Shown here: positions 1-64,000 of the stretch, in pieces | Layout: every line of letters begins with the position of its first letter | How positions within the stretch are numbered: the first letter of the stretch is position 1 | NCBI GenBank assembly: GCA_023386955.1 | Contig: JAEWIS010000011.1 | Coordinates: 22,694 to 86,693, forward strand | Origin: Bacillota bacterium | GTDB lineage: Bacteria; Bacillota; Bacilli; Paenibacillales; NBRC-103111 | Reading direction: 5' to 3' | Length of the DNA stretch: 64,000 bases | Position numbers and translations under genes: made by a program | The notes under the pieces: model-generated | What the model was told of the DNA's origin: nothing | Databases searched by the model: none | Seen by the model: only the letters and a program-made list of their open reading frames with translations

Positions 1-20
1 AGGGGGAGAGCAGCAGAATA

Positions 21-146
21 CGGGGAAAATGATAGCGGACCGCAAATGCCGGCTGGATGCTGTACATAGAATGATAGCGAACCATAAATGTCGGTTACAT
101 ACTGTACACAGAATGATAGCGGACCGCAAATGTCTGCTATATGCCG
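21..146. repeat. 42-bp tandem repeat, about 2.7 copies
   Basis: The block ATGATAGCGGACCGCAAATG begins at 29 and 113, and a three-mismatch version begins at 71, so the period is exactly 42 bp. The spacer between blocks (CTG/TGTACA/AGA) is also partly conserved. No coding sense is evident. The region has the look of a Paenibacillus-type intergenic repeat; its function is unknown. Confidence 0.75.
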
Positions 147-232
147 AACATGGCTGCTTTCGGTCATCATAACGACATTATTTGTCTGCTAATCCATCCG
201 AATCCCCGATTTTAAGCCTGATTTGAAGCAAT

Positions 233-340
233 AGCAGACATTTTATGTCGGTATTTCAGCAAAATGGGCCTATTCAGAGAATTAGCAGACATTTTATGTC
301 GCTATTCAGCAAAATGGGCCCATCCAGAGAATTAGCAGAT
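233..340. repeat. 51-bp tandem repeat, two copies plus partial
   Basis: AGCAGACATTTTATGTCG starts at 233 and again at 284, and AGCAGAT starts a third partial copy at 334. The text between copies (CAGCAAAATGGGCC, CAGAGAATT) is also conserved. The core ATAGCAGACATTT appears inverted at 126-140 inside the preceding array, so the two arrays are related and face each other around 150-230. Together with 21-146 this fills most of the non-coding stretch 1-604. Positions 341-421 and 454-604 show nothing else recognisable. Confidence 0.7.
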
Positions 341-421
341 AATGATTGCTGCTTACACAAATGTGCTCCTGCCTGCCCCGGCTTCCCATCTCCCTCTTAC
401 GCACACAGCGCCGAATCCACG

Positions 422-453
422 CAAAAAAACCTTCCGGGTTATCCCCGGAAGGT
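422..453 (-). terminator. Rho-independent terminator after binding-protein gene
   Basis: Read on the minus strand, a perfect 10-bp stem (ACCTTCCGGG and its complement) with a 5-nt loop is followed by seven T. It lies about 150 bp after the stop of the minus-strand binding-protein gene and is the likely end of the 605-4190 transport transcript. Confidence 0.85.
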
Positions 454-604
454 ATCAAATCCCCCTTGCTTACCCTCCTGCTCTCGCACAGCCACCGCTA
501 CTTTCCGCGAAGCTGCGCGCTGTAAAGCCCTGACGGGCGGTTATCCCGACCTGCCAGGGCAGGGGAACCACAATCCAGCCCAGCGGTCCCCTCCTCCAGC
601 CAGC

Positions 605-2119
605 TTATTTGGCCTTGCTCTTCAGGAACGCATCGATTTGCGTCCGGTATTCCGCCAGGACCTTCTCGGAGCCCGCCTTCAGGCGTTTGTCCAGGAACTG
701 GGGCAAATATTTGTCGGGATCCACGGTGCCGGTTTCGATGACCTTGCGGAACTCGTTCTCCACCGCCTTCAGGTTGGCCATCTCAGCCTTCACCGGCTCG
801 CTGTTGAATTTGAAGCCGTAGAGATAAGGCTTCTTCGCCGAATCATTGGCTTTTTTGGTCCGTTCCCAGGTATCCGCGGCCTGACCGTCCATCAGGTAGC
901 CGATGGTCACATTGCCCATGACCCAGTTCATGTTGGGGGCGTAACCGCCTCCGGCAATATCCTTAATGGTGTTGGTGCCGGTTTTGGTGTAATGTTTGTT
1001 CTCAATGCCGAAGGACAGCAGATTATATAGAGCGGGATCGGTGTTCACCAGCTCCAGAAGCATCATGGCCCGGTCCGGGTTTTTGGAGGTGCGGCTGATG
1101 GCCGAGATGGTAGCGGTGACGCCGGTAAACTCCGGCTCCATCAGAGGCACAAACACCACATCATTCCCACCGTTGCCGGCCTTGGCAGCGGCTTCCCCGC
1201 CTGGCTTCTGGGTATAGTCGAAGGTGGTGGCGTACACGCCTTTTTTCTCCACATCCGCCTTGTTCTTCAAGGTAGCGGCATCCTCGTTGATATACCCCTT
1301 CTTGTACCAGTCGTAGGCCATGGCCACATGCTGCTTATATTCCGGAGTGGCAAAATAGTCCTCCACCGTCACCTTGTCGCCGTTCACTCTGTAGGCAATG
1401 ACATTGCCATGGCTGCTGACCCCGTATACGGAGGGGGAGTAGAAGTCATTGTTAATGCCGAAGGGAATAATGCCTGGTTCATTCTTTTTGATTTGCTCAA
1501 AAAAGGGCTCGATGTCCTTGTACGATTTGATCTTGGAGATGTCCAGCTTATACTTGTCGGCAAACCGCTTCTGGACCACAAAACCCGCGGATTTGGCGGC
1601 AATCTGGTAGTTGGGCACACCGTAGGTTTTACCGCCGATCCTCACATCCTCCCAGGCGGAGGCGGGCAGGCTGGCCTTCAGCTTGGAGCCATTTTTGTCC
1701 AGCAGGGCATCCAGCTCCAGGAAGGCGCCCTTCTGGGCGTTATTACTGAAATTAAATCGCCAGTCGGAGGTCCACACAATGTCGAAGGCTTCGCCTGCTG
1801 CCAGGATGGTATTCATCTTCTGCTCGTAATCTGCACCGGCAATAGGCTTCAGCTTCACAGTGGCATTGATTTTGGGCTTGATGTATTTGTTGACCTCTGT
1901 CTCCACGGAAGCCAGATCCGGCTGGGCGGTGCCATCCAGATAGTACCAGACCAGATCCACCGGCGGCAGAGTGCTTGCAGAGGGTGCTGCCGATGAAGGT
2001 GCAGCGGAGCCGGATGTGGCAGCCGGACTGCTGCTGCTGTTGCTATTGCCCCCGCAGCCCGTCAGGGCCAGACCGGCGGCGAGAATGCCGAAGAATGCGC
2101 GTTTTTTGAGTAAACTCAT
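605..2119 (-). CDS. Sugar ABC transporter substrate-binding lipoprotein (CUT1, DUF3502 type)
   Basis: Predicted 504-residue lipoprotein that would capture an oligosaccharide outside the membrane and deliver it to the two permeases just upstream. The N-terminus has a positively charged start, a hydrophobic stretch and the lipobox LTGC, followed by a Ser/Ala/Pro-rich linker. The body has the usual solute-binding fold pattern (residues about 60-400). The last 130 residues (FNSEPVKAE region) resemble DUF3502, which is typical of Paenibacillus LplA/YtcQ-like proteins. I chose the ATG at 2119 because GGGGAGG lies 7 nt before it; longer in-frame readings lack such a site. It is the last gene of the permease-permease-binding protein group. 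Sugar specificity cannot be read from sequence; an oligomeric plant sugar is inferred from the neighbours. Confidence 0.9.
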   Translation of the reverse strand: MSLLKKRAFFGILAAGLALTGCGGNSNSSSSPAATSGSAAPSSAAPSASTLPPVDLVWYYLDGTAQPDLASVETEVNKYIKPKINATVKLKPIAGADYEQKMNTILAAGEAFDIVWTSDWRFNFSNNAQKGAFLELDALLDKNGSKLKASLPASAWEDVRIGGKTYGVPNYQIAAKSAGFVVQKRFADKYKLDISKIKSYKDIEPFFEQIKKNEPGIIPFGINNDFYSPSVYGVSSHGNVIAYRVNGDKVTVEDYFATPEYKQHVAMAYDWYKKGYINEDAATLKNKADVEKKGVYATTFDYTQKPGGEAAAKAGNGGNDVVFVPLMEPEFTGVTATISAISRTSKNPDRAMMLLELVNTDPALYNLLSFGIENKHYTKTGTNTIKDIAGGGYAPNMNWVMGNVTIGYLMDGQAADTWERTKKANDSAKKPYLYGFKFNSEPVKAEMANLKAVENEFRKVIETGTVDPDKYLPQFLDKRLKAGSEKVLAEYRTQIDAFLKSKAK

Positions 2120-2301
2120 GGAAAACAACCTCCCCTTATTGTTCATTCTACTTGTTGCGGGCCTACCTGATCCAGCCTGTTGTGCAGCATGCATCACTCC
2201 CTTCGGAAATTAAGCATTCCAGCCCCTAGGGTTGTCTTCAAACTCCAAGGGGGCAGATTGTGGCGATAAAAGATGCCCTCAAGCGGGTTTGAAGATAGTC
2301 C

Positions 2302-3195
2302 CTACCCCTTGAGCGAACCTACTGTCAGCCCCTGCACAAAGTACCGCTGGAAGAACGGGAACACCAGCAGCATCGGACCTGCGGCGAGAATCACCATGGC
2401 CATCCGGGCGGACAGCGCCGGGAAATCCTTGGGTGTGGTGCCCAACTGCGACAGCATCTGCTCGTTCTGGGTCATAAACTCGATGCTGTCCATGATCCGC
2501 ACCAGCATCAGCTGCAGGGTCACCAGGTTGGGATTGTCAATATAGAGCATGGCAGGGAACCAGGAGTTCCAGAAGCCGAAGGAGATAAACAGGCCAATGG
2601 TAGCCAAGGCCGGCAAGGCCAGCGGAAGAATAATCCGGAAGAAAATCGTCAGCTCCCGGGCGCCGTCCACCTTGGCGGACTCGATGATTTCCCCGGGGAT
2701 TTTGCCCAGAAAACCCTTCATGACCATAATGTTAAACGGTGTCAGCATCCCGGACAGAATCAGCGCCCAGAGGGTATCCTTCAGATGGAGCACCTGGGTC
2801 ATCAGAATGTACGAGGGCACCAGCCCGCCGTTAAACAGCATGGTGAAGAAAATAATGAAGGTGCCGATCCGGTTATAGCGGAAGTCCTGCCGGGAAATCA
2901 CATAGGCGGTCATCGCCGTCAGGAGCAGGCCGAAGCAGGTTCCCGCTATTGTCACCGTTCCGGTAACGCCGTATGCCTGGAGAATGGCCTTCGGCGCCTG
3001 CAGCACCAGGCTGTAGGCCTCGACGCTGAATACCCGGGGCAGAATGGAGTAGCCGTTTTGGATCAAATCCGCTTCGGAACTGAGGGAAATGGACACCACC
3101 AGCAGAAAGGGCAGCACCATGGACAAGGTAACCAGGATAAACAGCAGATGAATGGCCGCTTGCGAGATCCGGCTGGGTTTCATAGATTTGTGCAT
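2302..3195 (-). CDS. Carbohydrate ABC permease, LplC/YtcP type
   Basis: 297-residue inner-membrane permease with about six membrane segments (first at residues 14-36). The EAA signature is at about residues 178-202 (ESAKVDGARELTIFF), where the shared ATPase would dock. The C-terminal FFQRYFVQGLTVGSLKG is the hallmark ending of this CUT1 subfamily. AAGGGGAG precedes the ATG. It starts 14 bp after its partner permease ends and is followed by the binding-protein gene, so the three form one transporter. No ATPase gene lies near; relatives in Bacillus use the shared ATPase MsmX, and the same is likely here. Confidence 0.92.
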   Translation of the reverse strand: MHKSMKPSRISQAAIHLLFILVTLSMVLPFLLVVSISLSSEADLIQNGYSILPRVFSVEAYSLVLQAPKAILQAYGVTGTVTIAGTCFGLLLTAMTAYVISRQDFRYNRIGTFIIFFTMLFNGGLVPSYILMTQVLHLKDTLWALILSGMLTPFNIMVMKGFLGKIPGEIIESAKVDGARELTIFFRIILPLALPALATIGLFISFGFWNSWFPAMLYIDNPNLVTLQLMLVRIMDSIEFMTQNEQMLSQLGTTPKDFPALSARMAMVILAAGPMLLVFPFFQRYFVQGLTVGSLKG

Positions 3196-3209
3196 GTGGA
3201 CTCCCCTTT

Positions 3210-4190
3210 CTACCAGAGTGAATTTTCCTTATCCAGATTGCGTACAACGGCGTTGGCCGCGACCACCAGAATCAGGCCGACGATGGATTGGTACAACCCC
3301 ACGGCTGCCGACATGCCCACATCCCCTACGCTGCGCAGAGCCCGATAGACATAAGTGTCGATAATATCTGTGGTGGGATAGGTCAGACCTGCATTGTTGG
3401 GGATAAAATAGTGCAGCCCGAAGTCCCCGTTGAAAATCCCGCCCACCGACAGAATCAATAGAATTGTGATCAGCGGCGTCAGCAGCGGCAGTGTGATTTT
3501 CACCGCCATCTGGAAGCGGTTGGCCCCGTCGATCCGGGCGGCCTCGTAATACTCCTGGTTGAGGCCCATAATGCCGGCGTAATACACCAGCGCGGAGAAC
3601 CCTACCTTTTTCCAGAGGCTGACCACGTTCAGAATGACGGGCCACGGTTCCTTTTCGAGAAACCACTTATGCGGCTCCATACCGAACCAGCCCAGAATGG
3701 TGTTCAGATACCCTGTCTGATGGTCCAAAAACGCGTAGGTGATATAGCTCACCACCACCCAGGACAGGAAATACGGAAAGAACAGTGCCGTCTGGTACAC
3801 CTTGGTGCTTTTGCGGCTGATCTCATTCAGCAGAATGGCGAACAGCAATGCAAACGATGTGGTCAGAAGAATGTAGCCCAGCTCGTAGGACACCGTGTTC
3901 CGGGTTATCCGCCAGGCATCCTCGGACACGAAGAAAAACTTGAAGTTCTGGAAACCCACCCAATCGCTGCCCCAGATGCCTTTGTCAAACCGGTACTGCT
4001 TAAAGGCCAGCACGATTCCGAACATGGGCAGGTAGGAAAAGATAATAATGTACAGAAGACCGGGCGAGATCAGACCGATCATCTCCAGATTTCGCTTCAG
4101 ATGCTTCCACTCCCGGGCAAGCCGCGACACCTTCTTTGGGGTTGCGGCCGCTTCCGTCTTGTCCGCGGTTGATTGCATAATGCGTTCCAT
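3210..4190 (-). CDS. Carbohydrate ABC permease, LplB type
   Basis: 326-residue permease, the first-acting partner of the permease encoded next. It has a charged cytoplasmic N-terminus (residues 1-35), six predicted membrane segments beginning with MIGLISPGLLYIIIFSYLP, the GIVLAFKQYRFDKGIWGS block typical of LplB proteins, and the EAA loop EAARIDGANRFQMAVKITLP at about residues 213-232. The ATG at 4190 has a G-rich site (AAGGGGGG) 5 nt upstream. An in-frame extension to 4382 would run into the neighbouring gene and lacks a site, so I rejected it. The gap to the beta-helix gene upstream is 130 bp, so it may be co-transcribed with it. Confidence 0.92.
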   Translation of the reverse strand: MERIMQSTADKTEAAATPKKVSRLAREWKHLKRNLEMIGLISPGLLYIIIFSYLPMFGIVLAFKQYRFDKGIWGSDWVGFQNFKFFFVSEDAWRITRNTVSYELGYILLTTSFALLFAILLNEISRKSTKVYQTALFFPYFLSWVVVSYITYAFLDHQTGYLNTILGWFGMEPHKWFLEKEPWPVILNVVSLWKKVGFSALVYYAGIMGLNQEYYEAARIDGANRFQMAVKITLPLLTPLITILLILSVGGIFNGDFGLHYFIPNNAGLTYPTTDIIDTYVYRALRSVGDVGMSAAVGLYQSIVGLILVVAANAVVRNLDKENSLW

Positions 4191-4320
4191 GTTGTCCCCC
4201 CTTCCCTTTGCTCCTTGCACCCTTATCATGCCAAGGAAACCCGGCTCACGGAAAGTCCGAAAACTCAGCCTTTGTATGAATTCCGGAGGAAGGGGGTGTG
4301 CGAAAAATAGGGAAAGCTCA

Positions 4321-6279
4321 TTAAGGTTGGACGCCTGCCAGAGAATGCACGGTGCTCCACTCCGTCCAGGGCAGCTCCACAAAGCCTAAACCAAAGGCGG
4401 GAGAGCCTGCTTGCAGCTTGTAGTTGTTGGAGGACACACTGGTGAACAGCGGGTCGGCCACCAGGGAGCTGGCATCCTTGCCGCTTAGCTTAGGCACCTG
4501 GTACAGCAGATTGTAGTCGCTGGTATAGGTGCCGCCGGTGAAGAAGTCCAGATACTTGGGCCAGGAGGCGGTTTTGGAATAGATGATATTTCGTTCAATC
4601 ACCGTATTGGAGGGTACATGCTGGGTGGTTCCCCATTCCAGCCGGACAAATTTGTCCTTGCCGTCCTCATGCCCCAGCCCCTTCCAGATGCTCCGTCCGA
4701 TAATCCCCACATTGTTGCGGATCACATTGTTGTCGCCGCCGTGAACGAATACCGCCGCCCGGCTGTGGTCCTTGATAAAATTCCCCGTTACCTCCACGCC
4801 GCTGGTTTCGTCATCCAGGTAGATGCCGTCCGCGCCATAGGGGTATTGGAAAACCGGGTTGGTCCAGTCGCTCATCCGCCCGCCGGTATCCTCGATATAG
4901 TTGTAGCGCAGGATCGTATCTGTATCATTGCCTCCCCGGCCCAGCATTTCGATAGCGCCGGTATCCTGGGTCTCCCGGTTGGTGAAGCGGATCTTGTTGT
5001 ACTCCACCGTATTGCCCGTATGGATGGTGGCCGTATCCCAGCGTTTGATGGAAATGCCGTAGCGGGCGGTATATTCAATCCGGTTATGGTCGATCCGGTT
5101 GTTCTTGACGCCGTAAGCCATGACGGCGCCTCCGCTTTTTTTGACCAGGCCGATATGATGCATGTAGTTCCAGTTCACTGCGTTGGAGTCCGCGCCGTAG
5201 GCCAGCTCCACCCCGGTGGTGCCGATCTGGGCCATTTCGTTGTGGTTGACATTGTTGCTGCTGGAGCCGGTAAGGATGATGCCCTTGCCCACATTCAGGA
5301 ACCGGTTGTTGTAAAAGCCGTTGCCGTTGGCGCCGTTCTTCAGCTCAATGGCAGGTTGGCTGTAGGGGGTATCGGTGAAGCTGAGCCGCTCCACTACCAC
5401 CTGGCCGGCGCCGTCCAGGGACAGGATGGTTCTCCGGGGCACCACCGCTCCTTGGCTCAGGAGCTTGGCGCTGTCCGCAGGTTTGAACAGCAGCTTGCTG
5501 TCGGAGGTCCGGTAGGCGAATTCGCCGGTTTCATCCAGATAAGCCGGGTTGTTCAGCAGCCGGTAGGTGCCGTTGGTGGAGATCACGTACCGGACATTGC
5601 CGGAGAGATTCAAGAGATTATTGGCAGCATCAATGGAGGTGACGTTCAAAAGGTCATTTTCCCAGCGGCGGACAGCGAAGGTCTCCACCTTCAAACCGGG
5701 CACGTAATCGGAGGCGGTTACCTCCCCCGCCTTGAACTTTACCTTGTTCATGGCCGTTTGGGCGTCGGCGAAATAATGCCCGTAGGTATACGGATTGGCC
5801 GCGTCATACGCCTTTTTCTCGGCGATCCGCTGGCGGGTCCCGTCGAAAATCAGCTCCATGTCCGTGGGGGTGGACAAGGAGGCGGAATAGATACCGCTGC
5901 CCTCCGCCGCAAATCCCGTCACCCGGTCTCCGCCGCTTAAGGTCACCGTTTCCCCGTCATAGGCCCGGTACCGGGTGCCGCTGTCCGCTGATGTCAGCAC
6001 CAGGGTAGAGGACATGTAATAGGTGCCTGCCCGGATCAGAGTGGTTTTGACCGTGCCCGTCCGCATGGCATCCCTTGCTTTGGCGAGGGTGCGGAAAGGA
6101 CCGTCCGTCCCGGCACTGTTGGGGGCGTCCAGGGTTCCGGACCAGCTGTCATTGCCATTCAACGCCACATAATAGTTACCCGCCGCCTGTGCGGGTGGAG
6201 GAGCCATAGACACTCCCACCGACCATAACAGCAAAACCGCAATCCACAAACGACCCGCCTTTCCCCAAACCTTCTTCAT
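4321..6279 (-). CDS. Secreted right-handed beta-helix protein, pectate-lyase-like
   Basis: 652-residue exported protein with a signal peptide (hydrophobic residues 11-30, cleavage near AQAAG). The start of the mature protein (NYYVALNGNDSWSGTLDAPN, then GPFRTLAKARDAM) is the classic opening of DUF1565/pectate-lyase-like parallel beta-helix enzymes. Residues about 300-560 carry many N-H-N and N-R/N-N turns (NVNHNEMAQI, NRIDHNRIEYT, NNVIRNNVGI) characteristic of NosD-like helix coils. Such proteins cleave or bind acidic or acetylated polysaccharides; the exact activity is not visible. The start is ATG at 6279, 11 nt after GGGAG; GTG at 6282 is equally possible. It has neither SLH nor sortase anchor, so it is probably released. 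It sits between the AraC-type regulator and the first transporter set, consistent with a depolymerising role. Confidence 0.82.
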   Translation of the reverse strand: MKKVWGKAGRLWIAVLLLWSVGVSMAPPPAQAAGNYYVALNGNDSWSGTLDAPNSAGTDGPFRTLAKARDAMRTGTVKTTLIRAGTYYMSSTLVLTSADSGTRYRAYDGETVTLSGGDRVTGFAAEGSGIYSASLSTPTDMELIFDGTRQRIAEKKAYDAANPYTYGHYFADAQTAMNKVKFKAGEVTASDYVPGLKVETFAVRRWENDLLNVTSIDAANNLLNLSGNVRYVISTNGTYRLLNNPAYLDETGEFAYRTSDSKLLFKPADSAKLLSQGAVVPRRTILSLDGAGQVVVERLSFTDTPYSQPAIELKNGANGNGFYNNRFLNVGKGIILTGSSSNNVNHNEMAQIGTTGVELAYGADSNAVNWNYMHHIGLVKKSGGAVMAYGVKNNRIDHNRIEYTARYGISIKRWDTATIHTGNTVEYNKIRFTNRETQDTGAIEMLGRGGNDTDTILRYNYIEDTGGRMSDWTNPVFQYPYGADGIYLDDETSGVEVTGNFIKDHSRAAVFVHGGDNNVIRNNVGIIGRSIWKGLGHEDGKDKFVRLEWGTTQHVPSNTVIERNIIYSKTASWPKYLDFFTGGTYTSDYNLLYQVPKLSGKDASSLVADPLFTSVSSNNYKLQAGSPAFGLGFVELPWTEWSTVHSLAGVQP

Positions 6280-6325
6280 CACGTTGATCACTCCCTTTGG
6301 AGGTATCGCGGCAGTCTCAAATGTA

Positions 6326-6341
6326 ATGTAAGCGCTTTATT
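6326..6341 (-). promoter_or_regulatory. Possible cre (CcpA) site before beta-helix gene
   Basis: ATGTAAGCGCTTTATT matches the cre consensus WTGNAANCGNWWNCAW at all but two positions. It lies about 50 bp before the beta-helix start, where a catabolite-repression operator would be expected. With two mismatches it is only a candidate. The rest of 6280-6530 shows nothing clear. Confidence 0.3.
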
Positions 6342-6530
6342 TTCCGCGTACAGCAATCATGCCCCATTTTGCATCATGAGGCACAGTGCGAATTATCCGT
6401 TTTTGTCTATACAGGCATATGAATCCCGCATTTTTGTATTGGAAAAGGCAGGCTGAAGGCATATTCCCCTGCCCGCAGACCTGCCACGGCAGCATCCGGT
6501 CACCCGCTGGTCCGATGCGTCTTCTTCCGG

Positions 6531-8870
6531 CTAATAAATCACCTTTTTCAGACGGTACTCATTGGGGGTTACCCCGAATTTGTTCTTGAACAGCTTGTAG
6601 AAATTGCTCCGGTTAATGAAGCCCACCCGCTCCATAACGTCAGATACGCTCCGGTCCGTCGTCTCCAGGAGCCGCACTGTGTGGGCCAGCCGGATTTCCG
6701 TAATATACTCGGCCACGGACAAACCCTCGCTTTGCTTGAACAGCTTGCCCACGTGGGCGGAGGACATCTTCAGCATGGAGGCGATGCCCTGCAGGCTTAG
6801 ATTCGGGTCCTCATAGCGGTCTTCGATATATTCCTTGATGGTATCGAATAAAATCCGGTTTTTCCCGGCGTCCCCGTCCTCCTGCTGCTTCTGCAGCTCC
6901 CGGAACAGAGCAGCCAGTTCCTCCGCCATGGCGTCCAGGGTCTCCTTCTCCAAAAGCTGCTTCTGCAGCTGGTTCCAGTCCACGGACAAGGGCCTCAGCT
7001 TGTTCGTGTTCATCTCTCCCACCGCCTGCTTAACAGCGGCCAGCACCAGCAGCACCGCATGGTAAATATTGTCCGGGTGCAGCCGGCCCATAAACTGGAA
7101 CAGCTTCTGGGCTGTTTCGCTGAAGGCGGCGGCATTGCCCGATTTAATCGCCTCCGCCAGCCGCTTCTCCAGCTCCTGCGGCAGATTGAAGTCACGGTTA
7201 TCCAGCCGGGCCTTCACCATTTCATACGCGATGATAGAGCGCGGACCGTACACCACCCGGTACTCCAGCACCTGCTGAGCCAGCTCGTAGCTTTTGGACA
7301 TATCCTCATGACCCGTAAACACCGGTCCAAGAGCAACGGACAGGCTGAGGCGGTAATACGCCTCCACAATGCCGATGATTTCCCGCATGGCCTCCCCGAT
7401 TTTTTCCCCGAAGCCTTCCGGCTCGAAGCCGCTGATAATCATCACAAAATGGCCGCTCCGCAAATCCACACTTTCGCACCGGTAATGCCGGGAGATCACC
7501 TCCTCCGCAATGTTCATCACTGCAAAGGCATACAGCCGTTTCTCTGCCTTGGAGGCGGTCTGGTCAAACTGGCGGTAGTGGTCGATGGACAGAATTGCCA
7601 CCATCATAGCCGAATCCGGCTCCAGATGGAGGCCGTGCTCCCGGATTTGCTCCTGAAGCTCCGTCCGGGAGACCGCGCCACTGTCCGCCAACAGCCCCCG
7701 CAGGTTGTAGTTGCGGATCAGGCGCAGATCCGTTTCCGCCAGCTTGGGGTCCGCTGCCGCTTCCTTGATCTCCAGCATCCGGTTATAGGTTTCGGACAAA
7801 ATCGCCAGATCATCCTTAGGGGTGGACGGGTCCTCACCCAGTACGCCGCCGCTGACCCGGATTTGCCCGACCAGGTTGCGGATGGGCCCGTAGAGCCGGT
7901 GGGAAACCAGCACGGAGAGCACCAGAGAGGCCAGGAAAAAACCGGCGGTCAGCGCCAGTGTAGTGGTTTTCCAGCGGGCAAGCGCTCCAAAAAGGGTGTC
8001 ATAGGGCTGGAGGCTGACGATGGTCCAGCGGAACATATCCGTAGGCATATAGGTAACCAGCTGCTTTTCCCCGCCCAGCACCAAAGAAAACAGCCCGGGT
8101 TTTCCCTCCTCCTTCCCCCGGCTTTCCCCGATGGCCTGGGACAAAGCAGGGTCCAGCTCCTGGGGCTTCAAATCTGCTCCGAAAGCGCTGCCATCTTTTC
8201 CAATAACAAGCAGCTTGCCGGCCTGCTCCGTGCCGATATCATTCAGCCGCCGGATATTGTCAAATACCCAGTCCGGCTTCACATTCACAATCAGGGCGCT
8301 GCTGCCGGGTTTGTAAGCGGTGTTGGACTCATACAGCATATAGCTGAATACATTGTGCTCCGGGTTGGCGGCGGTTTTCAGGCTCATGGGCACCAGCTCC
8401 GCCTTGGATACCCGGTCCGGCTGGGACAGGTATTGGCGGAGCTGGGCCGTCAAGGCCGTTTCGTATTGGATATCCAGATTGCCTCCGGCATAAAAGCCGT
8501 CAATTCTGGCATTGTAGAGGATGACCGAATCGATATACGTGTTGCTGTTGACCCATTTGTCCAGCTTATACTGCTTGTTGGCTTGCTCGAAGGCATCCAG
8601 CGGCGCTCCGTAGAGCATGGCGATGATATCATGGTCCACAAACAGGTTGAAGGCTTGGGTATCGATCATTTTGCCAAGTAGCCCGATATTGGAGTTAACC
8701 TGGGAGAGCACCTTCATATTGGCATCATATTGGGTCTCCCTGACGGTTTTCTCCGAATACCGGTACAGGGTCAAGGCGGTGAGGGATAACGTGAGCGTAA
8801 TCAGGAGCGAAATGGACAGCAGAATCCGCTGCAGATACTTTCTCGAACGGTAGGCAGATAACAGCCTCAT
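6531..8870 (-). CDS. Membrane-anchored AraC-family transcriptional regulator
   Basis: 779-residue one-component regulator. A first membrane segment (residues about 14-37) and a second (about 302-325, TLALTAGFFLASLVLSVLV) bracket a roughly 265-residue extracellular sensor of dCache-like length. A cytoplasmic linker follows, including a GGDEF-like or effector region of unclear type. A C-terminal AraC double helix-turn-helix occupies about 675-779 (YIEDRYEDPNLSLQGIASML; VGFINRSNFYKLFKNKFGVTPNEYR). Such proteins sense an oligosaccharide outside the cell and activate nearby carbohydrate genes. GGAGGG precedes the ATG by 6 nt. It lies between the GH35 gene and the beta-helix gene on the same strand, so it probably regulates this half of the locus. 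The sensed ligand is unknown. Confidence 0.88.
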   Translation of the reverse strand: MRLLSAYRSRKYLQRILLSISLLITLTLSLTALTLYRYSEKTVRETQYDANMKVLSQVNSNIGLLGKMIDTQAFNLFVDHDIIAMLYGAPLDAFEQANKQYKLDKWVNSNTYIDSVILYNARIDGFYAGGNLDIQYETALTAQLRQYLSQPDRVSKAELVPMSLKTAANPEHNVFSYMLYESNTAYKPGSSALIVNVKPDWVFDNIRRLNDIGTEQAGKLLVIGKDGSAFGADLKPQELDPALSQAIGESRGKEEGKPGLFSLVLGGEKQLVTYMPTDMFRWTIVSLQPYDTLFGALARWKTTTLALTAGFFLASLVLSVLVSHRLYGPIRNLVGQIRVSGGVLGEDPSTPKDDLAILSETYNRMLEIKEAAADPKLAETDLRLIRNYNLRGLLADSGAVSRTELQEQIREHGLHLEPDSAMMVAILSIDHYRQFDQTASKAEKRLYAFAVMNIAEEVISRHYRCESVDLRSGHFVMIISGFEPEGFGEKIGEAMREIIGIVEAYYRLSLSVALGPVFTGHEDMSKSYELAQQVLEYRVVYGPRSIIAYEMVKARLDNRDFNLPQELEKRLAEAIKSGNAAAFSETAQKLFQFMGRLHPDNIYHAVLLVLAAVKQAVGEMNTNKLRPLSVDWNQLQKQLLEKETLDAMAEELAALFRELQKQQEDGDAGKNRILFDTIKEYIEDRYEDPNLSLQGIASMLKMSSAHVGKLFKQSEGLSVAEYITEIRLAHTVRLLETTDRSVSDVMERVGFINRSNFYKLFKNKFGVTPNEYRLKKVIY

Positions 8871-8925
8871 CTGACTCCCTCCATTTGGTTAGTATGAACT
8901 GACTGGTTAGTGTGAACCGATTATA

Positions 8926-11409
8926 TCACGCTTGCTCTAGCTGCGCATCAGCCGCCTCCACCCGGAGGGAAAGCGGTCCGTGGCCGTGGGTGTACAGGGC
9001 GATATGCAGCCCCTCCTGCTCGGTAACGGTCAGGGGCCGCCCGTCTGCATAAACTCGGACAGGCCGGTCAAAGGCTATTTCCCCGCTGGTGCCCGGTGTG
9101 CCCGCCGCCTCCCAAAGGGTGTAGCCGTCATCCAGCGGCACCAACTCGCTGGTACAGTACACCAGCTCGCCGTAAGGCAAGCGCACCAGCGTTGGCATCA
9201 TACGCGCTGTAAGGGGGGCAATGTACAAAACGGACTGTTGGGGAAAGGTCAAGTATCCGCCCTTCCGCCTCAGCCGGATACGGTCACACCGCTCTGCCCC
9301 TGTTGTGTTGACAGCCGTCACCAGTTGGAACCCATCCTTGCTCCGAACCACGGTATGGTAGATGTCGTACTCCGCGTGGACTGCCCGGCCCTCCGCCAGC
9401 AGAGGCAGCAGCAGCAGCTTCAGCGACTCCACATTGTCCAATCCGGTAAACTGCGGGGCGAACCCCAGCACCAGCGCCTCTCCGCTGCCGAAGGGATGCC
9501 GGTATCCGACGGTTTCGCCTTCGTAGGTTATCAGGCAGCTGCCCGCGCCGGGAAGCTCCAGCGTGTTCAGCTGGTCCGCCGGGATACCGTCCAGCTCCTT
9601 CATCCGCATGAAGCGGCGGCCGATGTCCCCGGCTGTTAGCCCGAAGCGGGGAATCTCCCGGCGGAGCCGGAAGCCTGTTGCCTGTGCAAGCAGGGGCAGG
9701 TCAAGGCCATCCGGTGTTTGAACGGGAACCTCCGGATAAAAGACCACCTTGCCCCCTTTTTCCCCATGCCGCATCACGTACTCCATCGCCTCTTTCGACA
9801 AGGTGCCGTCGTTGGGGATAATCAGGAGCTCCGGAAATCCCGGCTCCCGGTTGGGCACATCCAGATCCATCAGTGCAAACTGGACGTTGCTCATGGTGAG
9901 CATCTTGGTGAGAGCCTCGATGCTGTCCACCACCTGCTTGGAACGGTTGGCCGACAGGGTGGAGGCGCCGGAGGAGTGATCCTCGAACACGGACAGCTCA
10001 CTGCCCGCATACTGCGCCAGCAGGTAGAGCTCCTGGGACAGGCCGATCACCGCGTCATAGGCCTTGGCCGTTCCGGCCAGCTCCCGCTCCCACCCGGCGG
10101 CAAACCGGTTGAACTCTCCCGTCATCCGGTAGACGGTATTCTCCTCTCCGGAGGCGGATACGGGATCGGCGAACAGATCATAGGCGTCCGTCACATAGGT
10201 GCGGCTGAAGCCCTTTTCCCCCGAGGCAAAAATAAAATAATTGTACCCGTCCATCCCGTGCCCCAGCAACGTGCGCAGATGCACCGGATAATTCAGATGG
10301 TTGGGCACCTGGTCCAGGGTCATCCAGCCTGCTCCCACCTCGATGGCGATGGCGGGACGGTCCGGGGCCTGCATCTTCAGCGCCTCCAGCCTGAAGACGA
10401 TTTTGGGAAGTCCGTTGGCATCCATATGGTACCCGTACTTGAGATAGGAGTGGCAGGTGGTGAGAATCTCCTCCCCCTGCTCCTTCATGTACGCGGAGAA
10501 AGCGGCATGATTGCCCGGGCCGCGGAAAAAGCCGTTGATGGGCTCATTGTAGGTGTTGGGTACCTGAAGGCCATATTTGCGGCTCCAACGGGCCAGCAGG
10601 GCGGCATACCGGTAGACATATTCCGTACGGAACCGCATCCAGTCCAGATAAAGCCGTTTCTTGCCCTGCGCATCCGTTCCCTGCAGCTTGGGTTGGATGG
10701 CGGCCAGGCCGGCTGCTTTCGTTCCGTATCGCCGGTTCAGCTCCTCCAGGCTGCCGAACCGCTCCAGCAGGCTATGCTGGAACAGCCCTGGCGTGTCTCC
10801 GTCACCCAATACCTTTGGGTCATACAAGGAACCCTCCGGATCAAGTCCGGTAAACAGCAGATTCATTTCGTTATCCGGCTGATGGAGAATGATGGGGCCG
10901 CCGTTTTCGATGGAAAACCGCTTGAGCAGCGGAATCACCTGAGCATACCAGCGCTCCGCCAGCTCCAGGAAACGATCCCCCAGCTGCTGCGGCACATGAT
11001 TGCCCTGCCCTACCCAAAAGGCGGGACTGCCGTCCGGCTTGGCGCTGACCGTCTCGGGATATTGCCGGTACATCCAGTGCGGATGTCCCCCGTCTACATA
11101 TTCGGCATTGATGAAGGGGCCGGGTTTGGCTATGACGTACAGGCCCATGGAGGAGGCCAATTCCAGAAAACCCACCACATCCCGCTCGGCAAGGGTTTCT
11201 CCGGTAAAGTCGAACCTCCCCTCCTCGGGCTCATGAAAATCCCAGGGGATGTACGTGGCGATGGTGTTCAAATGATTGTCCCGGGCTTTCTCCAGCATGG
11301 TCCTCCAGCGGCTCTTGTAAATCCGGAAATAGTGGATCTCTCCGGAACGCAGCAAAACCTCCTTGCCGTCAATCTGGATGGTCCGTCCTTCGATGCGGAT
11401 ATGTCCCAT
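8926..11409 (-). CDS. GH35-like beta-galactosidase, cytoplasmic
   Basis: 827-residue enzyme expected to remove terminal galactose from imported oligosaccharides. No signal peptide is present. Residues 1-120 carry the GH35 opening (SGEIHYFRI, LNTIATYIPWDFHEPEEGRFDF, YVIAKPGPFINAEY). The probable acid/base Glu is at about residue 178 in HQPDNEMN, where most family members read QIENEYG. A nucleophile candidate is the Glu in IAIEVGAGW at about 355. The C-terminal half would be the beta-sandwich domains. GGGGGAG lies 7 nt before the ATG. The divergence at both active-site motifs suggests a subgroup with altered specificity. The 55-bp gap to the AraC regulator gene suggests co-transcription. Confidence 0.85.
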   Translation of the reverse strand: MGHIRIEGRTIQIDGKEVLLRSGEIHYFRIYKSRWRTMLEKARDNHLNTIATYIPWDFHEPEEGRFDFTGETLAERDVVGFLELASSMGLYVIAKPGPFINAEYVDGGHPHWMYRQYPETVSAKPDGSPAFWVGQGNHVPQQLGDRFLELAERWYAQVIPLLKRFSIENGGPIILHQPDNEMNLLFTGLDPEGSLYDPKVLGDGDTPGLFQHSLLERFGSLEELNRRYGTKAAGLAAIQPKLQGTDAQGKKRLYLDWMRFRTEYVYRYAALLARWSRKYGLQVPNTYNEPINGFFRGPGNHAAFSAYMKEQGEEILTTCHSYLKYGYHMDANGLPKIVFRLEALKMQAPDRPAIAIEVGAGWMTLDQVPNHLNYPVHLRTLLGHGMDGYNYFIFASGEKGFSRTYVTDAYDLFADPVSASGEENTVYRMTGEFNRFAAGWERELAGTAKAYDAVIGLSQELYLLAQYAGSELSVFEDHSSGASTLSANRSKQVVDSIEALTKMLTMSNVQFALMDLDVPNREPGFPELLIIPNDGTLSKEAMEYVMRHGEKGGKVVFYPEVPVQTPDGLDLPLLAQATGFRLRREIPRFGLTAGDIGRRFMRMKELDGIPADQLNTLELPGAGSCLITYEGETVGYRHPFGSGEALVLGFAPQFTGLDNVESLKLLLLPLLAEGRAVHAEYDIYHTVVRSKDGFQLVTAVNTTGAERCDRIRLRRKGGYLTFPQQSVLYIAPLTARMMPTLVRLPYGELVYCTSELVPLDDGYTLWEAAGTPGTSGEIAFDRPVRVYADGRPLTVTEQEGLHIALYTHGHGPLSLRVEAADAQLEQA

Positions 11410-11619
11410 GTTTGCTCCCCCGTTTTGGTCGGTGATGGCCGGTTATGGTCCAGCCGTGCCGTTTTTCTTTATTGTCCTTTATTGGGGCGGGAAGGGGGAA
11501 GTGCTGAAGTTCGACAATTGTGCCGGGGAGGTGTGTGATTTTTGCGCATTTGTCCCCAAATAAACCACACGCGGCAAGCTGCATTCCCACCCGTTTTACA
11601 CCTGAACATGAAATTTCGC

Positions 11620-11790
11620 ATATAAAATGGTTGGGCGAGGCTTAATGGAGGGGTTAAACACGATTTTTCAACTATAAATCCGGTTGTAGGAGCGGAATGG
11701 GCCTAATAGATATGAAAAACCGAGTATAAACGGTTATTTCATGATAAAAAGGAATTTTATATATGATTTTTCGAGTTCAGCTCCACTGTT
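11620..11790. repeat. Degenerate intergenic repeat block related to 40946-41116
   Basis: Within the non-coding stretch 11410-11958, the 19 bases at 11710-11728 are the exact reverse complement of TATACTCGGTTTTTCATAT, the core of the 52-bp array near 41 kb. Weaker versions (GATTTTTCAACTATAAA at about 11661; ATATATGATTTTTCGAG at about 11760) flank it. This indicates a dispersed repeat family. The remainder of 11410-11860 holds no gene I can support. Confidence 0.6.
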
Positions 11791-11860
11791 AAAAAACTGC
11801 GCAAAAAGCACAGTACCCTTACAGGCAGCAGTCAGCCCACTGGAGGACGTTCTAAAGAAA

Positions 11861-11904
11861 ACAAAAAAAAGCTGACGGATAAACTTTACGTTTCTCCGCC
11901 AACT
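11861..11904 (-). terminator. Rho-independent terminator of the SLH beta-helix gene
   Basis: On the minus strand AGTTGGCGGAGAAAC and GTTTATCCGTCAGCT pair over 15 positions with one mismatch (two G-T pairs), loop of 5 nt, then eight T. It lies 54 bp after the stop of the giant SLH protein gene. Confidence 0.85.
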
Positions 11905-11958
11905 TCGTTATGCCGGGGCTTTGGGAACAGCCCTTTCGAGGTTTAAATGAAAGGTTTC

Positions 11959-14900
11959 TTAATGTCCTTCCTGCTTATCCAGCAGCCGGTACAACACTGC
12001 GGCCGCTTCCGCCCGGGTGGCCGTATCCAGCGGCGCAAACCGGTTGCCGGGCTGGCCGTTGATCAATCCGGTCTGCTGGGCTTGAGCCACCGCTTCCTTG
12101 GCCCAAGAAGCAATCTCCCCGTTGTCCGCAAATGAGACGGCGCCAGCCTGACTGCTATTTGGAGAATTGGCGGTCTTCCCGTATACTCTCATGATAATTA
12201 CCGCCATCTCCTGGCGGGTAATGCGGTCCAACGGACGAATGCCCTCCGCCGATCCCTCAAGAATGCCCTCCCGAACGGAGGCGGCAATGATGTTTGCGTA
12301 CCAGTCACCCGGGTCCACATCCGCAAACCCGCCGGTATAAACCGTGGCCGGCAATCCCAGCAGCCGTGCGGCCATAGCGGCAAATTCCGCCCGTGTCACA
12401 CTTGCCTCCGGGGAGAAATCCGTTTCCGTTACCCCGTCCAGCATATGTTTGGCCGCCATAACCTGAATCATATCCGTTGCCCAATGGGTGGCGGGAACAT
12501 CGGCGAAGCTCCGGTTGTAAACAAAAGCCGCATAGGATGTCTGAGCTGATTCCGTGATCTCGAAGGCAATCCCGGTTTTCTCCTTGTTGACCTTACCGCC
12601 TGCGTAATCCCACTTTCCACTGCTTTGGTTGTACACGTATAGGCCTGCCTTGCGCCAATCACCCGTTCCCCGAAGCTTGACCGTTGCCTCCAACGGCTGA
12701 GCCAGCTTCACGTCCCGGTCTCCAGCTGTAACGGAGATGCTGATCATAGAACTGAGGGCCGCCAGACCGGCCTGCGTTCCCTTAGCCTCCCCGCTGTTGG
12801 CAATCATCACCCTAATATTGTCCGTAATTCCATCCAGCTTCAATGAGCCGTGGGGCAGCAAAAGATGAACGTCGCCGCTCTGAATCACCACTGTTTTGCC
12901 CGCCTTTTGCAGCTCGGACAAGTCCTTTGCCGGAAGTTCTACTGCCTTGGCAGAGGTTTGGCCCATTGCGCTTACATCGATAACGATGTCCTGTTCCCCC
13001 GTGCGGACAAAACTGCTGAACTTGGCAGAGGAAACGGTCAGGACAGCCGTATCCCCGGAGGTTGCAACTGTTCCAAGCTCATGGCTGATGCTGCCGGTAC
13101 TGCCGCCAGGGCCGGTATAGGTATAATCCGGAGTTCCGGTGTCAACCGGATCGGGTGGTGAAGTGGGCGGAGCCTCCAGACGGAAGCGGATCTCATATAC
13201 CTTCACTGCACCCCCATGGGCTGTGACGGTGACGCTGGCTGTACCCTCCGGCCCGTCGGCTTGCACAATATCCACCTGTGACCGCGGGTCCAGCGGTACA
13301 GCCGTGATCCGCGGAGCGGCGGGGGTACCGAAGGGAAGCGCAATAGTATAGACTGTTACCTCCGGTGAAAAATCCGGCACTATCGCTCCGCCCGCCCAGA
13401 GCCGCTGCAAATCCGCATTGCCGCCGGGTTCTTCCCATTGGAAGGCAATCCGGTACTCCGCGGATTGCGCCTGGTCGGCGGACATAACGGACACCGTCGC
13501 CGTGCCGGGAGCGTAAACCGCCTGAGTCACCGTGACCGCTGCGGAAGGATCAAAGGCGTCCGCCGTCACCTCAGGCGCCGCCACAGTACCATAAGGCAGC
13601 AGCACTGTATAGTTGCCCGGCTCGTAAACGAAGCCGGTCACCGTCGACTCTCCTGCCCGCAGATCCTTCAGCGTAACCGCGGAATAATAATCCTTGTAGA
13701 TCTCGATGCCCTGCAGCATCGGGTCGCCCTTTACGTTCAGCAGCTCCACGGTCAGCTTGCCGTCCTGGACACGGGTGTCATACGGCCCGTACCTGACTGT
13801 ATGGTTCCGCAGCTCGCTGCCCGCCATGGTGGCGGCCCGGCTGCCCTCCACATTGATATCGAAGGAGCGGTTCCGGTCTGCAGAGGGCTCCATAAACCAG
13901 AGGTACACCCGGTAGGTTTGATAGGTGCCTTCGGTTACCGTCTGCTCCAGCTTCAGGGATTGCTTCGAAACGCTTAGATTTGTGTTCATCATATGCGTCA
14001 AGTCATAGTCATCTTCGAACGGCAGCGGGAAATTGGCTGTTTTCCCCGCTACCGGCGCTGCCCCGGCCCCTGTCACCGCCGTGAAGCCTACGGCCTTGGC
14101 GGCATTGTAGGACTGCCAATCCCGGCCATCAATCCTCACTGCCTCCCCGTTCAGATTGATGCCCTTCCAGAAGACCGACCGGTCCGCGTGGGGCCAAACC
14201 TGCACGGCCACTCCCGGCGACTCGTTGCCGGAGCCGTCCATATTAACCAGCCGGAGATTAACCGGCAGTCCGTTGACCAAACCTTCCACACGGGCCTTCT
14301 GTACTCCGCGCTCGGCCTCAGCCACAACCTCAGTCCCGTTGTAAATCCGCACCTTGACAATATCGGTGTCCGCCGCATCCTTCCAGGCAATCAGCGCTTC
14401 GCCGTCCCCGTTGGATACCGCAGGCTCCAGCACATCACCGGGTGCAACGGAATCCGGCGGCAGGGTAATGGGCTCACCGGAATAGAACACGGTGATTTTG
14501 GGCCGCAGCGTTACGCTGGAATATTGGGAGGAAGCGAAGGTCCGGGTGCCGTTTGCGGTAGAGGGGACATCCTCCAGCAGCACAACGCCGAAATTTTGCT
14601 CCGGATGGGCAATCCAATCCCGGGCCGCCGCCGTCACGTCAAAATGATACCACCGCCCCGGCACATAGGAGGTAATGACGTTATCCAAGGCCGTCTCCGA
14701 GCCTGTTTCCCAGCTGGGCTTCGTATTCAGGCTCACCCCGGTTATCAGTTCACCGTCCACTACTGTGCCTACCGGATTGCCATCAATGTTGGTGCCGCCT
14801 CCGTAGCCGTTGCCCTCCTCCCAGGGGCTGGTGACCCGGTGCACATCCACGGTTTTGAAGTTCTCCGACGAAGCCCGAGTCTGGGTGTGGTACAGCTCAA

Positions 14901-17900
14901 TAAACGCACCCGTTATGGTCCGGTCTGCCGGAATCTGCGTCAGGTCGAAACGGACCAGCGCAAACTTGTCATCTGTCCCCGTCCCGTTATACCGGGCCAT
15001 CTCAAACTCGGGGTATGCTCCGTTATTATTGCCGACCCCCTGCCAATGGGACATCAGGCTGGCATCCGCCGCCCCGTCATAGCCGTTCATCCCTTCCTGA
15101 AGCACCATCTTGTTCCCCGGCAGGTTAGGCATGGGGCCGTCCCCGGGAATTTCCGGCGGTGCAGGGGGCGTAGGCTGCCGCACCGGCAGGCGGATTCCAT
15201 TTTCGATAAACACGGTATCCGTCCCAAAATCATAATACCGCTGCTCGGGTGTGCTTCCAGGCATCTGGACCTGGTTCTCCCGCACAATGGTATACGCCGC
15301 CACAGGACTGTCCAGCTTCACCTGCGTCTGTACGTTGTTATGCTCCATCACGTTATACCGGATATTCGCCTTGGGCGCCGGGAAGAAATTATACCCGCCG
15401 GATTCAATATAGAGGGACCGGACCGTATTATCCGTTATGACATTGCCCAGCGCCGCTACGGACCGGGGCGAATCGATGCGCAGCCCGCCGCCGAAGACCA
15501 TGTACGCCCGGGAGCCCGCAGAATGTTTGATCACATTGTAATAGGACGGGTGGAAGGTGGTCAGGTTCCGGTCGAAGCTGTTAATCACCGTCCCCCCGTT
15601 GCCTGCTGTGGGCGAACCTCCGCTGCCCAGCTCAGAGCGGTTGTTGTCAAAAATATTCCCCAACGCCTGCCCGTACATCCGCATATCATTGCCCTTGTTA
15701 TTGGAGGCGGTGTTGTCCGTCACAATATTCTTGTAGAAGAACCGGCTGATGGCCACACGGGAGGTGGCATCCGGCACAATGGTCCAGCTCCGATCTACCG
15801 TTACGGTGTCTGCCGTGTTCCCGGTGATGCGGCGGTATTGGCCCAGCCCCTTGCCCTCTACAACCAGCACATACTCGTCCCTCAGCACATTGGCATCCCA
15901 CTTCATGCCCTTCACACTGGCGGAGGAAACATCTGCGGCATATACATTGCCGTAATGAAGAATTTTATTGCCATCCCCCGTAAAATCAGTGTCCACATCC
16001 ACCAGTGCATCAAACAACAGAATCTCCCCGTCATTGGTAGGTGTGGTTTCGTTGCCGATATATTGAGTATCATTGCGGGCAATATAGTTCATCGCCGTGG
16101 GCTTGAAGCTGCCCCAGCGGGGGTGCAGGGTAAAGTTAAAGCCCCGGGCACCGCCGCGTTTGCCGTTATCATCCCGCCCGTCGATCCGGTTATCCGTAAA
16201 CAGGTTTTGGTACGAATTGGCAAAGTTGGCCGGCGTCCAGGCTTTGCCCAGAAAGGTGTTGCCGGAAATCCGGCTGTTGGACATCTTGTTCAGCGTAATG
16301 GCTCCCCCGGATTCAATGATGCTGTCCAGGATTGCGATCCTGCTGAAGCCGGTGTTGCCGCCATCCCCCCAGATGCCGCCGAACATGGATTTTTTGGCCA
16401 GTCCGGGATACCAGGTCCGCAGCTCAATATTGCGGATGGTCACATCCTGAAGGCTATCCTTCAGCACGATCCCCCTGTCCACACTGGCACTGCCTTCAAT
16501 CCGCATATCCTCGATGCCGGAGCCGGAGCCCGCTATGCTGATCATCTCCGGGCCTTCCCCGTTGTCCTTACCCCCGGTGGGACCGGTGTCCAGATACTTC
16601 AGAACGGTGGCCTCCGCTCCTTGCCCCTTCAAAGTTACCCCCGCCTTCAGCGTCAGCTTCTGCAGGCCCGCCTCCGGTTTGGCACCCACCACCAAAGAGG
16701 CGGAGGCCATCCCGGTGAAAAATTCCAAATCGGCGATGTAGCCTTTTTTGCCTTCAGCCGGAATGTACCGCAGATAGCGGTAAACCCCTGAGTTATTGAC
16801 CGCCACCACATTCCCGTTAAAAGAAGGCTTCGCCGGGATCGTGTACAGGTCCGTATACGTTGTACCGTCCATGGAGCCCTGGAACCGGCCCCCGATCATA
16901 TCTGCGTCAATGGTGGCATTGGTGGAAGGCCGCGGGAAATAGCGGATGGCCGTTACCTGCCGGGCATTGCCGTCCCCCAAGTCGATGCCCACATGGCCGG
17001 AGCCTGTGCCGTTATAATCATAGAAGGTGGTGCTGTTGGAATCGAAGGCGCGGAAATATTCCCGGTCCGTCCCGTAGGAGGGAGTGCCGCCGAAGAGGTC
17101 GGCCGGGATCAGCTTAACCAGTCCCGCTGCCGGCGGGGCCTGCTCCTTATCCAGATGGAACACGCCTGCCGGCAGACGCACCGTCCCGCCTCCGGCGGCA
17201 GACGCCGCATCAATGGCCGACTGGATGGCCTGTGTGTCATCCACCCCGTCATCCGCCACAGCCCCGTAAGCCGTCACCTCAAAAATACCGGCCGGCGCCG
17301 GTGTGTTCACCAGACGAATGTCCGTTTTGCTCCAGCCGTATTCGCCGCCGTGTCCGTTATGCACCCACACCTCGTCATATTGTCCGGCCGCCGCCCCTTC
17401 GGGCACCTGGAATACCACCTCATAAGGAGATGCGGAATGAACTGCTACCTCTGAAAGCGCAGACGTAGCTTTGTTCCGCAGCCAAACCCGGCTGTCTCCG
17501 GGAAGATTGCCGTTATTCCAGGTCAGATTGGTGCCGATCACCGTCACCTCACGGGACTTCGCCAGATTCAGCACATTGGGATACACATAGAGCACATCCG
17601 TTTTGTTGACGAATACCGGCGCGCTGACCCCACCTGCGGGATTTTGCGCATACAGCGCATATTGACCGTAGGGAACCCCTGCCGGAATAACAGCGGATGC
17701 GGCGGACGCATCCGTAAATATAGGCTGAATCAGCTGACCCGCCCCGCCGGGCACATCCTGCTCCGTTCTGGGCGAAACAAGCTGGGCAGCCGTATCGGCT
17801 CCGGGATCCCGATCCTCCAGAAGCCGCAGACCGATCACCGCCCCCTCCAACCCCTCGCCAATCAGCTGCACGGTGCTGTCTGGCATCACATTCTCCGGTG

Positions 17901-18024
17901 ATGCCTGGACAAGCACCGGAGCGGCTGCCGAAGCGGCTGCCTGCGGGACAGGATAATTGTAAGCGCTTGCCAAAATCCCCAGGCTGAGTGCTGCCGCCAA
18001 CCCTTTCCGAAACCATCTTCCCAT
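11959..18024 (-). CDS. Giant S-layer-anchored pectate-lyase-superfamily protein (three SLH domains)
   Basis: 2021-residue cell-surface protein. Order read from sequence: signal peptide (1-33, ending near AAASAAA); IPT/TIG-like region (35-240); pectate-lyase-3 opening at about 246-300 (YGAVADDGVDDTQAI, GGTVRLPAGVFHL), interrupted by a discoidin-like insert (about 310-435); parallel beta-helix (440-960); DNRLRE-type domain (970-1185); FN3-like region (1195-1270); malectin-like region (1278-1445); two related Ig-like modules (1448-1530 and 1538-1618, sharing LPYGT/LPFGT-AAP); ZU5-like stretch (1650-1830); three SLH domains (about 1840, 1900 and 1963 to the end) that bind pyruvylated secondary wall polymer. 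The ATG at 18024 follows GGGAGG by 11 nt. It has its own terminator. It probably holds polysaccharide at the cell surface and cleaves it; the substrate is unknown. Confidence 0.88.
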   Translation of the reverse strand: MGRWFRKGLAAALSLGILASAYNYPVPQAAASAAAPVLVQASPENVMPDSTVQLIGEGLEGAVIGLRLLEDRDPGADTAAQLVSPRTEQDVPGGAGQLIQPIFTDASAASAVIPAGVPYGQYALYAQNPAGGVSAPVFVNKTDVLYVYPNVLNLAKSREVTVIGTNLTWNNGNLPGDSRVWLRNKATSALSEVAVHSASPYEVVFQVPEGAAAGQYDEVWVHNGHGGEYGWSKTDIRLVNTPAPAGIFEVTAYGAVADDGVDDTQAIQSAIDAASAAGGGTVRLPAGVFHLDKEQAPPAAGLVKLIPADLFGGTPSYGTDREYFRAFDSNSTTFYDYNGTGSGHVGIDLGDGNARQVTAIRYFPRPSTNATIDADMIGGRFQGSMDGTTYTDLYTIPAKPSFNGNVVAVNNSGVYRYLRYIPAEGKKGYIADLEFFTGMASASLVVGAKPEAGLQKLTLKAGVTLKGQGAEATVLKYLDTGPTGGKDNGEGPEMISIAGSGSGIEDMRIEGSASVDRGIVLKDSLQDVTIRNIELRTWYPGLAKKSMFGGIWGDGGNTGFSRIAILDSIIESGGAITLNKMSNSRISGNTFLGKAWTPANFANSYQNLFTDNRIDGRDDNGKRGGARGFNFTLHPRWGSFKPTAMNYIARNDTQYIGNETTPTNDGEILLFDALVDVDTDFTGDGNKILHYGNVYAADVSSASVKGMKWDANVLRDEYVLVVEGKGLGQYRRITGNTADTVTVDRSWTIVPDATSRVAISRFFYKNIVTDNTASNNKGNDMRMYGQALGNIFDNNRSELGSGGSPTAGNGGTVINSFDRNLTTFHPSYYNVIKHSAGSRAYMVFGGGLRIDSPRSVAALGNVITDNTVRSLYIESGGYNFFPAPKANIRYNVMEHNNVQTQVKLDSPVAAYTIVRENQVQMPGSTPEQRYYDFGTDTVFIENGIRLPVRQPTPPAPPEIPGDGPMPNLPGNKMVLQEGMNGYDGAADASLMSHWQGVGNNNGAYPEFEMARYNGTGTDDKFALVRFDLTQIPADRTITGAFIELYHTQTRASSENFKTVDVHRVTSPWEEGNGYGGGTNIDGNPVGTVVDGELITGVSLNTKPSWETGSETALDNVITSYVPGRWYHFDVTAAARDWIAHPEQNFGVVLLEDVPSTANGTRTFASSQYSSVTLRPKITVFYSGEPITLPPDSVAPGDVLEPAVSNGDGEALIAWKDAADTDIVKVRIYNGTEVVAEAERGVQKARVEGLVNGLPVNLRLVNMDGSGNESPGVAVQVWPHADRSVFWKGINLNGEAVRIDGRDWQSYNAAKAVGFTAVTGAGAAPVAGKTANFPLPFEDDYDLTHMMNTNLSVSKQSLKLEQTVTEGTYQTYRVYLWFMEPSADRNRSFDINVEGSRAATMAGSELRNHTVRYGPYDTRVQDGKLTVELLNVKGDPMLQGIEIYKDYYSAVTLKDLRAGESTVTGFVYEPGNYTVLLPYGTVAAPEVTADAFDPSAAVTVTQAVYAPGTATVSVMSADQAQSAEYRIAFQWEEPGGNADLQRLWAGGAIVPDFSPEVTVYTIALPFGTPAAPRITAVPLDPRSQVDIVQADGPEGTASVTVTAHGGAVKVYEIRFRLEAPPTSPPDPVDTGTPDYTYTGPGGSTGSISHELGTVATSGDTAVLTVSSAKFSSFVRTGEQDIVIDVSAMGQTSAKAVELPAKDLSELQKAGKTVVIQSGDVHLLLPHGSLKLDGITDNIRVMIANSGEAKGTQAGLAALSSMISISVTAGDRDVKLAQPLEATVKLRGTGDWRKAGLYVYNQSSGKWDYAGGKVNKEKTGIAFEITESAQTSYAAFVYNRSFADVPATHWATDMIQVMAAKHMLDGVTETDFSPEASVTRAEFAAMAARLLGLPATVYTGGFADVDPGDWYANIIAASVREGILEGSAEGIRPLDRITRQEMAVIIMRVYGKTANSPNSSQAGAVSFADNGEIASWAKEAVAQAQQTGLINGQPGNRFAPLDTATRAEAAAVLYRLLDKQEGH
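17957..17972 (-). promoter_or_regulatory. Possible intragenic cre site
   Basis: TTGTAAGCGCTTGCCA fits WTGNAANCGNWWNCAW with one mismatch and lies within the signal-peptide codons of the SLH beta-helix gene. CcpA sites inside the first codons are known to act as roadblocks in Bacillus. Chance occurrence in a coding region is possible. Confidence 0.35.
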
Positions 18025-18242
18025 TAACCATCAACCTCCCTCGTTTATTCCCTGCATCTGATATGCCCCGCTGACCAATCCCTCCCCTCCCAGCGGATGC
18101 CTTATGGGCTAATTGACAGGCATCCGTCCCTTCTTCCCTTTATTTTGGCGGAAAAACCTCTGTACACGCCAGTTTGCTTCCCGCACATTTGTCCACTGCA
18201 GCTGTATGAATTTTAAGAAACCGTCCCTTGTAAACTGCAAAA

Positions 18243-18274
18243 CAAAAAAACCGTTCCCGGATAAGGAACGGCTT
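18243..18274 (-). terminator. Rho-independent terminator of the 1760-residue protein gene
   Basis: On the minus strand GCCGTTCC, a short loop and GGAACGG are followed by seven T. It begins 12 bp beyond the stop codon. It separates the giant gene upstream from the SLH gene downstream, which therefore probably has its own promoter in 18025-18240. Confidence 0.85.
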
Positions 18275-18286
18275 TAACCACAACCG

Positions 18287-21200
18287 CTATTCGGACATTA
18301 CCGCCCGAAGCTTCAAATTATAAGCGGGAGGATAAAGAGCCACGCCCAAATACCCATCCCCCCGGACGGCGCTGGCGGCACGGTCCATAACATCAAAGAT
18401 CCGCGTGCCGTTAACATAGAAATACAGTCTGACCCACGTAAATTCGCCTTCCTGATTAACGTCGGCCGCCCCCAATTCAACTCTGTTCGGACCGGCAGAA
18501 ATGGCGCTGGTTGGAATAATCAGCCGGAAGGAGGTATCCTCTGCACCGTTGATCCATTTCTGCAGCTCTACATTATGAGCCCGGAACACAACCAAATATT
18601 CATTTTGATTGTCGCCGAAGATGGATTCCTGGGCAACCTGGGCCCGCAGCACAAACGCCGACCAATCCCCTGTCGCTGGCTGGTAGTTCATGTCCACGAC
18701 AAATCTTTCATCGCCAAACCGGGTGACATTATAGAAGGTGGCTCCCTTGGACCATTGGTTATTGCCTTCCCCAGTACTGGACCGGAAGTGCATGTAGCCA
18801 TCTCCGTCAAGAGCATAATCCCCCGCCAGACCTTTGCGCGACCAGTTTTCTCCGGAAGACAGCATCTGCTCCATATCCGCCTCCGTGTAGATAGAGATAG
18901 GGGGCAAGATGATAGCATTGTAGAGGGCCAGCTTCGCCGCTTCCACTGCCACAGCCGCTGCGCTAAGCTCTCCGGGCGTCGCCTGGCTATCCTCCAATAC
19001 CAGCTGCTGGGCCGCTATGACTGCATCAAGCTCAGGTTTGGCCGACGGAGGATAATGATAATTCCCCCCGTCAAAAATCATGTCCTCGCTTAGCTGCCGG
19101 GCCGTCTCCAGATCGGCCAGCAGGCCTGTGCGGAGCGAGAACACTTCAATCGCATCCCCCAACACCTCCCGCTGGGCCTCCAATCCGGCGGCGGTTGCCG
19201 CGGAATCTTGCCAGACGCTCCGCGCAGCATCAATGGCCTGCCGGAACCCGCTTACAATCGCTGCCGGCATGCCGGGGGCGGACGAAAGCGCCCCTTCCGC
19301 TTTCATGATGGCTTCGCCCAAGAGAGCCCTTGGGTCCTCTTCGACCAGAGGCAGCATCACTGCAATATGGTCCACATTGGCAGCCTGCGTTACGGTCTGG
19401 GCAAAAATCTCCGCCGACGTCGCCCCTCCTGTATGAAACGGGATGGTGACCAATACCCATTCCGGCATTTGGTTGCCCGTATTGGCGCGAACCACCAGCT
19501 TGCTGCTTTCGGCTTCTGCGCTGTAGGTAACCCCGCTCACTGTGACGCCAATTCTGGCACGTCCTCCGTTTAGGGAGGCGGCGATGCCGGTTTCTGGAGC
19601 GCTCTGCACCCTGGCGGTCAGGATGTAGTCCGTGTCTGGTTTTAGATGCTCCACCGTCTGCTTGATTCCGGTTCCTGCCCCCGCAAGATGGACGCCAAAG
19701 CCGTCATTGCGGACATAGTAGGCGGAATCCCGCTTCACGCGGACAGGCCCGCTGCCGTAAACGCTCCACGGTTCGCCCAAGGTATAGTTGTCGGAAGCAG
19801 TGGAACGGTCAAAGCCGCCGTCGGCTGCTGCATTCTTGTATGGGGTAGCCGTCAGGGAATAAGGAACCTCTCCGGGCGGCTCAGCAAAATTATGCCCCGT
19901 GGCAAAATCATTGAGAATCGCACCGGTTCCTGGATCGTAGACGTAGGCTCCAATATAACCGGTTTCATTCATTCCCTCCAGTGTTTTGCCAGAAGTAGCA
20001 CCGTACCAGGTTGTGATTCCTTCCTTCAGGCGGAAGTCCCCCTGACCCGGGTTGCGGAAAATAGAATCGGCTTGTGAGGTCCCCATCACCACATTGGAGT
20101 TCCATGCTATATCCGGCGCCGTGCTGTAGCTGTTGCCCAGAATATTGTTGTAGTACCGGGTTCCGTAGGCAGTCAGGGGGTAATTGGTCAAAGCGATCAT
20201 ATTCATGGGAGCTTCATTGTAATTGGTATTGTTGAAGAATAGATTGAAGGCGCTGTAGGCATTGTTCTTTAAGCCTGAACGGGCCTTCAGATTATACGAG
20301 ACGTTATGATGCACCACAAAATGGGTACTGTTGTTGTCCAGATAGATCCCGTTGGCGATTTCCGAATCGTGAATCCGGTTGTAGCGGATTTCTGTGCCGG
20401 CTCCGTCTGCCGAATAGGTGTACAGCATACCAAGATCTTCGCAAAGCTCCCCGGCGTAAGAGATATCGTTATGCTCAATGAGCCCGGCCTTGGTCTGGCG
20501 CAGGTTAATTAAATCCCTGCCCGCTCTGGTGATGGTGTTAAAGGCAGCCACATGTCCGATACCGGCCAGATTGACAGCTGATACCCACCCTCCCGTATAA
20601 TCCGCATCATGAATATAGTTGTTAATCAGCCGGTTGTTTTCTCCTTGCAGAGTCACCAAACCGCCGGAAGCATAAGCCAGTTCGGAATTCTGGAGGATAT
20701 TATTGCGGCCTGCAAGCAAAATTCCGTTATTGGCATTATCGTACACGTAGCCGTTATCGAAATTGGCTGCCTGGTTTACATATTCCGCCCGGATCCTGTC
20801 TATACTGGCGTTCTGCGTAGCGTCATCACTAATGATAGTCGCGCCTTTGACCGCAATATTGCTCAGCGTCACGCCGGTGGTGCCGGACAGATCTACAGCT
20901 GTTTCCCGGCGTTTCGATTCGATAAGCCTTCCCGCCGGAGCAGTCTTCAGATACAGCTTGCGCTCTACCTTATCCCAATACCACTCCTCCTCCGAATCCA
21001 GAAAGGCCTTCAAGCCGTACAAAAAGTACTCGTTGCCGGGACGTGGATGGTAGTACTGCTCTGTGGCATTGGCAGCCCCGCCGTTCAAGCTGATGGTCAT
21101 CGTCTGGCCGGTGTGATCCAGCACAGTGGCAGGCCGGGAGCTCCACTTTTGGCCGGAAATAACCCACATGGATGCCCCCGCCAGGCTGGTCCCGTTCAGC

Positions 21201-23569
21201 CCGTCTAGTTCGCTGTCCTTGACGGTAGCGGTTTTGATGCTGTAATTCATGCTCACGGTATCAAATACGGCCCGACTGAACTGGAACAAGCCCCCTTCCT
21301 CCGGCGGAGCCGTTGCGCCTTTATTCGGCCAACGGGCTTCATAGGCAAGTTCTCCGTCGATAAACACCTGGTTGCCGCCACCGACCTCCTTCGTCCCTGT
21401 TGTCTGATACGTCGTATCCAGACTCCAATCCATGGGAGCCGCATACAAGCCGCTTCCCGGCTCCTGCGTCCAGTTCTCCACTATATCCAGACCGCTTATA
21501 ACCGGCTGCGCTCCGGAAACTCCCTCGATGGTCTGCCGGTCCTTGGGCCGGATGGTTTCCCGGTAGATCCCCGGTCCAACCATAATTTTTGCCCCTGACG
21601 AGGCGGCTCTTATTGCGGCTTCAATGCTGCGGTAAGGGTTGGCGGCAGTGCCGTCTGCGGAAGCATTGTCTAGGGCAGCTGCGGAAACATACACCAGCTG
21701 GGGATTCGCCGCCGGGCCAGGCAAGTCCAAGGGTTCTTCCCCTGGAGCCGGTGTAGTATAATTTAATCCGTCTCCCAGGAAGCGGACAGGCGCCTGGCCT
21801 GCCTGCTGCGGCTCGTAGGCGGCAGGGCCAATATAGATAGAATCCACATAATACGAGAAGGTCAGATCCTCCCTCAATTGCAGCAGCAGATCGGCAATAG
21901 CCTGGCTGTCCAGCTGGGGGGAAATTTGTGCTGCCAATGTAGCGTTGGAAAGGGTACTGGCATTGATGGTGATTCGGCCCAATGGCCAGGCGTCTACTTT
22001 GCCCTCCGGCACCTGGTAACGCAGCGTATTCCATCCCGGCTGGATGGAGTGCAGGGTCTTCGCCACATACCGCTCCCCGGCAGAAGAGCCGGTGGCGCTC
22101 CAGTCCCGCAGACTCAGCTCCTGCATCACGAGACCGGAGGAAGCCACATAATCCGGCTGTACATATACCTGAGCAGTCACAACATGGCCCGGAATACGGG
22201 CCAGCCCTACCGCTTGAGGATCGCTGATGCTGATCCCCAGAGTGGATTCCGCCCTGGCTTTGCCCATCCTAAGAGCCCGTTCCCCATGGGCTCCCGCAGG
22301 AGGCACACCGTAACCCGTGACAGACAGAGAGGTGCTGTAATATCCCTCCCAGGGAACCAGTGCCCCTCCTTTCCACGGATTAATCCCGGGCGAACCGGCG
22401 GCAGCTCCTTCTTCGAAGGACCAGAAGTAATACGGGATGCGGTCCGGCTCCTCCGGCCCCTCAGGAGGAATATGGGCGGGAATTGGGACGATAAATCCCG
22501 GAGTGCTTACTTGGCCGGCCCAATCCTTAACCACAATATGCACCTGCACTCCTGCGTTGGAGGGCATAGGAATAAAGAGGGTATTGGTTCCTGCTACAGC
22601 CATGCTGCCCGCTCCATTGTCGGTGGAGGGCTCCGTCCCCAAGCCATAATAGACCGTTCCCGCTTTGGTGGACTGGAACACCACCACCCCCGTTGATGGG
22701 CTTTGGCGGAGCCCCGACGCCCCGCCCAGAACAGGAGGGGAATTCTCCTCAGGCGGAGCGTTATTCAATCCGTCGGAGACAAAACCGGCCGGCAGCTCCC
22801 CCGTATCGGGCTCATGGGCAGGCGGACCAATATAAACGGCATCAATAAACCACTCGTGGGTAAGATCATTCTTAAGCTGCTGGGAGTAAGCAAGAGCCTC
22901 CTCATCGGTCATCTCCGGATAAAGGGCCTTCACCGCCACCGCATTCAGAAGTGTCCGGATATTGATACTCAGCCTTCCTTTGGTCCACATATCCGCCTTA
23001 CTGGCGGGTACCTGGTAACGCAGGCTGTTCCACCCGGGGGCAAGCTGGCTGCCTGTGGATGCCCGGATGCTGTAAACCTCTCCGGAAGTGCCGTTTACCG
23101 CAGACATATCCCGCAGATTTACATCCTGCATCACCATCGGCTGGCTCACATACTCAGGGGCAATATACACCATTGCGGTAACCACATTGCCTGGAACAGT
23201 GGCTATGGCCAGCACTCCCGCATCCACCGTGCTGATGCCGCTCGTTCCCTCTACCCGGGTTTTGTCCAGCTTCAGGGCTTTGCTTCCTTGTTTGCCTTCT
23301 CCTTCCGGAGCATCCGCCACCGAGAGTGCATTGCTATAGAAGCCCTGCCAAATGCCCGCAGTCCCTCCATGCCAGGGACTGACCCCCGCCGGCTGCGGAG
23401 AAGCTCCATCTTCAAAAGACCAATAGTAATAGTTTCCCGGCAGATTTCCCGTTCCCTGGCTTTGCATCTCCTTGTCTCCGATTCCGGCATGGAGGATGCC
23501 GGGCGGCATAAGAAGGGAGAGAAGCAGAAGAGGCGCCACGAGAGCCGGCCATTTTTTCGGAAATATCAT
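18287..23569 (-). CDS. Giant secreted beta-helix protein with duplicated N-terminal module
   Basis: 1760-residue exported protein of unknown exact activity. A signal peptide spans residues 1-28. Two homologous modules follow, at about 43-275 (YYYWSFEDGASPQPAGVSPW, then WNSLRYQVP, then DAVYIGP) and 376-603 (YYFWSFEEGAAAGSPGINPW, WNTLRYQVP, DSIYIGP). They resemble carbohydrate-binding sandwiches. A DUF1565/NosD-type parallel beta-helix occupies about 623-1213 (YVSAAALDNASADGTAANPY; PGIYRETI). Then come a CBM4/9-like stretch (1243-1406), a helical FIVAR-like stretch (1410-1553) and a terminal LamG/DUF1080-like sandwich (1560-1760). There is no SLH domain or sortase motif. The ATG at 23569 has AGGTGG 8 nt upstream; GTG at 23581 is less likely. 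It lies directly downstream of the six-hairpin glycosidase gene. A polysaccharide lyase or epimerase-like role is inferred. Confidence 0.83.
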   Translation of the reverse strand: MIFPKKWPALVAPLLLLSLLMPPGILHAGIGDKEMQSQGTGNLPGNYYYWSFEDGASPQPAGVSPWHGGTAGIWQGFYSNALSVADAPEGEGKQGSKALKLDKTRVEGTSGISTVDAGVLAIATVPGNVVTAMVYIAPEYVSQPMVMQDVNLRDMSAVNGTSGEVYSIRASTGSQLAPGWNSLRYQVPASKADMWTKGRLSINIRTLLNAVAVKALYPEMTDEEALAYSQQLKNDLTHEWFIDAVYIGPPAHEPDTGELPAGFVSDGLNNAPPEENSPPVLGGASGLRQSPSTGVVVFQSTKAGTVYYGLGTEPSTDNGAGSMAVAGTNTLFIPMPSNAGVQVHIVVKDWAGQVSTPGFIVPIPAHIPPEGPEEPDRIPYYFWSFEEGAAAGSPGINPWKGGALVPWEGYYSTSLSVTGYGVPPAGAHGERALRMGKARAESTLGISISDPQAVGLARIPGHVVTAQVYVQPDYVASSGLVMQELSLRDWSATGSSAGERYVAKTLHSIQPGWNTLRYQVPEGKVDAWPLGRITINASTLSNATLAAQISPQLDSQAIADLLLQLREDLTFSYYVDSIYIGPAAYEPQQAGQAPVRFLGDGLNYTTPAPGEEPLDLPGPAANPQLVYVSAAALDNASADGTAANPYRSIEAAIRAASSGAKIMVGPGIYRETIRPKDRQTIEGVSGAQPVISGLDIVENWTQEPGSGLYAAPMDWSLDTTYQTTGTKEVGGGNQVFIDGELAYEARWPNKGATAPPEEGGLFQFSRAVFDTVSMNYSIKTATVKDSELDGLNGTSLAGASMWVISGQKWSSRPATVLDHTGQTMTISLNGGAANATEQYYHPRPGNEYFLYGLKAFLDSEEEWYWDKVERKLYLKTAPAGRLIESKRRETAVDLSGTTGVTLSNIAVKGATIISDDATQNASIDRIRAEYVNQAANFDNGYVYDNANNGILLAGRNNILQNSELAYASGGLVTLQGENNRLINNYIHDADYTGGWVSAVNLAGIGHVAAFNTITRAGRDLINLRQTKAGLIEHNDISYAGELCEDLGMLYTYSADGAGTEIRYNRIHDSEIANGIYLDNNSTHFVVHHNVSYNLKARSGLKNNAYSAFNLFFNNTNYNEAPMNMIALTNYPLTAYGTRYYNNILGNSYSTAPDIAWNSNVVMGTSQADSIFRNPGQGDFRLKEGITTWYGATSGKTLEGMNETGYIGAYVYDPGTGAILNDFATGHNFAEPPGEVPYSLTATPYKNAAADGGFDRSTASDNYTLGEPWSVYGSGPVRVKRDSAYYVRNDGFGVHLAGAGTGIKQTVEHLKPDTDYILTARVQSAPETGIAASLNGGRARIGVTVSGVTYSAEAESSKLVVRANTGNQMPEWVLVTIPFHTGGATSAEIFAQTVTQAANVDHIAVMLPLVEEDPRALLGEAIMKAEGALSSAPGMPAAIVSGFRQAIDAARSVWQDSAATAAGLEAQREVLGDAIEVFSLRTGLLADLETARQLSEDMIFDGGNYHYPPSAKPELDAVIAAQQLVLEDSQATPGELSAAAVAVEAAKLALYNAIILPPISIYTEADMEQMLSSGENWSRKGLAGDYALDGDGYMHFRSSTGEGNNQWSKGATFYNVTRFGDERFVVDMNYQPATGDWSAFVLRAQVAQESIFGDNQNEYLVVFRAHNVELQKWINGAEDTSFRLIIPTSAISAGPNRVELGAADVNQEGEFTWVRLYFYVNGTRIFDVMDRAASAVRGDGYLGVALYPPAYNLKLRAVMSE

Positions 23570-23596
23570 TAAATATCCCACCTTTTTAGAATCGAC

Positions 23597-25093
23597 TTAC
23601 GCCCACTGATGAAATACCGTATTGGGGCTTAGCTTCAATTCCCGGCGGAGCCCTTCCGGCGTGAAGATCTGCACCGCCGAGGCCGACAGATTGGTCCCTA
23701 CAGCATCCAGCCACCTCCCTTCCAAATTGGTAATAATGCGGCATTCTCCCTGTACCGTCAATACAAGCCGGTCATTGAGCCGCAAGCGGGCTATGTCCTT
23801 CTCCACCTCCAGCTCTGCCCAGCCCTCAGGCGTGGGCAGTCCATAACGGGACCAGGCAGCGCCTTCGGGACAACGGCAGTTCCATTCCAACTGATCTTCC
23901 TCCAGCCGGACGCCGTACAGTCGGGACACGAAATCCAGCATTAGGCACATGGAAGGGGAATAATGCTCTGTAGTGGAAAACTCCCCCGTCCATGGATTCA
24001 TCTGCTGCCTGAAGCCGGGAGAGGCGGTTAAGGCGCTAAGCCACTGCTTCATCACATGAGCCAGATGGGCATACTTGCCGTAGCTCTCCATCCAACGGGG
24101 AGCCCGGAGGGCGGTCAAAGCCTGGCTGGCGCCGCCCCAGGAATTATCGGGCAGCTCCCTTACAAAGGCGGGATCACTTACGGATATGGAGGGAAATGGA
24201 TACGGCGTCCAGAATTCATCCGGATTCTGCAGATGCCGCCGGAATATCTCCTCAAACATTTCCTGATCCGCTATGCCTTCCCCCAAAACACGGGTGAGCA
24301 CATCTCCGAGAATTTTTACATAGCGTCCATGGCAATCCACATCATAAAAGGAGACCGTTTCGGCATCATAGCAATGCCTCACGATTGCCGACCTTGTAAG
24401 TTGGGCCAGCCGCTTCCAATGGGCCGCATCCTCCTGCAGCCCCAGACGCTCCGCCATCCGGGACAGCGCCAGCCTTCCGCCATATACACTGGCGGACAGA
24501 TCGGGGGCCAAATAGGGAAGCCCGTCAGCATCGGGACAGCGGCGGGCATCCTCCGAAGGACAGTTCCGTGGCAGCCCCCGGAACCGGGGGCTGTTATCAT
24601 GCCCTGTATCCCATTCGCAGAATGCTTCGCAAAGCCCCGTCCCCCGTGTATTCCGGTAGGTGGACAGCCAGGAGTCCCAGCGGACGCATGAACGGTAAGC
24701 CCGTTGAAGGAAAGCCGGGTCCCCAGTGCGCATAGCGGTCTCAAGAGCAGTAGCCGCGATGGGAACCACCATCTGGATTTGTCCGGTGAGATGGCTGTCC
24801 GCCAGAACAGTGCAAGGAATATAGCCATCTTCATGCTGCAGCCTGAAGAAAAGTTCATGGCTCTGTACAGCGATTTCCGGCTCATACAGTGCGAAGATCG
24901 TGCTCTCCAGCGGCCCGCACTCCAGCCAGATTCCCGGATAGGCCCCTCCCTCAATGAGAACTGGCTTGCCGTAGCCGTATACTATGCGGCAGTTGCGGTA
25001 AAGCCCGGCAACCGCTTCGTTGTACTTGGATTGCAGTGGACCACAATCCGTCCGGAATACAGGCTTTGCTCTTTCATCCACCTGCCCTACCAT
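23597..25093 (-). CDS. Six-hairpin (alpha/alpha) glycosidase, MGH1/GH63-like
   Basis: 498-residue protein without signal peptide, so it acts in the cytoplasm on imported sugars. The (alpha/alpha)6 barrel shows the motif EWDTGHDNSPRF at about residues 163-174, which carries the likely acidic catalytic residue in GH63/GH37-type enzymes. Later come DNSWGGASQALTAL and MNPWTGEFSTTEHYSP, also typical of this clan. The ATG overlaps the stop of the SGNH gene by 7 bp, so translation is probably coupled; no strong ribosome site is visible. The exact linkage hydrolysed is not deducible; GH15/63/37/65-like alternatives share the fold. Context suggests it trims oligosaccharides brought in by the transporter encoded upstream. 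Confidence 0.78.
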   Translation of the reverse strand: MVGQVDERAKPVFRTDCGPLQSKYNEAVAGLYRNCRIVYGYGKPVLIEGGAYPGIWLECGPLESTIFALYEPEIAVQSHELFFRLQHEDGYIPCTVLADSHLTGQIQMVVPIAATALETAMRTGDPAFLQRAYRSCVRWDSWLSTYRNTRGTGLCEAFCEWDTGHDNSPRFRGLPRNCPSEDARRCPDADGLPYLAPDLSASVYGGRLALSRMAERLGLQEDAAHWKRLAQLTRSAIVRHCYDAETVSFYDVDCHGRYVKILGDVLTRVLGEGIADQEMFEEIFRRHLQNPDEFWTPYPFPSISVSDPAFVRELPDNSWGGASQALTALRAPRWMESYGKYAHLAHVMKQWLSALTASPGFRQQMNPWTGEFSTTEHYSPSMCLMLDFVSRLYGVRLEEDQLEWNCRCPEGAAWSRYGLPTPEGWAELEVEKDIARLRLNDRLVLTVQGECRIITNLEGRWLDAVGTNLSASAVQIFTPEGLRRELKLSPNTVFHQWA

Positions 25094-25734
25094 ACAAAGC
25101 CCACCGATTTCAGAAAAGCCCGGGCGATGATCATATGTCCCGTCATATTGGGATGCACCCTGTCCCAGGCGATATTCATGGGGTGCATATGGCCAAACAC
25201 ATCATCATAAGCCCCTTGCACATCCACCAGCAGCGCTCCGTAGCGGGATGCGGTCCTTCTGACAATGTCGCTGTAGGAGTCAAGCATCCCTCTCATTTCA
25301 TCGCTGCGGTTTATTTCCATGAATACCGGTGTAAACAGTACGACTTGCTTTACCTGCCCCTGGCACATTTCCAGCATGCGGACCAGATTGGCTTCATATT
25401 CGTCGGGATAGACATGAATTTCCGGTTGAAGAGGAGCGTCAAATTGGCGCCACACGTCATTGACCCCGATCATGATGGTCAGCCAGTCCGGCTCCAGATC
25501 CAGCACGTCGCTTTGGAATCTTTCCAGCAGGGAACGGGAGGTATCTCCCGCAATCCCCATGTTCATTACCCGTATCCGCTCCTGCGGGCATGCCGCCGTA
25601 AACAGAGCATTAACCAGCGCAACATAGCTTCTGCCTATATCATCCCCGCGTCCTTCGCCCACTGGCCTTTTGCGTTCCGCATCCGTTACCGAATCCCCAA
25701 CCATCACCAGCTTCGTGCCTTTTTCGATTAACAT
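25087..25734 (-). CDS. SGNH/GDSL-family hydrolase (probable carbohydrate esterase)
   Basis: 215-residue intracellular esterase-type protein. The four SGNH blocks are visible: GDSVTD (nucleophile Ser, about residue 14), GIAGDTS (Gly), GVND (Asn) and DRVHPNMTGH near the end (Asp/His). This matches cytoplasmic acetyl esterases such as rhamnogalacturonan acetylesterase-like YesT/YxiM relatives, which remove acetyl groups from sugars. The ATG at 25734 has AAGGAG 9 nt upstream; a longer in-frame reading would overlap the binding-protein gene and has no site. It sits between the binding-protein gene and the glycosidase gene, with 25 bp and a 7-bp overlap respectively, so it belongs to that operon. 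The actual ester substrate is inferred. Confidence 0.88.
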   Translation of the reverse strand: MLIEKGTKLVMVGDSVTDAERKRPVGEGRGDDIGRSYVALVNALFTAACPQERIRVMNMGIAGDTSRSLLERFQSDVLDLEPDWLTIMIGVNDVWRQFDAPLQPEIHVYPDEYEANLVRMLEMCQGQVKQVVLFTPVFMEINRSDEMRGMLDSYSDIVRRTASRYGALLVDVQGAYDDVFGHMHPMNIAWDRVHPNMTGHMIIARAFLKSVGFVW

Positions 25735-25759
25735 TCTTCCCGCTCCTTCTCCGTCTTGG

Positions 25760-27256
25760 TTACTTCTTCTTGTTGCTGGCGAACCACTGGTCCAATTGCT
25801 TCTGGGCTTCCACCAGCACTGTTTCACCGGGCTTTTTCATTTTGCTGAAATATTGATCATACTTCGCTTCGAAATCGTTTTCGTACATCCACTTGGAAAA
25901 TTCCTTACGGATGGAGGAGACGGCCGCAATCTCCGTAGTCACCGGCTCTGTATTGAAGGAATAGCCCAGAATCGGAGTAATTTCCGCTTGCCGGTTCAGT
26001 TTGTCCGTCTCCTCCCAAATACCGTCAGCCTGATCGACCTGCAGCAGCGCGTTGAACTGGTTGGCCAAGGCCCATGCGCTGTTATAAAAGTATCCCGAAT
26101 TGTCGATCTTCTTCACTTTGCCGTTAACCAGTTCATAATTTTGCCCTTCGATACCGAAGTTGAGGAGATTGAATATCTCTTTGTCCGTATTCATGATCTC
26201 CAGCATCTTCAATGCCTGCTCCGGATGTTTGGAACGGGCGTTAACCGCTGTCATGGCCGATCTGGCGCCTGTGGCTTCGATAAACGGCTTCTGGATGGGC
26301 ACCTGCACCATCTTCACATTGCCATACTGCTTCTCCACCTCGGCCAGCCCGCCGGGCTTGACCACGCCCATGGCCGACGCAAAACGTCCCGCCGCTTTGT
26401 CTGCCGATTCATCCTTAACCGTTGCGATATCCTTGCGGAAGTAGCCTTTCTCCCACATCTGGCGTTTATTGATGCCGGAATGATACTCCCCGGCTCCCCA
26501 TTCCATCTGTTTGGCTTTATCCAAAAGAACGGTTTGGAACAGCTTATGACCAGGATCATTTTTGTTGAACATGGTATTCTGCTCCGCATTAATGAACACG
26601 GTTCCCAAGTCGTAGTCAAAATTATAGAAGTTGCCGTCCGCCGGAATCAGCTCGGGATGATTTTCCTTTACATATTTCCAATAGGGCTCCGCATCCCAAT
26701 GCTTCTTCACTTTACTGTAATCCCAGCTTAGGCCTTTCTGCTTCATCTCATCCACGATGTCCTTGCGGAAAAAGAATCCCCAGGACGAATAGCTGATCTG
26801 GTAATTGGGAATGGCATAGATACTGCCGTTCAACCGGGCTTGCTCGAACAGGAAATCGGGGAGCGCTTTGGTGAGAGCCGGATAGTTATCCAAATAACCA
26901 TCCAGAGCAAGAAAAGCTCCTTTGGCTACCTGGACCGGATACTTGTTCAGCCAGTTCTGCGTCGTAAAGGTGAGATCAAAATCCTCCCCCGAATTAATCT
27001 TCATATTCATTTTCTCGTCATAGGTCCCGGCGGGATACGTTTCAAACTTTAACTGCAGATTATACCTTTCTTTCAGCAATTCATTGATCCGGGCATAAAC
27101 CGGCTCGGACTTGGACTGGTCATCACCCAGCGTAACCCAGTTGATGGTAACCGGTGCTTCCTGGCTTTTGCCTTCATTGTTCTGACAGGCTGTCACCCCC
27201 ACTGCCATAACTGCTGCTGCGGCCAATAGCAGACCGCTTGCTTTTGTTTTTTTCAT
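25760..27256 (-). CDS. Sugar ABC transporter substrate-binding lipoprotein (CUT1, DUF3502 type)
   Basis: 498-residue lipoprotein with signal sequence and a lipobox ending in VTAC at about residues 22-25, followed by QNNEGKSQ. The body has the solute-binding fold and the C-terminal DUF3502-like part (FNTEPVTTEIAAVSSIRKEF). It would feed the two permeases encoded immediately upstream. I placed the start at ATG 27256, where GGTGG lies 11 nt upstream; a GTG at 27271 is possible. It is paralogous to the binding protein at 605-2119, so the locus imports at least two related oligosaccharides. The SGNH and six-hairpin enzyme genes follow in the same operon and would process the cargo. Confidence 0.9.
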   Translation of the reverse strand: MKKTKASGLLLAAAAVMAVGVTACQNNEGKSQEAPVTINWVTLGDDQSKSEPVYARINELLKERYNLQLKFETYPAGTYDEKMNMKINSGEDFDLTFTTQNWLNKYPVQVAKGAFLALDGYLDNYPALTKALPDFLFEQARLNGSIYAIPNYQISYSSWGFFFRKDIVDEMKQKGLSWDYSKVKKHWDAEPYWKYVKENHPELIPADGNFYNFDYDLGTVFINAEQNTMFNKNDPGHKLFQTVLLDKAKQMEWGAGEYHSGINKRQMWEKGYFRKDIATVKDESADKAAGRFASAMGVVKPGGLAEVEKQYGNVKMVQVPIQKPFIEATGARSAMTAVNARSKHPEQALKMLEIMNTDKEIFNLLNFGIEGQNYELVNGKVKKIDNSGYFYNSAWALANQFNALLQVDQADGIWEETDKLNRQAEITPILGYSFNTEPVTTEIAAVSSIRKEFSKWMYENDFEAKYDQYFSKMKKPGETVLVEAQKQLDQWFASNKKK

Positions 27257-27304
27257 ACTCAACCTAACCACCCTTTACATGTAATTGTGCGGCAATATTA
27301 ACCT

Positions 27305-28192
27305 TTATCCTTTAACAGCCCCAACAGTGAGCCCCTGAACAAAGTACCGCTGAAAATAGGGGAAGATCACCAGCATGGGACCGATTGCCACTACGGCCAT
27401 GGCCATTAACAGGTTTTCACCGGGCATTTCCGCCGGGTTGAGACTGCTCGTGCCTGACGACAAAAGCTCCATCTGGCTGAGGAGCACTTGAATATTCTTT
27501 TGGATGGTATACAGCAAATATTGCAGCGGATACAAATTTTTATCATCAATATAATACAAGGGGGTACTCCAGTCATTCCATTTGTCCATGGCGTTGAAGA
27601 AAGCCACGGTGGACAGGACGGGAACGGACAAGGGCAGTGCGATCTGGAAGCAAATGCGGAACTCCGAAGCCCCGTCTATCTTGGCTGATTCGAATAGAGA
27701 ATCCGGGAGCCGCTGCATAAAGGTGCGGATCATGATTACATGAAAAACGTGAATCAGACTGGGAACGATAAGAACCAGAATCGTATTCTTCAAGTGGAGC
27801 CCTTGGGTCGTCCAGATATAACTCGGCACTAAGCCCCCGGAAAACAGCATGGTAAAAAAGAAATAGAAAGACAAGGGACGACGGAAGCGGCAATTGTCCC
27901 GGGATAGGGTATATGCCGCGCAAGCCATAAACAGCAAACCTAGAAGCACTGTAGACACGGTAACCAGAATCGTCACGCCATAGGCGCGCAGGATAACCTC
28001 AGGATGCTGAAAAATTGTTTTGTACGCGCTGTAATCTACCTCCCGGGGGAACAGGCTGTAGCCGAAGGTGCTCAGGTCGGCCGGTTTGGTGAAGGAAGCA
28101 GATAAAACAATGACAAAAGGAATCAGGCAAAGAAGACAATAGATCAGGCCGGCCGTGTGCAGAAGAATTTGCGGTTTCTTTTTTTTGGTCAT
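27305..28192 (-). CDS. Carbohydrate ABC permease, LplC/YtcP type
   Basis: 295-residue inner-membrane permease with about six membrane segments (first at residues 11-31). The EAA loop ESAKIDGASEFRICFQIALP is at about 176-195, and the subfamily ending YFQRYFVQGLTVGAVKG is present. AGAGGTG precedes the ATG. It begins 9 bp after its partner permease stops, and the binding-protein gene follows after 48 bp. It is a clear paralogue of the permease at 2302-3195. No ATPase is encoded in the group, so it presumably uses a shared MsmX-type ATPase from elsewhere. Confidence 0.92.
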   Translation of the reverse strand: MTKKKKPQILLHTAGLIYCLLCLIPFVIVLSASFTKPADLSTFGYSLFPREVDYSAYKTIFQHPEVILRAYGVTILVTVSTVLLGLLFMACAAYTLSRDNCRFRRPLSFYFFFTMLFSGGLVPSYIWTTQGLHLKNTILVLIVPSLIHVFHVIMIRTFMQRLPDSLFESAKIDGASEFRICFQIALPLSVPVLSTVAFFNAMDKWNDWSTPLYYIDDKNLYPLQYLLYTIQKNIQVLLSQMELLSSGTSSLNPAEMPGENLLMAMAVVAIGPMLVIFPYFQRYFVQGLTVGAVKG

Positions 28193-28201
28193 GTGTCACC
28201 T

Positions 28202-29134
28202 CTAGAACAGTGCGCTGTCCGAATCAACCCGGCGCACAATATAGTTAGTCAGCAGAATCAGAATAAAACCCACAGCAGATTGGAACAGGCCTACGGCAGC
28301 GGACATGCCAATGTCTCCAATTTGAATTAGGGAACGGTAAATATAGGTGTCAATAACATCTGTCGTCGCATACAAGGCTCCCGAATCCTGGGTTACATGA
28401 AAGAATAGCCCAAAGTCGGAACGGAAAATTTTGCCGATGTTCAGAGTCTGGATAATTACGATCAAGGGAATCAGGAAAGGCAGAATAATGTAGCGGAACT
28501 GCTGCCAGCGGGTAGCTCCATCCAGGGAGGCCGCTTCAAAGTAATCGGTATCGATGCCCATAAGACTGGCAAAATAAAATAGGCTGCCTTGACCCACCCC
28601 ATGCCACAGAACGGCAATGAGCAGAATAATGGGCCAAAACCGGGGCTCGGAATACCAATTTACCGGATTGCCGCCAAGCGCTTCTATCAGCTGGTTGACA
28701 ATCCCCCCCGACGGCTTCAGCAAGGAATAGAACAGGTACCCTACAATAACCATGGACAAAAAGCCGGGAATCAGAGTAACCGTTTGGTATACCTTGACGG
28801 CCTTCCTGCTGCGGATATAAAAACACATCATGGCAAAGGAAATGCTGCCCAAAAGTCCGGCGGCCATAAACAGGAAGTTCAAGCCCAGCGTGTTGCGAAT
28901 CGTCCGCCAGGCATCCGAGGATTTGAAGAAGAACTCGAAGTTCTTCAGTCCGATCCAGGGACTTCCCCAAATGCCTTTTAACACATTGAATTTTTCGAAG
29001 GCAATGATGATCCCACCCATTGGAATGTAGGAAAAAATGAACAGCAATCCAACAGCGGGAAGAGCCAGGATCAGAAACTGGAGATTGTCGAGTCTCCGGC
29101 TCGTCAGTGCTTTTCTAGTTTTGGTTTTCTCCAT
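28202..29134 (-). CDS. Carbohydrate ABC permease, LplB type
   Basis: 310-residue permease, first gene of the transport/processing operon 29134-23597 (probably continuing to 18287). It shows the GIIIAFEKFNVLKGIWGSPW block, six predicted membrane segments and the EAA loop EAASLDGATRWQQFRYIILP at about 200-219. AAGGAG lies 14 nt before the ATG, a rather long spacing. The 298-bp region separating it from the divergent response-regulator gene holds a cre-like site, so the operon is likely controlled both by carbon catabolite repression and by that regulator. It is a paralogue of 3210-4190. Confidence 0.92.
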   Translation of the reverse strand: MEKTKTRKALTSRRLDNLQFLILALPAVGLLFIFSYIPMGGIIIAFEKFNVLKGIWGSPWIGLKNFEFFFKSSDAWRTIRNTLGLNFLFMAAGLLGSISFAMMCFYIRSRKAVKVYQTVTLIPGFLSMVIVGYLFYSLLKPSGGIVNQLIEALGGNPVNWYSEPRFWPIILLIAVLWHGVGQGSLFYFASLMGIDTDYFEAASLDGATRWQQFRYIILPFLIPLIVIIQTLNIGKIFRSDFGLFFHVTQDSGALYATTDVIDTYIYRSLIQIGDIGMSAAVGLFQSAVGFILILLTNYIVRRVDSDSALF

Positions 29135-29188
29135 TACACCATCTTCTCTCCTTCAGATATCTGTTAGTGTGGTCTGGTATGCCACTAA

Positions 29189-29204
29189 TTGTAATCGCTT
29201 TCAG
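29189..29204. promoter_or_regulatory. cre-like (CcpA) operator
   Basis: TTGTAATCGCTTTCAG fits WTGNAANCGNWWNCAW at 15 of 16 positions. It lies 55 bp upstream of the permease start in the divergent intergenic region 29135-29432, a position suited to repress the sugar-transport operon when preferred carbon is present. Confidence 0.6.
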
Positions 29205-29367
29205 ATCTGTTCATCAAGGACACGATATTGCGTTTTAATGCTGTTATCTTGCCCAGTTCCCGATATCCAAGGAATACTCCGTCAGAAAAACCGGCAGCAT
29301 TTTGCTATTTAGGGACAGAAACTTGCGCATTGCCCAGAGAGGCAGGGACGGAATACAGTTGATATGC

Positions 29368-29403
29368 TATAATGATGGCGACATTAAGAAAGCGTTTTCT
29401 TAA
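29368..29403 (+). promoter_or_regulatory. Promoter with extended -10 and palindromic operator candidate for the regulator/kinase pair
   Basis: TATAAT at 29368-29373 preceded by TGC forms an extended -10; no good -35 is seen. Just downstream a palindrome (TTAAGAAA, spacer GCGT, TTTCTTAA; 29384-29403) covers the expected transcription start. It resembles a poor cre site (two mismatches) or another repressor operator. Confidence 0.5.
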
Positions 29404-29432
29404 CTCATTCTTGGTTCTACGAGGTGTGCGGA

Positions 29433-30686
29433 ATGTACAAATTAATCATTGCCGATGATGAGGAGATCATCCGCAGCGGGCTCAAGGATATCGTCAACTG
29501 GCAGAGGCTGGGCTTTGAAATTGCAGGAACGTTCGCAGACGGACGCGAGGTTATTGCCTTTCTGGAGGATAACCCCGTTGACGTGGTGCTGAGTGATATC
29601 AAAATGACCTTTGTCTCCGGCATGGAGGTAGCCCGGTACATCTTAGAACGTGAACTGCCAACCAAGGTGATGCTGATCAGCGGCTTTCAGGAATTGAATT
29701 TGGCCATGTCCGCCATTAAATTCAAGGTTCAGGATTATATATTGAAGCCAATCGATTTGGATGAACTGACGGCCGCTTTAAGGAAAATGCGGGAGCTGCT
29801 GGATAAGGAGGGCCGTTCACTCCAGGCTCAAGCCGGAGCCAACCTAATGGAGCATAGGCTCAGTGCTGTCAAGGATCATTTTTTTGACCGGCTGCTTGCG
29901 GGTTCTGTGGAAAAACAGGAGGATTTAGAGAGTTTATTCAATGTAGTTTATCCGGGACTCCGATTCCAACAATGTGCCTGCTTTTGCATCGAGCTTCTCA
30001 TGGAGGAGGATATACCTTTGCACGAGAAGCATTCTTTTCTGGCGGACGGTGGTTTCCTCAAAGCCTGCCATAGCTTTGACGGTGCAGATTCTACAATAGA
30101 CTATCACTTCACTTCAAAGGATAATAAACTGTTTCTCGTCACAGGTCTGAGCTTGGACAATCCCTCGGCAGAGGATATGCTGAAGCATGTGAATACCTGG
30201 GGCAGCCGTCTTGCCGCTTACCTGGTCCGGATGTTTCCTGACCGGCTCTTTTCCCTCCAAGCGCCGCGTCTTTTCAACGGGATTCCTGCTCTCTTGGAGA
30301 ATCTGGCATGCCTGTCTGATGAAGGCGTTTCTGCGGAGCCGGATGTCATCGAGCAGGCCCGGCAGTATATCGTGGAGCATATTACAGAACCCCTCTCCCT
30401 GGAGGAGCTGGCAGAGCGCTTCTACCTGAGCCCGTATTATTTCAGCCGGATGTTCAAGGCCAGAACCGGTGAGAACCTGATTGATTTCATGATCCGCTAT
30501 AAGATGGAAAAAGCCATGGAGCTTCTGAAAAATCCCCGGTATAAGGTATATGAGGTCAGTCACATGGTGGGTTATAAAAGCGAGCGTTATTTTTCTAAAA
30601 CCTTCAAGAATTATACAGGCTTCACGCCCCATGCTTACCGTTCACGACTTCTGGCCGGACGGGGACCGGAAGGTAGCAAACCATGA
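29433..30686 (+). CDS. Response regulator, YesN type (REC plus AraC HTH)
   Basis: 417-residue cytoplasmic regulator. The N-terminal receiver domain (about 1-120) has the acidic pair in ADDEE, the phospho-acceptor Asp near residue 54 in VLSDIKM and the Lys in YILKPID near 104. The last 100 residues form an AraC-type DNA-binding domain (LSLEELAERFYLSPYYFSRM; VGYKSERYFSKTFKNYTG). The start chosen is ATG 29433, with GAGGTG about 7 nt upstream; GTG 29424 would consume that site. Its stop overlaps the kinase start as ATGA, so the pair is translationally coupled, with regulator before kinase, the reverse of the usual YesM-YesN order. It is divergent from the sugar transport operon, which is its probable target. 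Confidence 0.93.
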   Translation: MYKLIIADDEEIIRSGLKDIVNWQRLGFEIAGTFADGREVIAFLEDNPVDVVLSDIKMTFVSGMEVARYILERELPTKVMLISGFQELNLAMSAIKFKVQDYILKPIDLDELTAALRKMRELLDKEGRSLQAQAGANLMEHRLSAVKDHFFDRLLAGSVEKQEDLESLFNVVYPGLRFQQCACFCIELLMEEDIPLHEKHSFLADGGFLKACHSFDGADSTIDYHFTSKDNKLFLVTGLSLDNPSAEDMLKHVNTWGSRLAAYLVRMFPDRLFSLQAPRLFNGIPALLENLACLSDEGVSAEPDVIEQARQYIVEHITEPLSLEELAERFYLSPYYFSRMFKARTGENLIDFMIRYKMEKAMELLKNPRYKVYEVSHMVGYKSERYFSKTFKNYTGFTPHAYRSRLLAGRGPEGSKP

Positions 30687-32461
30687 TCCCGGGTTTGGCT
30701 GGAATCATGCGGCGGCTGAAGGAGCGGGGCTTCGGCACAATTTTCTTCCGCAATTTGGCACTGCTTTCCGTCCTTATCGTGCTTCCGATTGTACTGGTAG
30801 CGGGTGTGGCGGCCCTCTCCTTCTCCGCCTTCATCAAGAGCGAAATCATTTCCTACAGCTACAAGTCCGTACAGGGCTACAAGGATCTGACCGAATCCAT
30901 GATCGCCGACTATATGGTTCAATCCCACTATCTGAGTAATGATTCCGATATTGAGCTGTTTCTGCTGCGCAAAAGAGGTGAAGAGGCCTACTATGACCGC
31001 AATGCAATATTTAAATCTATCGCTGCTCAAATGAGCATAAAAGATTATCTGGACAGCATTTATATCTATTCCAATAAAAGCGGAGCACTCATCTCCAATT
31101 ATGGGGAAAGCGACTACAGTGTTTTTTTCGACCATAGCTGGATGGAGGAATACCAGTCCAACACCATCCCCGGCCGGTTCTGGTGCACCTTCCGGACAGG
31201 CTTGAACAATCAGAATCAGCCTACTCCCATGCTGTCCATTTATAAAGCCTTGGGTACCCTGAATGACAATCAGGGTGTGATTGTGTTTAATATCAACTTT
31301 GGGAAATTCTCCAAGCAGTTTGCCGGGCAGCGGGAGGCCAATGACACTGCGCTGCTTCTTGTGGATGCCAACAGCAAGGTGCTGGCAGACATCTGGAGGG
31401 AAGGTCCTCCGGATATTCCCTCTGGAGTTTTGGCCGGTCTGGATGAAGGCCGTTCCTATATGGAATCCGGCAGCGCTATTTATTATAAGGAGCCGTTACG
31501 CTACACGGATTGGCAGTACATCCTCCAGGTTTCCAAATCCATGTACCATCAAAGCGTCCGCTCCCTTCAAGGGTGGATGCTGCTCATTCTTGCATTGTGG
31601 CTTATGGCAACAGTGGTTATCGCCATCTTAATCTCCCGGCGGATTTACCGGCCCGTCCGCAAAATCCTCGGTGCTGTGGGGGCCTTCGTCCCGCTTGCCG
31701 AGGAGAACCCTTCACTGCAAAAGGATGAGGAGGCCTTTATCATCCATACCATCCAGAAGGTGCTTAAAGAAAACGAATCCGCCGGCGAGCAGCTGGCAAA
31801 GCGGATTGCCATGCTGAAAAAAGCCCAATCCATCGCTCTCCAATCCCAGATCAATCCCCACTTCCTGCATAACACTCTGGATACCATAAACTGGTCGGCC
31901 ATGCGGCTGACGGGAGGCAAAAATGAAACCTCCACTATGATTAATCAATTAGCGGCTATGCTGCGGTATTCTCTAGAAAACGCCGATGCTCTGGTTCCGC
32001 TGGAGAAGGAATTGAAGCATATTCACACTTATCTGGATCTTCAGAAGCACCGGTATCAAAACAAATTCGAGGTAGAGTGGGACATTGCCGATGAGGTGAG
32101 GGGCTGTCTGGTGATCCGGATTATGCTGCAGCCCGTACTGGAGAATGCCATCTATCATGGCGTCAAGCCTCTGGAGGATAATGGACGCATCCAAATATCC
32201 GCACGAAAAAATGGGGAGAATCTGGAGATAAAGGTGAAGGATTCCGGGGTGGGCATGAGCCAGCAGAAGCTGCATAAACTGATTTCCCTCATGCAGGAAG
32301 CGGATATCCGGGAAAAGGCCCATTTGGGTATTCCCAATGTGAACCAACGCATCCGGCTGTTCTTCGGAGCAGAATACGGCATTTCCCTTTCCTCCAAGGA
32401 GCAGCAGGGCACGGAAGTGTTGATCCGTTTGCCATACACCGAGGGCTCATTAATAGAGTGA
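30683..32461 (+). CDS. Sensor histidine kinase, YesM type
   Basis: 592-residue membrane kinase. A first membrane segment spans about residues 26-50 and a second about 293-315 (LLILALWLMATVVIAILIS). Between them lies an extracellular sensor of about 240 residues. After the second segment come HAMP, then the His_kinase motif SQINPHFLHNTLDTI with the phospho-accepting His near residue 393, and the ATP-binding N and G boxes (LENAIYHGV; KDSGVGMS). Paired with the overlapping response regulator gene, it should detect a sugar or sugar-loaded binding protein and activate the divergent transport operon. The start ATG overlaps the regulator stop. Confidence 0.93.
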   Translation: MIPGLAGIMRRLKERGFGTIFFRNLALLSVLIVLPIVLVAGVAALSFSAFIKSEIISYSYKSVQGYKDLTESMIADYMVQSHYLSNDSDIELFLLRKRGEEAYYDRNAIFKSIAAQMSIKDYLDSIYIYSNKSGALISNYGESDYSVFFDHSWMEEYQSNTIPGRFWCTFRTGLNNQNQPTPMLSIYKALGTLNDNQGVIVFNINFGKFSKQFAGQREANDTALLLVDANSKVLADIWREGPPDIPSGVLAGLDEGRSYMESGSAIYYKEPLRYTDWQYILQVSKSMYHQSVRSLQGWMLLILALWLMATVVIAILISRRIYRPVRKILGAVGAFVPLAEENPSLQKDEEAFIIHTIQKVLKENESAGEQLAKRIAMLKKAQSIALQSQINPHFLHNTLDTINWSAMRLTGGKNETSTMINQLAAMLRYSLENADALVPLEKELKHIHTYLDLQKHRYQNKFEVEWDIADEVRGCLVIRIMLQPVLENAIYHGVKPLEDNGRIQISARKNGENLEIKVKDSGVGMSQQKLHKLISLMQEADIREKAHLGIPNVNQRIRLFFGAEYGISLSSKEQQGTEVLIRLPYTEGSLIE

Positions 32462-32528
32462 GAGGCTGTGCCGCAAGCGCTCCGAAGAAAATAGCCTCTC
32501 CGTTGCTGTGCATGTTTGCCTTCCGCTC

Positions 32529-32711
32529 TAACGGAACTATATGACGCTTAGGAGTCAATAGTTGATGATTTTTTGCGCTAACGGAACCCAGAGACGCTTA
32601 GCGCGAGAAAGTGGGAGTGATATCCGCCGCCAGCTCCTTTAAGAGCCTCTCCGTTCCGTTAGCGCCGGTTTTCCTGCAATTTTGCCCGCTAAGTGCCGCA
32701 GAGTTCCGTTA
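32529..32711. repeat. Cluster of four 23-bp repeats, two direct and two inverted
   Basis: The element TAACGGAAC-n5-G-n-C-n-CTTAG occurs at 32529-32551 and 32579-32601 on the plus strand and inverted at about 32638-32661 and 32689-32711. An equivalent cluster lies at 53125-53307. The arrangement makes the whole block roughly palindromic. It occupies most of 32462-32760, which has no gene. Confidence 0.75.
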
Positions 32712-32763
32712 CAGAAAAGCAGTTTTCCTTGACACCCTATAACGGGAAATCCGGCGTTTGTAC

Positions 32764-32791
32764 AAAAAAAGAGGCCCCAAAACCGGGCCTC
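32764..32791 (-). terminator. Rho-independent terminator of the stalk-domain protein gene
   Basis: On the minus strand GAGGCCC, a GGTTTTG-containing loop and GGGCCTC are followed by seven T, starting 18 bp past the stop codon. Confidence 0.88.
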
Positions 32792-32809
32792 TTCCTTGTC
32801 GTGTTATCG

Positions 32810-33889
32810 TTATTCCGCTACATAATCAATGGCTGTATCAATGCCGATCATGTTCAGCTTGGCGTCCCAGGTGACGCCGATATTAAAGGCCTTGGCAATG
32901 TCCCGGAGTTTGAAGTAGTTGTTGCCGTTAATGTTGTAGGCGCCAAGCTCCAGCTTTTTACCATTGAGCATCAATGCGGAGCTGCTGGGAACAGCCTGTT
33001 GGTTTCCGGTCACGCCGGAGGCTTCCAGTTCGCCGCCAACCGCGGTATAAGCGGCTTCTGCTTTCAGGCTGATCGCATTGCTGGCTGCATCAAAACCCAC
33101 CTCGAATTGTTTGCCGGAGCCATTGATTGCTTTAGCCAAATCACGGAGCTTGAAGTAGTTGTTGCCGTCGATGTTATACGCCTCAAAAGCAACCTCCTTG
33201 CCGTTGACCATTACCTTGGAGGCGGTGGGAACCGCGGCGGCCGGCTTCAGCTCCGGTTTGTTCGCAGGTTCCTGCACAGGTTCTTTAGCAGGTTCTTTAG
33301 CAGGCTCTTTAGCAGGTTCCTTCGCAGGCTCTTGGGCCGGTTCCTTCGTTGGCTCCGCTGCCGGCTGCCCGCCTGTTTCATCCGCCCAGGTCAGCTGTAC
33401 AAAAAAGCTCTTTTTGTCGGCTCCTGGTTTGGCGGCATAAGCGATTTCATAAACGCCGTTCTGCTCCAGAACGGCAAAGTTGCCGGCGGACATAAAGTAT
33501 TCACCGGATTCCGGAAGCTTAGTCGTATATTTCGGGAAATCATCGTCTGTTTTGACGACATAATACTTCTCCATGAATTCCAACTCTTGGCCTTTGCCCA
33601 ATTCAAGCTTCCCGTCCTTCAGCACAGCCTCCGGATAAAAGGTGATGCCCTGGTAACCATAATCGTCATATCCGTCGAAGAAAATGGAGCTCGACGAGTT
33701 AATGTGAATGAGATCTGCAGTTCCATTAACTTTTTCCTTACCGACCACAGAGTGAATCGTAATCTCCTGATTATCGGAAACGCTTACAACCGTGCTCTCG
33801 TCCTCTGCAAAAGCAGGCACCACAGCAAATACTGACATCACTACCGCTACCAACAGGGACAACGACATTCGTTTGGGGCTAAATCTCAT
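32810..33889 (-). CDS. Secreted stalk-domain (copper-amine-oxidase-N-like) protein
   Basis: 359-residue exported protein of unknown function. A signal peptide occupies residues 1-28 (ends AFAED). An N-terminal beta-rich domain follows (30-165), then a low-complexity linker of about ten Glu-Pro-Ala-Lys-type units (about 178-210) that probably spans the wall. Two copies of the stalk/PF07833-like unit (NNYFKLRDLAKA at about 240 and NNYFKLRDIAKA at about 330) form the C-terminus. Such proteins are abundant in Paenibacillus and are not oxidases. GGAGG precedes the ATG by 7 nt. It is a single-gene unit with its own terminator. Confidence 0.82.
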   Translation of the reverse strand: MRFSPKRMSLSLLVAVVMSVFAVVPAFAEDESTVVSVSDNQEITIHSVVGKEKVNGTADLIHINSSSSIFFDGYDDYGYQGITFYPEAVLKDGKLELGKGQELEFMEKYYVVKTDDDFPKYTTKLPESGEYFMSAGNFAVLEQNGVYEIAYAAKPGADKKSFFVQLTWADETGGQPAAEPTKEPAQEPAKEPAKEPAKEPAKEPVQEPANKPELKPAAAVPTASKVMVNGKEVAFEAYNIDGNNYFKLRDLAKAINGSGKQFEVGFDAASNAISLKAEAAYTAVGGELEASGVTGNQQAVPSSSALMLNGKKLELGAYNINGNNYFKLRDIAKAFNIGVTWDAKLNMIGIDTAIDYVAE

Positions 33890-34044
33890 TTCTCATCCTC
33901 CATACGGTTAAATTTTCCAATCCTTTATTCCCTTCCATTATATAAGAAAAATGTTAACTGATCTATCTATAAAATTCCATTTTGTCTAATCTTCCAACAT
34001 ATTTCTACATTTCATCCAACGGAATTCGCCATCTGCAAACAAAA

Positions 34045-34070
34045 GCAAAAGAGGCGCCTGAATAGGCGCC
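34045..34070 (-). terminator. Rho-independent terminator of the MFS transporter gene
   Basis: On the minus strand GGCGCC, a six-base loop and GGCGCC lead into TCTTTTGCTTTTG. The T tract is short but it sits 22 bp past the stop. Confidence 0.7.
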
Positions 34071-34092
34071 CCAAATATGCGTAATGCCCAGG

Positions 34093-35355
34093 TCAAGCTT
34101 TCGGCTTTGGCCAGAAAAACCCCCGGAACAGCACACCCGCCACACCAATGGCGGCAATCACCAGCCCCAGGATGAAGAAGATGCGGGCTGGTCCTGCCAT
34201 CTGTACCATCCCTCCACCAAGCAGAGGAGCTGCAATCATGACGAACCCCAAAACGGTGCTTTGGATACCGAATACCCGTCCGGTCATATGCGGCGGCGTT
34301 TCCTTCTGCAGGCAATAATGGAAGGTGACCATAAACATGCCGTTCCCAAGTCCCAATACAAACCCCAATGCTAGTACAGGCAGGATAGAGCTGCCCACCG
34401 GAAGCAAACCCAGTCCTCCGATTGACGATCCGATGAGCATATATCCCCCGCCCAGCTTCCAGCCATAACCGCCCGGACTATTCCGCTTGCTCAGAATGGT
34501 AATGATCAGAACTGCGCCTGCACCCGCAGCCGCCACCATCCAGCCCAGCATAGCCTCCTGGTCCGGGGCGATCATCCGAAACAGACTGGTAAATTGAAAA
34601 TCCACCAATTGAATGGCCATCGATCCTGCCAAGCCGAACAGCATCGTAAACAACAGCAGCCTGCTGCGGAAAATAAAGCTCCACCCTTCCTTCCACATGG
34701 CTTTCAGGGTTTGTTTTTCCCCAGTGGGGTCATCTTCCTTAGCCCCGGTGTTGGCCTGAGCAGCCTCCGCATTCCGGACAGTAAACAAAAGACCGTAGGA
34801 GCCGATCCGGAAGCAGGCACAGAGCAGAATGCACCATTGAGGGGACAAAAAGGACAACGCAAGTCCGCCAAGGAGCGGACCGGCCAGCTTTGAGCCCTGA
34901 TTGACGATTCCGTTCAGGGAGGTGGCCTGCAGCAGCTGGTCCTCCCTGACCAGACGGCGGGTGAGAGCCTGCTGCGCCGGCACATTCAAGGTAGAGACTG
35001 CCGCACGAAGAGCGATTACCGGAAGCAGCCACGCCATATTCGGCGCCAGCAGGATGAGCAGGGTCAGCACCGCCGTTGTCAAATCACAAATCCGCATCAG
35101 CTTCAGCTTGTTCAATTTGTCTGCAGCCACACCCGCGGCAGAGCCCAGCAGAATGCCGGGCAGGGCGATGGCTACGGGAATCAGAGCCAGCATCAGCGGG
35201 CTTACCTGCCACCGGTACCCGACCAGTACCTGAATGGCCAATACATCGAACCAATCGCCGAAGGCCGCCGCCGCGTAGGCGCTGTAAACCCGCACATACA
35301 CCTTGTTGCGCAGCAGGCTTGCGGCCGGTTTCTCTTGCTGTAAAACCAATGACAT
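34093..35355 (-). CDS. MFS transporter (probable drug/solute exporter)
   Basis: 420-residue membrane protein with about 12 predicted hydrophobic segments and the MFS_3-type pattern (AAFGDWFDVLAIQVLVGY near the start, AADKLNKLKLMRICD loop after segment 2, ARLNVPAQQALTRR-like loop). Relatives include macrolide-type and multidrug exporters, but no substrate can be assigned. It follows the winged-helix regulator gene by about 105 bp on the same strand, suggesting that the regulator controls it. The start is ATG 35355 with GGAGAAG about 8 nt upstream. Confidence 0.85.
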   Translation of the reverse strand: MSLVLQQEKPAASLLRNKVYVRVYSAYAAAAFGDWFDVLAIQVLVGYRWQVSPLMLALIPVAIALPGILLGSAAGVAADKLNKLKLMRICDLTTAVLTLLILLAPNMAWLLPVIALRAAVSTLNVPAQQALTRRLVREDQLLQATSLNGIVNQGSKLAGPLLGGLALSFLSPQWCILLCACFRIGSYGLLFTVRNAEAAQANTGAKEDDPTGEKQTLKAMWKEGWSFIFRSRLLLFTMLFGLAGSMAIQLVDFQFTSLFRMIAPDQEAMLGWMVAAAGAGAVLIITILSKRNSPGGYGWKLGGGYMLIGSSIGGLGLLPVGSSILPVLALGFVLGLGNGMFMVTFHYCLQKETPPHMTGRVFGIQSTVLGFVMIAAPLLGGGMVQMAGPARIFFILGLVIAAIGVAGVLFRGFFWPKPKA

Positions 35356-35460
35356 CGTCTTCTCCTCCGCATCCCAATAAAATCACTTTCCCCAATGAAT
35401 GAGGCTATGATCTTATCCTAGCGTTGGAATGTCAGAGGATTATCAGAGGTGCTGTGGCCA

Positions 35461-36627
35461 TTACCGCAAAGCTTGCTGCATAGACGAATCCAGGGTCTGA
35501 AGCAGCTCATTCCCCATAAATCGCTCAAAAAAAGCATCATACATGCTTTTGTATTTGAAATAGAGTTTTTCGTCCATCCCAAATCTCTCCACATAATGGA
35601 CAATCCGGTGCAAAGCATGAAGCTGCAGCGGGACGAATCCGCTTTTCTCCAAAATAGCCAGCCCTTCATCCAAATAACGTTCGGCATCCTGATGCTTGCG
35701 CTGCCTCAGCTTCCACAATCCCGTAGCAATCCGGAAGCCCCCCATTTCCCGCAAATAAGGCTTTTCAACCAATATGGAGGTTTCCAATCGGGCTGCCAGC
35801 TGTTCAATCACAGCATCCCCGCTCTCTGCTACGATATGGGCAAACATTAGCGTAATAATCGCATATGGAAGAAAGGTGGAATAGTCCGGGTGTTCGGAAA
35901 TGAATTGCTCCGTCAGCCTAAGCCGTTCCATAGCCTTCTCTATGTATCCGTCCAAAATGTATAAATCCACTATATTGAGAATTTCAAGCTCCGTGTGATG
36001 GTTTACAGGAAGGAGCCCCCGTTCAAGCACCGTCTCGCAGTATGCCATTCTTTGGCCCGAATCGCCGGTATACATATAGAAAAGAAGCAGGAAATAGAAG
36101 CGCGACTTCCAGGGATACTCCTCCGTCCGGAGCAGCCATTCCACATCCCCCTGGACAAAATGGAGATAAACCGCATAAAACGGGTCCAGCTCATAACCCA
36201 ATACATCCTGCTGTCTGGCCAGGATCATCATGGAGCGGCCTTGGCCGTAGGTATGATACTTGCCGAATACATTCCGCATCGCCTGGTTCAAAGCCGGATC
36301 ACGGGCGGCAGGAACCGTATCGTGCAAGCCTGTTTGTTCCTTCAAAACCAGACTGTAGCCCTGGCCCCGGACCGTCCGGATTTCCAGGCCGTGCAGCACG
36401 GACAGCTTCTTCCGAAGCCGGTACACATGGTCATCCACCGTCCGTTCCACGGGATACTCCATGGGCCATACCTGATCCAACAGCTGCTCCCGGCTATAGG
36501 CGCGCCCCTGATGCGAATAGAGAAACGCCAGCAGCGCATATTCCTTGGGAAGCAGCCGGATGGTCAGGCCCTCCGCCTCTACCTGGTACTGGACTTCATC
36601 AAAGCTCAAATGCATAATTGCACCCAA
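35461..36627 (-). CDS. Winged-helix regulator with C-terminal helical repeat region
   Basis: 388-residue protein. Residues about 10-100 form an OmpR/PhoB-type winged helix (LLPKEYALLAFLYSHQGRAY; ERTVDDHVYRLRKKL; IRTVRGQGYSLV). There is no receiver domain before it. The remaining 280 residues are predominantly helical with TPR-like character (YLDEGLAILEKSGF) and may sense a ligand or partner, as in SARP-like regulators. The start chosen is TTG 36627, 6 nt after GAGG; ATG at 36615 lacks a site. It sits just upstream of an MFS transporter gene, so regulation of export in response to a small molecule is inferred. Confidence 0.75.
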   Translation of the reverse strand: MGAIMHLSFDEVQYQVEAEGLTIRLLPKEYALLAFLYSHQGRAYSREQLLDQVWPMEYPVERTVDDHVYRLRKKLSVLHGLEIRTVRGQGYSLVLKEQTGLHDTVPAARDPALNQAMRNVFGKYHTYGQGRSMMILARQQDVLGYELDPFYAVYLHFVQGDVEWLLRTEEYPWKSRFYFLLLFYMYTGDSGQRMAYCETVLERGLLPVNHHTELEILNIVDLYILDGYIEKAMERLRLTEQFISEHPDYSTFLPYAIITLMFAHIVAESGDAVIEQLAARLETSILVEKPYLREMGGFRIATGLWKLRQRKHQDAERYLDEGLAILEKSGFVPLQLHALHRIVHYVERFGMDEKLYFKYKSMYDAFFERFMGNELLQTLDSSMQQALR

Positions 36628-36734
36628 ATTGCTGCCTCATAGTCGTTATTCTAGCTCCTTCGCGGCTATCAAAATGTCCTGGATTTCCTCCAATCGATTT
36701 CACAGCTACGAATAGAAGGTTTGATCCATACTCC

Positions 36735-36740
36735 ATTATA
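36735..36740 (-). promoter_or_regulatory. Possible -10 box for the winged-helix/MFS operon
   Basis: TATAAT reads on the minus strand about 108 bp before the regulator start, within the gap after the xylH-like gene. No convincing -35 is visible, so the call is weak. Confidence 0.3.
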
Positions 36741-36768
36741 TCCAATTTTCACTGAAACGACAGGTCTG

Positions 36769-37956
36769 TTATTTACCTGCCTTCTTGCGGTTGGCAATAT
36801 CCAGCCACACGGCAAAAACAAGGATGCTGCCCTTCACCACATACTGCCAGAAGGACTCCAGGCCCATGAGGGACATCCCATTGTCCAGAGACGTCATGAC
36901 CAATGCGCCGATGATCGCCCCGGTGATTTTGCCCGAGCCGCCCATTAAGGAGGTGCCGCCGATAACACACGCAGCGATGGCATCCATCTCCGCCATGTTG
37001 CCCGCCGAAATGGTAGCCGACGACAGCCGGGAGGTCAGCACAAGAGAAGCGATAGCTCCGAGCAAGCCGCTGAACAAAAAGACAACAAGTGTTTTGGCTT
37101 TGATGTTGATGCCGGACAGCCGCGCCGCCTCCAGATTGCCGCCGATGGCATAGATGTGACGGCCAAGGGTGGTTCTTGTAGCAATGAAGGAGAAGATCAA
37201 GGCCAGCGCAATGACGAAAATAATGGGAAACGGGATACCCTTATAGCTGTTTACTACCAGCACAAACGCGATGACCAGCAGGCTGGAGCCTGCCATTTTC
37301 AACAGATCGATCTGCAAGGGGGCCACCTTGAACCCGTATTTCTGGCGGGAGCTGCGCTTGCGCAGGGTAGACCAGACCACCCCGGCCACCGCCACTGCGG
37401 CTAACAGCCAGCCGAAGCCTTTGGCAAAATAAGCATTGCCCATCATAGTAAAGTTCGTGTCGGAAATCGAGATGGTCATAGAATGGGTGACACCCATTAG
37501 CACACCCCGAAATACCAGCATCCCCCCTAGGGTGACGATAAAAGCGGGAACCGCCTTGTAGGCCACCAGCCAGCCCTGGAACATCCCCAGCACCGCGCCT
37601 GCAGCCAGAGTGCCGATAATCACCACACCTGTGGGCAATCCCCACCAATTGCTGAGAATAGCGGCGATGCCTCCGGTCAGCCCCACGATGGAACCAACGG
37701 ACAAATCAATATGCCCGGCCACAATTACCAGCACCATACCGATGGCGAGAATGGCCGTCACCGACATTTGGGTGAACAAATTGGACAGATTCCGGGGTGT
37801 CAGGAAGGTATCATTCATCAGGCCGAACATCAGCCAGATCAGAACCAGGGCGCCTACCATGGTATACGCGCGGACATCCATTTTGCCGAACAGCGCTCTC
37901 TTCTTGACGGGTTGGGTGACGGCGGACGGATCGGCCGTTTGGGTTATCGGTTGCAT
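36769..37956 (-). CDS. xylH: Xylose-type sugar ABC permease (XylH/GguB/MmsB family)
   Basis: 395-residue CUT2 permease, close to the 393-residue E. coli XylH in length. It has about ten hydrophobic segments. Family blocks include GMVLVIVAGHIDLSVGSIVG, the cytoplasmic GRHIYAIGGNLEAARLSGIN (EAA-like ATPase contact) and CVIGGTSLMGGSGKITG. AGGAGG, lying inside the last codons of the ATPase gene, precedes the ATG. It starts 1 bp after the ATPase stop, third gene of xylF-xylG-xylH order. It would move xylose or another pentose or hexose; closely related GguB/MmsB systems carry arabinose, galactose or glucose, so the sugar is a likely but unproven call. Confidence 0.87.
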   Translation of the reverse strand: MQPITQTADPSAVTQPVKKRALFGKMDVRAYTMVGALVLIWLMFGLMNDTFLTPRNLSNLFTQMSVTAILAIGMVLVIVAGHIDLSVGSIVGLTGGIAAILSNWWGLPTGVVIIGTLAAGAVLGMFQGWLVAYKAVPAFIVTLGGMLVFRGVLMGVTHSMTISISDTNFTMMGNAYFAKGFGWLLAAVAVAGVVWSTLRKRSSRQKYGFKVAPLQIDLLKMAGSSLLVIAFVLVVNSYKGIPFPIIFVIALALIFSFIATRTTLGRHIYAIGGNLEAARLSGINIKAKTLVVFLFSGLLGAIASLVLTSRLSSATISAGNMAEMDAIAACVIGGTSLMGGSGKITGAIIGALVMTSLDNGMSLMGLESFWQYVVKGSILVFAVWLDIANRKKAGK

Positions 37957-37957
37957 G

Positions 37958-39469
37958 TTATTTTCCTCCTGTTGCAGCCAGCATAATATTTTCCTGCGTC
38001 GCTTCCCTGTAATCCAGCTCCTGCACCAGCTGCCCTTCGCACATAACGAGAATCCTGTCGCTCATGCCAAGCACCTCCGGGAGCTCCGAAGAAATCATAA
38101 GAATCGCCACCCCTTGCTCTACCAGGCGGTTCATCAGATTATAAATTTCGTATTTGGCCCCGACGTCAATGCCCCGGGTCGGTTCGTCCATGATCAGGAT
38201 GGTGGGATTGGACATGAGCCATTTGCCGATAACGACCTTCTGCTGATTGCCGCCTGACAAGGTGCCTGCCGGAGTTTCCAATGAAGCCGTCTTTGTTTTG
38301 AGCTCCCGGACGTACTGCTCTCCCCAGCGGATTTCCTCATTATCGTTAATAATCCCGAAGCGGGAAACTCTGCCCATCGTCGCCATAGTGGTATTGGTTT
38401 TCACGTCCATAGGCAGGACCAGCCCCTGGCGTTTGCGGTCCTCCGTGACCAAGGCCATGCCTGCTGCAATTGCATCCGCGACACTCCTGATGCGTGCAGG
38501 CTTGCCGTTGATCCGCACCTCTCCCTCCGCCCTGCCTTCATAAGCTCCGAAGAGACTGGATACCAGCTCCGTACGGCCCGCTCCCATCAAACCGGCGATT
38601 CCGAGAATTTCTCCGCGGCGCAGCTGAAAGCTGGCATCCCGGATCACCTTCTGATCCGCCTTTTCCTTATGCCATACGCTGTAATGGTTAACCCCCAGTA
38701 CAACCTCACCGGGATGGTGGGGGACACGGGGATACCGTTCGGTCAGTTCTCTGCCTACCATCAGGGATACAATCTGGTCGTCATTGGTTTCGTTGCGGTC
38801 CAGCGTGGCGATGGTCTGTCCATCCCTCAGGACGGTAATGGAATCTGCCAGCCGGAACACCTCCGGCATCTTGTGGGAGATGTAGATGCAGGTTACCCCC
38901 TGGGACCGGAGCTGGTTCAGAATTCCCGCCAGAATCTCCACCTCGCTTTCGGTCAAAGCAGCGGTGGGTTCATCGAGTATCAGGATCCGGGTATGCTTGG
39001 ATAAGGCCTTGGCAATTTCCACCAGCTGCTGCTGTCCGATGCCCAAATTGCCGATTGGGGTATCCGGGCTCATATGCAGGCCAACACGCTCCAGCCAATC
39101 TGCAGCCGCACGGTACAGCTGATCCCATTGGATAACCCCCTGTTTGACTGGCTCGGAGCCGAGGAAGATGTTCTCCCCTATGGTCATTTCCTTGACCAGC
39201 GCCAGCTCCTGGTGAATGATGGCAATGCCCGCACGCTCCGCATCCGTGATGGAGCCGAAGGTTTTGGGCTCGCCGTCCACCTTGATTTCCCCCGTGTAGG
39301 AGCCTGACGGGTACAAGCCGCTCAGCACCTTCATCAGCGTTGATTTGCCCGCCCCGTTTTCCCCGCACAGCGCATGAATTTCCCCCTGGCGGACCTTCAG
39401 GTTTACGCCGCTCAGGGCTTTGACGCCAGGGAATTCTTTGGTGATGTGATTCATCTCTAAGGCATACAT
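37958..39469 (-). CDS. xylG: Xylose-type sugar ABC transporter ATPase (XylG/GguA/MmsA family)
   Basis: 503-residue fused double ATPase. The first cassette has Walker A GENGAGKST (about residue 36), signature LGIGQQQLVEIAKAL and Walker B ILILDEPTAAL. The second has the degenerate Walker A GLMGAGRTE, signature LSGGNQQKV and ILIMDEPTRGIDVGAK. This is the normal CUT2 layout, with the second site less active. GGGAG/GGGG precedes the ATG at 39469. It is tightly coupled to the permease gene downstream, and the binding-protein gene lies 96 bp upstream. Confidence 0.92.
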   Translation of the reverse strand: MYALEMNHITKEFPGVKALSGVNLKVRQGEIHALCGENGAGKSTLMKVLSGLYPSGSYTGEIKVDGEPKTFGSITDAERAGIAIIHQELALVKEMTIGENIFLGSEPVKQGVIQWDQLYRAAADWLERVGLHMSPDTPIGNLGIGQQQLVEIAKALSKHTRILILDEPTAALTESEVEILAGILNQLRSQGVTCIYISHKMPEVFRLADSITVLRDGQTIATLDRNETNDDQIVSLMVGRELTERYPRVPHHPGEVVLGVNHYSVWHKEKADQKVIRDASFQLRRGEILGIAGLMGAGRTELVSSLFGAYEGRAEGEVRINGKPARIRSVADAIAAGMALVTEDRKRQGLVLPMDVKTNTTMATMGRVSRFGIINDNEEIRWGEQYVRELKTKTASLETPAGTLSGGNQQKVVIGKWLMSNPTILIMDEPTRGIDVGAKYEIYNLMNRLVEQGVAILMISSELPEVLGMSDRILVMCEGQLVQELDYREATQENIMLAATGGK

Positions 39470-39565
39470 GCTCCCAGCCCCTATCTGTAAAATGAGGGAC
39501 GGCGGATGTCCGCCGCCCCTCCCTGTATCGCCGTGCTTCTGTGTGATGCTGCTTCACGCTTAGGA

Positions 39566-40696
39566 TTACGGCTTCGGCCATTGATCCTTCGGCACGTTCT
39601 TGTACACATCCTCGAGCTTATGGAAGCCGTCCTTGATGACGGTATCCGCCAGATTGGATTTGTCTACCGCGATGGGGTCCAGCAGAATGGACGGCACATC
39701 AATCTTGCCGTTGTTGACCTTTTTGCCCGCGTCGGCAACCTTGCCGTCCTTGGCCAGAGCAACAGCCATCTCCGCCGCCTTGGTGGCGATGGACTTGATC
39801 GGCTTGTAAACCGTCATCGTCTGGGTTCCTTCCGCGATCCGCTGGACAGCCGCCAAGTCCGCATCCTGGCCGGATACCGGGATTTTGCCGGCCAGCCCCT
39901 GCGCCGCCAGCGCCTGGATGGCGCCGCCGGCAGTACCATCGTTAGCCGCTACCACAGCCTGAATGTTGTTCTTATTCGCCGTCAGCGCATTCTCCATGTT
40001 CTTCAGCGCTTCCTCCGGCTTCCAGTCCTTGGAGAACTGGTCATACACGATCTTGATGTCGCCCTTTTCCTTCAGCGGATTCAGCACCTTCATAGCGCCT
40101 TCCTTGAACATATGGGCGTTGTTATCCGTGTCCGCGCCGCCGATATAAACGAAATTCCCTTTGCCAACCTTGGAGGTTACCGCTTGAGCCTGCATTTCAC
40201 CCACCCGCACATTGTCGAAGGAGATGTAATAATCCACCTCCGAGTTCTTGATCAGCCGGTCGTAGGAGATGACCTTGATGCCTTCTTTGTGCGCCTTGTC
40301 CACAATGGGGGCGGTGGCTTCCGCATTATGGGGGATTACCACAAGCACATCCACGCCTTGGGAAATCAGCTGCTCCGCTTGGCTCATCTGGGTGGCGTCA
40401 TCCCCGTTGGCCGCCAGCACCTTCACTTCACCGCCCATCTCCTTGACCTTGGCAGAGAAGATATCCCGGTCCTTCTGCCAGCGCTCCTCCTTGAGCGTAT
40501 CCATGGACATGCCGATGATGAGCTTGCCGTCATCCTTCTTGCCTGCCGCAGCCGGTTGGCCGGATGCCCCTGCCGCCGGTGAGGCTGCAGTTGATTTGGT
40601 ATCATTGCCATTGGTGACGGCGCCGCAGCCTGCCACCGATGCGCCCAGCAGCATCGCCGCCAAGGTGATGCTTGTGCCTTTGCTCCATTTGTTCAT
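39566..40696 (-). CDS. xylF: Xylose-type sugar-binding lipoprotein (XylF/ChvE family)
   Basis: 376-residue lipoprotein. The lipobox VAGC is near residue 24, followed by an Ala/Gly/Pro-rich linker, then a periplasmic-binding-protein fold (GMSMDTLKEERWQKDRDIF at about 60; VVIPHNAEATAPIVDKAH; ISYDRLI; VAANDGTAGGAIQAL; SGQDADLAAVQRI). These blocks match XylF and ChvE, which bind xylose, arabinose or glucose-like monosaccharides. GGGGAG lies 9 nt before the ATG. It is the first gene of the xylF-xylG-xylH operon. An upstream cre site and the adjacent three-component sensor operon indicate sugar induction with catabolite repression. Confidence 0.9.
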   Translation of the reverse strand: MNKWSKGTSITLAAMLLGASVAGCGAVTNGNDTKSTAASPAAGASGQPAAAGKKDDGKLIIGMSMDTLKEERWQKDRDIFSAKVKEMGGEVKVLAANGDDATQMSQAEQLISQGVDVLVVIPHNAEATAPIVDKAHKEGIKVISYDRLIKNSEVDYYISFDNVRVGEMQAQAVTSKVGKGNFVYIGGADTDNNAHMFKEGAMKVLNPLKEKGDIKIVYDQFSKDWKPEEALKNMENALTANKNNIQAVVAANDGTAGGAIQALAAQGLAGKIPVSGQDADLAAVQRIAEGTQTMTVYKPIKSIATKAAEMAVALAKDGKVADAGKKVNNGKIDVPSILLDPIAVDKSNLADTVIKDGFHKLEDVYKNVPKDQWPKP

Positions 40697-40760
40697 GAAC
40701 GAGATCTCCCCTTTTCGATATCGTCATCGTCTTTTGACGGTTGGTTCCGCTTACACGTTC

Positions 40761-40769
40761 ATTGTAGCA
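40761..40769 (-). promoter_or_regulatory. Possible extended -10 for the xylF operon
   Basis: Minus-strand TGC followed directly by TACAAT lies about 65 bp before the xylF-like start. The -35 region is poor, as expected for a promoter needing an AraC/YesN-type activator. Confidence 0.4.
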
Positions 40770-40841
40770 AGGGCGGATACCGGGGGAATATGCTGGCGAC
40801 CTGCACCAATTTGGCTTGCATCAGCATAGATTCATGATGTT

Positions 40842-40857
40842 TTGAAAGCGTATACAC
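40842..40857. promoter_or_regulatory. cre (CcpA) operator upstream of xylF
   Basis: TTGAAAGCGTATACAC matches WTGNAANCGNWWNCAW at 15 of 16 positions and lies about 150 bp before the xylF-like start, upstream of the probable -10. It supports carbon catabolite control of the pentose transporter. Confidence 0.6.
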
Positions 40858-40945
40858 TTGATTTGCAGAACAAGCACTATTTTGGCGGCTTCCAGCACAA
40901 ATGCGTTGGTGGTCGCGGGGCCCCGGGGCAGCGGCGGATTGTGTG

Positions 40946-41116
40946 CTCGGTTTTTCATATGTAAGTGGTCGCTGAAGCTCCAGTTGGGCGATTTATACTC
41001 GGTTTTTCATATATAAGTGGTCACGGAAGCCCCAGTTCGGCGGTTTATACTCGGTTTTTCATATTTAAATGGTCGCTGAAGCCCCAGTTCGGCGGTTTAT
41101 ACTCGGTTTTTCATAT
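40946..41116. repeat. 52-bp tandem repeat array, three units plus partial
   Basis: CTCGGTTTTTCATAT begins at 40946, 40998, 41050 and 41102, exactly 52 bp apart. The inter-block text (AAGTGGTC, GAAGC-CCAGTT, GGCG, TTTATA) is also conserved. It fills the gap between the YesN-type regulator gene and the xylF operon (40697-41215). The same core occurs once, inverted, at 11710-11728. It is not CRISPR-like, because the spacers are themselves repeated. Confidence 0.85.
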
Positions 41117-41170
41117 ACAGGTAGGCACGTGGGCCCGTGCTCGGTCGCGAAAGGCCTTGTGAAGCAACAA

Positions 41171-41209
41171 GAATGCCCCCGAGCCAGAACGGCTGCGCGG
41201 GAGCATTCC
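41171..41209 (-). terminator. Hairpin terminator candidate after the regulator gene
   Basis: On the minus strand GAATGCTCCCG and CGGGGGCATTC pair, with an inner AGCC/GGCT stem, followed by TTGTTGCTTC. The T tract is weak, but the hairpin begins only 7 bp after the stop codon at 41216. Confidence 0.55.
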
Positions 41210-41215
41210 GAAATT

Positions 41216-42784
41216 TCATTCCGCCCCTTGCTGGCGGTATTCCGTTGGCGTTACGCCGGTGGTTTTTTTGAAGATGCGGCTGAAATAGTTGGGGTCGTTA
41301 TACCCCACCTCGTAGCAAATCTCCTTAAAGCTCAACTCCCCGTCCGCTAACAGCCTCTTGGCCTCACCAATCCGCAGCCGGGTCAGATAGTCGGTGAAGT
41401 TCTCCCCCGTGTACTGCTTGAACACCTTGCTGAAATAATACGGGCTCAGATTCACCGATTCGGCCGTCTGCTCCATGGACACATCGGTTTTGTACCATTG
41501 CTCCATATACCTCTTGGCCCGCTCTATCACATGCTGCTGCCGCTGCTCCCGCTCTGCCGACATGGCGGCCAGCAGCCTCTCCACCTGCTCCCCCGCCGCA
41601 TGCCGCAGCGTCTCCTCCCCCTCTGCCGCGGCCAGCTCTGCCAGCAGCTCCCGGGGCACCCGCACAGGCAGGCGCCGGGCCGCAGACAGAAGCATGGCGC
41701 AGACCTCATTGCGGCAGCGGATCATATCGCCCGGCGCAATGGCGAAGAGACTATCCAGAATTTGTCCGATCCGCCAACGCGCCTCCTCGGCCTGCTGCCT
41801 CCTCAGGGCCTCCAAAAGGCCCTGCTCCAGCTCCGCCGCCAGCTCCTGCTCCTCCGGCTGGCGCATATCCTCGGCATGCCGGATGCGCAGCTGGGCGTCG
41901 GACGGCACTGCCGATGCCGATAAGGACGCCGCCCGGTATGAATCCCGGAGCCCGTGAACCCCCTCGGAGAGCGGGCCAATGCCGATAATGGGAGTCAACC
42001 CGAAGCGGTTTTGCACATAATCGAGGAACTCCTCCCCCCGGCGGACAGCCTCTACCCGTTGGGTGAAGCCGGCCCCCCGCTCCGCCACCGGCACCATCAC
42101 CGCGATTTTATTGCCCAGAAGAGGACTGACCATACAGGCCAGCCGCGATTTGGCATATACTTTGAAGCTGTTGTACAGCTCCTGCCGGACCTGGCGGAAG
42201 ACCTCCCAGCCCGCCTCACCCAAGGGAAACGCCAGCACCATCGCATAACCGGTGCTCCACTGCAGCCCGGCCAGTCCCGTCAAATGGGACAGGTCCGTCT
42301 CCAGAACACAATCGGTCATCAGCATCAGGGTCAGCTCATTCTCCACCAACGGGAGCAGCCGGGACAGCTTCTCTCTCAGCACCAGTTCCTCCGCCCGCCG
42401 GCTCCGCTCTCCCTCCTTCTCGGTCATCAGGCGGTGCAGCACCTCCAGCAGTTCCTCGCGTTTCGCCGGCTTCAGAATATATTCCTTCACCCCTAAGGAA
42501 ACAGCCTCCTTGGCATAGGCAAAAAAATCATGCGCTGTCACCAGCACCACCCTGGCCTCCGGCTGGCGCTTGCGGATTTCCCGGATGGCATCCAGCCCCT
42601 GAATGCCCGGCATCTTGATATCCATGAAGATAAAATCGGGACGCTCCTCCTCCGCCAGCTGAATGGCCTTGCGGCCGTTCTCCGCATGGACATAGGTGAA
42701 CATGTCAGGCAGCATACGCCTTGTCATCATCTCCAGGCCTTCCCGCTCCAGCGCCTCGTCGTCCGCGATCATAAGCTTATACAT
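41216..42784 (-). CDS. Response regulator, YesN type (REC plus AraC HTH)
   Basis: 522-residue regulator. The receiver domain (1-120) carries ADDEALE, the phospho-acceptor Asp near 55 in IFMDIKMPG and the Lys in YILKPAK. A long middle region (about 130-400) of YesN type follows. The last 100 residues are the AraC DNA-binding domain (SMEQTAESVNLSPYYFSKVF; VGYNDPNYFSRIFKKTTGVTPTEYR). I chose ATG 42784 because GGAGG lies 6 nt upstream; the in-frame extension to 42916 lies inside the kinase gene. The gene overlaps the kinase stop by 8 bp. It is the last gene of a binding protein-kinase-regulator operon and lies just before the xylF operon, its probable target. Confidence 0.93.
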   Translation of the reverse strand: MYKLMIADDEALEREGLEMMTRRMLPDMFTYVHAENGRKAIQLAEEERPDFIFMDIKMPGIQGLDAIREIRKRQPEARVVLVTAHDFFAYAKEAVSLGVKEYILKPAKREELLEVLHRLMTEKEGERSRRAEELVLREKLSRLLPLVENELTLMLMTDCVLETDLSHLTGLAGLQWSTGYAMVLAFPLGEAGWEVFRQVRQELYNSFKVYAKSRLACMVSPLLGNKIAVMVPVAERGAGFTQRVEAVRRGEEFLDYVQNRFGLTPIIGIGPLSEGVHGLRDSYRAASLSASAVPSDAQLRIRHAEDMRQPEEQELAAELEQGLLEALRRQQAEEARWRIGQILDSLFAIAPGDMIRCRNEVCAMLLSAARRLPVRVPRELLAELAAAEGEETLRHAAGEQVERLLAAMSAEREQRQQHVIERAKRYMEQWYKTDVSMEQTAESVNLSPYYFSKVFKQYTGENFTDYLTRLRIGEAKRLLADGELSFKEICYEVGYNDPNYFSRIFKKTTGVTPTEYRQQGAE

Positions 42785-44234
42785 GGCCTTCCTCCCTTCC
42801 CGGGGAATGGGTCCGCACAGGCAACTGAAACCGGACCGTCGTCCCTCCGCCCAGGCTGCTTTCAATGTCAATCTGCTCCCCGCCGTCAAAGAATAAGTGC
42901 AGCCGCTTAAAGACATTGGCCGTCCCCAGCCCGGTAGAGCCCGCTTTACTGTGGAAGGGGGCCGAAACCTCCTCTGTCCAGGAATGGAGCAGCTTTGTCC
43001 GCGTCTTGGCGTCCATTCCCGCCCCGTTATCTTTAATTTCGATCAGAACCCGGGAGCCAGATGAGGCAATGCGCAGCATAAGCAAGGCGCCCTCCTCCAT
43101 ATTTTCCACACCGTGTATCAGGGCATTCTCCAGAATCGGCTGCAGAGTCAGACAGGGCACCGCCTGATCCAGCGCCCCCTCGTCAATCTCCGTCTCGAAC
43201 CGGATCCGCTCCCGGAAGCGGGCTTTTTGGATGGCCATGTATTCTCCCGCATGCTCCACCTCCTCCCGCAGGGTCACGGGATGATTCAGCTTCTGGAGAT
43301 TATAACGGAGCAGCCGGGAAACGGAGACCGTCAGGTCGCTGGTTTTCTCCGCACCTTCCAGATAGGCCAGCTTGGCAATAGCATTCAGGGTGTTAAATAG
43401 AAAGTGGGGATTGATCTGGCTTTGCAGCGTCTTCAGCTCCAATTCCTTGACCAGGCGGTCCTTCTCCATACTTTTGACGTTCTTCTCCATCAGGTCCCGG
43501 ATATTGTCCAGCATCTGATTGAAGGTCTGGCACAGAATCCCAATCTCGTCTCCCGTATGCATATCGGGCGCCTTGGTATCCCATTTTCCCTTGGAAATCT
43601 GCTTGGCGGTCAGCACCAGACGGCGGATCGGCCCGCTGATGCTGGAGGACAGCCACAAGGAAATCACTACGCTTAGAATCGCCACCGTAAAAACCAGATA
43701 CACCCCGATCCGGTTGATCCGTTTGTTGGAGCCCATGATATCCTCGTAGAGCGGCCGGTAATGCTCCAGCTCCAGATCAACCAGCGCCTGCCCGTCCTCG
43801 GCAATATACCGGGAGGTCTGCTCTGCCTGAAGATACGCCACCGCCTTGGTTTTGGAATCCAGCTCCATGCTGGTCAGAAGCTCCCATGTCTGATCGAGGA
43901 ACGTGTCCATCATATTCACATAATTCTCTACCTGGAGGGTGTTGGACACATTCTTCTCCATCTCTCCGATGTTTCGTCTCAGCTCCCGCAGCCCCTTGAC
44001 ATGCCGCTCCAGCTCGGGATAACTCTCGGCATCCAGTTGGATCACATAACGGTTCAGATAACGCATGACCTCCTTGCTCTCCCGGGAAACCTGCTTATAA
44101 AGCAGAAGGCGGTCCATCATCACCGAATAGGTCTCCTGGACATTGCGGCTGCTATTGAAGATAAAATAACTGACAAAGCTCATCAAAAGAGCCAGCAAGG
44201 GAATGAAGATGAACATTTTCTTATGGATGCTCAT
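42777..44234 (-). CDS. Sensor histidine kinase, YesM/LytS type
   Basis: 485-residue membrane kinase. Membrane segments are at about 8-28 and 174-198 (GVYLVFTVAILSVVISLWLS), with a four-helix-like extracellular part between them. A HAMP segment follows (about 198-255). SQINPHFLFNTLNAIAKLAY carries the phospho-accepting His near 275. The N box LENALIHGV and G box IKDNGAGMD, then GTANVFKRL, complete the ATPase domain. GGAGG lies 9 nt before the ATG, which overlaps the sensor-protein stop by 4 bp. By analogy with XylFII-LytS, the upstream tethered binding protein probably docks on its extracellular part. Confidence 0.92.
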   Translation of the reverse strand: MSIHKKMFIFIPLLALLMSFVSYFIFNSSRNVQETYSVMMDRLLLYKQVSRESKEVMRYLNRYVIQLDAESYPELERHVKGLRELRRNIGEMEKNVSNTLQVENYVNMMDTFLDQTWELLTSMELDSKTKAVAYLQAEQTSRYIAEDGQALVDLELEHYRPLYEDIMGSNKRINRIGVYLVFTVAILSVVISLWLSSSISGPIRRLVLTAKQISKGKWDTKAPDMHTGDEIGILCQTFNQMLDNIRDLMEKNVKSMEKDRLVKELELKTLQSQINPHFLFNTLNAIAKLAYLEGAEKTSDLTVSVSRLLRYNLQKLNHPVTLREEVEHAGEYMAIQKARFRERIRFETEIDEGALDQAVPCLTLQPILENALIHGVENMEEGALLMLRIASSGSRVLIEIKDNGAGMDAKTRTKLLHSWTEEVSAPFHSKAGSTGLGTANVFKRLHLFFDGGEQIDIESSLGGGTTVRFQLPVRTHSPGREEGHV

Positions 44235-45226
44235 GGAGTTTTACCTCCATCGGCCACCGGCGGGCTGCTGCGGTCCATCACATCTGCGTTGGTATAACGG
44301 ATATCCTGGAATGGCTTCCCTTCAAAATGGTTCTCCAGCAGCTGTACCGACAGCTCTCCCATCCGGTAGGGCTGCTGAACAACCGTGGCCAAAATCTCCC
44401 CGTTGCGAATGGCGTGAATGGTATCCGGCAGATCATCGAAGCCGATAATCTGTATATCCTTACGCTTCAAGCTCCTGGCCGATTGGAGAATACCCAAGGC
44501 ATCCGTCGCGCTGGTTCCAACCATAACGGTAATTTCCGGGTGGCTCTGCAGCATCTCCGCCGCCTGCTGGATGGCCTCCATCATGGAGATATTGGAGGAG
44601 CGGACATCCACAATGGCAAGCTCCGGATATTCCCGAATCACACGTTTGATCCCCTCCAGCCGCTGGAGCTGGTTTTCCGCACTTTCGCTGCCGATAATAA
44701 CGCCGATTTTCCCCGTTCCTTCAGTGGCCTTCACCACCAGCTGTCCCAGCTTCCGTCCCGCCTCCAGATTATCTGTCCCGACAAAGGCCATCCGTTTGCT
44801 GTCCGGCGCATCTGTATCCACGGTAACCACCGGTATGCCCCGATCCACCGCCTTGTTGATTACGGGGTTAAACTTGGCCTGGTTCAGGCCCTGCACGATG
44901 ATGCCATCCACCCTCGACGCGATGGCCTTCTCCAGCAGCTTCAGCTGCTCCTCCATATTGTTGCGGACCGGTCCGATACATTCGATGGCGATGCGTGCTT
45001 TCTCCGCGGCTTTTATGGCTCCTTGCTCCACCAATTGCCAATAAGGATGGCCCTGCTCCTGCTCGATCAGCACAATGTGCCGTTCCTGACCCGAAGGCTG
45101 GCTGCCGCCCCGAAGCTGGTCTGTGATCCGGGTAATCTTGATGGTTTCCTGGGCGAAGCTGGTCATAAAATACGAAAAAACAGCCAGCACCACCAGGCTG
45201 CCAATCAGCCACTTTTTATCCGTCAA
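44231..45226 (-). CDS. Membrane-tethered sugar-binding sensor protein (XylFII-like)
   Basis: 331-residue periplasmic-binding-protein-fold protein. It has an N-terminal hydrophobic segment (residues 6-24, LIGSLVVLAVFSYFMTSFA) but no lipobox Cys, so it is probably held by an uncleaved anchor. Family blocks: IVLIEQEQGHPYWQLVEQGA, IIVQGLNQAKFNPVINKA, VVTVDTDAPDSKRMAFVGTD and IIGFDDLPDTIHAIRNGE. It starts with TTG at 45226, 10 nt after AGGGGG. Its stop overlaps the kinase start as ATGA. The gene order binding protein-kinase-YesN regulator-xylFGH matches the xylose-sensing XylFII-LytS systems known from Clostridium and Thermoanaerobacter. The role as xylose sensor is inferred; it is not the transport binding protein, which is encoded downstream. 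Confidence 0.85.
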   Translation of the reverse strand: MTDKKWLIGSLVVLAVFSYFMTSFAQETIKITRITDQLRGGSQPSGQERHIVLIEQEQGHPYWQLVEQGAIKAAEKARIAIECIGPVRNNMEEQLKLLEKAIASRVDGIIVQGLNQAKFNPVINKAVDRGIPVVTVDTDAPDSKRMAFVGTDNLEAGRKLGQLVVKATEGTGKIGVIIGSESAENQLQRLEGIKRVIREYPELAIVDVRSSNISMMEAIQQAAEMLQSHPEITVMVGTSATDALGILQSARSLKRKDIQIIGFDDLPDTIHAIRNGEILATVVQQPYRMGELSVQLLENHFEGKPFQDIRYTNADVMDRSSPPVADGGKTP

Positions 45227-45258
45227 GCTTTTGTCCCCCTCTATTCGGCATAAATCAA

Positions 45259-45274
45259 TTGTAAGCGATTACAT
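45259..45274. promoter_or_regulatory. cre (CcpA) operator before the sensor operon
   Basis: TTGTAAGCGATTACAT matches WTGNAANCGNWWNCAW at all 16 positions, 33 bp before the TTG start of the sugar-sensor gene. Catabolite repression of the sensor operon itself is therefore likely. Confidence 0.75.
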
Positions 45275-45393
45275 TTTTAACGGACATACAATGGGCGTTC
45301 CACTTAAGTATATAGTACCGAAAAACCTGTGGATACGGGTAAAGGAAGCTAGCATTTTTTTGCCGGTGACTAGCACCAGGACGCAGAAAAAGA

Positions 45394-45618
45394 AGGTGCT
45401 GTCCAAAAAGTCCGTCAAGATGAATAAATATTCGGCAGAAAGGACCGGGAGGAAAAGGGTGGCTTGAGGGCGAGTTTTTTGGCCGCTTTTTACGATAAAA
45501 TCGAATCAAAAGAAAGCGGACAAAACGTGTTTGAAGCTTCCAAGACAGCCTTTTCCGGGAGGGAGTGTATCTTTCCGAATATTTATTCATTCCATTTGAC
45601 TTTTTGAACAGCACCCTC
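45394..45618. mobile_element. Palindromic MITE-like element, copy 1 (about 225 bp)
   Basis: The ends form imperfect inverted repeats of about 50 bp: GGTGCTGTCCAAAAAGTC and AATAAATATTCGG from 45395 recur reverse-complemented from 45618 inward. The interior also pairs (GGAAAAGG-TGGCTTG; CCGCTTT; CGATTTTATCG), so the whole element can fold into one long hairpin. No transposase is encoded. A related shorter copy is at 58015-58150. End sequences resemble insertion-sequence termini, but no target duplication is clear. Confidence 0.7.
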
Positions 45619-45707
45619 CTGTTTAGGCAGTAATTGTTACCCTTGGCAAACGCCTATTCATACTACCGCGATTGAAACCAAGCATCGAACATCATCGTCC
45701 GCTTGAA

Positions 45708-46502
45708 TTAGCTGCTCGCGCTTTTGTAATGCCGGAGTCCAAAGCTCCAGAACCATAGTGCAATACAGGTAAAGCAAACCACTGTCAGCAGCCCGTACAT
45801 GATTCCGGCTGCTCCCAGCTTCCCGGCAATAAATTGGGTAGGCAGGGTTGACATGATCCCATACGGAAGCACGAAGTAAAACAACACCTTGAATGCTCCC
45901 TTGAAAAGGGTTCCCGGTACCTTCATGCATAGCTCCAGCAACTCTTCCAGCCTTGTGATGTTCCCCGCAGAGATAACAAAAAAGGGAATGGTCCGCAGAA
46001 TTAGCCCCACGTCATACCAGAGAACCGTTATCAGCAGCACCAGCAGCACATACCCCCCCATATTCCAAACCGTTATATCCACTGTTGTCTGTGACAGGCC
46101 GTAGCCGATAATCCCCATGCTCAGGAATAGTAAGGGAACGGAGCCGGGATTAATGTTCTCAAAGGTAAGCCGCAGCAAGGGGTTCATAGGTTTGGTCAAA
46201 TAATGATCCAGATTGCCGTTGGCTATTTTGGCGGGAATACCGTTTATTCCGAAGAAGAACAGGACCATATTGAGCGCATTGATCAGAGAAAAGGTTCCGA
46301 TAAAAATGTACATTTCCCCTTGCGTCCAGCCTCCTATGGAATCGACTTGCGAGTATATGGAAGAAAAGACCAGAAGCTGCACGAGAAACAGGCTGCCGTC
46401 AACAAAGAACGCTCCGAAAAAAGACAGCCGAAATACCATCATGTGGGATAATTTCATTTTGAAAAGAATCAGGATGATACGCAATTGTTTGCCCAGACTC
46501 AT
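45708..46502 (-). CDS. ABC-2 type permease subunit (ABC2_membrane_6-like)
   Basis: 264-residue membrane protein with six predicted hydrophobic segments. The opening IILILFKMKLSHMMVFRLSF, then GWTQGEMYIFIGTFSLINAL and the loop GNLDHYLTKPMNPLLRL, are typical of the PF06182 permeases that work as heteromeric exporters. The start ATG overlaps the previous permease's stop (ATGA). It is the last gene of the MutS2-like/ABC operon. Exported substrate is unknown; drug, peptide or lipid export is plausible for this family. Confidence 0.85.
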   Translation of the reverse strand: MSLGKQLRIILILFKMKLSHMMVFRLSFFGAFFVDGSLFLVQLLVFSSIYSQVDSIGGWTQGEMYIFIGTFSLINALNMVLFFFGINGIPAKIANGNLDHYLTKPMNPLLRLTFENINPGSVPLLFLSMGIIGYGLSQTTVDITVWNMGGYVLLVLLITVLWYDVGLILRTIPFFVISAGNITRLEELLELCMKVPGTLFKGAFKVLFYFVLPYGIMSTLPTQFIAGKLGAAGIMYGLLTVVCFTCIALWFWSFGLRHYKSASS

Positions 46503-47293
46503 ATCCCCACCCCATCATACCTGATGCGCAGCCGGTTATAGGCCATCCGGTTAATCGGAATAAACAGCAGCACCCACACCGACAGCGAGATAAGCCCAGC
46601 CGCGATTTCTTCGTGATTCCTGCCTACAAGCAGCATAGAGGGGAGATAGGTCACGTAATAAAAGGGGAACAAGCGCATCCCCTCTTGTATACCCGGCGGC
46701 AGTAAGCTCAAAGGCATCATGGTCCCGGTTATAAAAGCGACCATCATTCCTTTAATCATCAGAAACAAGCCGATATCCTGAAATTTGAAGGTGAGTATGC
46801 CAAGCAAAAAGTTCAGCTGAATCATAAATAGCAGGCCCAGAACAAGCATGATTACAGCGGAGACAATTACGGCAGGGTCCGCCGTCAGGACAAGTCTGAT
46901 CCGGAATATTACTGTCCAAACCAGGGCAGCTGCCAGATTAAACAACATATAGAAAGCAGCCGCCCCCGCAGTTCGCGCGATAAAATTCCCCAATACTTGA
47001 GATGGAATTACCATATACTTGGAAAACGACCCGTCACGGATGCGAGCGGAGATTTCATCGCTGACCCCGTTTGACATATCCAGCTGGGACAGAAAAGAGC
47101 TGATGATGTAGTAGCTTAGCATCGTATTGTAGGTAAACCCGGCAACCTCATTTTTTTCCCCAAAAATAGCCCCCCACAGAATGTAAGCAAACAGGATCTT
47201 GGTGATGGTAAACAGCATATGAAAAGCAATATCAAACCGCCAAACCAGTTGGGCTTTGAAGACAATTTTGGTAGTTTCGATGTATTTCCTCAT
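46499..47293 (-). CDS. ABC-2 type permease subunit (ABC2_membrane_6-like)
   Basis: 264-residue membrane protein, partner of the following permease, with about six hydrophobic segments and the family loop DGSFSKYMVIPSQVLGNFIA. The ATG at 47293 overlaps the ATPase stop as ATGA and has GGAAGG 8 nt upstream; a TTG at 47299 is less likely. The two permeases differ in sequence, so the exporter is probably a heterodimer driven by the ATPase encoded just upstream. Confidence 0.86.
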   Translation of the reverse strand: MRKYIETTKIVFKAQLVWRFDIAFHMLFTITKILFAYILWGAIFGEKNEVAGFTYNTMLSYYIISSFLSQLDMSNGVSDEISARIRDGSFSKYMVIPSQVLGNFIARTAGAAAFYMLFNLAAALVWTVIFRIRLVLTADPAVIVSAVIMLVLGLLFMIQLNFLLGILTFKFQDIGLFLMIKGMMVAFITGTMMPLSLLPPGIQEGMRLFPFYYVTYLPSMLLVGRNHEEIAAGLISLSVWVLLFIPINRMAYNRLRIRYDGVGI

Positions 47294-48273
47294 ATACAAG
47301 GCCTTCCGCGGTCATTATAGATGCGTTCTACCACATTTCCGATATCCTCTTCCTCTACGGTTACATCACGGATGCTGTAGCGATTCATCAATTCCTTCAG
47401 GATGAACTGTGCCCGTTCTTTTCTGACCATAAACGAAAGCATAAACGGATTTTGCTCCATGATGTCCACCTCCTCTTTTAGTGCAACCTCCGTCTCCTCC
47501 TCAAAGGCCACACTGATTTTTTTATGGGTTTGGTACTTTTCAAAAAGGGTCGTTGTATCGCCGTCATACAGCTTCGTACCCGCATTGATGACTACGCATC
47601 TTCTGCACAAGCTCAAGATGTCCTCCATGTAATGAGAGGTCAGCAGAACTGTCGTGCCTTTTTCCTCATTAACCTCTTTCAGAAACCTGCGGATTTGCTT
47701 CTGGGCAACCGCATCCAGCCCGATCGTTGGTTCATCCAGAAACAGGACCTTCGGATTATGAAGCAGGGCGGCTATTAGCTCCATTTTCATTCGCTCACCC
47801 AGAGACAGGGTTCTTACTTGCACATTCAGATAGGCTTCCACACCGAACAGCTCCACAAAATAACTTAAATTTTTGCGGTATTCCTGCTCCGGAATACTGT
47901 ATAGCTCCTTGAACAGCAGAAATGTATCAGCCGCGGACAGCTCGAAGAACAGCTGGCTTTTTTGGCCCATGACCACGGCATATTGGCGCTTCAGCTCATT
48001 CTCCAGCTTGTTTGGGTAGAAGCCCAGCACGGACAATTCACCTGATGTTTTGGCAATAATACCGGTCAGCATTTTGATCAGGGTTGTTTTTCCGGCGCCA
48101 TTGGGACCGATCAATCCTACAAACTCTCCTTGTTCTACTTCAAGATTGAAGTCGGATACTGCGGTTTTTTCAATATACCGGCGATGGAAAAGGCTTTTTA
48201 CGCTTCCAAGCAAACCTTCCTCCTTTTCAAAGCGGCGGTAGGATTTCGTGAGATGGGCAGTTTGAATGATCAT
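47290..48273 (-). CDS. ABC transporter ATPase for the ABC-2 exporter
   Basis: 327-residue ATPase. Walker A GPNGAGKTT is near residue 57, the Q loop GQKSQLFFEL follows, the signature reads LSLGERMKMELIAALLHNP, Walker B is VLFLDEPTIGLD, and the H loop is LLTSHYMEDI. The N-terminus has an insert (FEKEEGLLGSVKSLFHRRY) typical of the ABC-2 subfamily linked to PF06182 permeases. The C-terminal 90 residues form a regulatory extension. GGAGG precedes the ATG, which overlaps the MutS2-like stop by 4 bp, so it is translationally coupled to that gene. Confidence 0.93.
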   Translation of the reverse strand: MIIQTAHLTKSYRRFEKEEGLLGSVKSLFHRRYIEKTAVSDFNLEVEQGEFVGLIGPNGAGKTTLIKMLTGIIAKTSGELSVLGFYPNKLENELKRQYAVVMGQKSQLFFELSAADTFLLFKELYSIPEQEYRKNLSYFVELFGVEAYLNVQVRTLSLGERMKMELIAALLHNPKVLFLDEPTIGLDAVAQKQIRRFLKEVNEEKGTTVLLTSHYMEDILSLCRRCVVINAGTKLYDGDTTTLFEKYQTHKKISVAFEEETEVALKEEVDIMEQNPFMLSFMVRKERAQFILKELMNRYSIRDVTVEEEDIGNVVERIYNDRGRPCI

Positions 48274-50210
48274 GAATCCTGATCCTCCTTATACGTGACA
48301 GTCAATCCCGGCTGATGCCCTTTTTCCATCCGGTGCCTTGCTTTACGGTTCTCCACCGTGTCGAACACAATGGAAAAATCGTAGTCCTCGGGATACAGCT
48401 TGGTTGCCGGAACAAGCAGCTTTACCCTCTTGTGTCTGATGAACTGCTTCTTTCCCTTGATTTGCACGCCGAGCATTCCGTTTTCATCCGAACGTTTAAA
48501 AATAATCCCGACTTCCTTTTGCGGATAAACCGTTACACTGTCCCCGATCTGAAACTTCTGCCCGCCATGCTGCACCGTTTTGGGGGGTGCATCCTTCTTC
48601 AGCCGGGGAGCCGCCGGCCTTACGTGCTTCGCATTCTTAGTGGTGTCCGTGTCAAAATGATGTGCTTCCTCCGGCAGAGACGTTCCATTTGGCTTGTAGG
48701 CTTCCGCATACGCTCGCTTCAGCATATGGGGCGGAAAGCCAAGACGCTCCGCGATGTGCAAGGCGCAGCTTTCGCCGGCTTCTCCGATGCTCAGGCTGTA
48801 CAGCGGCTTCAAGGTATCCCTGTCGAATTCCATTCTGGCGTTGATCAGCCCTTTGGATTGCATGGCAAATTCCTTGACCTGAGGATAGTGGGTCGTAGCT
48901 ACAAACAGGCAGTTCTTGCGCCTGAGCTCATCCAGAATGGCGATAGCCAGCCCCATTCCCTCGGCAGGATCGGTGCCGGAGCCCAATTCGTCAAGAAGCA
49001 CCAACGTTTCATCTGTTGTCTGCTCCAGAATTTGGATGATGCCTGTCAAGTGGGCAGAAAAAGTGGACAGGTTCTCCGCGATGCTTTGACCATCCCCAAT
49101 ATCGCATAAAACAGCATTGTTCATGCAAAAGGAGGTTCCTTCAGCCGCGGGAACATGCAAACCGCTTTGAGCCATAAGCGACAATAACCCTACCGTTTTC
49201 AGGGCAACGGTTTTGCCGCCGGTGTTGGGCCCGGTCACGACGATTCCTTGATATTCGCCGCCTAACTGAAAATCCAGGGGTATGCAGGATTCCCGCTTCA
49301 GCAGCGGATGGCGGCCCTGCCGGATGATGATCCGCCGGTCGGTTGTCAGCGGCACGGGAATCGCCTGCATCTGCGCGGATAGCTTGGCTTTGGCAAAAAT
49401 GAAATCCAGGGTTTCCATGTGCTCCCTGTTCTGCTCGATTTCTGAAATTTGCTCCTCAACCAGCGCAGTGAGGGCACAGAGGATCTTTCTGATTTCTTCC
49501 TCCTCCTCCAGCTGCAAAACGGTTATTTCATCCTGCAGCCTCCTGACGGATGCAGGCTCAATGAAGTATGTGCTGCCCGTGCCCGAGGCTTCGATAACCG
49601 TTCCATTCACCTGATTTTTGTATTCCTTCCTCACCGGAAGCACAAACCTGCCTGAACGGGTGGTGACGTATCCGTCGGCGAACCAGGCTTTATTGCTGCG
49701 GAGAATATCGGCTAGCTTGGTTTTTACGGCTGCGGCGGCATTCTCCAGCTTTCGGCGGACTTGATGCAGGGCCGGGGACGCACTGCTGTCAACGATGCCA
49801 TTGCGGATGGAGCGTTCAATCTCCTCTTGGAGTCCGTTCAATTCATGGAGCGAACCCCCGTAGAAGGCGATATCCACGTTCAGGAACTCCGACTTTCTCA
49901 GATAGCCCTTCATCCGTTTACATGAGCTCAAAAACTGCGAGACGTTTACTAGCTGTTCAGGAAAAAGCATTGCTCCCTGGCGTACCGTGCTTAACACCGG
50001 GTCAAGCTCCTTCATCAGCGCAAGGGGAGGATTGCCGACAGCGTCCAGCATTTTCCTCGCTTCCGTTGTTTCGTGCATCTGGTTTCTGCATTGGCTTTCG
50101 TTTAAGGACGGCTGCAGCGCCAGCAGCTTCTCTCTGGCCCCTTCCGACATGGCCAATTCGGCAAGACGTGCAAGTACCGTATGAAACTCCAGTGTATAAT
50201 TCTGATTCAT
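48270..50210 (-). CDS. MutS2-like ATPase with KOW-like segment, lacking the Smr domain
   Basis: 646-residue member of the MutS2 lineage. It has the lever/clamp-type helices (residues 1-300), Walker A GPNTGGKT near 327, the DGQSIAENLSTFSAHL switch, Walker B LVLLDELGSGTDPAEG near 402 and the ATTHYPQVKEFA block. A segment at about 550-598 (FQIGDSVTVYPQKEVGIIF, then VQIKGKKQFI) resembles the KOW domain of MutS2. Canonical MutS2 is about 785 residues and ends in an Smr nuclease-like domain; here the tail is only about 48 residues (FDTVENRKARHRMEKGH) with no Smr signature. B. subtilis MutS2 senses collided ribosomes, so this protein may act on ribosomes rather than DNA; that is inference. GGGAGG precedes the ATG. 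It is the first gene of an ABC export operon behind a long leader. Confidence 0.85.
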   Translation of the reverse strand: MNQNYTLEFHTVLARLAELAMSEGAREKLLALQPSLNESQCRNQMHETTEARKMLDAVGNPPLALMKELDPVLSTVRQGAMLFPEQLVNVSQFLSSCKRMKGYLRKSEFLNVDIAFYGGSLHELNGLQEEIERSIRNGIVDSSASPALHQVRRKLENAAAAVKTKLADILRSNKAWFADGYVTTRSGRFVLPVRKEYKNQVNGTVIEASGTGSTYFIEPASVRRLQDEITVLQLEEEEEIRKILCALTALVEEQISEIEQNREHMETLDFIFAKAKLSAQMQAIPVPLTTDRRIIIRQGRHPLLKRESCIPLDFQLGGEYQGIVVTGPNTGGKTVALKTVGLLSLMAQSGLHVPAAEGTSFCMNNAVLCDIGDGQSIAENLSTFSAHLTGIIQILEQTTDETLVLLDELGSGTDPAEGMGLAIAILDELRRKNCLFVATTHYPQVKEFAMQSKGLINARMEFDRDTLKPLYSLSIGEAGESCALHIAERLGFPPHMLKRAYAEAYKPNGTSLPEEAHHFDTDTTKNAKHVRPAAPRLKKDAPPKTVQHGGQKFQIGDSVTVYPQKEVGIIFKRSDENGMLGVQIKGKKQFIRHKRVKLLVPATKLYPEDYDFSIVFDTVENRKARHRMEKGHQPGLTVTYKEDQDS

Positions 50211-50600
50211 TGAACAAACCTCCCTTGGATGTTGAGACGCAAAAAAATCCGCACGAGAGGCTGCCCCGGCTCCCAGATCAGATCTGAAAGCAGGCAGAAT
50301 ACTCCTGCTGGCGCATCAACCAGGCATACCACCGGTAGGCGGTTTGAGGTTGGGAGATGTAACAATTTGGAGAAATACCAAAAAGAGCGCAACGGAAAAA
50401 GCCCATCGCACTCCGCAAAATCCCGGAAAAAACCACATTCCGGTCAATATGCTGTATAACTCAAATGGTTATCACGGAGTATTCTGTAAGGCGTCATTTC
50501 AAAAACGCAGCAAGCCGTACGCTTGAGCGTTCTTGGAAAGGCAGACTGAAACAAAGCAGGCGCTATCCTGCTTCTCCCCAGGCAAGCCTCTCTCAACTAT
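50211..50600 (-). promoter_or_regulatory. Long leader RNA with attenuator-like pairings before the MutS2-like gene
   Basis: About 390 nt lie between the leader peptide and the MutS2-like start. On the minus strand a local hairpin is formed at 50554-50573 (AAGCAGG/CCTGCTT) and another at 50423-50443 (CCGGAA/TTCCGG). GAGAGGCTTGCC at 50581-50592 is complementary to GGCAGCCTCTC at 50255-50265, which is followed after a few bases by seven T (50241-50247). Competing pairings of this sort are typical of ribosome-controlled attenuators. The structure assignment is inferred by eye. Confidence 0.55.
50380..50413 (-). terminator. Terminator-like hairpin inside the leader
   Basis: On the minus strand GAGTGCGA and TTGCGCTC pair over 8 positions (two wobble pairs), loop 13 nt, then TTTTTGG. 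It lies about 170 bp before the MutS2-like start, so it would stop transcription before the operon unless countered. Confidence 0.55.
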
Positions 50601-50636
50601 TCAGTTGAAAATCACCATTACAGAAGATACCGACAT
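50601..50636 (-). CDS. Candidate 11-residue leader peptide MSVSSVMVIFN
   Basis: ATG at 50636 is preceded by AAGGA about 9 nt upstream and about 27 nt after the predicted transcription start. The frame runs 11 codons to TGA at 50601-50603. A hairpin CAACTGAATAGTTG (50594-50607) overlaps the last codons and the stop, so a stalled ribosome would change RNA folding. The peptide resembles, in size and hydrophobic C-terminal part, the leaders that induce erm and ABC-F resistance genes. No homologue is recognised by name. Function is inferred from position and structure. Confidence 0.55.
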   Translation of the reverse strand: MSVSSVMVIFN

Positions 50637-50669
50637 GAAAACCATCCTTTCAAACTGTATTTGATCCTC

Positions 50670-50698
50670 ATCATATAGGAGAGCCTTGGAAAAGTCAA
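50670..50698 (-). promoter_or_regulatory. Strong sigma-A-type promoter of the MutS2-like/ABC operon
   Basis: Minus-strand TTGACT (50698-50693), a spacer of exactly 17 nt and TATGAT (50675-50670). It lies between the maf-like stop and the leader peptide, with the predicted start near 50663. It is the best-formed promoter I found in the window, consistent with constitutive initiation controlled by attenuation. Confidence 0.8.
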
Positions 50699-50718
50699 TC
50701 CACGGCAAATTCATTTGC

Positions 50719-51351
50719 TCAAAACGGGCTGATGCCCCATTTTCCCAGCATTTGATATAGCCGGTTCACCGGCAGCCCCATTACGCTGAAGAAATCCCCT
50801 GCAATTTTCTCAATAAACAACGCGCCCATTCCTTGCACACCGTATGCCCCGGCCTTGTCCATCGGCTCGCCAGTACGGATATACGACCAAATTTCCTCTT
50901 CAGTCATCGGGCTGAAGGTGACTTGGCTGACTGTATGACTTACAGCCGGAGGGTTATCCTTCAAACCGCCGCCGGGTAGACAAGCTACGCCGGTGTACAC
51001 CTCATGCCTGCGCCCCTGGAGGCTGGAGAGCATCCGGAATGCATCCTCCTCATCAACGGGTTTGCCCAATACCTTGCCGTCCACGACTACAATGGTGTCG
51101 GAGCCCACAATCACCCAGGACTCTGGCGCAGGCTCCACCCCCAACCCATCCGCAGCAAGGCTTTCTTCTGTCGCCCTTGCCTTGCGCAGGGACAGCTCCT
51201 CCACAATTTTGGCAGGCTCCCAATCCTCCGGCACGGATTCATCCGCATGGCTTGCCCGCACGATCACCGGGAGCTGCAAAAGCCCGATCAATTCCTGTCT
51301 TCTTGGCGAGGAGGATGCCAACACCAGCGCCAAACCGTTATGTTTTGCCAC
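50719..51351 (-). CDS. maf: Maf-family nucleoside triphosphate pyrophosphatase
   Basis: 210-residue cytoplasmic house-cleaning enzyme that hydrolyses dTTP/UTP or modified nucleotides. Visible motifs: LALVLASSSPRRQELI at the start, DESVPEDWEP, VGSDTIVVVDGKVLGKPVDEEDA, and YTGVACL then IAGDFFSVMGLPVNRLYQML at the end. I chose GTG 51351 because AGGAG lies 8 nt upstream; GTG 51360 would sit on that site. DUF4321 lies 34 bp upstream on the same strand. The order SPOR protein-(amidase)-DUF4321-maf matches the spoIIB-maf region of Bacillus relatives. Confidence 0.92.
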   Translation of the reverse strand: MAKHNGLALVLASSSPRRQELIGLLQLPVIVRASHADESVPEDWEPAKIVEELSLRKARATEESLAADGLGVEPAPESWVIVGSDTIVVVDGKVLGKPVDEEDAFRMLSSLQGRRHEVYTGVACLPGGGLKDNPPAVSHTVSQVTFSPMTEEEIWSYIRTGEPMDKAGAYGVQGMGALFIEKIAGDFFSVMGLPVNRLYQMLGKWGISPF

Positions 51352-51385
51352 TTTACCCACTCCTGTCTTCTGTCTTTGTTATGAA

Positions 51386-51628
51386 TTACAGCTTTCTGTA
51401 AAGCCAGACGGCCGCGGCCAGGCCAATCAGGCTGAGGATATTAAGCTTAATTTGAATCGAAATGTTGTATTTAATGAAATTCAAATCCGCAGCCGGGTCC
51501 CAGCTCACACTGGTAGTACGCAGAAAAAACGCCGCGGCATCCACCGGTTCCAGCAGACGGGATACAATGCTTGCCGCAATCAAGCCCAACAGCAGGAACA
51601 ACACAAGGGTTAATCCGTTCTTTTTCAT
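51386..51628 (-). CDS. DUF4321 small membrane protein
   Basis: 80-residue protein with two hydrophobic segments (about residues 5-24 and 60-76, LNILSLIGLAAAVWLYRKL) and a short middle stretch (SWDPAADLNFIKYNISIQIK). DUF4321 proteins lie next to maf in many firmicutes; function is unknown. ATG 51628 follows GGAG by 8 nt; GTG 51637 is a less likely start. Confidence 0.8.
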   Translation of the reverse strand: MKKNGLTLVLFLLLGLIAASIVSRLLEPVDAAAFFLRTTSVSWDPAADLNFIKYNISIQIKLNILSLIGLAAAVWLYRKL

Positions 51629-51820
51629 CCGAAACACTCCGTCCGAGGGATAGTTATCCTTCCCTATTCTATAGAAAAAGCGGAACGGCGTCTATTCGGG
51701 ATTCCACGAAATGTAGGGCGAAACAAGCCGCTCTGTCGACACTTTGTGCCAATTTGCAACTTTTTCCTCTTATCAACCGGTTCCCGGCCTAGTAATATAG
51801 AGGTTGGGAGGTGGGCCGGA

Positions 51821-53107
51821 TTGCTCATGGGTACAAAAAAAATGATTACGGGCCTTCTTATCCTAGGTTTCGCGGTAGCGCAACCAGCCCCGGCTTGGGC
51901 CGGAGCGGCTAAGATTGTTCTTGACGCCGGACATGGCGGCTCTGATCCTGGAGCGGTGGGCGTCAACGGCTTGTATGAGAAAACGGTTAACTTCGATGTT
52001 GTGAATCGCGTCAAGGCGATTCTGGAAGGCCGCGGTTATGAGGTCGCTCTCACCCGGGATTCGGATATTTACTTGTCCCTGGCGCAGCGGGTGGCCATAA
52101 CCAACAGCCTGGCTCCGGATTTGTTCGTATCGGTGCATGCCAATGCCCATACCAACCCATCCATTAACGGCAGTTTGGTGCTCTATTACGATAAAGATTA
52201 CCCGCAAGCGGATTATCCGCCCAGCGATGCCATGGCGGCGCTTACACCGGAGAGCAAACGGCTGGCGCAGCTGGTGCAGGATGCAATGGTGAAAAGCGCC
52301 GGCACCGTGGACCGGGGATTAGTTCCCTCTGCGGTTTATGTGGCCCGGATGGGTTCGGTTCCAAGTATCCTCGTGGAAACCGCCTTCTTGTCCAATGCAG
52401 GAGATGCCGCCAATTTGGCCGATGCCGACTTCCGGCAGAAGCTGGCCGCGGGCATTGCCGTGGGCATTGAGGCTTACAAGCCCTTGGAAAAGCCAGGTGC
52501 CTTTGCCGATGTTTCCTTATCCCACTGGGCCAATGAGGCTATCCTCAAATTGAAGAACAAGGGCATATTGGAGGGCGAAGCCGGTAAATACTACCCGGAG
52601 CGGGCTTTGACCCGGGCGGAGTTCGTGACCATGCTGGAGCGGCAATTTTCGCTGCCAGAGCCTGCTGCGGCCGGGGGAACCACCCCAGGCAACGCCACTG
52701 TAACCGGGAGCACATACGGCGGCGGTTCAGGTGGAAGCCAGGTTACGGCTTCGGCTGTGGTGAAATTCAAGGACTTACCCGCCAGCCACTGGGCGTATGG
52801 CGTGATGCAAAAGGCTGCCGCCACCGGGATCTTATCCGGTTATGAGGACGGAACCATCCGGCCGGACCAGCCCTTGACCCGCGGTGAGGCTGCGGCGCTG
52901 ATTGACCGGGTGATCTGGCCGGGCAGCAGCCAGAAGGCCACCGCCACTGTCTTCAAGGATGTGCCGCTGTCCTTGTGGTCAGCCGCTTCAATTAACAGGC
53001 TCAAGGACAAAGGCATTGTGGAGGGCGCCACCGCCACCACCTTCGCTCCTGAACGGAGTATGACCCGGGCAGAAATGGCCGCTTTGTTGTCGCGGCTGAT
53101 CCGGTGA
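51821..53107 (+). CDS. N-acetylmuramoyl-L-alanine amidase with three SLH domains
   Basis: 428-residue exported cell-wall hydrolase. A signal peptide (ending AWAGA) precedes the Amidase_3 domain (about 35-215). Zinc ligands are expected at His in DAGHGGSDPGA, Glu in GLYEKTVN and His in VSVHANAH; the catalytic Glu is in ILVETAFLSN. Three SLH units follow: FADVSLSHWANEAI, FKDLPASHWAYGVM after a Gly/Ser/Thr linker, and FKDVPLSLWSAASI. It cleaves the lactyl-L-Ala bond in peptidoglycan while attached to the secondary wall polymer. The start is probably TTG 51821, 8 nt after GGAGGT; ATG 51827 is the alternative. It is oppositely oriented to the surrounding maf-murC genes. Confidence 0.92.
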   Translation: MLMGTKKMITGLLILGFAVAQPAPAWAGAAKIVLDAGHGGSDPGAVGVNGLYEKTVNFDVVNRVKAILEGRGYEVALTRDSDIYLSLAQRVAITNSLAPDLFVSVHANAHTNPSINGSLVLYYDKDYPQADYPPSDAMAALTPESKRLAQLVQDAMVKSAGTVDRGLVPSAVYVARMGSVPSILVETAFLSNAGDAANLADADFRQKLAAGIAVGIEAYKPLEKPGAFADVSLSHWANEAILKLKNKGILEGEAGKYYPERALTRAEFVTMLERQFSLPEPAAAGGTTPGNATVTGSTYGGGSGGSQVTASAVVKFKDLPASHWAYGVMQKAAATGILSGYEDGTIRPDQPLTRGEAAALIDRVIWPGSSQKATATVFKDVPLSLWSAASINRLKDKGIVEGATATTFAPERSMTRAEMAALLSRLIR

Positions 53108-53124
53108 CGGTGACGCTACCGCTG

Positions 53125-53307
53125 TAACGGAACCAAGAGGCGCTTAGAGGCTGAAATAGGCCCAAATTGAAAAATAACGGAACTCTCAGGCTCTTAGAGG
53201 ACAAAATAGCTGCCGCTCGGCTGCATGTTGTCTTCTAAGAGCTTTTAAGTTCCGTTATAAATCGGCTGGATCGTTTCCCGGCAGCTAAGCGCTTCTCTGT
53301 TCCGTTA
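53125..53307. repeat. Cluster of four 23-bp repeats, two direct and two inverted
   Basis: The same element as at 32529-32711 (TAACGGAAC-n5-G-n-C-n-CTTAG) lies direct at 53125-53147 and 53175-53197 and inverted at 53235-53257 and 53285-53307. It fills the space between the convergent amidase and SPOR genes. No U-tract terminator is evident, but the large palindrome could serve as a transcription barrier. Confidence 0.75.
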
Positions 53308-53379
53308 CAGGCTCAAGGCTCTACTGGCCGCAGGGGCGGTGACCCTAGCCCAGCCCAGCCTAGCCAAGCCCCGGAGCCA

Positions 53380-54936
53380 TCAGCTTTGACCGATTTTAGT
53401 GAGGAGCTCCTTCTCGGCGATGACGAACTGCATGGTGTAGGTTTGGGCCTGCCACAGCATGGCTGTGGACGGGTTCTTTTTGTATTCGTCCAAGGAGGTT
53501 TTGGCGGAATTCAAGGCGTTGTTCATCCGCTGGAGGACGGCTTTGTTCTCCTCTCCCCCCTCTTGGGCAACGGTGGACGACAGCTGGGACCAGGCGGTAT
53601 GGGCGGTGGCGATAGATTGCATAGTGGAAGCATCCGGTGCTCCCGGAATGCTTCCCGCCTCCAGATTCATCACCGTCAGGCGGTTGATGGATTCCACCAG
53701 CTTGTCGGACTGCTGGAGGTAGGATTTCAGCGTTTCCCCGTTGCCGTTCCAACGGACCTTGCTGACAGCGGGAACCGCATAAGCCTTCACGTAAATGTCC
53801 AGCTTGCTTTTTTCCTTGAGCTGATTACCCAGGGTCACGGCGCTTTCCTTATCGGCTGCCATGCCTGCGAATACATAATATTTGTCTGTTTGTTCACTGG
53901 CTGCGGCCAAACCTTTTTTCAGCAAATCGCTTTTGGCCTGATCCGCACCCTGTTGGGCGGAGAAGGTTCCGTTTTGGAGCAGCGAGTAGGTTTTGCCTGC
54001 ATATGCCATGGCGATCTCCTTGCCGGAGGAAGCCGCTGCTCCGGCCCCTGCCGCTGTGCCGCCGGCGGCATTCTGGACGTTTCCGTTTACCGGCAGCGCA
54101 TTCTGCCCTTGGCCGGCCGGATTTTGGGCCGTCTGGGCAGTGCTGCCTCCGCTTGTATCGTCCGGGCCGTTGAACAGGGACAGCGCCAGGAAACCCAGCA
54201 TCACCCCGGTCACCGCTGCTCCGGCAATAGCTGCGGTGATTTTCAGCCACGGGGTGCGGTTATGGCGCACATACCGGGGACCGCTGACCTCCGGCCCATC
54301 CCAGGCAGGGCCGCCCCAGGTAGGGCCATCGGGATCATTGCGGTCCTCGGCCTCCTGGTCCCAACGAACTGTCCGGCGCCGCACATAAGGGCCTTCCGGC
54401 TGAACGTCCCCCTCAAAGCCGGGGGTGCCGTCCTCCCGCAGCCATTCCTCATCCGCAGGCAGATTCGCCGTTTCGCGCAGCTGCTGCTCCCGGTAGCCGC
54501 GGCTGTCTTCGGCACTAGTCCGGCCCTCCGGCCTTCTGTAGCGGTAGCCGTCAGGCCGCCCCGAAATGGGATCCCCCATAGGACGGCGGCCTTCCCGTTC
54601 GTTGGACTCCCGGATCATGTCCTCGATCCGCTGGGTTTCCGCATCGAATGGGCTGCTCCACGCGCCAAAATCCGTCGTATACTGGTTCAGGCTCTGATAA
54701 TCCCGGATTTCCCGCTGCTGGGAGGGACCACGTGAGCCCTTCTGCTGCCAATAGTCCTCCTGGCTTCCGGAAGCGTCCTCTTGCTCCGGCCCCTTCTGCT
54801 CCTCCACCACCTGGTACTCCTCCTGGAACAAAGGAATCACTCTATTGGGCTCGCGTCCGTTCCCGGCATCATTCACTCCGTCATTCCGCTTGTCCTTATC
54901 CCCGTCAAAACGGTATGTGATTCTTGCTTTATTCAT
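53380..54936 (-). CDS. SPOR-domain membrane protein in the spoIIB position
   Basis: 518-residue bitopic membrane protein. A long charged, disordered cytoplasmic part (residues 1-225, rich in Glu, Arg, Pro) precedes one membrane segment (about 232-255, KITAAIAGAAVTGVMLGFLA). An extracellular Gly/Ala/Asn linker follows, and then a SPOR-like domain (about 310-390, YSLLQNGTFSAQQGADQAK; YYVFAGMAADKESAVTLGNQL) that binds glycan strands lacking stem peptides. A helical tail ends the protein. AAGGAGAG precedes the ATG. Position between murC/folC and maf matches SpoIIB, a sporulation septum protein of Bacillus; equivalence is inferred from synteny and architecture, since sequence similarity cannot be scored here. 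Confidence 0.8.
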   Translation of the reverse strand: MNKARITYRFDGDKDKRNDGVNDAGNGREPNRVIPLFQEEYQVVEEQKGPEQEDASGSQEDYWQQKGSRGPSQQREIRDYQSLNQYTTDFGAWSSPFDAETQRIEDMIRESNEREGRRPMGDPISGRPDGYRYRRPEGRTSAEDSRGYREQQLRETANLPADEEWLREDGTPGFEGDVQPEGPYVRRRTVRWDQEAEDRNDPDGPTWGGPAWDGPEVSGPRYVRHNRTPWLKITAAIAGAAVTGVMLGFLALSLFNGPDDTSGGSTAQTAQNPAGQGQNALPVNGNVQNAAGGTAAGAGAAASSGKEIAMAYAGKTYSLLQNGTFSAQQGADQAKSDLLKKGLAAASEQTDKYYVFAGMAADKESAVTLGNQLKEKSKLDIYVKAYAVPAVSKVRWNGNGETLKSYLQQSDKLVESINRLTVMNLEAGSIPGAPDASTMQSIATAHTAWSQLSSTVAQEGGEENKAVLQRMNNALNSAKTSLDEYKKNPSTAMLWQAQTYTMQFVIAEKELLTKIGQS

Positions 54937-55023
54937 CCGTATCTCTCCTTGTCCAACTCATCGATAGTTTACTTTATGATAGAGATGGAAGAGTTAGAAC
55001 AGGGAAGTCCAAGTTATGGAGGC

Positions 55024-55073
55024 AAAAACGCCCCGGGCCGCCTCTTTAGGGAGGGATTCCGGGGCGTACTTTT
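55024..55073. terminator. Bidirectional Rho-independent terminator between murC and the SPOR gene
   Basis: ACGCCCCGG (55028-55036) pairs with CCGGGGCGT (55059-55067). T runs flank it on both strands (ACTTTTTT on plus, GTTTTTG on minus). It lies 10 bp past the murC stop. Confidence 0.85.
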
Positions 55074-55083
55074 TTCATTCCAT

Positions 55084-56469
55084 TTATTCCTCGCCGTACC
55101 TAGCCCGCAGATCCTTGGCCAACCGGTCGGCTACCTTCCAGATGTCGCCTGCACCCATCGTGATGACCAAATCACCGCTGGTTACCGTACTCTGCAAATA
55201 GTCGAACACATCATCCTTGGTGGGCAGATGGCGCACCTGCGGATTGCTGTTCTCCCGGATCAGGCCTGCCAGCCGGGCGGAGCTGATGCCTTCGATCTGC
55301 TGCTCTCCCGCCGGGCTGTAGATATCCGTCAGCACCACCTCATCGGCTTCCGGGAACGCTCTGCTGAACTGGTCCAGCAGGAAAAAGGTCCGGGTGTAGC
55401 GCTGGGGCTGGAAGACGGCCACAATCCGTTTGCCCGTTGCTCTGGCTGCGCTGATGGTGGCTTCAATCTCGGTGGGATGGTGGGCATAATCATCAATGAC
55501 CAGGATGCCACCCGACTCCCCCATCACCTGGAACCGGCGTTTGGCGCCGCGGAAGTCCACAATGGCCTCTGCGATCTGGCTGAAGCTTAAGCCAGCATCC
55601 AGGCAGACAATCAGGGTCGCCAGAGCGTTGTACACATTGTGCTTGCCGGGGACGGACAGCCTCATGGTCCCCAGAATCTCGTCTTTATGATGAACCGTGA
55701 ACTGGACCCTGCGGTCACCCAGAATCAGGTCATGGGCGGAATAATCCGCTCCTTTCCCCAGCCCGTAGGTAACGGCCTTGCCGCCCAGTTCAGGAAGCAT
55801 GGCTTCGATATAAGGATCGTCGGCGCATACCACCGCCTTGCCGTCCGATTTGACTTGGCTCAGGAAACGGGCATAAGCGCTTTTAAGCTTTTCGAAATCC
55901 CCGTCGTAATGCTCCAGATGATCCGCTTCAATGTTGGTGACCACGCCCAGGTAGGGGTGGTACTGCAGGAAGGTGCCGTCGCTTTCATCCGCTTCGGCCA
56001 CTACATAGTCGCCCTTGCCCGCCTTGGCGTTGCTGCCAAGATTAAGGATTTCGCCCCCGATAATATACGTCGGATCCATTCCGCACTGCTCCAGCACCAG
56101 CGAAATCATGGAGGAGGTGGTGGTTTTGCCGTGGGCGCCTGCAACCGCAACGCCCTTCTTGGTATTCAACAGCCGGGCCAGCATCTCCGAGCGGTGGATA
56201 ACGGGAATATTCAGCTCTTCCGCACGTTTGATCTCCACATTATCCTTGGACAGCGCGGTGGAATACACGACCAGGTCGGCCCCTTGCACATGCTCGGCTT
56301 CGTGGCCGATGAACACGTCGGCTCCCTTTTTGGCCAGCTTCTCGGTCAATTCCTGCTGCGCCAGGTCGGACCCCGACACATGGAAGCCCATTTCCAGCAT
56401 AACTTTGGCGATGGCGCTCATCCCATAACCGCCAATTCCTATAAAATGAACGTGCTCCGAAGTGTTCAC
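55084..56469 (-). CDS. murC: UDP-N-acetylmuramate--L-alanine ligase
   Basis: 461-residue cytoplasmic Mur ligase adding the first amino acid of the peptidoglycan stem, using ATP. Motifs in order: the Rossmann opening FIGIGGYGMSAIAKVML; ATP loop AGAHGKTTTSSM (about 110-121); EADESDGTFL; NIEADHLEHY; PGKHNVYNALA; and the C-terminal DDYAHHPTEIEAT. Length and order are normal for MurC. It starts 7 bp after folC ends, forming folC-murC, and a terminator follows. Confidence 0.97.
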   Translation of the reverse strand: MNTSEHVHFIGIGGYGMSAIAKVMLEMGFHVSGSDLAQQELTEKLAKKGADVFIGHEAEHVQGADLVVYSTALSKDNVEIKRAEELNIPVIHRSEMLARLLNTKKGVAVAGAHGKTTTSSMISLVLEQCGMDPTYIIGGEILNLGSNAKAGKGDYVVAEADESDGTFLQYHPYLGVVTNIEADHLEHYDGDFEKLKSAYARFLSQVKSDGKAVVCADDPYIEAMLPELGGKAVTYGLGKGADYSAHDLILGDRRVQFTVHHKDEILGTMRLSVPGKHNVYNALATLIVCLDAGLSFSQIAEAIVDFRGAKRRFQVMGESGGILVIDDYAHHPTEIEATISAARATGKRIVAVFQPQRYTRTFFLLDQFSRAFPEADEVVLTDIYSPAGEQQIEGISSARLAGLIRENSNPQVRHLPTKDDVFDYLQSTVTSGDLVITMGAGDIWKVADRLAKDLRARYGEE

Positions 56470-56476
56470 GCGCGTC

Positions 56477-57919
56477 TCACCAGCCCTTTTCAGAATCGGT
56501 ATGATACAACATCCAGGTCCGAACGTCAGATATTAAGTACAATGTGCCCGATACAACCGCCAGGTCCCCGGGCGAAGTGAGAGCGGTAAGCCGCTCCAGC
56601 GCTTTTTTCCAGTCGGGCTCTATGATGATGGCAGGCTGCGGGGAGAGGCGGGACGCCAAAGGCATGGCAAGCTCCGCCAGCTTGGCGGCATCCAGTTTTT
56701 TATGGAAATCCGGTTCCGTAAAGATCACAGTGTCTGCTATAGGCAGTATATGCTCCAGATAGCCCGTATGATTCTTGGTGGAAATCATGCCCATCATCAG
56801 ATGAAGCTTCTGCCGGGCGTAGGCGCGTCCCTCCAGTGCCCGGGCAAGACTCTCCGCTCCTTCCGGATTATGGGCGCCGTCCAGGAGAACCCGGGGATTG
56901 GCGGAAATCAGCTCCAGCCGTCCGGGCCAGCGTGCCTCCGCAAAACCGGCATACAAGGAATCCTCTTCCAGCACCAGTGCCTGATACTGCCGCAGAACCT
57001 CAATCACCATCATTGCTACCGAAGCGTTCTTCAACTGATGGGGGCCATTCAGCCCCACAACCAGATTGTCGTACCGGCAAAACGGACCGTTCCAGTGAAT
57101 GCTCTGCCGGTTCAACTCCTCCGACTTCACCTCATAAGAAAACTGCCGCCCTAGTTCATACAAAGGCGCCTGCAGCTCCTTCGTTTTGGCGCGGATCACC
57201 TCCAGCACGGGTGGCTGATCGCAGGCCGTCACCACCGGCACTCCGGATTTGATAATCCCCGCCTTCTCCTCCGCCACCTTGGCCAGTGTGTCACCCAGAA
57301 TTTCCATATGATCATGCCCTACATTGGTAATGACACATATCACCGGAGTGACGATATTGGTGGAATCCAGTCTTCCCCCAAGCCCGGTTTCCCAGACTAC
57401 ATAATCCGGGTAGGTTACGGTACCGTAATACATCAAAGCCAGTGCCGTGGAAACCTCGAACATCGTGGGGGATTCCAGCTCTGTAGCAGCGATTTCCTCC
57501 ACAAGAGGCTTCAGCCGGCGGCAGAGGCGCAGCAGCTCCTCCTCCGGTATATCCAATCCGTTGTATTGGATCCGGTTGGTATACTTTTCGATATAAGGGG
57601 AGGTAAAGGTGCCTACATCATAGCCGTTAGCCAACAGCACCTTAGTCAGATAGGCGCAGGTGGAGCCCTTGCCGTTGGTGCCCGCCACATGAATAAACTT
57701 CAGTCTGCGCTCCGGGTGGTCCAGCATGTCCATCAGCCGCTCCATACGCTTCAGCCCGGGTTTCATCCCCAGGGATACCAGCCCGGTGATCCATTCCACC
57801 GCTTCCCGGTAATCCCCCAGCCCGGCTTCCGCGAACTCCGTATGCTCTCCCGTCTCCGGCTTTCCGCTGTGTTCCCGGTCCAAATCATTCCTATTGTCGA
57901 TCCGATTCTCATGTACCAT
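56477..57919 (-). CDS. folC: Folylpolyglutamate synthase/dihydrofolate synthase
   Basis: 480-residue Mur-ligase-family enzyme that adds glutamate to dihydropteroate or folate. Motifs: GLKRMERLMDMLDHPER, ATP loop VAGTNGKGSTCAYL, FTSPYIEKYTNRIQ, GLGGRLDSTNIV, ITNVGHDHMEILGDTL and LDGAHNPEGA. I chose ATG 57919 because AAGGGATG lies just upstream; ATG 57970 would extend it by 17 residues without a good site. The first 35 or so residues before YREAVEWI are charged and not part of the usual family core. It lies downstream of valS, as in Bacillus, with a MITE-like element between. Confidence 0.95.
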   Translation of the reverse strand: MVHENRIDNRNDLDREHSGKPETGEHTEFAEAGLGDYREAVEWITGLVSLGMKPGLKRMERLMDMLDHPERRLKFIHVAGTNGKGSTCAYLTKVLLANGYDVGTFTSPYIEKYTNRIQYNGLDIPEEELLRLCRRLKPLVEEIAATELESPTMFEVSTALALMYYGTVTYPDYVVWETGLGGRLDSTNIVTPVICVITNVGHDHMEILGDTLAKVAEEKAGIIKSGVPVVTACDQPPVLEVIRAKTKELQAPLYELGRQFSYEVKSEELNRQSIHWNGPFCRYDNLVVGLNGPHQLKNASVAMMVIEVLRQYQALVLEEDSLYAGFAEARWPGRLELISANPRVLLDGAHNPEGAESLARALEGRAYARQKLHLMMGMISTKNHTGYLEHILPIADTVIFTEPDFHKKLDAAKLAELAMPLASRLSPQPAIIIEPDWKKALERLTALTSPGDLAVVSGTLYLISDVRTWMLYHTDSEKGW

Positions 57920-58014
57920 GAGCTCATCCCTTATCACTATATGATCGGCTGTCCCTTCGGATACAGCCATCTGTCACGCTTGCGACGGATAATTGGCGAA
58001 AATTAGAAAAAGCT

Positions 58015-58150
58015 CCAGGGCGGATATATATTCACTGGACAACATTCACTACCGGGATAGGCTTGTCTTGGAAGCTCAAACACGTTTTGTCGGCCTCAAG
58101 CCAACCTATCCCTCTCGTTCATGTATGCGAATATATATTCATTCTTTATC
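58015..58150. mobile_element. Palindromic MITE-like element, copy 2 (about 135 bp)
   Basis: GGGATAGGCTTGTCTTGG (58054-58072) recurs in inverted form at about 58093-58113, and ATATATATTC (58025 on) recurs near 58130-58144, around a centre at CAAACACGTTTTGTC (58077-58091). The stretch 58060-58092 matches the reverse complement of 45518-45550 with only a few differences. It sits between valS and folC and may act as a hairpin barrier in that operon. Confidence 0.7.
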
Positions 58151-58208
58151 GCACAAGCGAGCCAGCGCCTTCATAAAGACGCTGACTCTGCTATGTCCGT
58201 TGCTTCAA

Positions 58209-60908
58209 TTAACCCTTCAGCTCCGCCAGGCGGGCTGCCACAATTTCACGTTTGGCGGAATAGTCGGCCATCTTGGCCTTCTCTTCCTCAATTACCTTGG
58301 CCGGAGCCTTGGCGACAAAACCTTCATTGGCCAGCTTCTTCTCGACACGCTCAACTTCGCTGTTGAGGCTCTGGATTTCCTTCTCCAGACGGGCAATTTC
58401 CTGGGCAATATCAATCAGACCTGCCAGAGGCAGATACAGCTCGGCTCCTGTTACCACAGCAGTCATGGCCTTGGCCGGCGCTTCCAGTGCGGTGTTCACT
58501 TCAAGCAGCGAGGTGCCGCAGAAGCGCTTCAGGTATTCCGTGTTCCGCTCCAAGGCCGCTTGGGCTTGGGTGTCTGCGGGCTTCAGCAGCAGCTCGATTT
58601 TTTTGGACATGGGCACATTCACTTCCGCCCGGATATTCCGCACCGAACGGATAATATCCATCAGGAAAGCCATCTCGCCAACAGCCTCCGGCGCTTCCAA
58701 GGCCGGGTCGTATTGCGGCCAATCGGACAGCATGATGGTCTCGCCTTCATGGGGCAGATGCTGCCAGATCTCTTCGCTGATAAACGGCATAAACGGATGG
58801 ATCAGGCGCAGCGTCCGGTCCAGCACATACGCGAGAACCGCTTGGGTGCTAGTCTTGGCTTCCACATCGGTGCCGTAGAGGGACAGCTTGGCGAACTCAA
58901 TGTACCAGTCGCACAGGTCATCCCAGATAAAGTTATACAAAAGCCGGCCGGTTTCGCCGAATTCGTATTGATCCATCAGCCGGGTAACATCCCGTACAGT
59001 CTCGTTCAGACGGTGAAGAACCCAACGGTCGGAGGTAGACAGCTTCCGGTTCAGGTGAACATCCGCAAGCTCCACACCCTCCAGATTCATCAGTGCAAAG
59101 CGGGAGGCATTCCAGATCTTGTTGGCAAAATTGCGGATTTGCTCCACCCGTTCCCACCGGAAACGAAGGTCCTGGCCTTGCGTGCTGCTGGTGGAAATCA
59201 TGAAGCGCATGGCGTCCGCGCCGTACTTCTCGATAACCTCCAACGGGTCCACACCGTTGCCCAGGGACTTGGACATCTTGCGTCCTTCCGAATCCCGCAC
59301 CAAACCGTGAATCAGCACATCCTTGAAGGGGATTTCATCGGTGAATTCCAATCCCATGAAGATCATCCGGGACACCCAGAACGGAATAATGTCATAACCC
59401 GTAACCAGCACGCTGGTGGGATAGTACCGCTTCAGATCATCGGTAGCTTCCGGCCAGCCCAGTGTGGAGAACGGCCACAGCCCGGAGCTGAACCAGGTAT
59501 CCAGCACATCCTCGTCCTGGCGGATTTGGGCGCTTCCGCACTTGGCGCAAGCCGTCACTTCTTCTTCGGAAACATGCAGCTCGCCGCAAGCCTCACAATA
59601 GTAGGCGGGAATCCGGTGGCCCCACCACAGCTGGCGGGAAATACACCAATCGCGGACATTTTCGATCCATTGCATATACGTCCGTTCAAAACGCTCCGTC
59701 ACAAAATGGGTGCCCTTACCGCTCTTCTGGGCGGCAATCGCCCGCTCCGCCAACGGCTTCATGGACACGAACCATTGCGTGGACAGGTACGGCTCAATGA
59801 CGGCGCCGCTGCGTTCGCTGTGGCCCACCTGATGCAGATGGTCCTCAATCTTTACCAGCACCCCCTGCTCCTTCAGATCGGCAACCAGCTGCTTGCGGCA
59901 TTCGAAACGGTCCTGCCCGTTGTATTTGCCAGCATTTTCGTTCATGGTGCCGGTTTCGTCCATAACCAGGACTTGAGGCAGATTATGGCGTCTGCCTACC
60001 TCGAAGTCGTTGGGGTCGTGGGCGGGGGTAATCTTAACCGCACCGCTGCCGAACTCTTTTTCCACATAGTCGTCTGCAATCACCGGAATTTCCCGGCCCA
60101 CAATTGGAAGCACCAATGTCTTGCCGATCAGATGGGCGTAGCGCTCATCCTTGGGGTTGACGGCTACCGCCGTATCGCCCAGCATGGTCTCCGGACGGGT
60201 GGTTGCCACGATGATGCTGCCGCTGCCGTCCTTCAAGGGATACTCCAGGTGATACAGATGCCCCTGCACTTCCTTATATTCCACTTCAATATCCGACAAG
60301 GCCGTACGGGCTGCCGGGTCCCAGTTGATGATATATTTGCCCCGGTAAATCAGGCCCTTCTCATACAGCTTGACGAACACCTGGCGGACTGCCTTGTTCA
60401 GGCCCTCATCCAGGGTAAACCGCTCCCGGGAATAATCCAGCGCCAGGCCCATTTTGGCCCATTGGTCGCGGATAATGTCGTTATAGTGCCCTTTCCACTC
60501 CCACACCTTCTCCAGGAACTTCTCCCGGCCCAGATCATAGCGGGTAATCCCTTCGGCACGGAGCTTCTGCTCCACCTTGGTTTGGGTCGCGATTCCGGCA
60601 TGGTCCGAACCCGGCAGCCACAGGGTGTCGTAGCCCTGCATCCGCTTCATCCGGGTGAGAATATCCTGCAGGGTAAAATCCAGCGCATGCCCGATATGCA
60701 GCATTCCCGTTACATTCGGGGGCGGGATCACGATGGTGAAGATTTCCTTGTCCGGACGTTTGCCCGCTTCGAAATACCCGTTTTGCTTCCAATATTCATA
60801 CCACTTGGTTTCCGCTTCCTTCGGATCGTATGTGGTCGGCATGCCGCCGGCCGCTTTGGACGTGTCGGCTGCGGCTGTTTCCAGCGCTTCTTCATGCAGT
60901 TCTGCCAT
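58209..60908 (-). CDS. valS: Valyl-tRNA synthetase
   Basis: 899-residue class I synthetase that charges tRNA-Val. The HIGH motif appears as HIGHA in [19 protein letters not shown] (about residue 57), and KMSKS appears in [19 protein letters not shown] (about 525). The editing domain (about 150-400), with [19 protein letters not shown], is present. A Zn-binding-like [20 protein letters not shown] follows, and a C-terminal coiled coil ends the protein ([20 protein letters not shown]). ATG 60908 follows GGAGGGG by 6 nt. A T-box leader lies upstream. The usual length is about 880. Confidence 0.98.
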
Positions 60909-60950
60909 GTGAATCCCCTCCGCCATTTCATTCAAATTGAGTTCAAGCCA

Positions 60951-61235
60951 ACAAAAAAAGCCCTCCGTCCTCATCAAAGGACGAAAGGCTAACGCTTCCG
61001 TGGTACCACCTTCATTCCGCGGCACAACCATAAGGGTACGCCTGCGGCACTCAATAAACGGATAACGGCCGTCTGCCGGCAAATTGTACACGGCACCCTC
61101 TCGGGTCCCTCCAATCTGCAGCTCCGGGGCGACTTCGTGGATGCTTGCTCCTACGCGGAACCTTGCAGCCGTTACCGGCTCCGCTCTCTGTGAAGGAAAA
61201 TCCGTCTACTACTCCCCATCCAAGCTTGTATGGAA
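60951..61235 (-). promoter_or_regulatory. T-box riboswitch leader for valS
   Basis: On the minus strand the T-box core reads GGTGGTACCACGGAAG (within 60996-61012). It is followed by a terminator stem (AGCCCTCCGTCC with GGACGAAAGGCT, 60959-60990) and seven T. Upstream, GGGGAGTAGTAGACGG (about 61203-61218) fits the stem I AGTA region. A valine codon GUC at 61133-61131 in CGAAGUCGCC is a good specifier candidate. Uncharged tRNA-Val would pair with it and favour antitermination. The specifier choice is by eye. Confidence 0.88.
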
Positions 61236-61379
61236 AATTTATATATTCTATGATATACGACTGCCGCACGTGAGTCAACAGGCAGGCTTACGTTTAGTAT
61301 GGGCAAGTTATGAAGGTTGTATGCACAGGAAGTTCCCCAATCGGGGAGCATATGGTAAAATATTCATATCATACGCGGA

Positions 61380-62453
61380 ATGGTGGATAGCGTGAATATG
61401 CTGCAGCAGAAGGGGCTTCCGGAAGAACGGGCGATTATCGACGATACAGTCATTAGACGGGTCAAACACTATATTGCCGGCAAACATCCCGGGTTCACTG
61501 CAGAGCAGCAGGAGGATGTGTTCTCCAATGCCATTCATCGGATCATCGATGTCCAGCTGCCGGAATTTGAGGAGAGCACCCGGGTCATACTCCGTCAGAG
61601 GCTGCTGGCACGTTTGAATCAGGAGGGGGCAGCGCCACTTTTGACCCAGGATGTGCTGGAGGCTTGCCTGCTGCTGGAGCTGGAGGAGCCTGCTCTTGCG
61701 CAGCTTGAGGTGTGGATGGGCAAACATCAAATGACTGCCGCTTCCAATCCTTCACCAACATCCCTCAATCCGGCATTGGTCAAAAAGGAGACGCTTTTGC
61801 AGGAGGGGTTTCCTCCGAAGGCCTCTGCCCATCCGGCTTCTTTCCCTGCGCTCCGCAGATTCCGGCAATTGGCCGGTGTTGTCATGCTCATGCTGCTTGT
61901 GTGGGCTGCAGGTGTTCCGGCTAAACCGGTTCTTTCCCCTGAAGCCGGCCCAAGTCCCTCCCTCTTTTTACCGTCCGCTGATTCTATGTCCCTGCCTATT
62001 GTTTCGGACTCCCCGCTTCCCCATGAGTATACCTACTACCCCATTGACACAGTGGAATTGAAGAGCTGGCTTCAGTCCCGCCGATCCTTGCTGGCTGAAG
62101 AGCCGTATTTTCCTGCAATTCTCGAAGCTGCTGAGAGGAACAACCTGAATCCGCTGCTTCTCTTCGCCATTACCGGACAGGAACAGGGTTATGTGCCCAA
62201 GGAAAAGAAGCATGCAAAGCAAATCGCGAACAATCCCTTCAATGTGCATCACAGCTGGCAGGCATTTAACACCAGTATTGCCGACTCGGCCCATATTGCC
62301 TCCAAAACCATCCTCTCTATCAGCCGTACCCGACCTGAGGGCGCTCATCCCATCCAATGGTTGAACACCCGGTATGCAGAGGATCCCGAATGGTGGGTAG
62401 GCGTCAACTCTATTTTTGAAAAGCTGCGCCGGGAAATCCCCGCTAAGCATTGA
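61380..62453 (+). CDS. Membrane-anchored glucosaminidase-like protein
   Basis: 357-residue protein. Residues 1-160 are a charged, helical cytoplasmic-type region; one membrane segment lies at about 163-182 (LAGVVMLMLLVWAAGVP). The extracellular part (about 225-357) resembles lysozyme-fold glucosaminidases: YFPAILEAAERNNLNPLLLFAITGQEQGYV (likely catalytic Glu in TGQEQG), then NNPFNVHHSWQAFNTSIADSAHIASKTIL and PIQWLNTRYAEDPEWW. It probably cuts peptidoglycan glycan strands close to the membrane. Start is uncertain: ATG 61380 has a poor site; ATG 61398 follows GGTGG by 11 nt. It is divergent from valS. Confidence 0.72.
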   Translation: MVDSVNMLQQKGLPEERAIIDDTVIRRVKHYIAGKHPGFTAEQQEDVFSNAIHRIIDVQLPEFEESTRVILRQRLLARLNQEGAAPLLTQDVLEACLLLELEEPALAQLEVWMGKHQMTAASNPSPTSLNPALVKKETLLQEGFPPKASAHPASFPALRRFRQLAGVVMLMLLVWAAGVPAKPVLSPEAGPSPSLFLPSADSMSLPIVSDSPLPHEYTYYPIDTVELKSWLQSRRSLLAEEPYFPAILEAAERNNLNPLLLFAITGQEQGYVPKEKKHAKQIANNPFNVHHSWQAFNTSIADSAHIASKTILSISRTRPEGAHPIQWLNTRYAEDPEWWVGVNSIFEKLRREIPAKH

Positions 62454-62844
62454 ACCTCCATTCTTCTATGGCGTGTTTGCAAACACGGCCTAAATCCCCG
62501 AATATTCGACCAAGCCCCCGTTTATTCTACCGGACCAGGAGTCCTACATCCCTTTTTCATGCATAGATTGTAATAACTGCTAATCGAAATGTCAGCCATC
62601 CGGCAACACACAGCGGTATTGCCTGCTTACCGGCAGCGTTGTGTGTTTGGGTGTGCTTCCCTCGTAAGAGCCGATTCCAACCCCTGGAAAAAGGAGGTGC
62701 AGCGTCTGTTTTACTCCCTTGAACGAACGGCAACCGCTTGAACAATCGTTCCTGTGATTTAGGCCGTGGACAACGCCTGCCAGTGTTCTTGATAACTTTG
62801 CAAAAGCCCCTGGGATCTAAAATAAACAGGAGTGGATGACTTAA
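62454..62844. other. Non-coding stretch with a perfect 16-bp palindrome
   Basis: The 391 bp between the glucosaminidase-like gene and the collagen-like gene contain CGTGTTTGCAAACACG (62472-62487), a perfect palindrome that could be an operator or a weak terminator hairpin (no T run). A GGAGG-like tract at about 62691 is not followed by a usable start. No other feature could be supported. Confidence 0.5.

Positions 62845-64000
<1,156 letters not shown>

Follow-up and report, generated by a model that had tools for sequence, protein, structure and literature searches.

A leader-preceded MutS2 paralogue without Smr, sometimes paired with an ABC exporter, as a candidate ribosome rescue system of Bacillota

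Introduction

The MutS2 protein of Bacillus subtilis (RqcU) has a lever/clamp region, an ATPase and a KOW domain, all of them shared with the protein described here. According to the available portions of PMC10897456, ribosome splitting by B. subtilis MutS2 depends on the ATPase of the protein, and its loss sensitises cells to chloramphenicol, tetracycline and erythromycin, while mutants in KOW or SMR show modest erythromycin sensitivity only. A comparable arrangement is that of HflXr (lmo0762 of Listeria), which, in the sections of PMC6310831 at hand, is a second splitting factor that arose by duplication and coexists with the housekeeping one, has a leader ORF and transcription attenuation, and protects from lincomycin and erythromycin. 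A leader ORF and terminator also precede the ribosome-acting ATPases of the ARE ABC-F group, including lmrC, vgaA, msrD, vmlR and vgaL (PMC12421871, in part), and a structured leader with a conserved peptide, uORFC-6-1, lies upstream of the ribosome-splitting gene hflX in Bacillales (PMC8632094, in part).

Here we describe an operon in a 64-kb window (the whole stretch of DNA analysed) that resembles these systems and differs from each. Unlike B. subtilis MutS2, the window protein has no Smr, a shorter linker and a YDFS tail, and appears to be a leader-controlled paralogue besides the canonical MutS2. It is a MutS family ATPase, whereas HflXr is an HflX GTPase with an RLR leader motif, for which the accessible part of its source describes no exporter; drug resistance is experimental for HflXr and putative for the window system. 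The ARE ABC-F proteins, as presented in the portion of PMC12421871 at hand, belong to a different ATPase family, and the action that we infer here would be splitting rather than drug displacement. The uORFC-6-1 peptide is a conserved Arg-Leu-Arg, unlike the window leader, and no word in the main text of PMC8632094 begins with "muts". A literature search found no description of a leader-controlled Smr-less MutS2 system.

Results

All four operon ORFs lie on the minus strand of the window (Table 1), and at each of the three junctions an ATGA overlap joins the stop to the next start. For permease 1 this overlap needs the ATG at 47293, where the ORF lister had a TTG at 47299. ORF coordinates and Pfam thus confirmed the four-gene operon with three overlaps proposed in a preliminary description of this DNA. 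The last three genes encode one ABC ATPase and two PF06182 permeases, the same heteromeric composition as in PF06182 exporters such as those with a DrrA-like ATPase and the viologen exporter; the DrrA model scored 188 against the window ATPase, below its cut-off of 312.

Table 1. Features of the operon and its leader region, in order of transcription (window coordinates)
Feature	Position	Strand	Description
Promoter-like site TTGACT-17-TATGAT	50670..50698	-	Consensus scan, 10/12 positions; directly before leader ORF
Leader ORF MSVSSVMVIFN-stop	50601..50636	-	11 codons, ATG 50636 to TGA 50601; preceded by Shine-Dalgarno-like GAAAGGATGG; holds strand 1 (50631-50621)
Strand 2 CAGAATACTCC	50476..50486	-	Partner is leader ORF or strand 3; 11/11 identical in L120
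Terminator 1	50384..50414	-	13 pairs, then T run
Strand 3 GGAGTATTCTG	50295..50305	-	Perfect 11-nt complement of strand 2; base of terminator 2
Terminator 2	50238..50305	-	Core 50291-50269, T7 tract within 50250-50238; shortly ahead of mutS2-like Shine-Dalgarno; from fold
MutS2-like ATPase, Smr-less	48270..50210	-	646 aa; lever/clamp, ATPase (Walker A GPNTGGKT, Walker B LLDE), KOW, conserved YDFS tail; Pfam MutS_V
ABC exporter ATPase	47290..48273	-	327 aa; ABC_tran PF00005
ABC-2 permease 1	46499..47293	-	PF06182 (ABC2_membrane_6); ATG start at 47293 from ATGA overlap
ABC-2 permease 2	45708..46502	-	264 aa; PF06182 (ABC2_membrane_6)

The first gene encodes a MutS2 paralogue with intact Walker motifs. 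The MutS2 model TIGR01069 matched residues 6-502 with 581 bits (cut-off 400), covering the lever/clamp and ATPase core, and a profile-profile alignment to nine canonical MutS2 proteins spanned lever/clamp, ATPase and KOW and ended there, with no Smr found by this alignment or by Pfam, which gave MutS_V only. The KOW region is kept, as hhalign places residues 550-600 on the canonical KOW and the predicted model has five strands at 558-600. Structural comparison with ribosome-bound MutS2, as had been suggested earlier, gave MutS2 proteins as the nearest structures to the model, among them the ribosome-bound 7qv3, to whose chains the protein is 35-37% identical. An initial estimate that the protein is about 140 residues short and lacks Smr held for the length (646 against 785 residues, 139 fewer) and for the missing domain; the shortfall is not Smr alone, as fewer residues also link the ATPase to the KOW and a family-specific C-terminal tail of about 45 residues (YPxDYDFSIxFDTVENRKARH) has been added.

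The MutS2 proteins without Smr form a family of their own in Bacillota. The Smr-less copy was found in 169 of 392 Paenibacillus-order genomes, and eight genomes chosen for carrying it (the window's own genome not among them) all had one canonical and one Smr-less MutS2, that is, a second copy of a putative splitting factor beside the housekeeping one. We consider it very unlikely that this second copy acts off the ribosome, either on DNA or as an enzyme-reactivating ATPase of the kind represented by the NCBIfam KamC model for one MutS2-like family. The loss of Smr removes a domain that binds collided ribosomes, and KamC (NF052383) does match the protein with 201 bits (E 3.3e-59); this is, however, below the model's cut-off of 300, whereas TIGR01069 exceeds its own, KOW is retained, and the anatomy of the leader peptide points to translation.

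The region upstream of the operon has the anatomy of a ribosome-mediated attenuator, with a leader ORF, two terminators and competing pairings, seen in the sequence or computed. A leader peptide had been expected here, and the ORF is indeed present with two terminator-like hairpins behind it; such anatomy would fit translation inhibitors, as also proposed. The leader is strongly folded (z -7.5), and its terminator 1 is the longest of 7 terminator-like sites in the region, against 8.0 in shuffles; promoter-like sites number 4 against a shuffle mean of 6.0, so the promoter call alone is not significant. In the computed fold, the pairing of strands 2 and 3 rises from 0.00 in the free RNA to 0.99 with the leader ORF blocked. 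Terminator 1 (0.99) and the core of terminator 2 (0.96) persist in the blocked state, so that the terminators could open only through a kinetic effect or in the outer stem alone. The window leader may resemble the ErmC leader class. No Rfam family matched the leader in the window, and across nine loci Rfam retrieved only four tRNAs. A pure riboswitch acting without translation was judged less likely, since the peptide ends agree between loci.

A close relative, L120, retains the mutS2 gene (protein 92% identical) and the leader, with the peptide MLVLSVMVIFN, but its ABC gene has been reduced to roughly the initial 30 nt. Identity to the window is 94.5% over the leader (ORF to terminator 1) and 90.5% over the mutS2-like coding sequence.

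A leader ORF with the ending V/I/L-[VILFN]-N precedes 37 of 65 members of the Smr-less family, as compared to 0/41 canonical mutS2 genes and 1/322 other genes, in a comparison that was not blind because the rule was set after viewing 22 upstream regions. Strong terminators showed a similar distribution (37/65 Smr-less, 0/41 canonical, 24/322 other genes); in both comparisons the 322 genes were matched for upstream space and the 41 canonical genes were not. The 28 Smr-less loci that lack a leader by this rule include three with the exporter in front and one with an inserted reverse-transcriptase-like ORF, and many of them carry other ML[IV]V-type ORFs.

In the Bacillus order, 199 genomes were searched with a leader DNA pattern, and 53 of them had a match. 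Each of the 30 loci then fetched lies ahead of a MutS2 gene whose score with Smr-less references is at least 1.5-fold higher than its score with canonical ones, and this search was nearly blind, a single locus of the 30 (in genome G005) having been viewed earlier; the Paenibacillus-order search overlaps genomes viewed earlier. In Clostridia the stringent window-type pattern, which was too strict, matched 1 of 291 genomes, at a locus already in the set. RNAalifold predicted 9 pairs between strands 1 and 2, one of them with changes on both sides, in 52 of the 56 leaders found (four were left out). Covariation was rejected as proof of this pairing, being uninformative where the leader-picking rule fixes both strands. 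The constant pair is the leader and the Smr-less MutS2.

Among the 80 pattern loci that were fetched, 20 of them hand-picked, 8 have a BpsA_C-like protein behind the same leader; once the leader is followed by a GNAT/kinase-like pair.

With these further genes behind it, the leader would suit a response to translation stress in general no less than one to drugs. The leader could sense a cellular state instead of a drug (polyamine level, termination efficiency, or amino-acid or temperature stress), with the Smr-less MutS2 rescuing ribosomes in that state, which we regard as unlikely, if less so than the other alternatives weighed here. The V-L-N-stop end hardly varies among Bacillus- and Paenibacillus-style leaders, and termination may therefore be the point at which the signal is read. 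BpsA-made branched polyamines support ribosome stability in thermophiles, according to the accessible part of PMC12979288, and the BpsA_C-like genes behind the leader would agree with such a signal, BpsA activity being putative for the Paenibacillus protein. Against a cellular signal stand the related leaders on exporter loci (see below), the leader ahead of the GNAT/kinase-like pair, and the absence of such leaders from all 41 canonical mutS2 genes.

The exporter lies within 4 kb of the Smr-less gene in 4 of 70 loci. The full quartet occurs in the window's gene order at L147 and with the exporter first at L009, L088 and L089, and these occurrences are scattered on the tree, of which only the placements were used since its group test set exporter-linked rows against canonical rows only and does not bear on independent gains. 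The preliminary description had raised the quartet's recurrence in other genomes, which goes beyond chance and is rare. A conserved pairing had to be abandoned: with so few exporter-bearing loci and the ABC gene lost in L120, the quartet is no conserved unit and the exporter is an optional partner. Scoring 9 candidates per listed genome in 245 Paenibacillus-family genomes, we found none that reached E 1e-95 for the exporter.

In Lachnospiraceae, exporter loci bear SVM-type leaders even where no mutS2 follows. At L087, where mutS2 is absent from the following 8 kb, the leader is MLIVSVMTKDN, and at L086, cut by a contig end, it is MLIVSVMTMNN; both contain the TCTGTAATG / CCTTACAGA pairing that is also present in the window. 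The proposed tie between leader and exporter is thereby supported at a locus without mutS2. Three exporter leaders form little or no antiterminator in the computed fold (0.5 pairs in L086, 2.6 in L087 and 0.0 in L089). That the exporter is an accidental neighbour with an unrelated substrate seems improbable to us: its rarity beside Smr-less genes and its loss from L120, where mutS2 stays, would favour this, but the quartet recurs at scattered places in two gene orders, and the exporter leaders of L087 and L086 share the window's pairing.

Discussion

In our best reading of these comparisons, the Smr-less MutS2 arose by duplication of a ribosome-splitting factor and is induced by translation stress, a counterpart of HflXr that is built from MutS2 and sometimes paired with an exporter; the operon itself is probably a translation-stress-inducible module for ribosome protection and rescue. 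A ribosome would stall on the leader ORF, most likely through a peptidyl-transferase or exit-tunnel inhibitor, and strand 2 would be freed from the leader ORF codons. The freed strand could then open the terminators, allowing transcription to reach the Smr-less MutS2, which would dock via KOW and, driven by its ATPase, split ribosomes stalled by the drug or clear them away. Without Smr, the protein might be less restricted to collided disomes than its canonical counterpart. The exporter, where present, would be made from the same transcript and remove the inhibitor. Smr-less MutS2 would then stand to MutS2 as HflXr stands to HflX.

The leader-controlled short MutS2 with its exporter may represent an unrecognised resistance to ribosome-blocking compounds. 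A broader proposal, which we put forward tentatively and with some doubt, is that Bacillota have a widespread kind of antibiotic resistance that has escaped recognition. In it, Smr-less MutS2 would dismantle drug-stalled ribosomes and be switched on by a conserved leader peptide (V-L-N-stop or S-V-M/K-V-I). The same leader would control an exporter, a BpsA-like enzyme and an acetyltransferase/kinase pair as well, and together these would make up one translation-stress regulon, with sensing at the leader's termination step or immediately ahead of it.

In the literature that we found, HflXr is the sole case of drug resistance based on splitting, and the strategy would become a general one if a splitting ATPase unrelated to HflXr had likewise been duplicated and placed under a leader peptide. 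A naturally Smr-less version would also offer a direct test of the roles of Smr and KOW in MutS2, and the new leader peptide, in which the V-L-N-stop end is near-invariant, makes its inducer worth looking for.

Results

The preliminary description had proposed that four genes form one operon through three ATGA overlaps, and reading the sequence bears this out: at each junction the stop codon and the next start share an ATGA, so that permease 1 must begin at the ATG within the overlap (Table). The flanks look unrelated to the operon, with maf on the upstream side and a sugar-binding protein, a histidine kinase and an AraC-type response regulator downstream.

Table. Features of the operon and its leader in the window
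Feature	Position	Strand	Remark
Promoter-like TTGACT-17-TATGAT	upstream of leader ORF	minus	consensus scan
Leader ORF MSVSSVMVIFN-stop	50636-50601	minus	with Shine-Dalgarno-like sequence
Strand 2	50486-50476	minus	pairs with leader ORF
Terminator 1	50414-50384	minus	
Strand 3	50305-50295	minus	perfect 11-nt complement of strand 2; base of terminator 2
Smr-less MutS2-like gene	50210-48270	minus	646 aa
ABC ATPase gene	48273-47290	minus	
Permease 1	47293 (ATG) to 46499	minus	ABC2_membrane_6
Permease 2	46502-45708	minus	ABC2_membrane_6
maf	50719-51360		upstream of operon

The MutS2-like protein passed the TIGR01069 model at 581 bits over residues 6-502, it matched the ribosome-bound B. subtilis MutS2 (7qv3) in sequence, and MutS2 structures were the nearest to its AlphaFold model (mean pLDDT 75.7). 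A profile alignment against nine canonical MutS2 proteins aligned the lever/clamp, ATPase and KOW regions, left a long gap at the canonical linker and stopped before Smr, upholding the description of the protein as ATPase plus KOW without Smr. Among 26 aligned relatives the Walker motifs were invariant or nearly so and the tail YPxDYDFSIxFDTVENRKARH was almost invariant; the Smr-less protein is therefore a defined family rather than a truncated gene. The protein search scored at least 7995 relatives, short and long forms alike. In the order of Paenibacillus luteus, 169 of 392 genomes matched the Smr-less query at E 1e-130 or better, with alignments extending beyond query residue 630 among the matches listed. 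One copy of full-length MutS2 accompanied the Smr-less protein in all eight genomes chosen for carrying the latter.

Promoter-like and terminator-like sites in the window's leader region were no commoner than in shuffles (4 vs 6.0 and 7 vs 8.0, respectively), and we therefore give weight only to where they lie and, in the case of terminator 1, to its length. Over its 455 nt the leader has a folding energy of -180.6 kcal/mol (z -7.5). In the computed fold the pairing of strands 2 and 3 rises from a probability of 0.00 to 0.99 once the leader ORF is blocked, while terminator 1 forms with or without the block (0.99), as does the terminator 2 core (0.96-0.97); the 5' arm of terminator 1 is a partner of strand 2 only as long as the 3' arm has not been made. 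Identity to L120, the locus of a close relative, is 94.5% from leader ORF to terminator 1 against 90.5% in the coding sequence; between terminator 1 and the T tract it is 88.4%, at 50760-50700 it is 82.0%, and strands 2 and 3 are unchanged.

To describe such leaders across the family we used a rule, written after 22 regions had been seen, of an ORF ending in V/I/L-[VILFN]-N, one additional residue at the end being allowed. The rule found leader ORFs in 37 of 65 upstream regions of Smr-less genes (window included; 68 before removal of near-copies) vs 0 of 41 canonical mutS2 genes, which were unmatched for upstream space, and 1 of 322 other genes from the same loci with at least 200 nt of upstream space. 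Strong terminators preceded 37 of 65, 0 of 41 and 24 of 322 genes, respectively, and an ORF with a 9-of-9 downstream complement was seen before 21 Smr-less genes and no canonical or other gene. Mononucleotide shuffling of the 65 regions (1300 shuffles) gave 21 such ORFs and 2 terminators. A leader of this kind is thus a trait of the Smr-less MutS2 family. Among the 28 regions without a rule leader, the exporter lies in front in L009, L088 and L089, and a reverse-transcriptase-like ORF in L126.

Two leader styles occur in the family: a Bacillaceae/Paenibacillaceae style, mainly M-x-x-x-V-L-N (MSGVVLN, MLGVVLN, MSEVVLN, MSVNVLN), and the window-like Clostridia style M-S-x-x-S-V-[KM]-V-[IV]-[FN]-N (MSVLSVKVINN, MSASSVKVIFN, MSEVSVKVVFN), which we take to resemble the ErmC leader class in position and hydrophobic core. 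ORFs of the ML[IV]V type are frequent in Lachnospiraceae. Three upstream regions (L034, L134, L138) have tandem terminators, CCGTGCT-loop-AGCACGG and then a second near the start codon. The gene after Smr-less MutS2 is presumably sigK-like, as seen by eye, in the Paenibacillus-order loci L122, L123, L124, L126 and L129, and at other loci we assume, by likeness, lepA- or prfC-like neighbours.

Genome-wide, the leader pattern GTTCTTAACTAR-N68-98-GTTRAGAAC occurred in 68 of 198 Paenibacillus-order genomes and in 53 of 199 from the order that includes Bacillus marasmi; read backwards, it occurred in none of the genomes tabulated for either order. Behind the pattern lay a MutS2 gene in 53 of 60 fetched loci (30/30 in the Bacillus order, 23/30 in the Paenibacillus order). 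The gene is incomplete in these loci, so its type was judged by comparison with reference proteins (seven Smr-less, nine canonical): of 80 loci (the 60 plus 20 more), 69 fit Smr-less, none canonical, and 11 were without MutS2, the Smr-less score being at least 1.5 times the canonical in all 30 Bacillus-order loci. Five of the remaining seven among the 60 (L158, L159, L171, L175, L180; Paenibacillus order) place a VLN-stop leader before a PF01861 BpsA_C protein. The other two are L157, where a reverse-transcriptase-like ORF (by eye, of group II intron type) separates leader and gene, with the Smr-less gene ~2 kb further on in that genome, and L163, where the leader adjoins part of an IS1182-like transposase scoring just below cut-off. 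The 20 further loci, picked by hand, comprised 16 Smr-less genes, three BpsA-like genes (L214, L215, L216; likewise of the Paenibacillus order and behind a VLN-stop leader; proteins 58-84% identical to that of L171) and one GNAT acetyltransferase plus protein-kinase-like pair behind the leader MKVVVLN (L217:2100-3812; Pkinase just below cut-off). The genome of L217 carries a VLN-type leader before Smr-less MutS2 as well (L209). By eye, the BpsA_C-like proteins have a winged-helix-like start, DPPYT and a zinc-ribbon-like end.

Because of the genes found behind it, the leader is probably the mark of a small regulon dominated by Smr-less MutS2. The main rival to a leader responding to translation inhibitors is one that reads a cellular signal at termination, which both the fixed N-stop ending and the BpsA-like companion favour; branched polyamines, according to passages of PMC12979288, support ribosome stability in thermophiles.

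The exporter is an optional partner of Smr-less MutS2. The gene quartet recurs in other genomes, in L147 even in the window's order, but an exporter (ABC gene of at least 55% identity, at most 4 kb away) adjoins the Smr-less gene at only 4 of 70 loci (L009, L088, L089, L147), two of which, L088 and L089, came from an exporter-based search, and at 11 of the 70 the flank on one side is shorter than 3 kb. All 70 carry the Smr-less form: the tail pattern identifies 68, and in L031 and L136 a variant tail was recognized by eye. In the family of Lachnospiraceae bacterium A4 the exporter-based search covered 250 genomes and gave five loci in 4 of them, with the Smr-less gene directly behind the exporter in three (L009/L084, L088, L089); L087 has no Smr-less gene or mutS2 in the ~8 kb behind, and L086 ends at the contig end. 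The exporter comes first in L009, L088 and L089.

The five exporter-linked rows lie at scattered places on the protein tree, and their nearest rows are not known to have an exporter; the nearest row L120 is without one, and L016, nearest to L089, was seen without its upstream side. This suggests, without proving, repeated gain or loss. In L120 the MutS2-like gene is intact (protein 92% identical to the window's), the ABC gene persists only as its first ~30 nt (L120:10879-10910), where similarity ends, the remaining exporter is absent from the locus and the best ABC match in the genome is 41% identical. The L120 sequence past the remnant resembles window 32813-36635 (75% identity). At L019:11983-14590 a different, convergent exporter adjoins Smr-less MutS2 (ABC 41%, permease 23% identical).

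Exporters have leader ORFs too, namely MLIVSVMTMNN (L086), MLIVSVMTKDN (L087) and MLVVSVMTKNN (L089), from two genomes. All three leaders contain the pair TCTGTAATG / CCTTACAGA, also present in the window leader, and before the exporter they form a strong terminator, GTGGTTTCAGTC...GGCAGAAACCAC plus T run; the exporter loci L009 and L088 carry MLNLIVMEKIAK and MLSVSVNESAVTK. As the leaders are alike and L087 lacks mutS2 in the 8 kb behind it, similar control would link exporter and Smr-less MutS2 beyond adjacency, but folding with the ORF blocked gives 0.5, 2.6 and 0.0 expected antiterminator pairs in L086, L087 and L089, which counts against this link. L147 has no such leader ORF within 500 nt upstream of the gene.

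Discussion

The titles and abstract beginnings listed by a literature search, with subscription papers mostly outside it, describe neither the Smr-less MutS2 family nor its leader. A uORF motif preceding hflX is reported in passages of PMC8632094, whose main text has no word beginning "muts"; PMC11633108 counts mutS2 over 15,259 genomes, and six passages of it do not mention Smr-less copies.

Passages of PMC10897456 report that B. subtilis MutS2 uses its KOW and SMR domains to bind collided ribosomes, that its ATPase splits stalled ribosomes, and that its loss causes sensitivity to chloramphenicol, tetracycline and erythromycin; to erythromycin, KOW and SMR mutants are only modestly sensitive and a Walker B mutant is sensitive. 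PMC6310831 describes HflXr as a duplicate splitting factor, controlled by a leader ORF, which protects against lincomycin and erythromycin, and ribosome-mediated attenuation is described as frequent for ARE ABC-F genes in passages of PMC12421871. Under induction by a translation inhibitor, a ribosome would stall on the leader, the terminators would open, and the Smr-less MutS2 then made may clear drug-stalled ribosomes, while the exporter, where present, would remove the drug.
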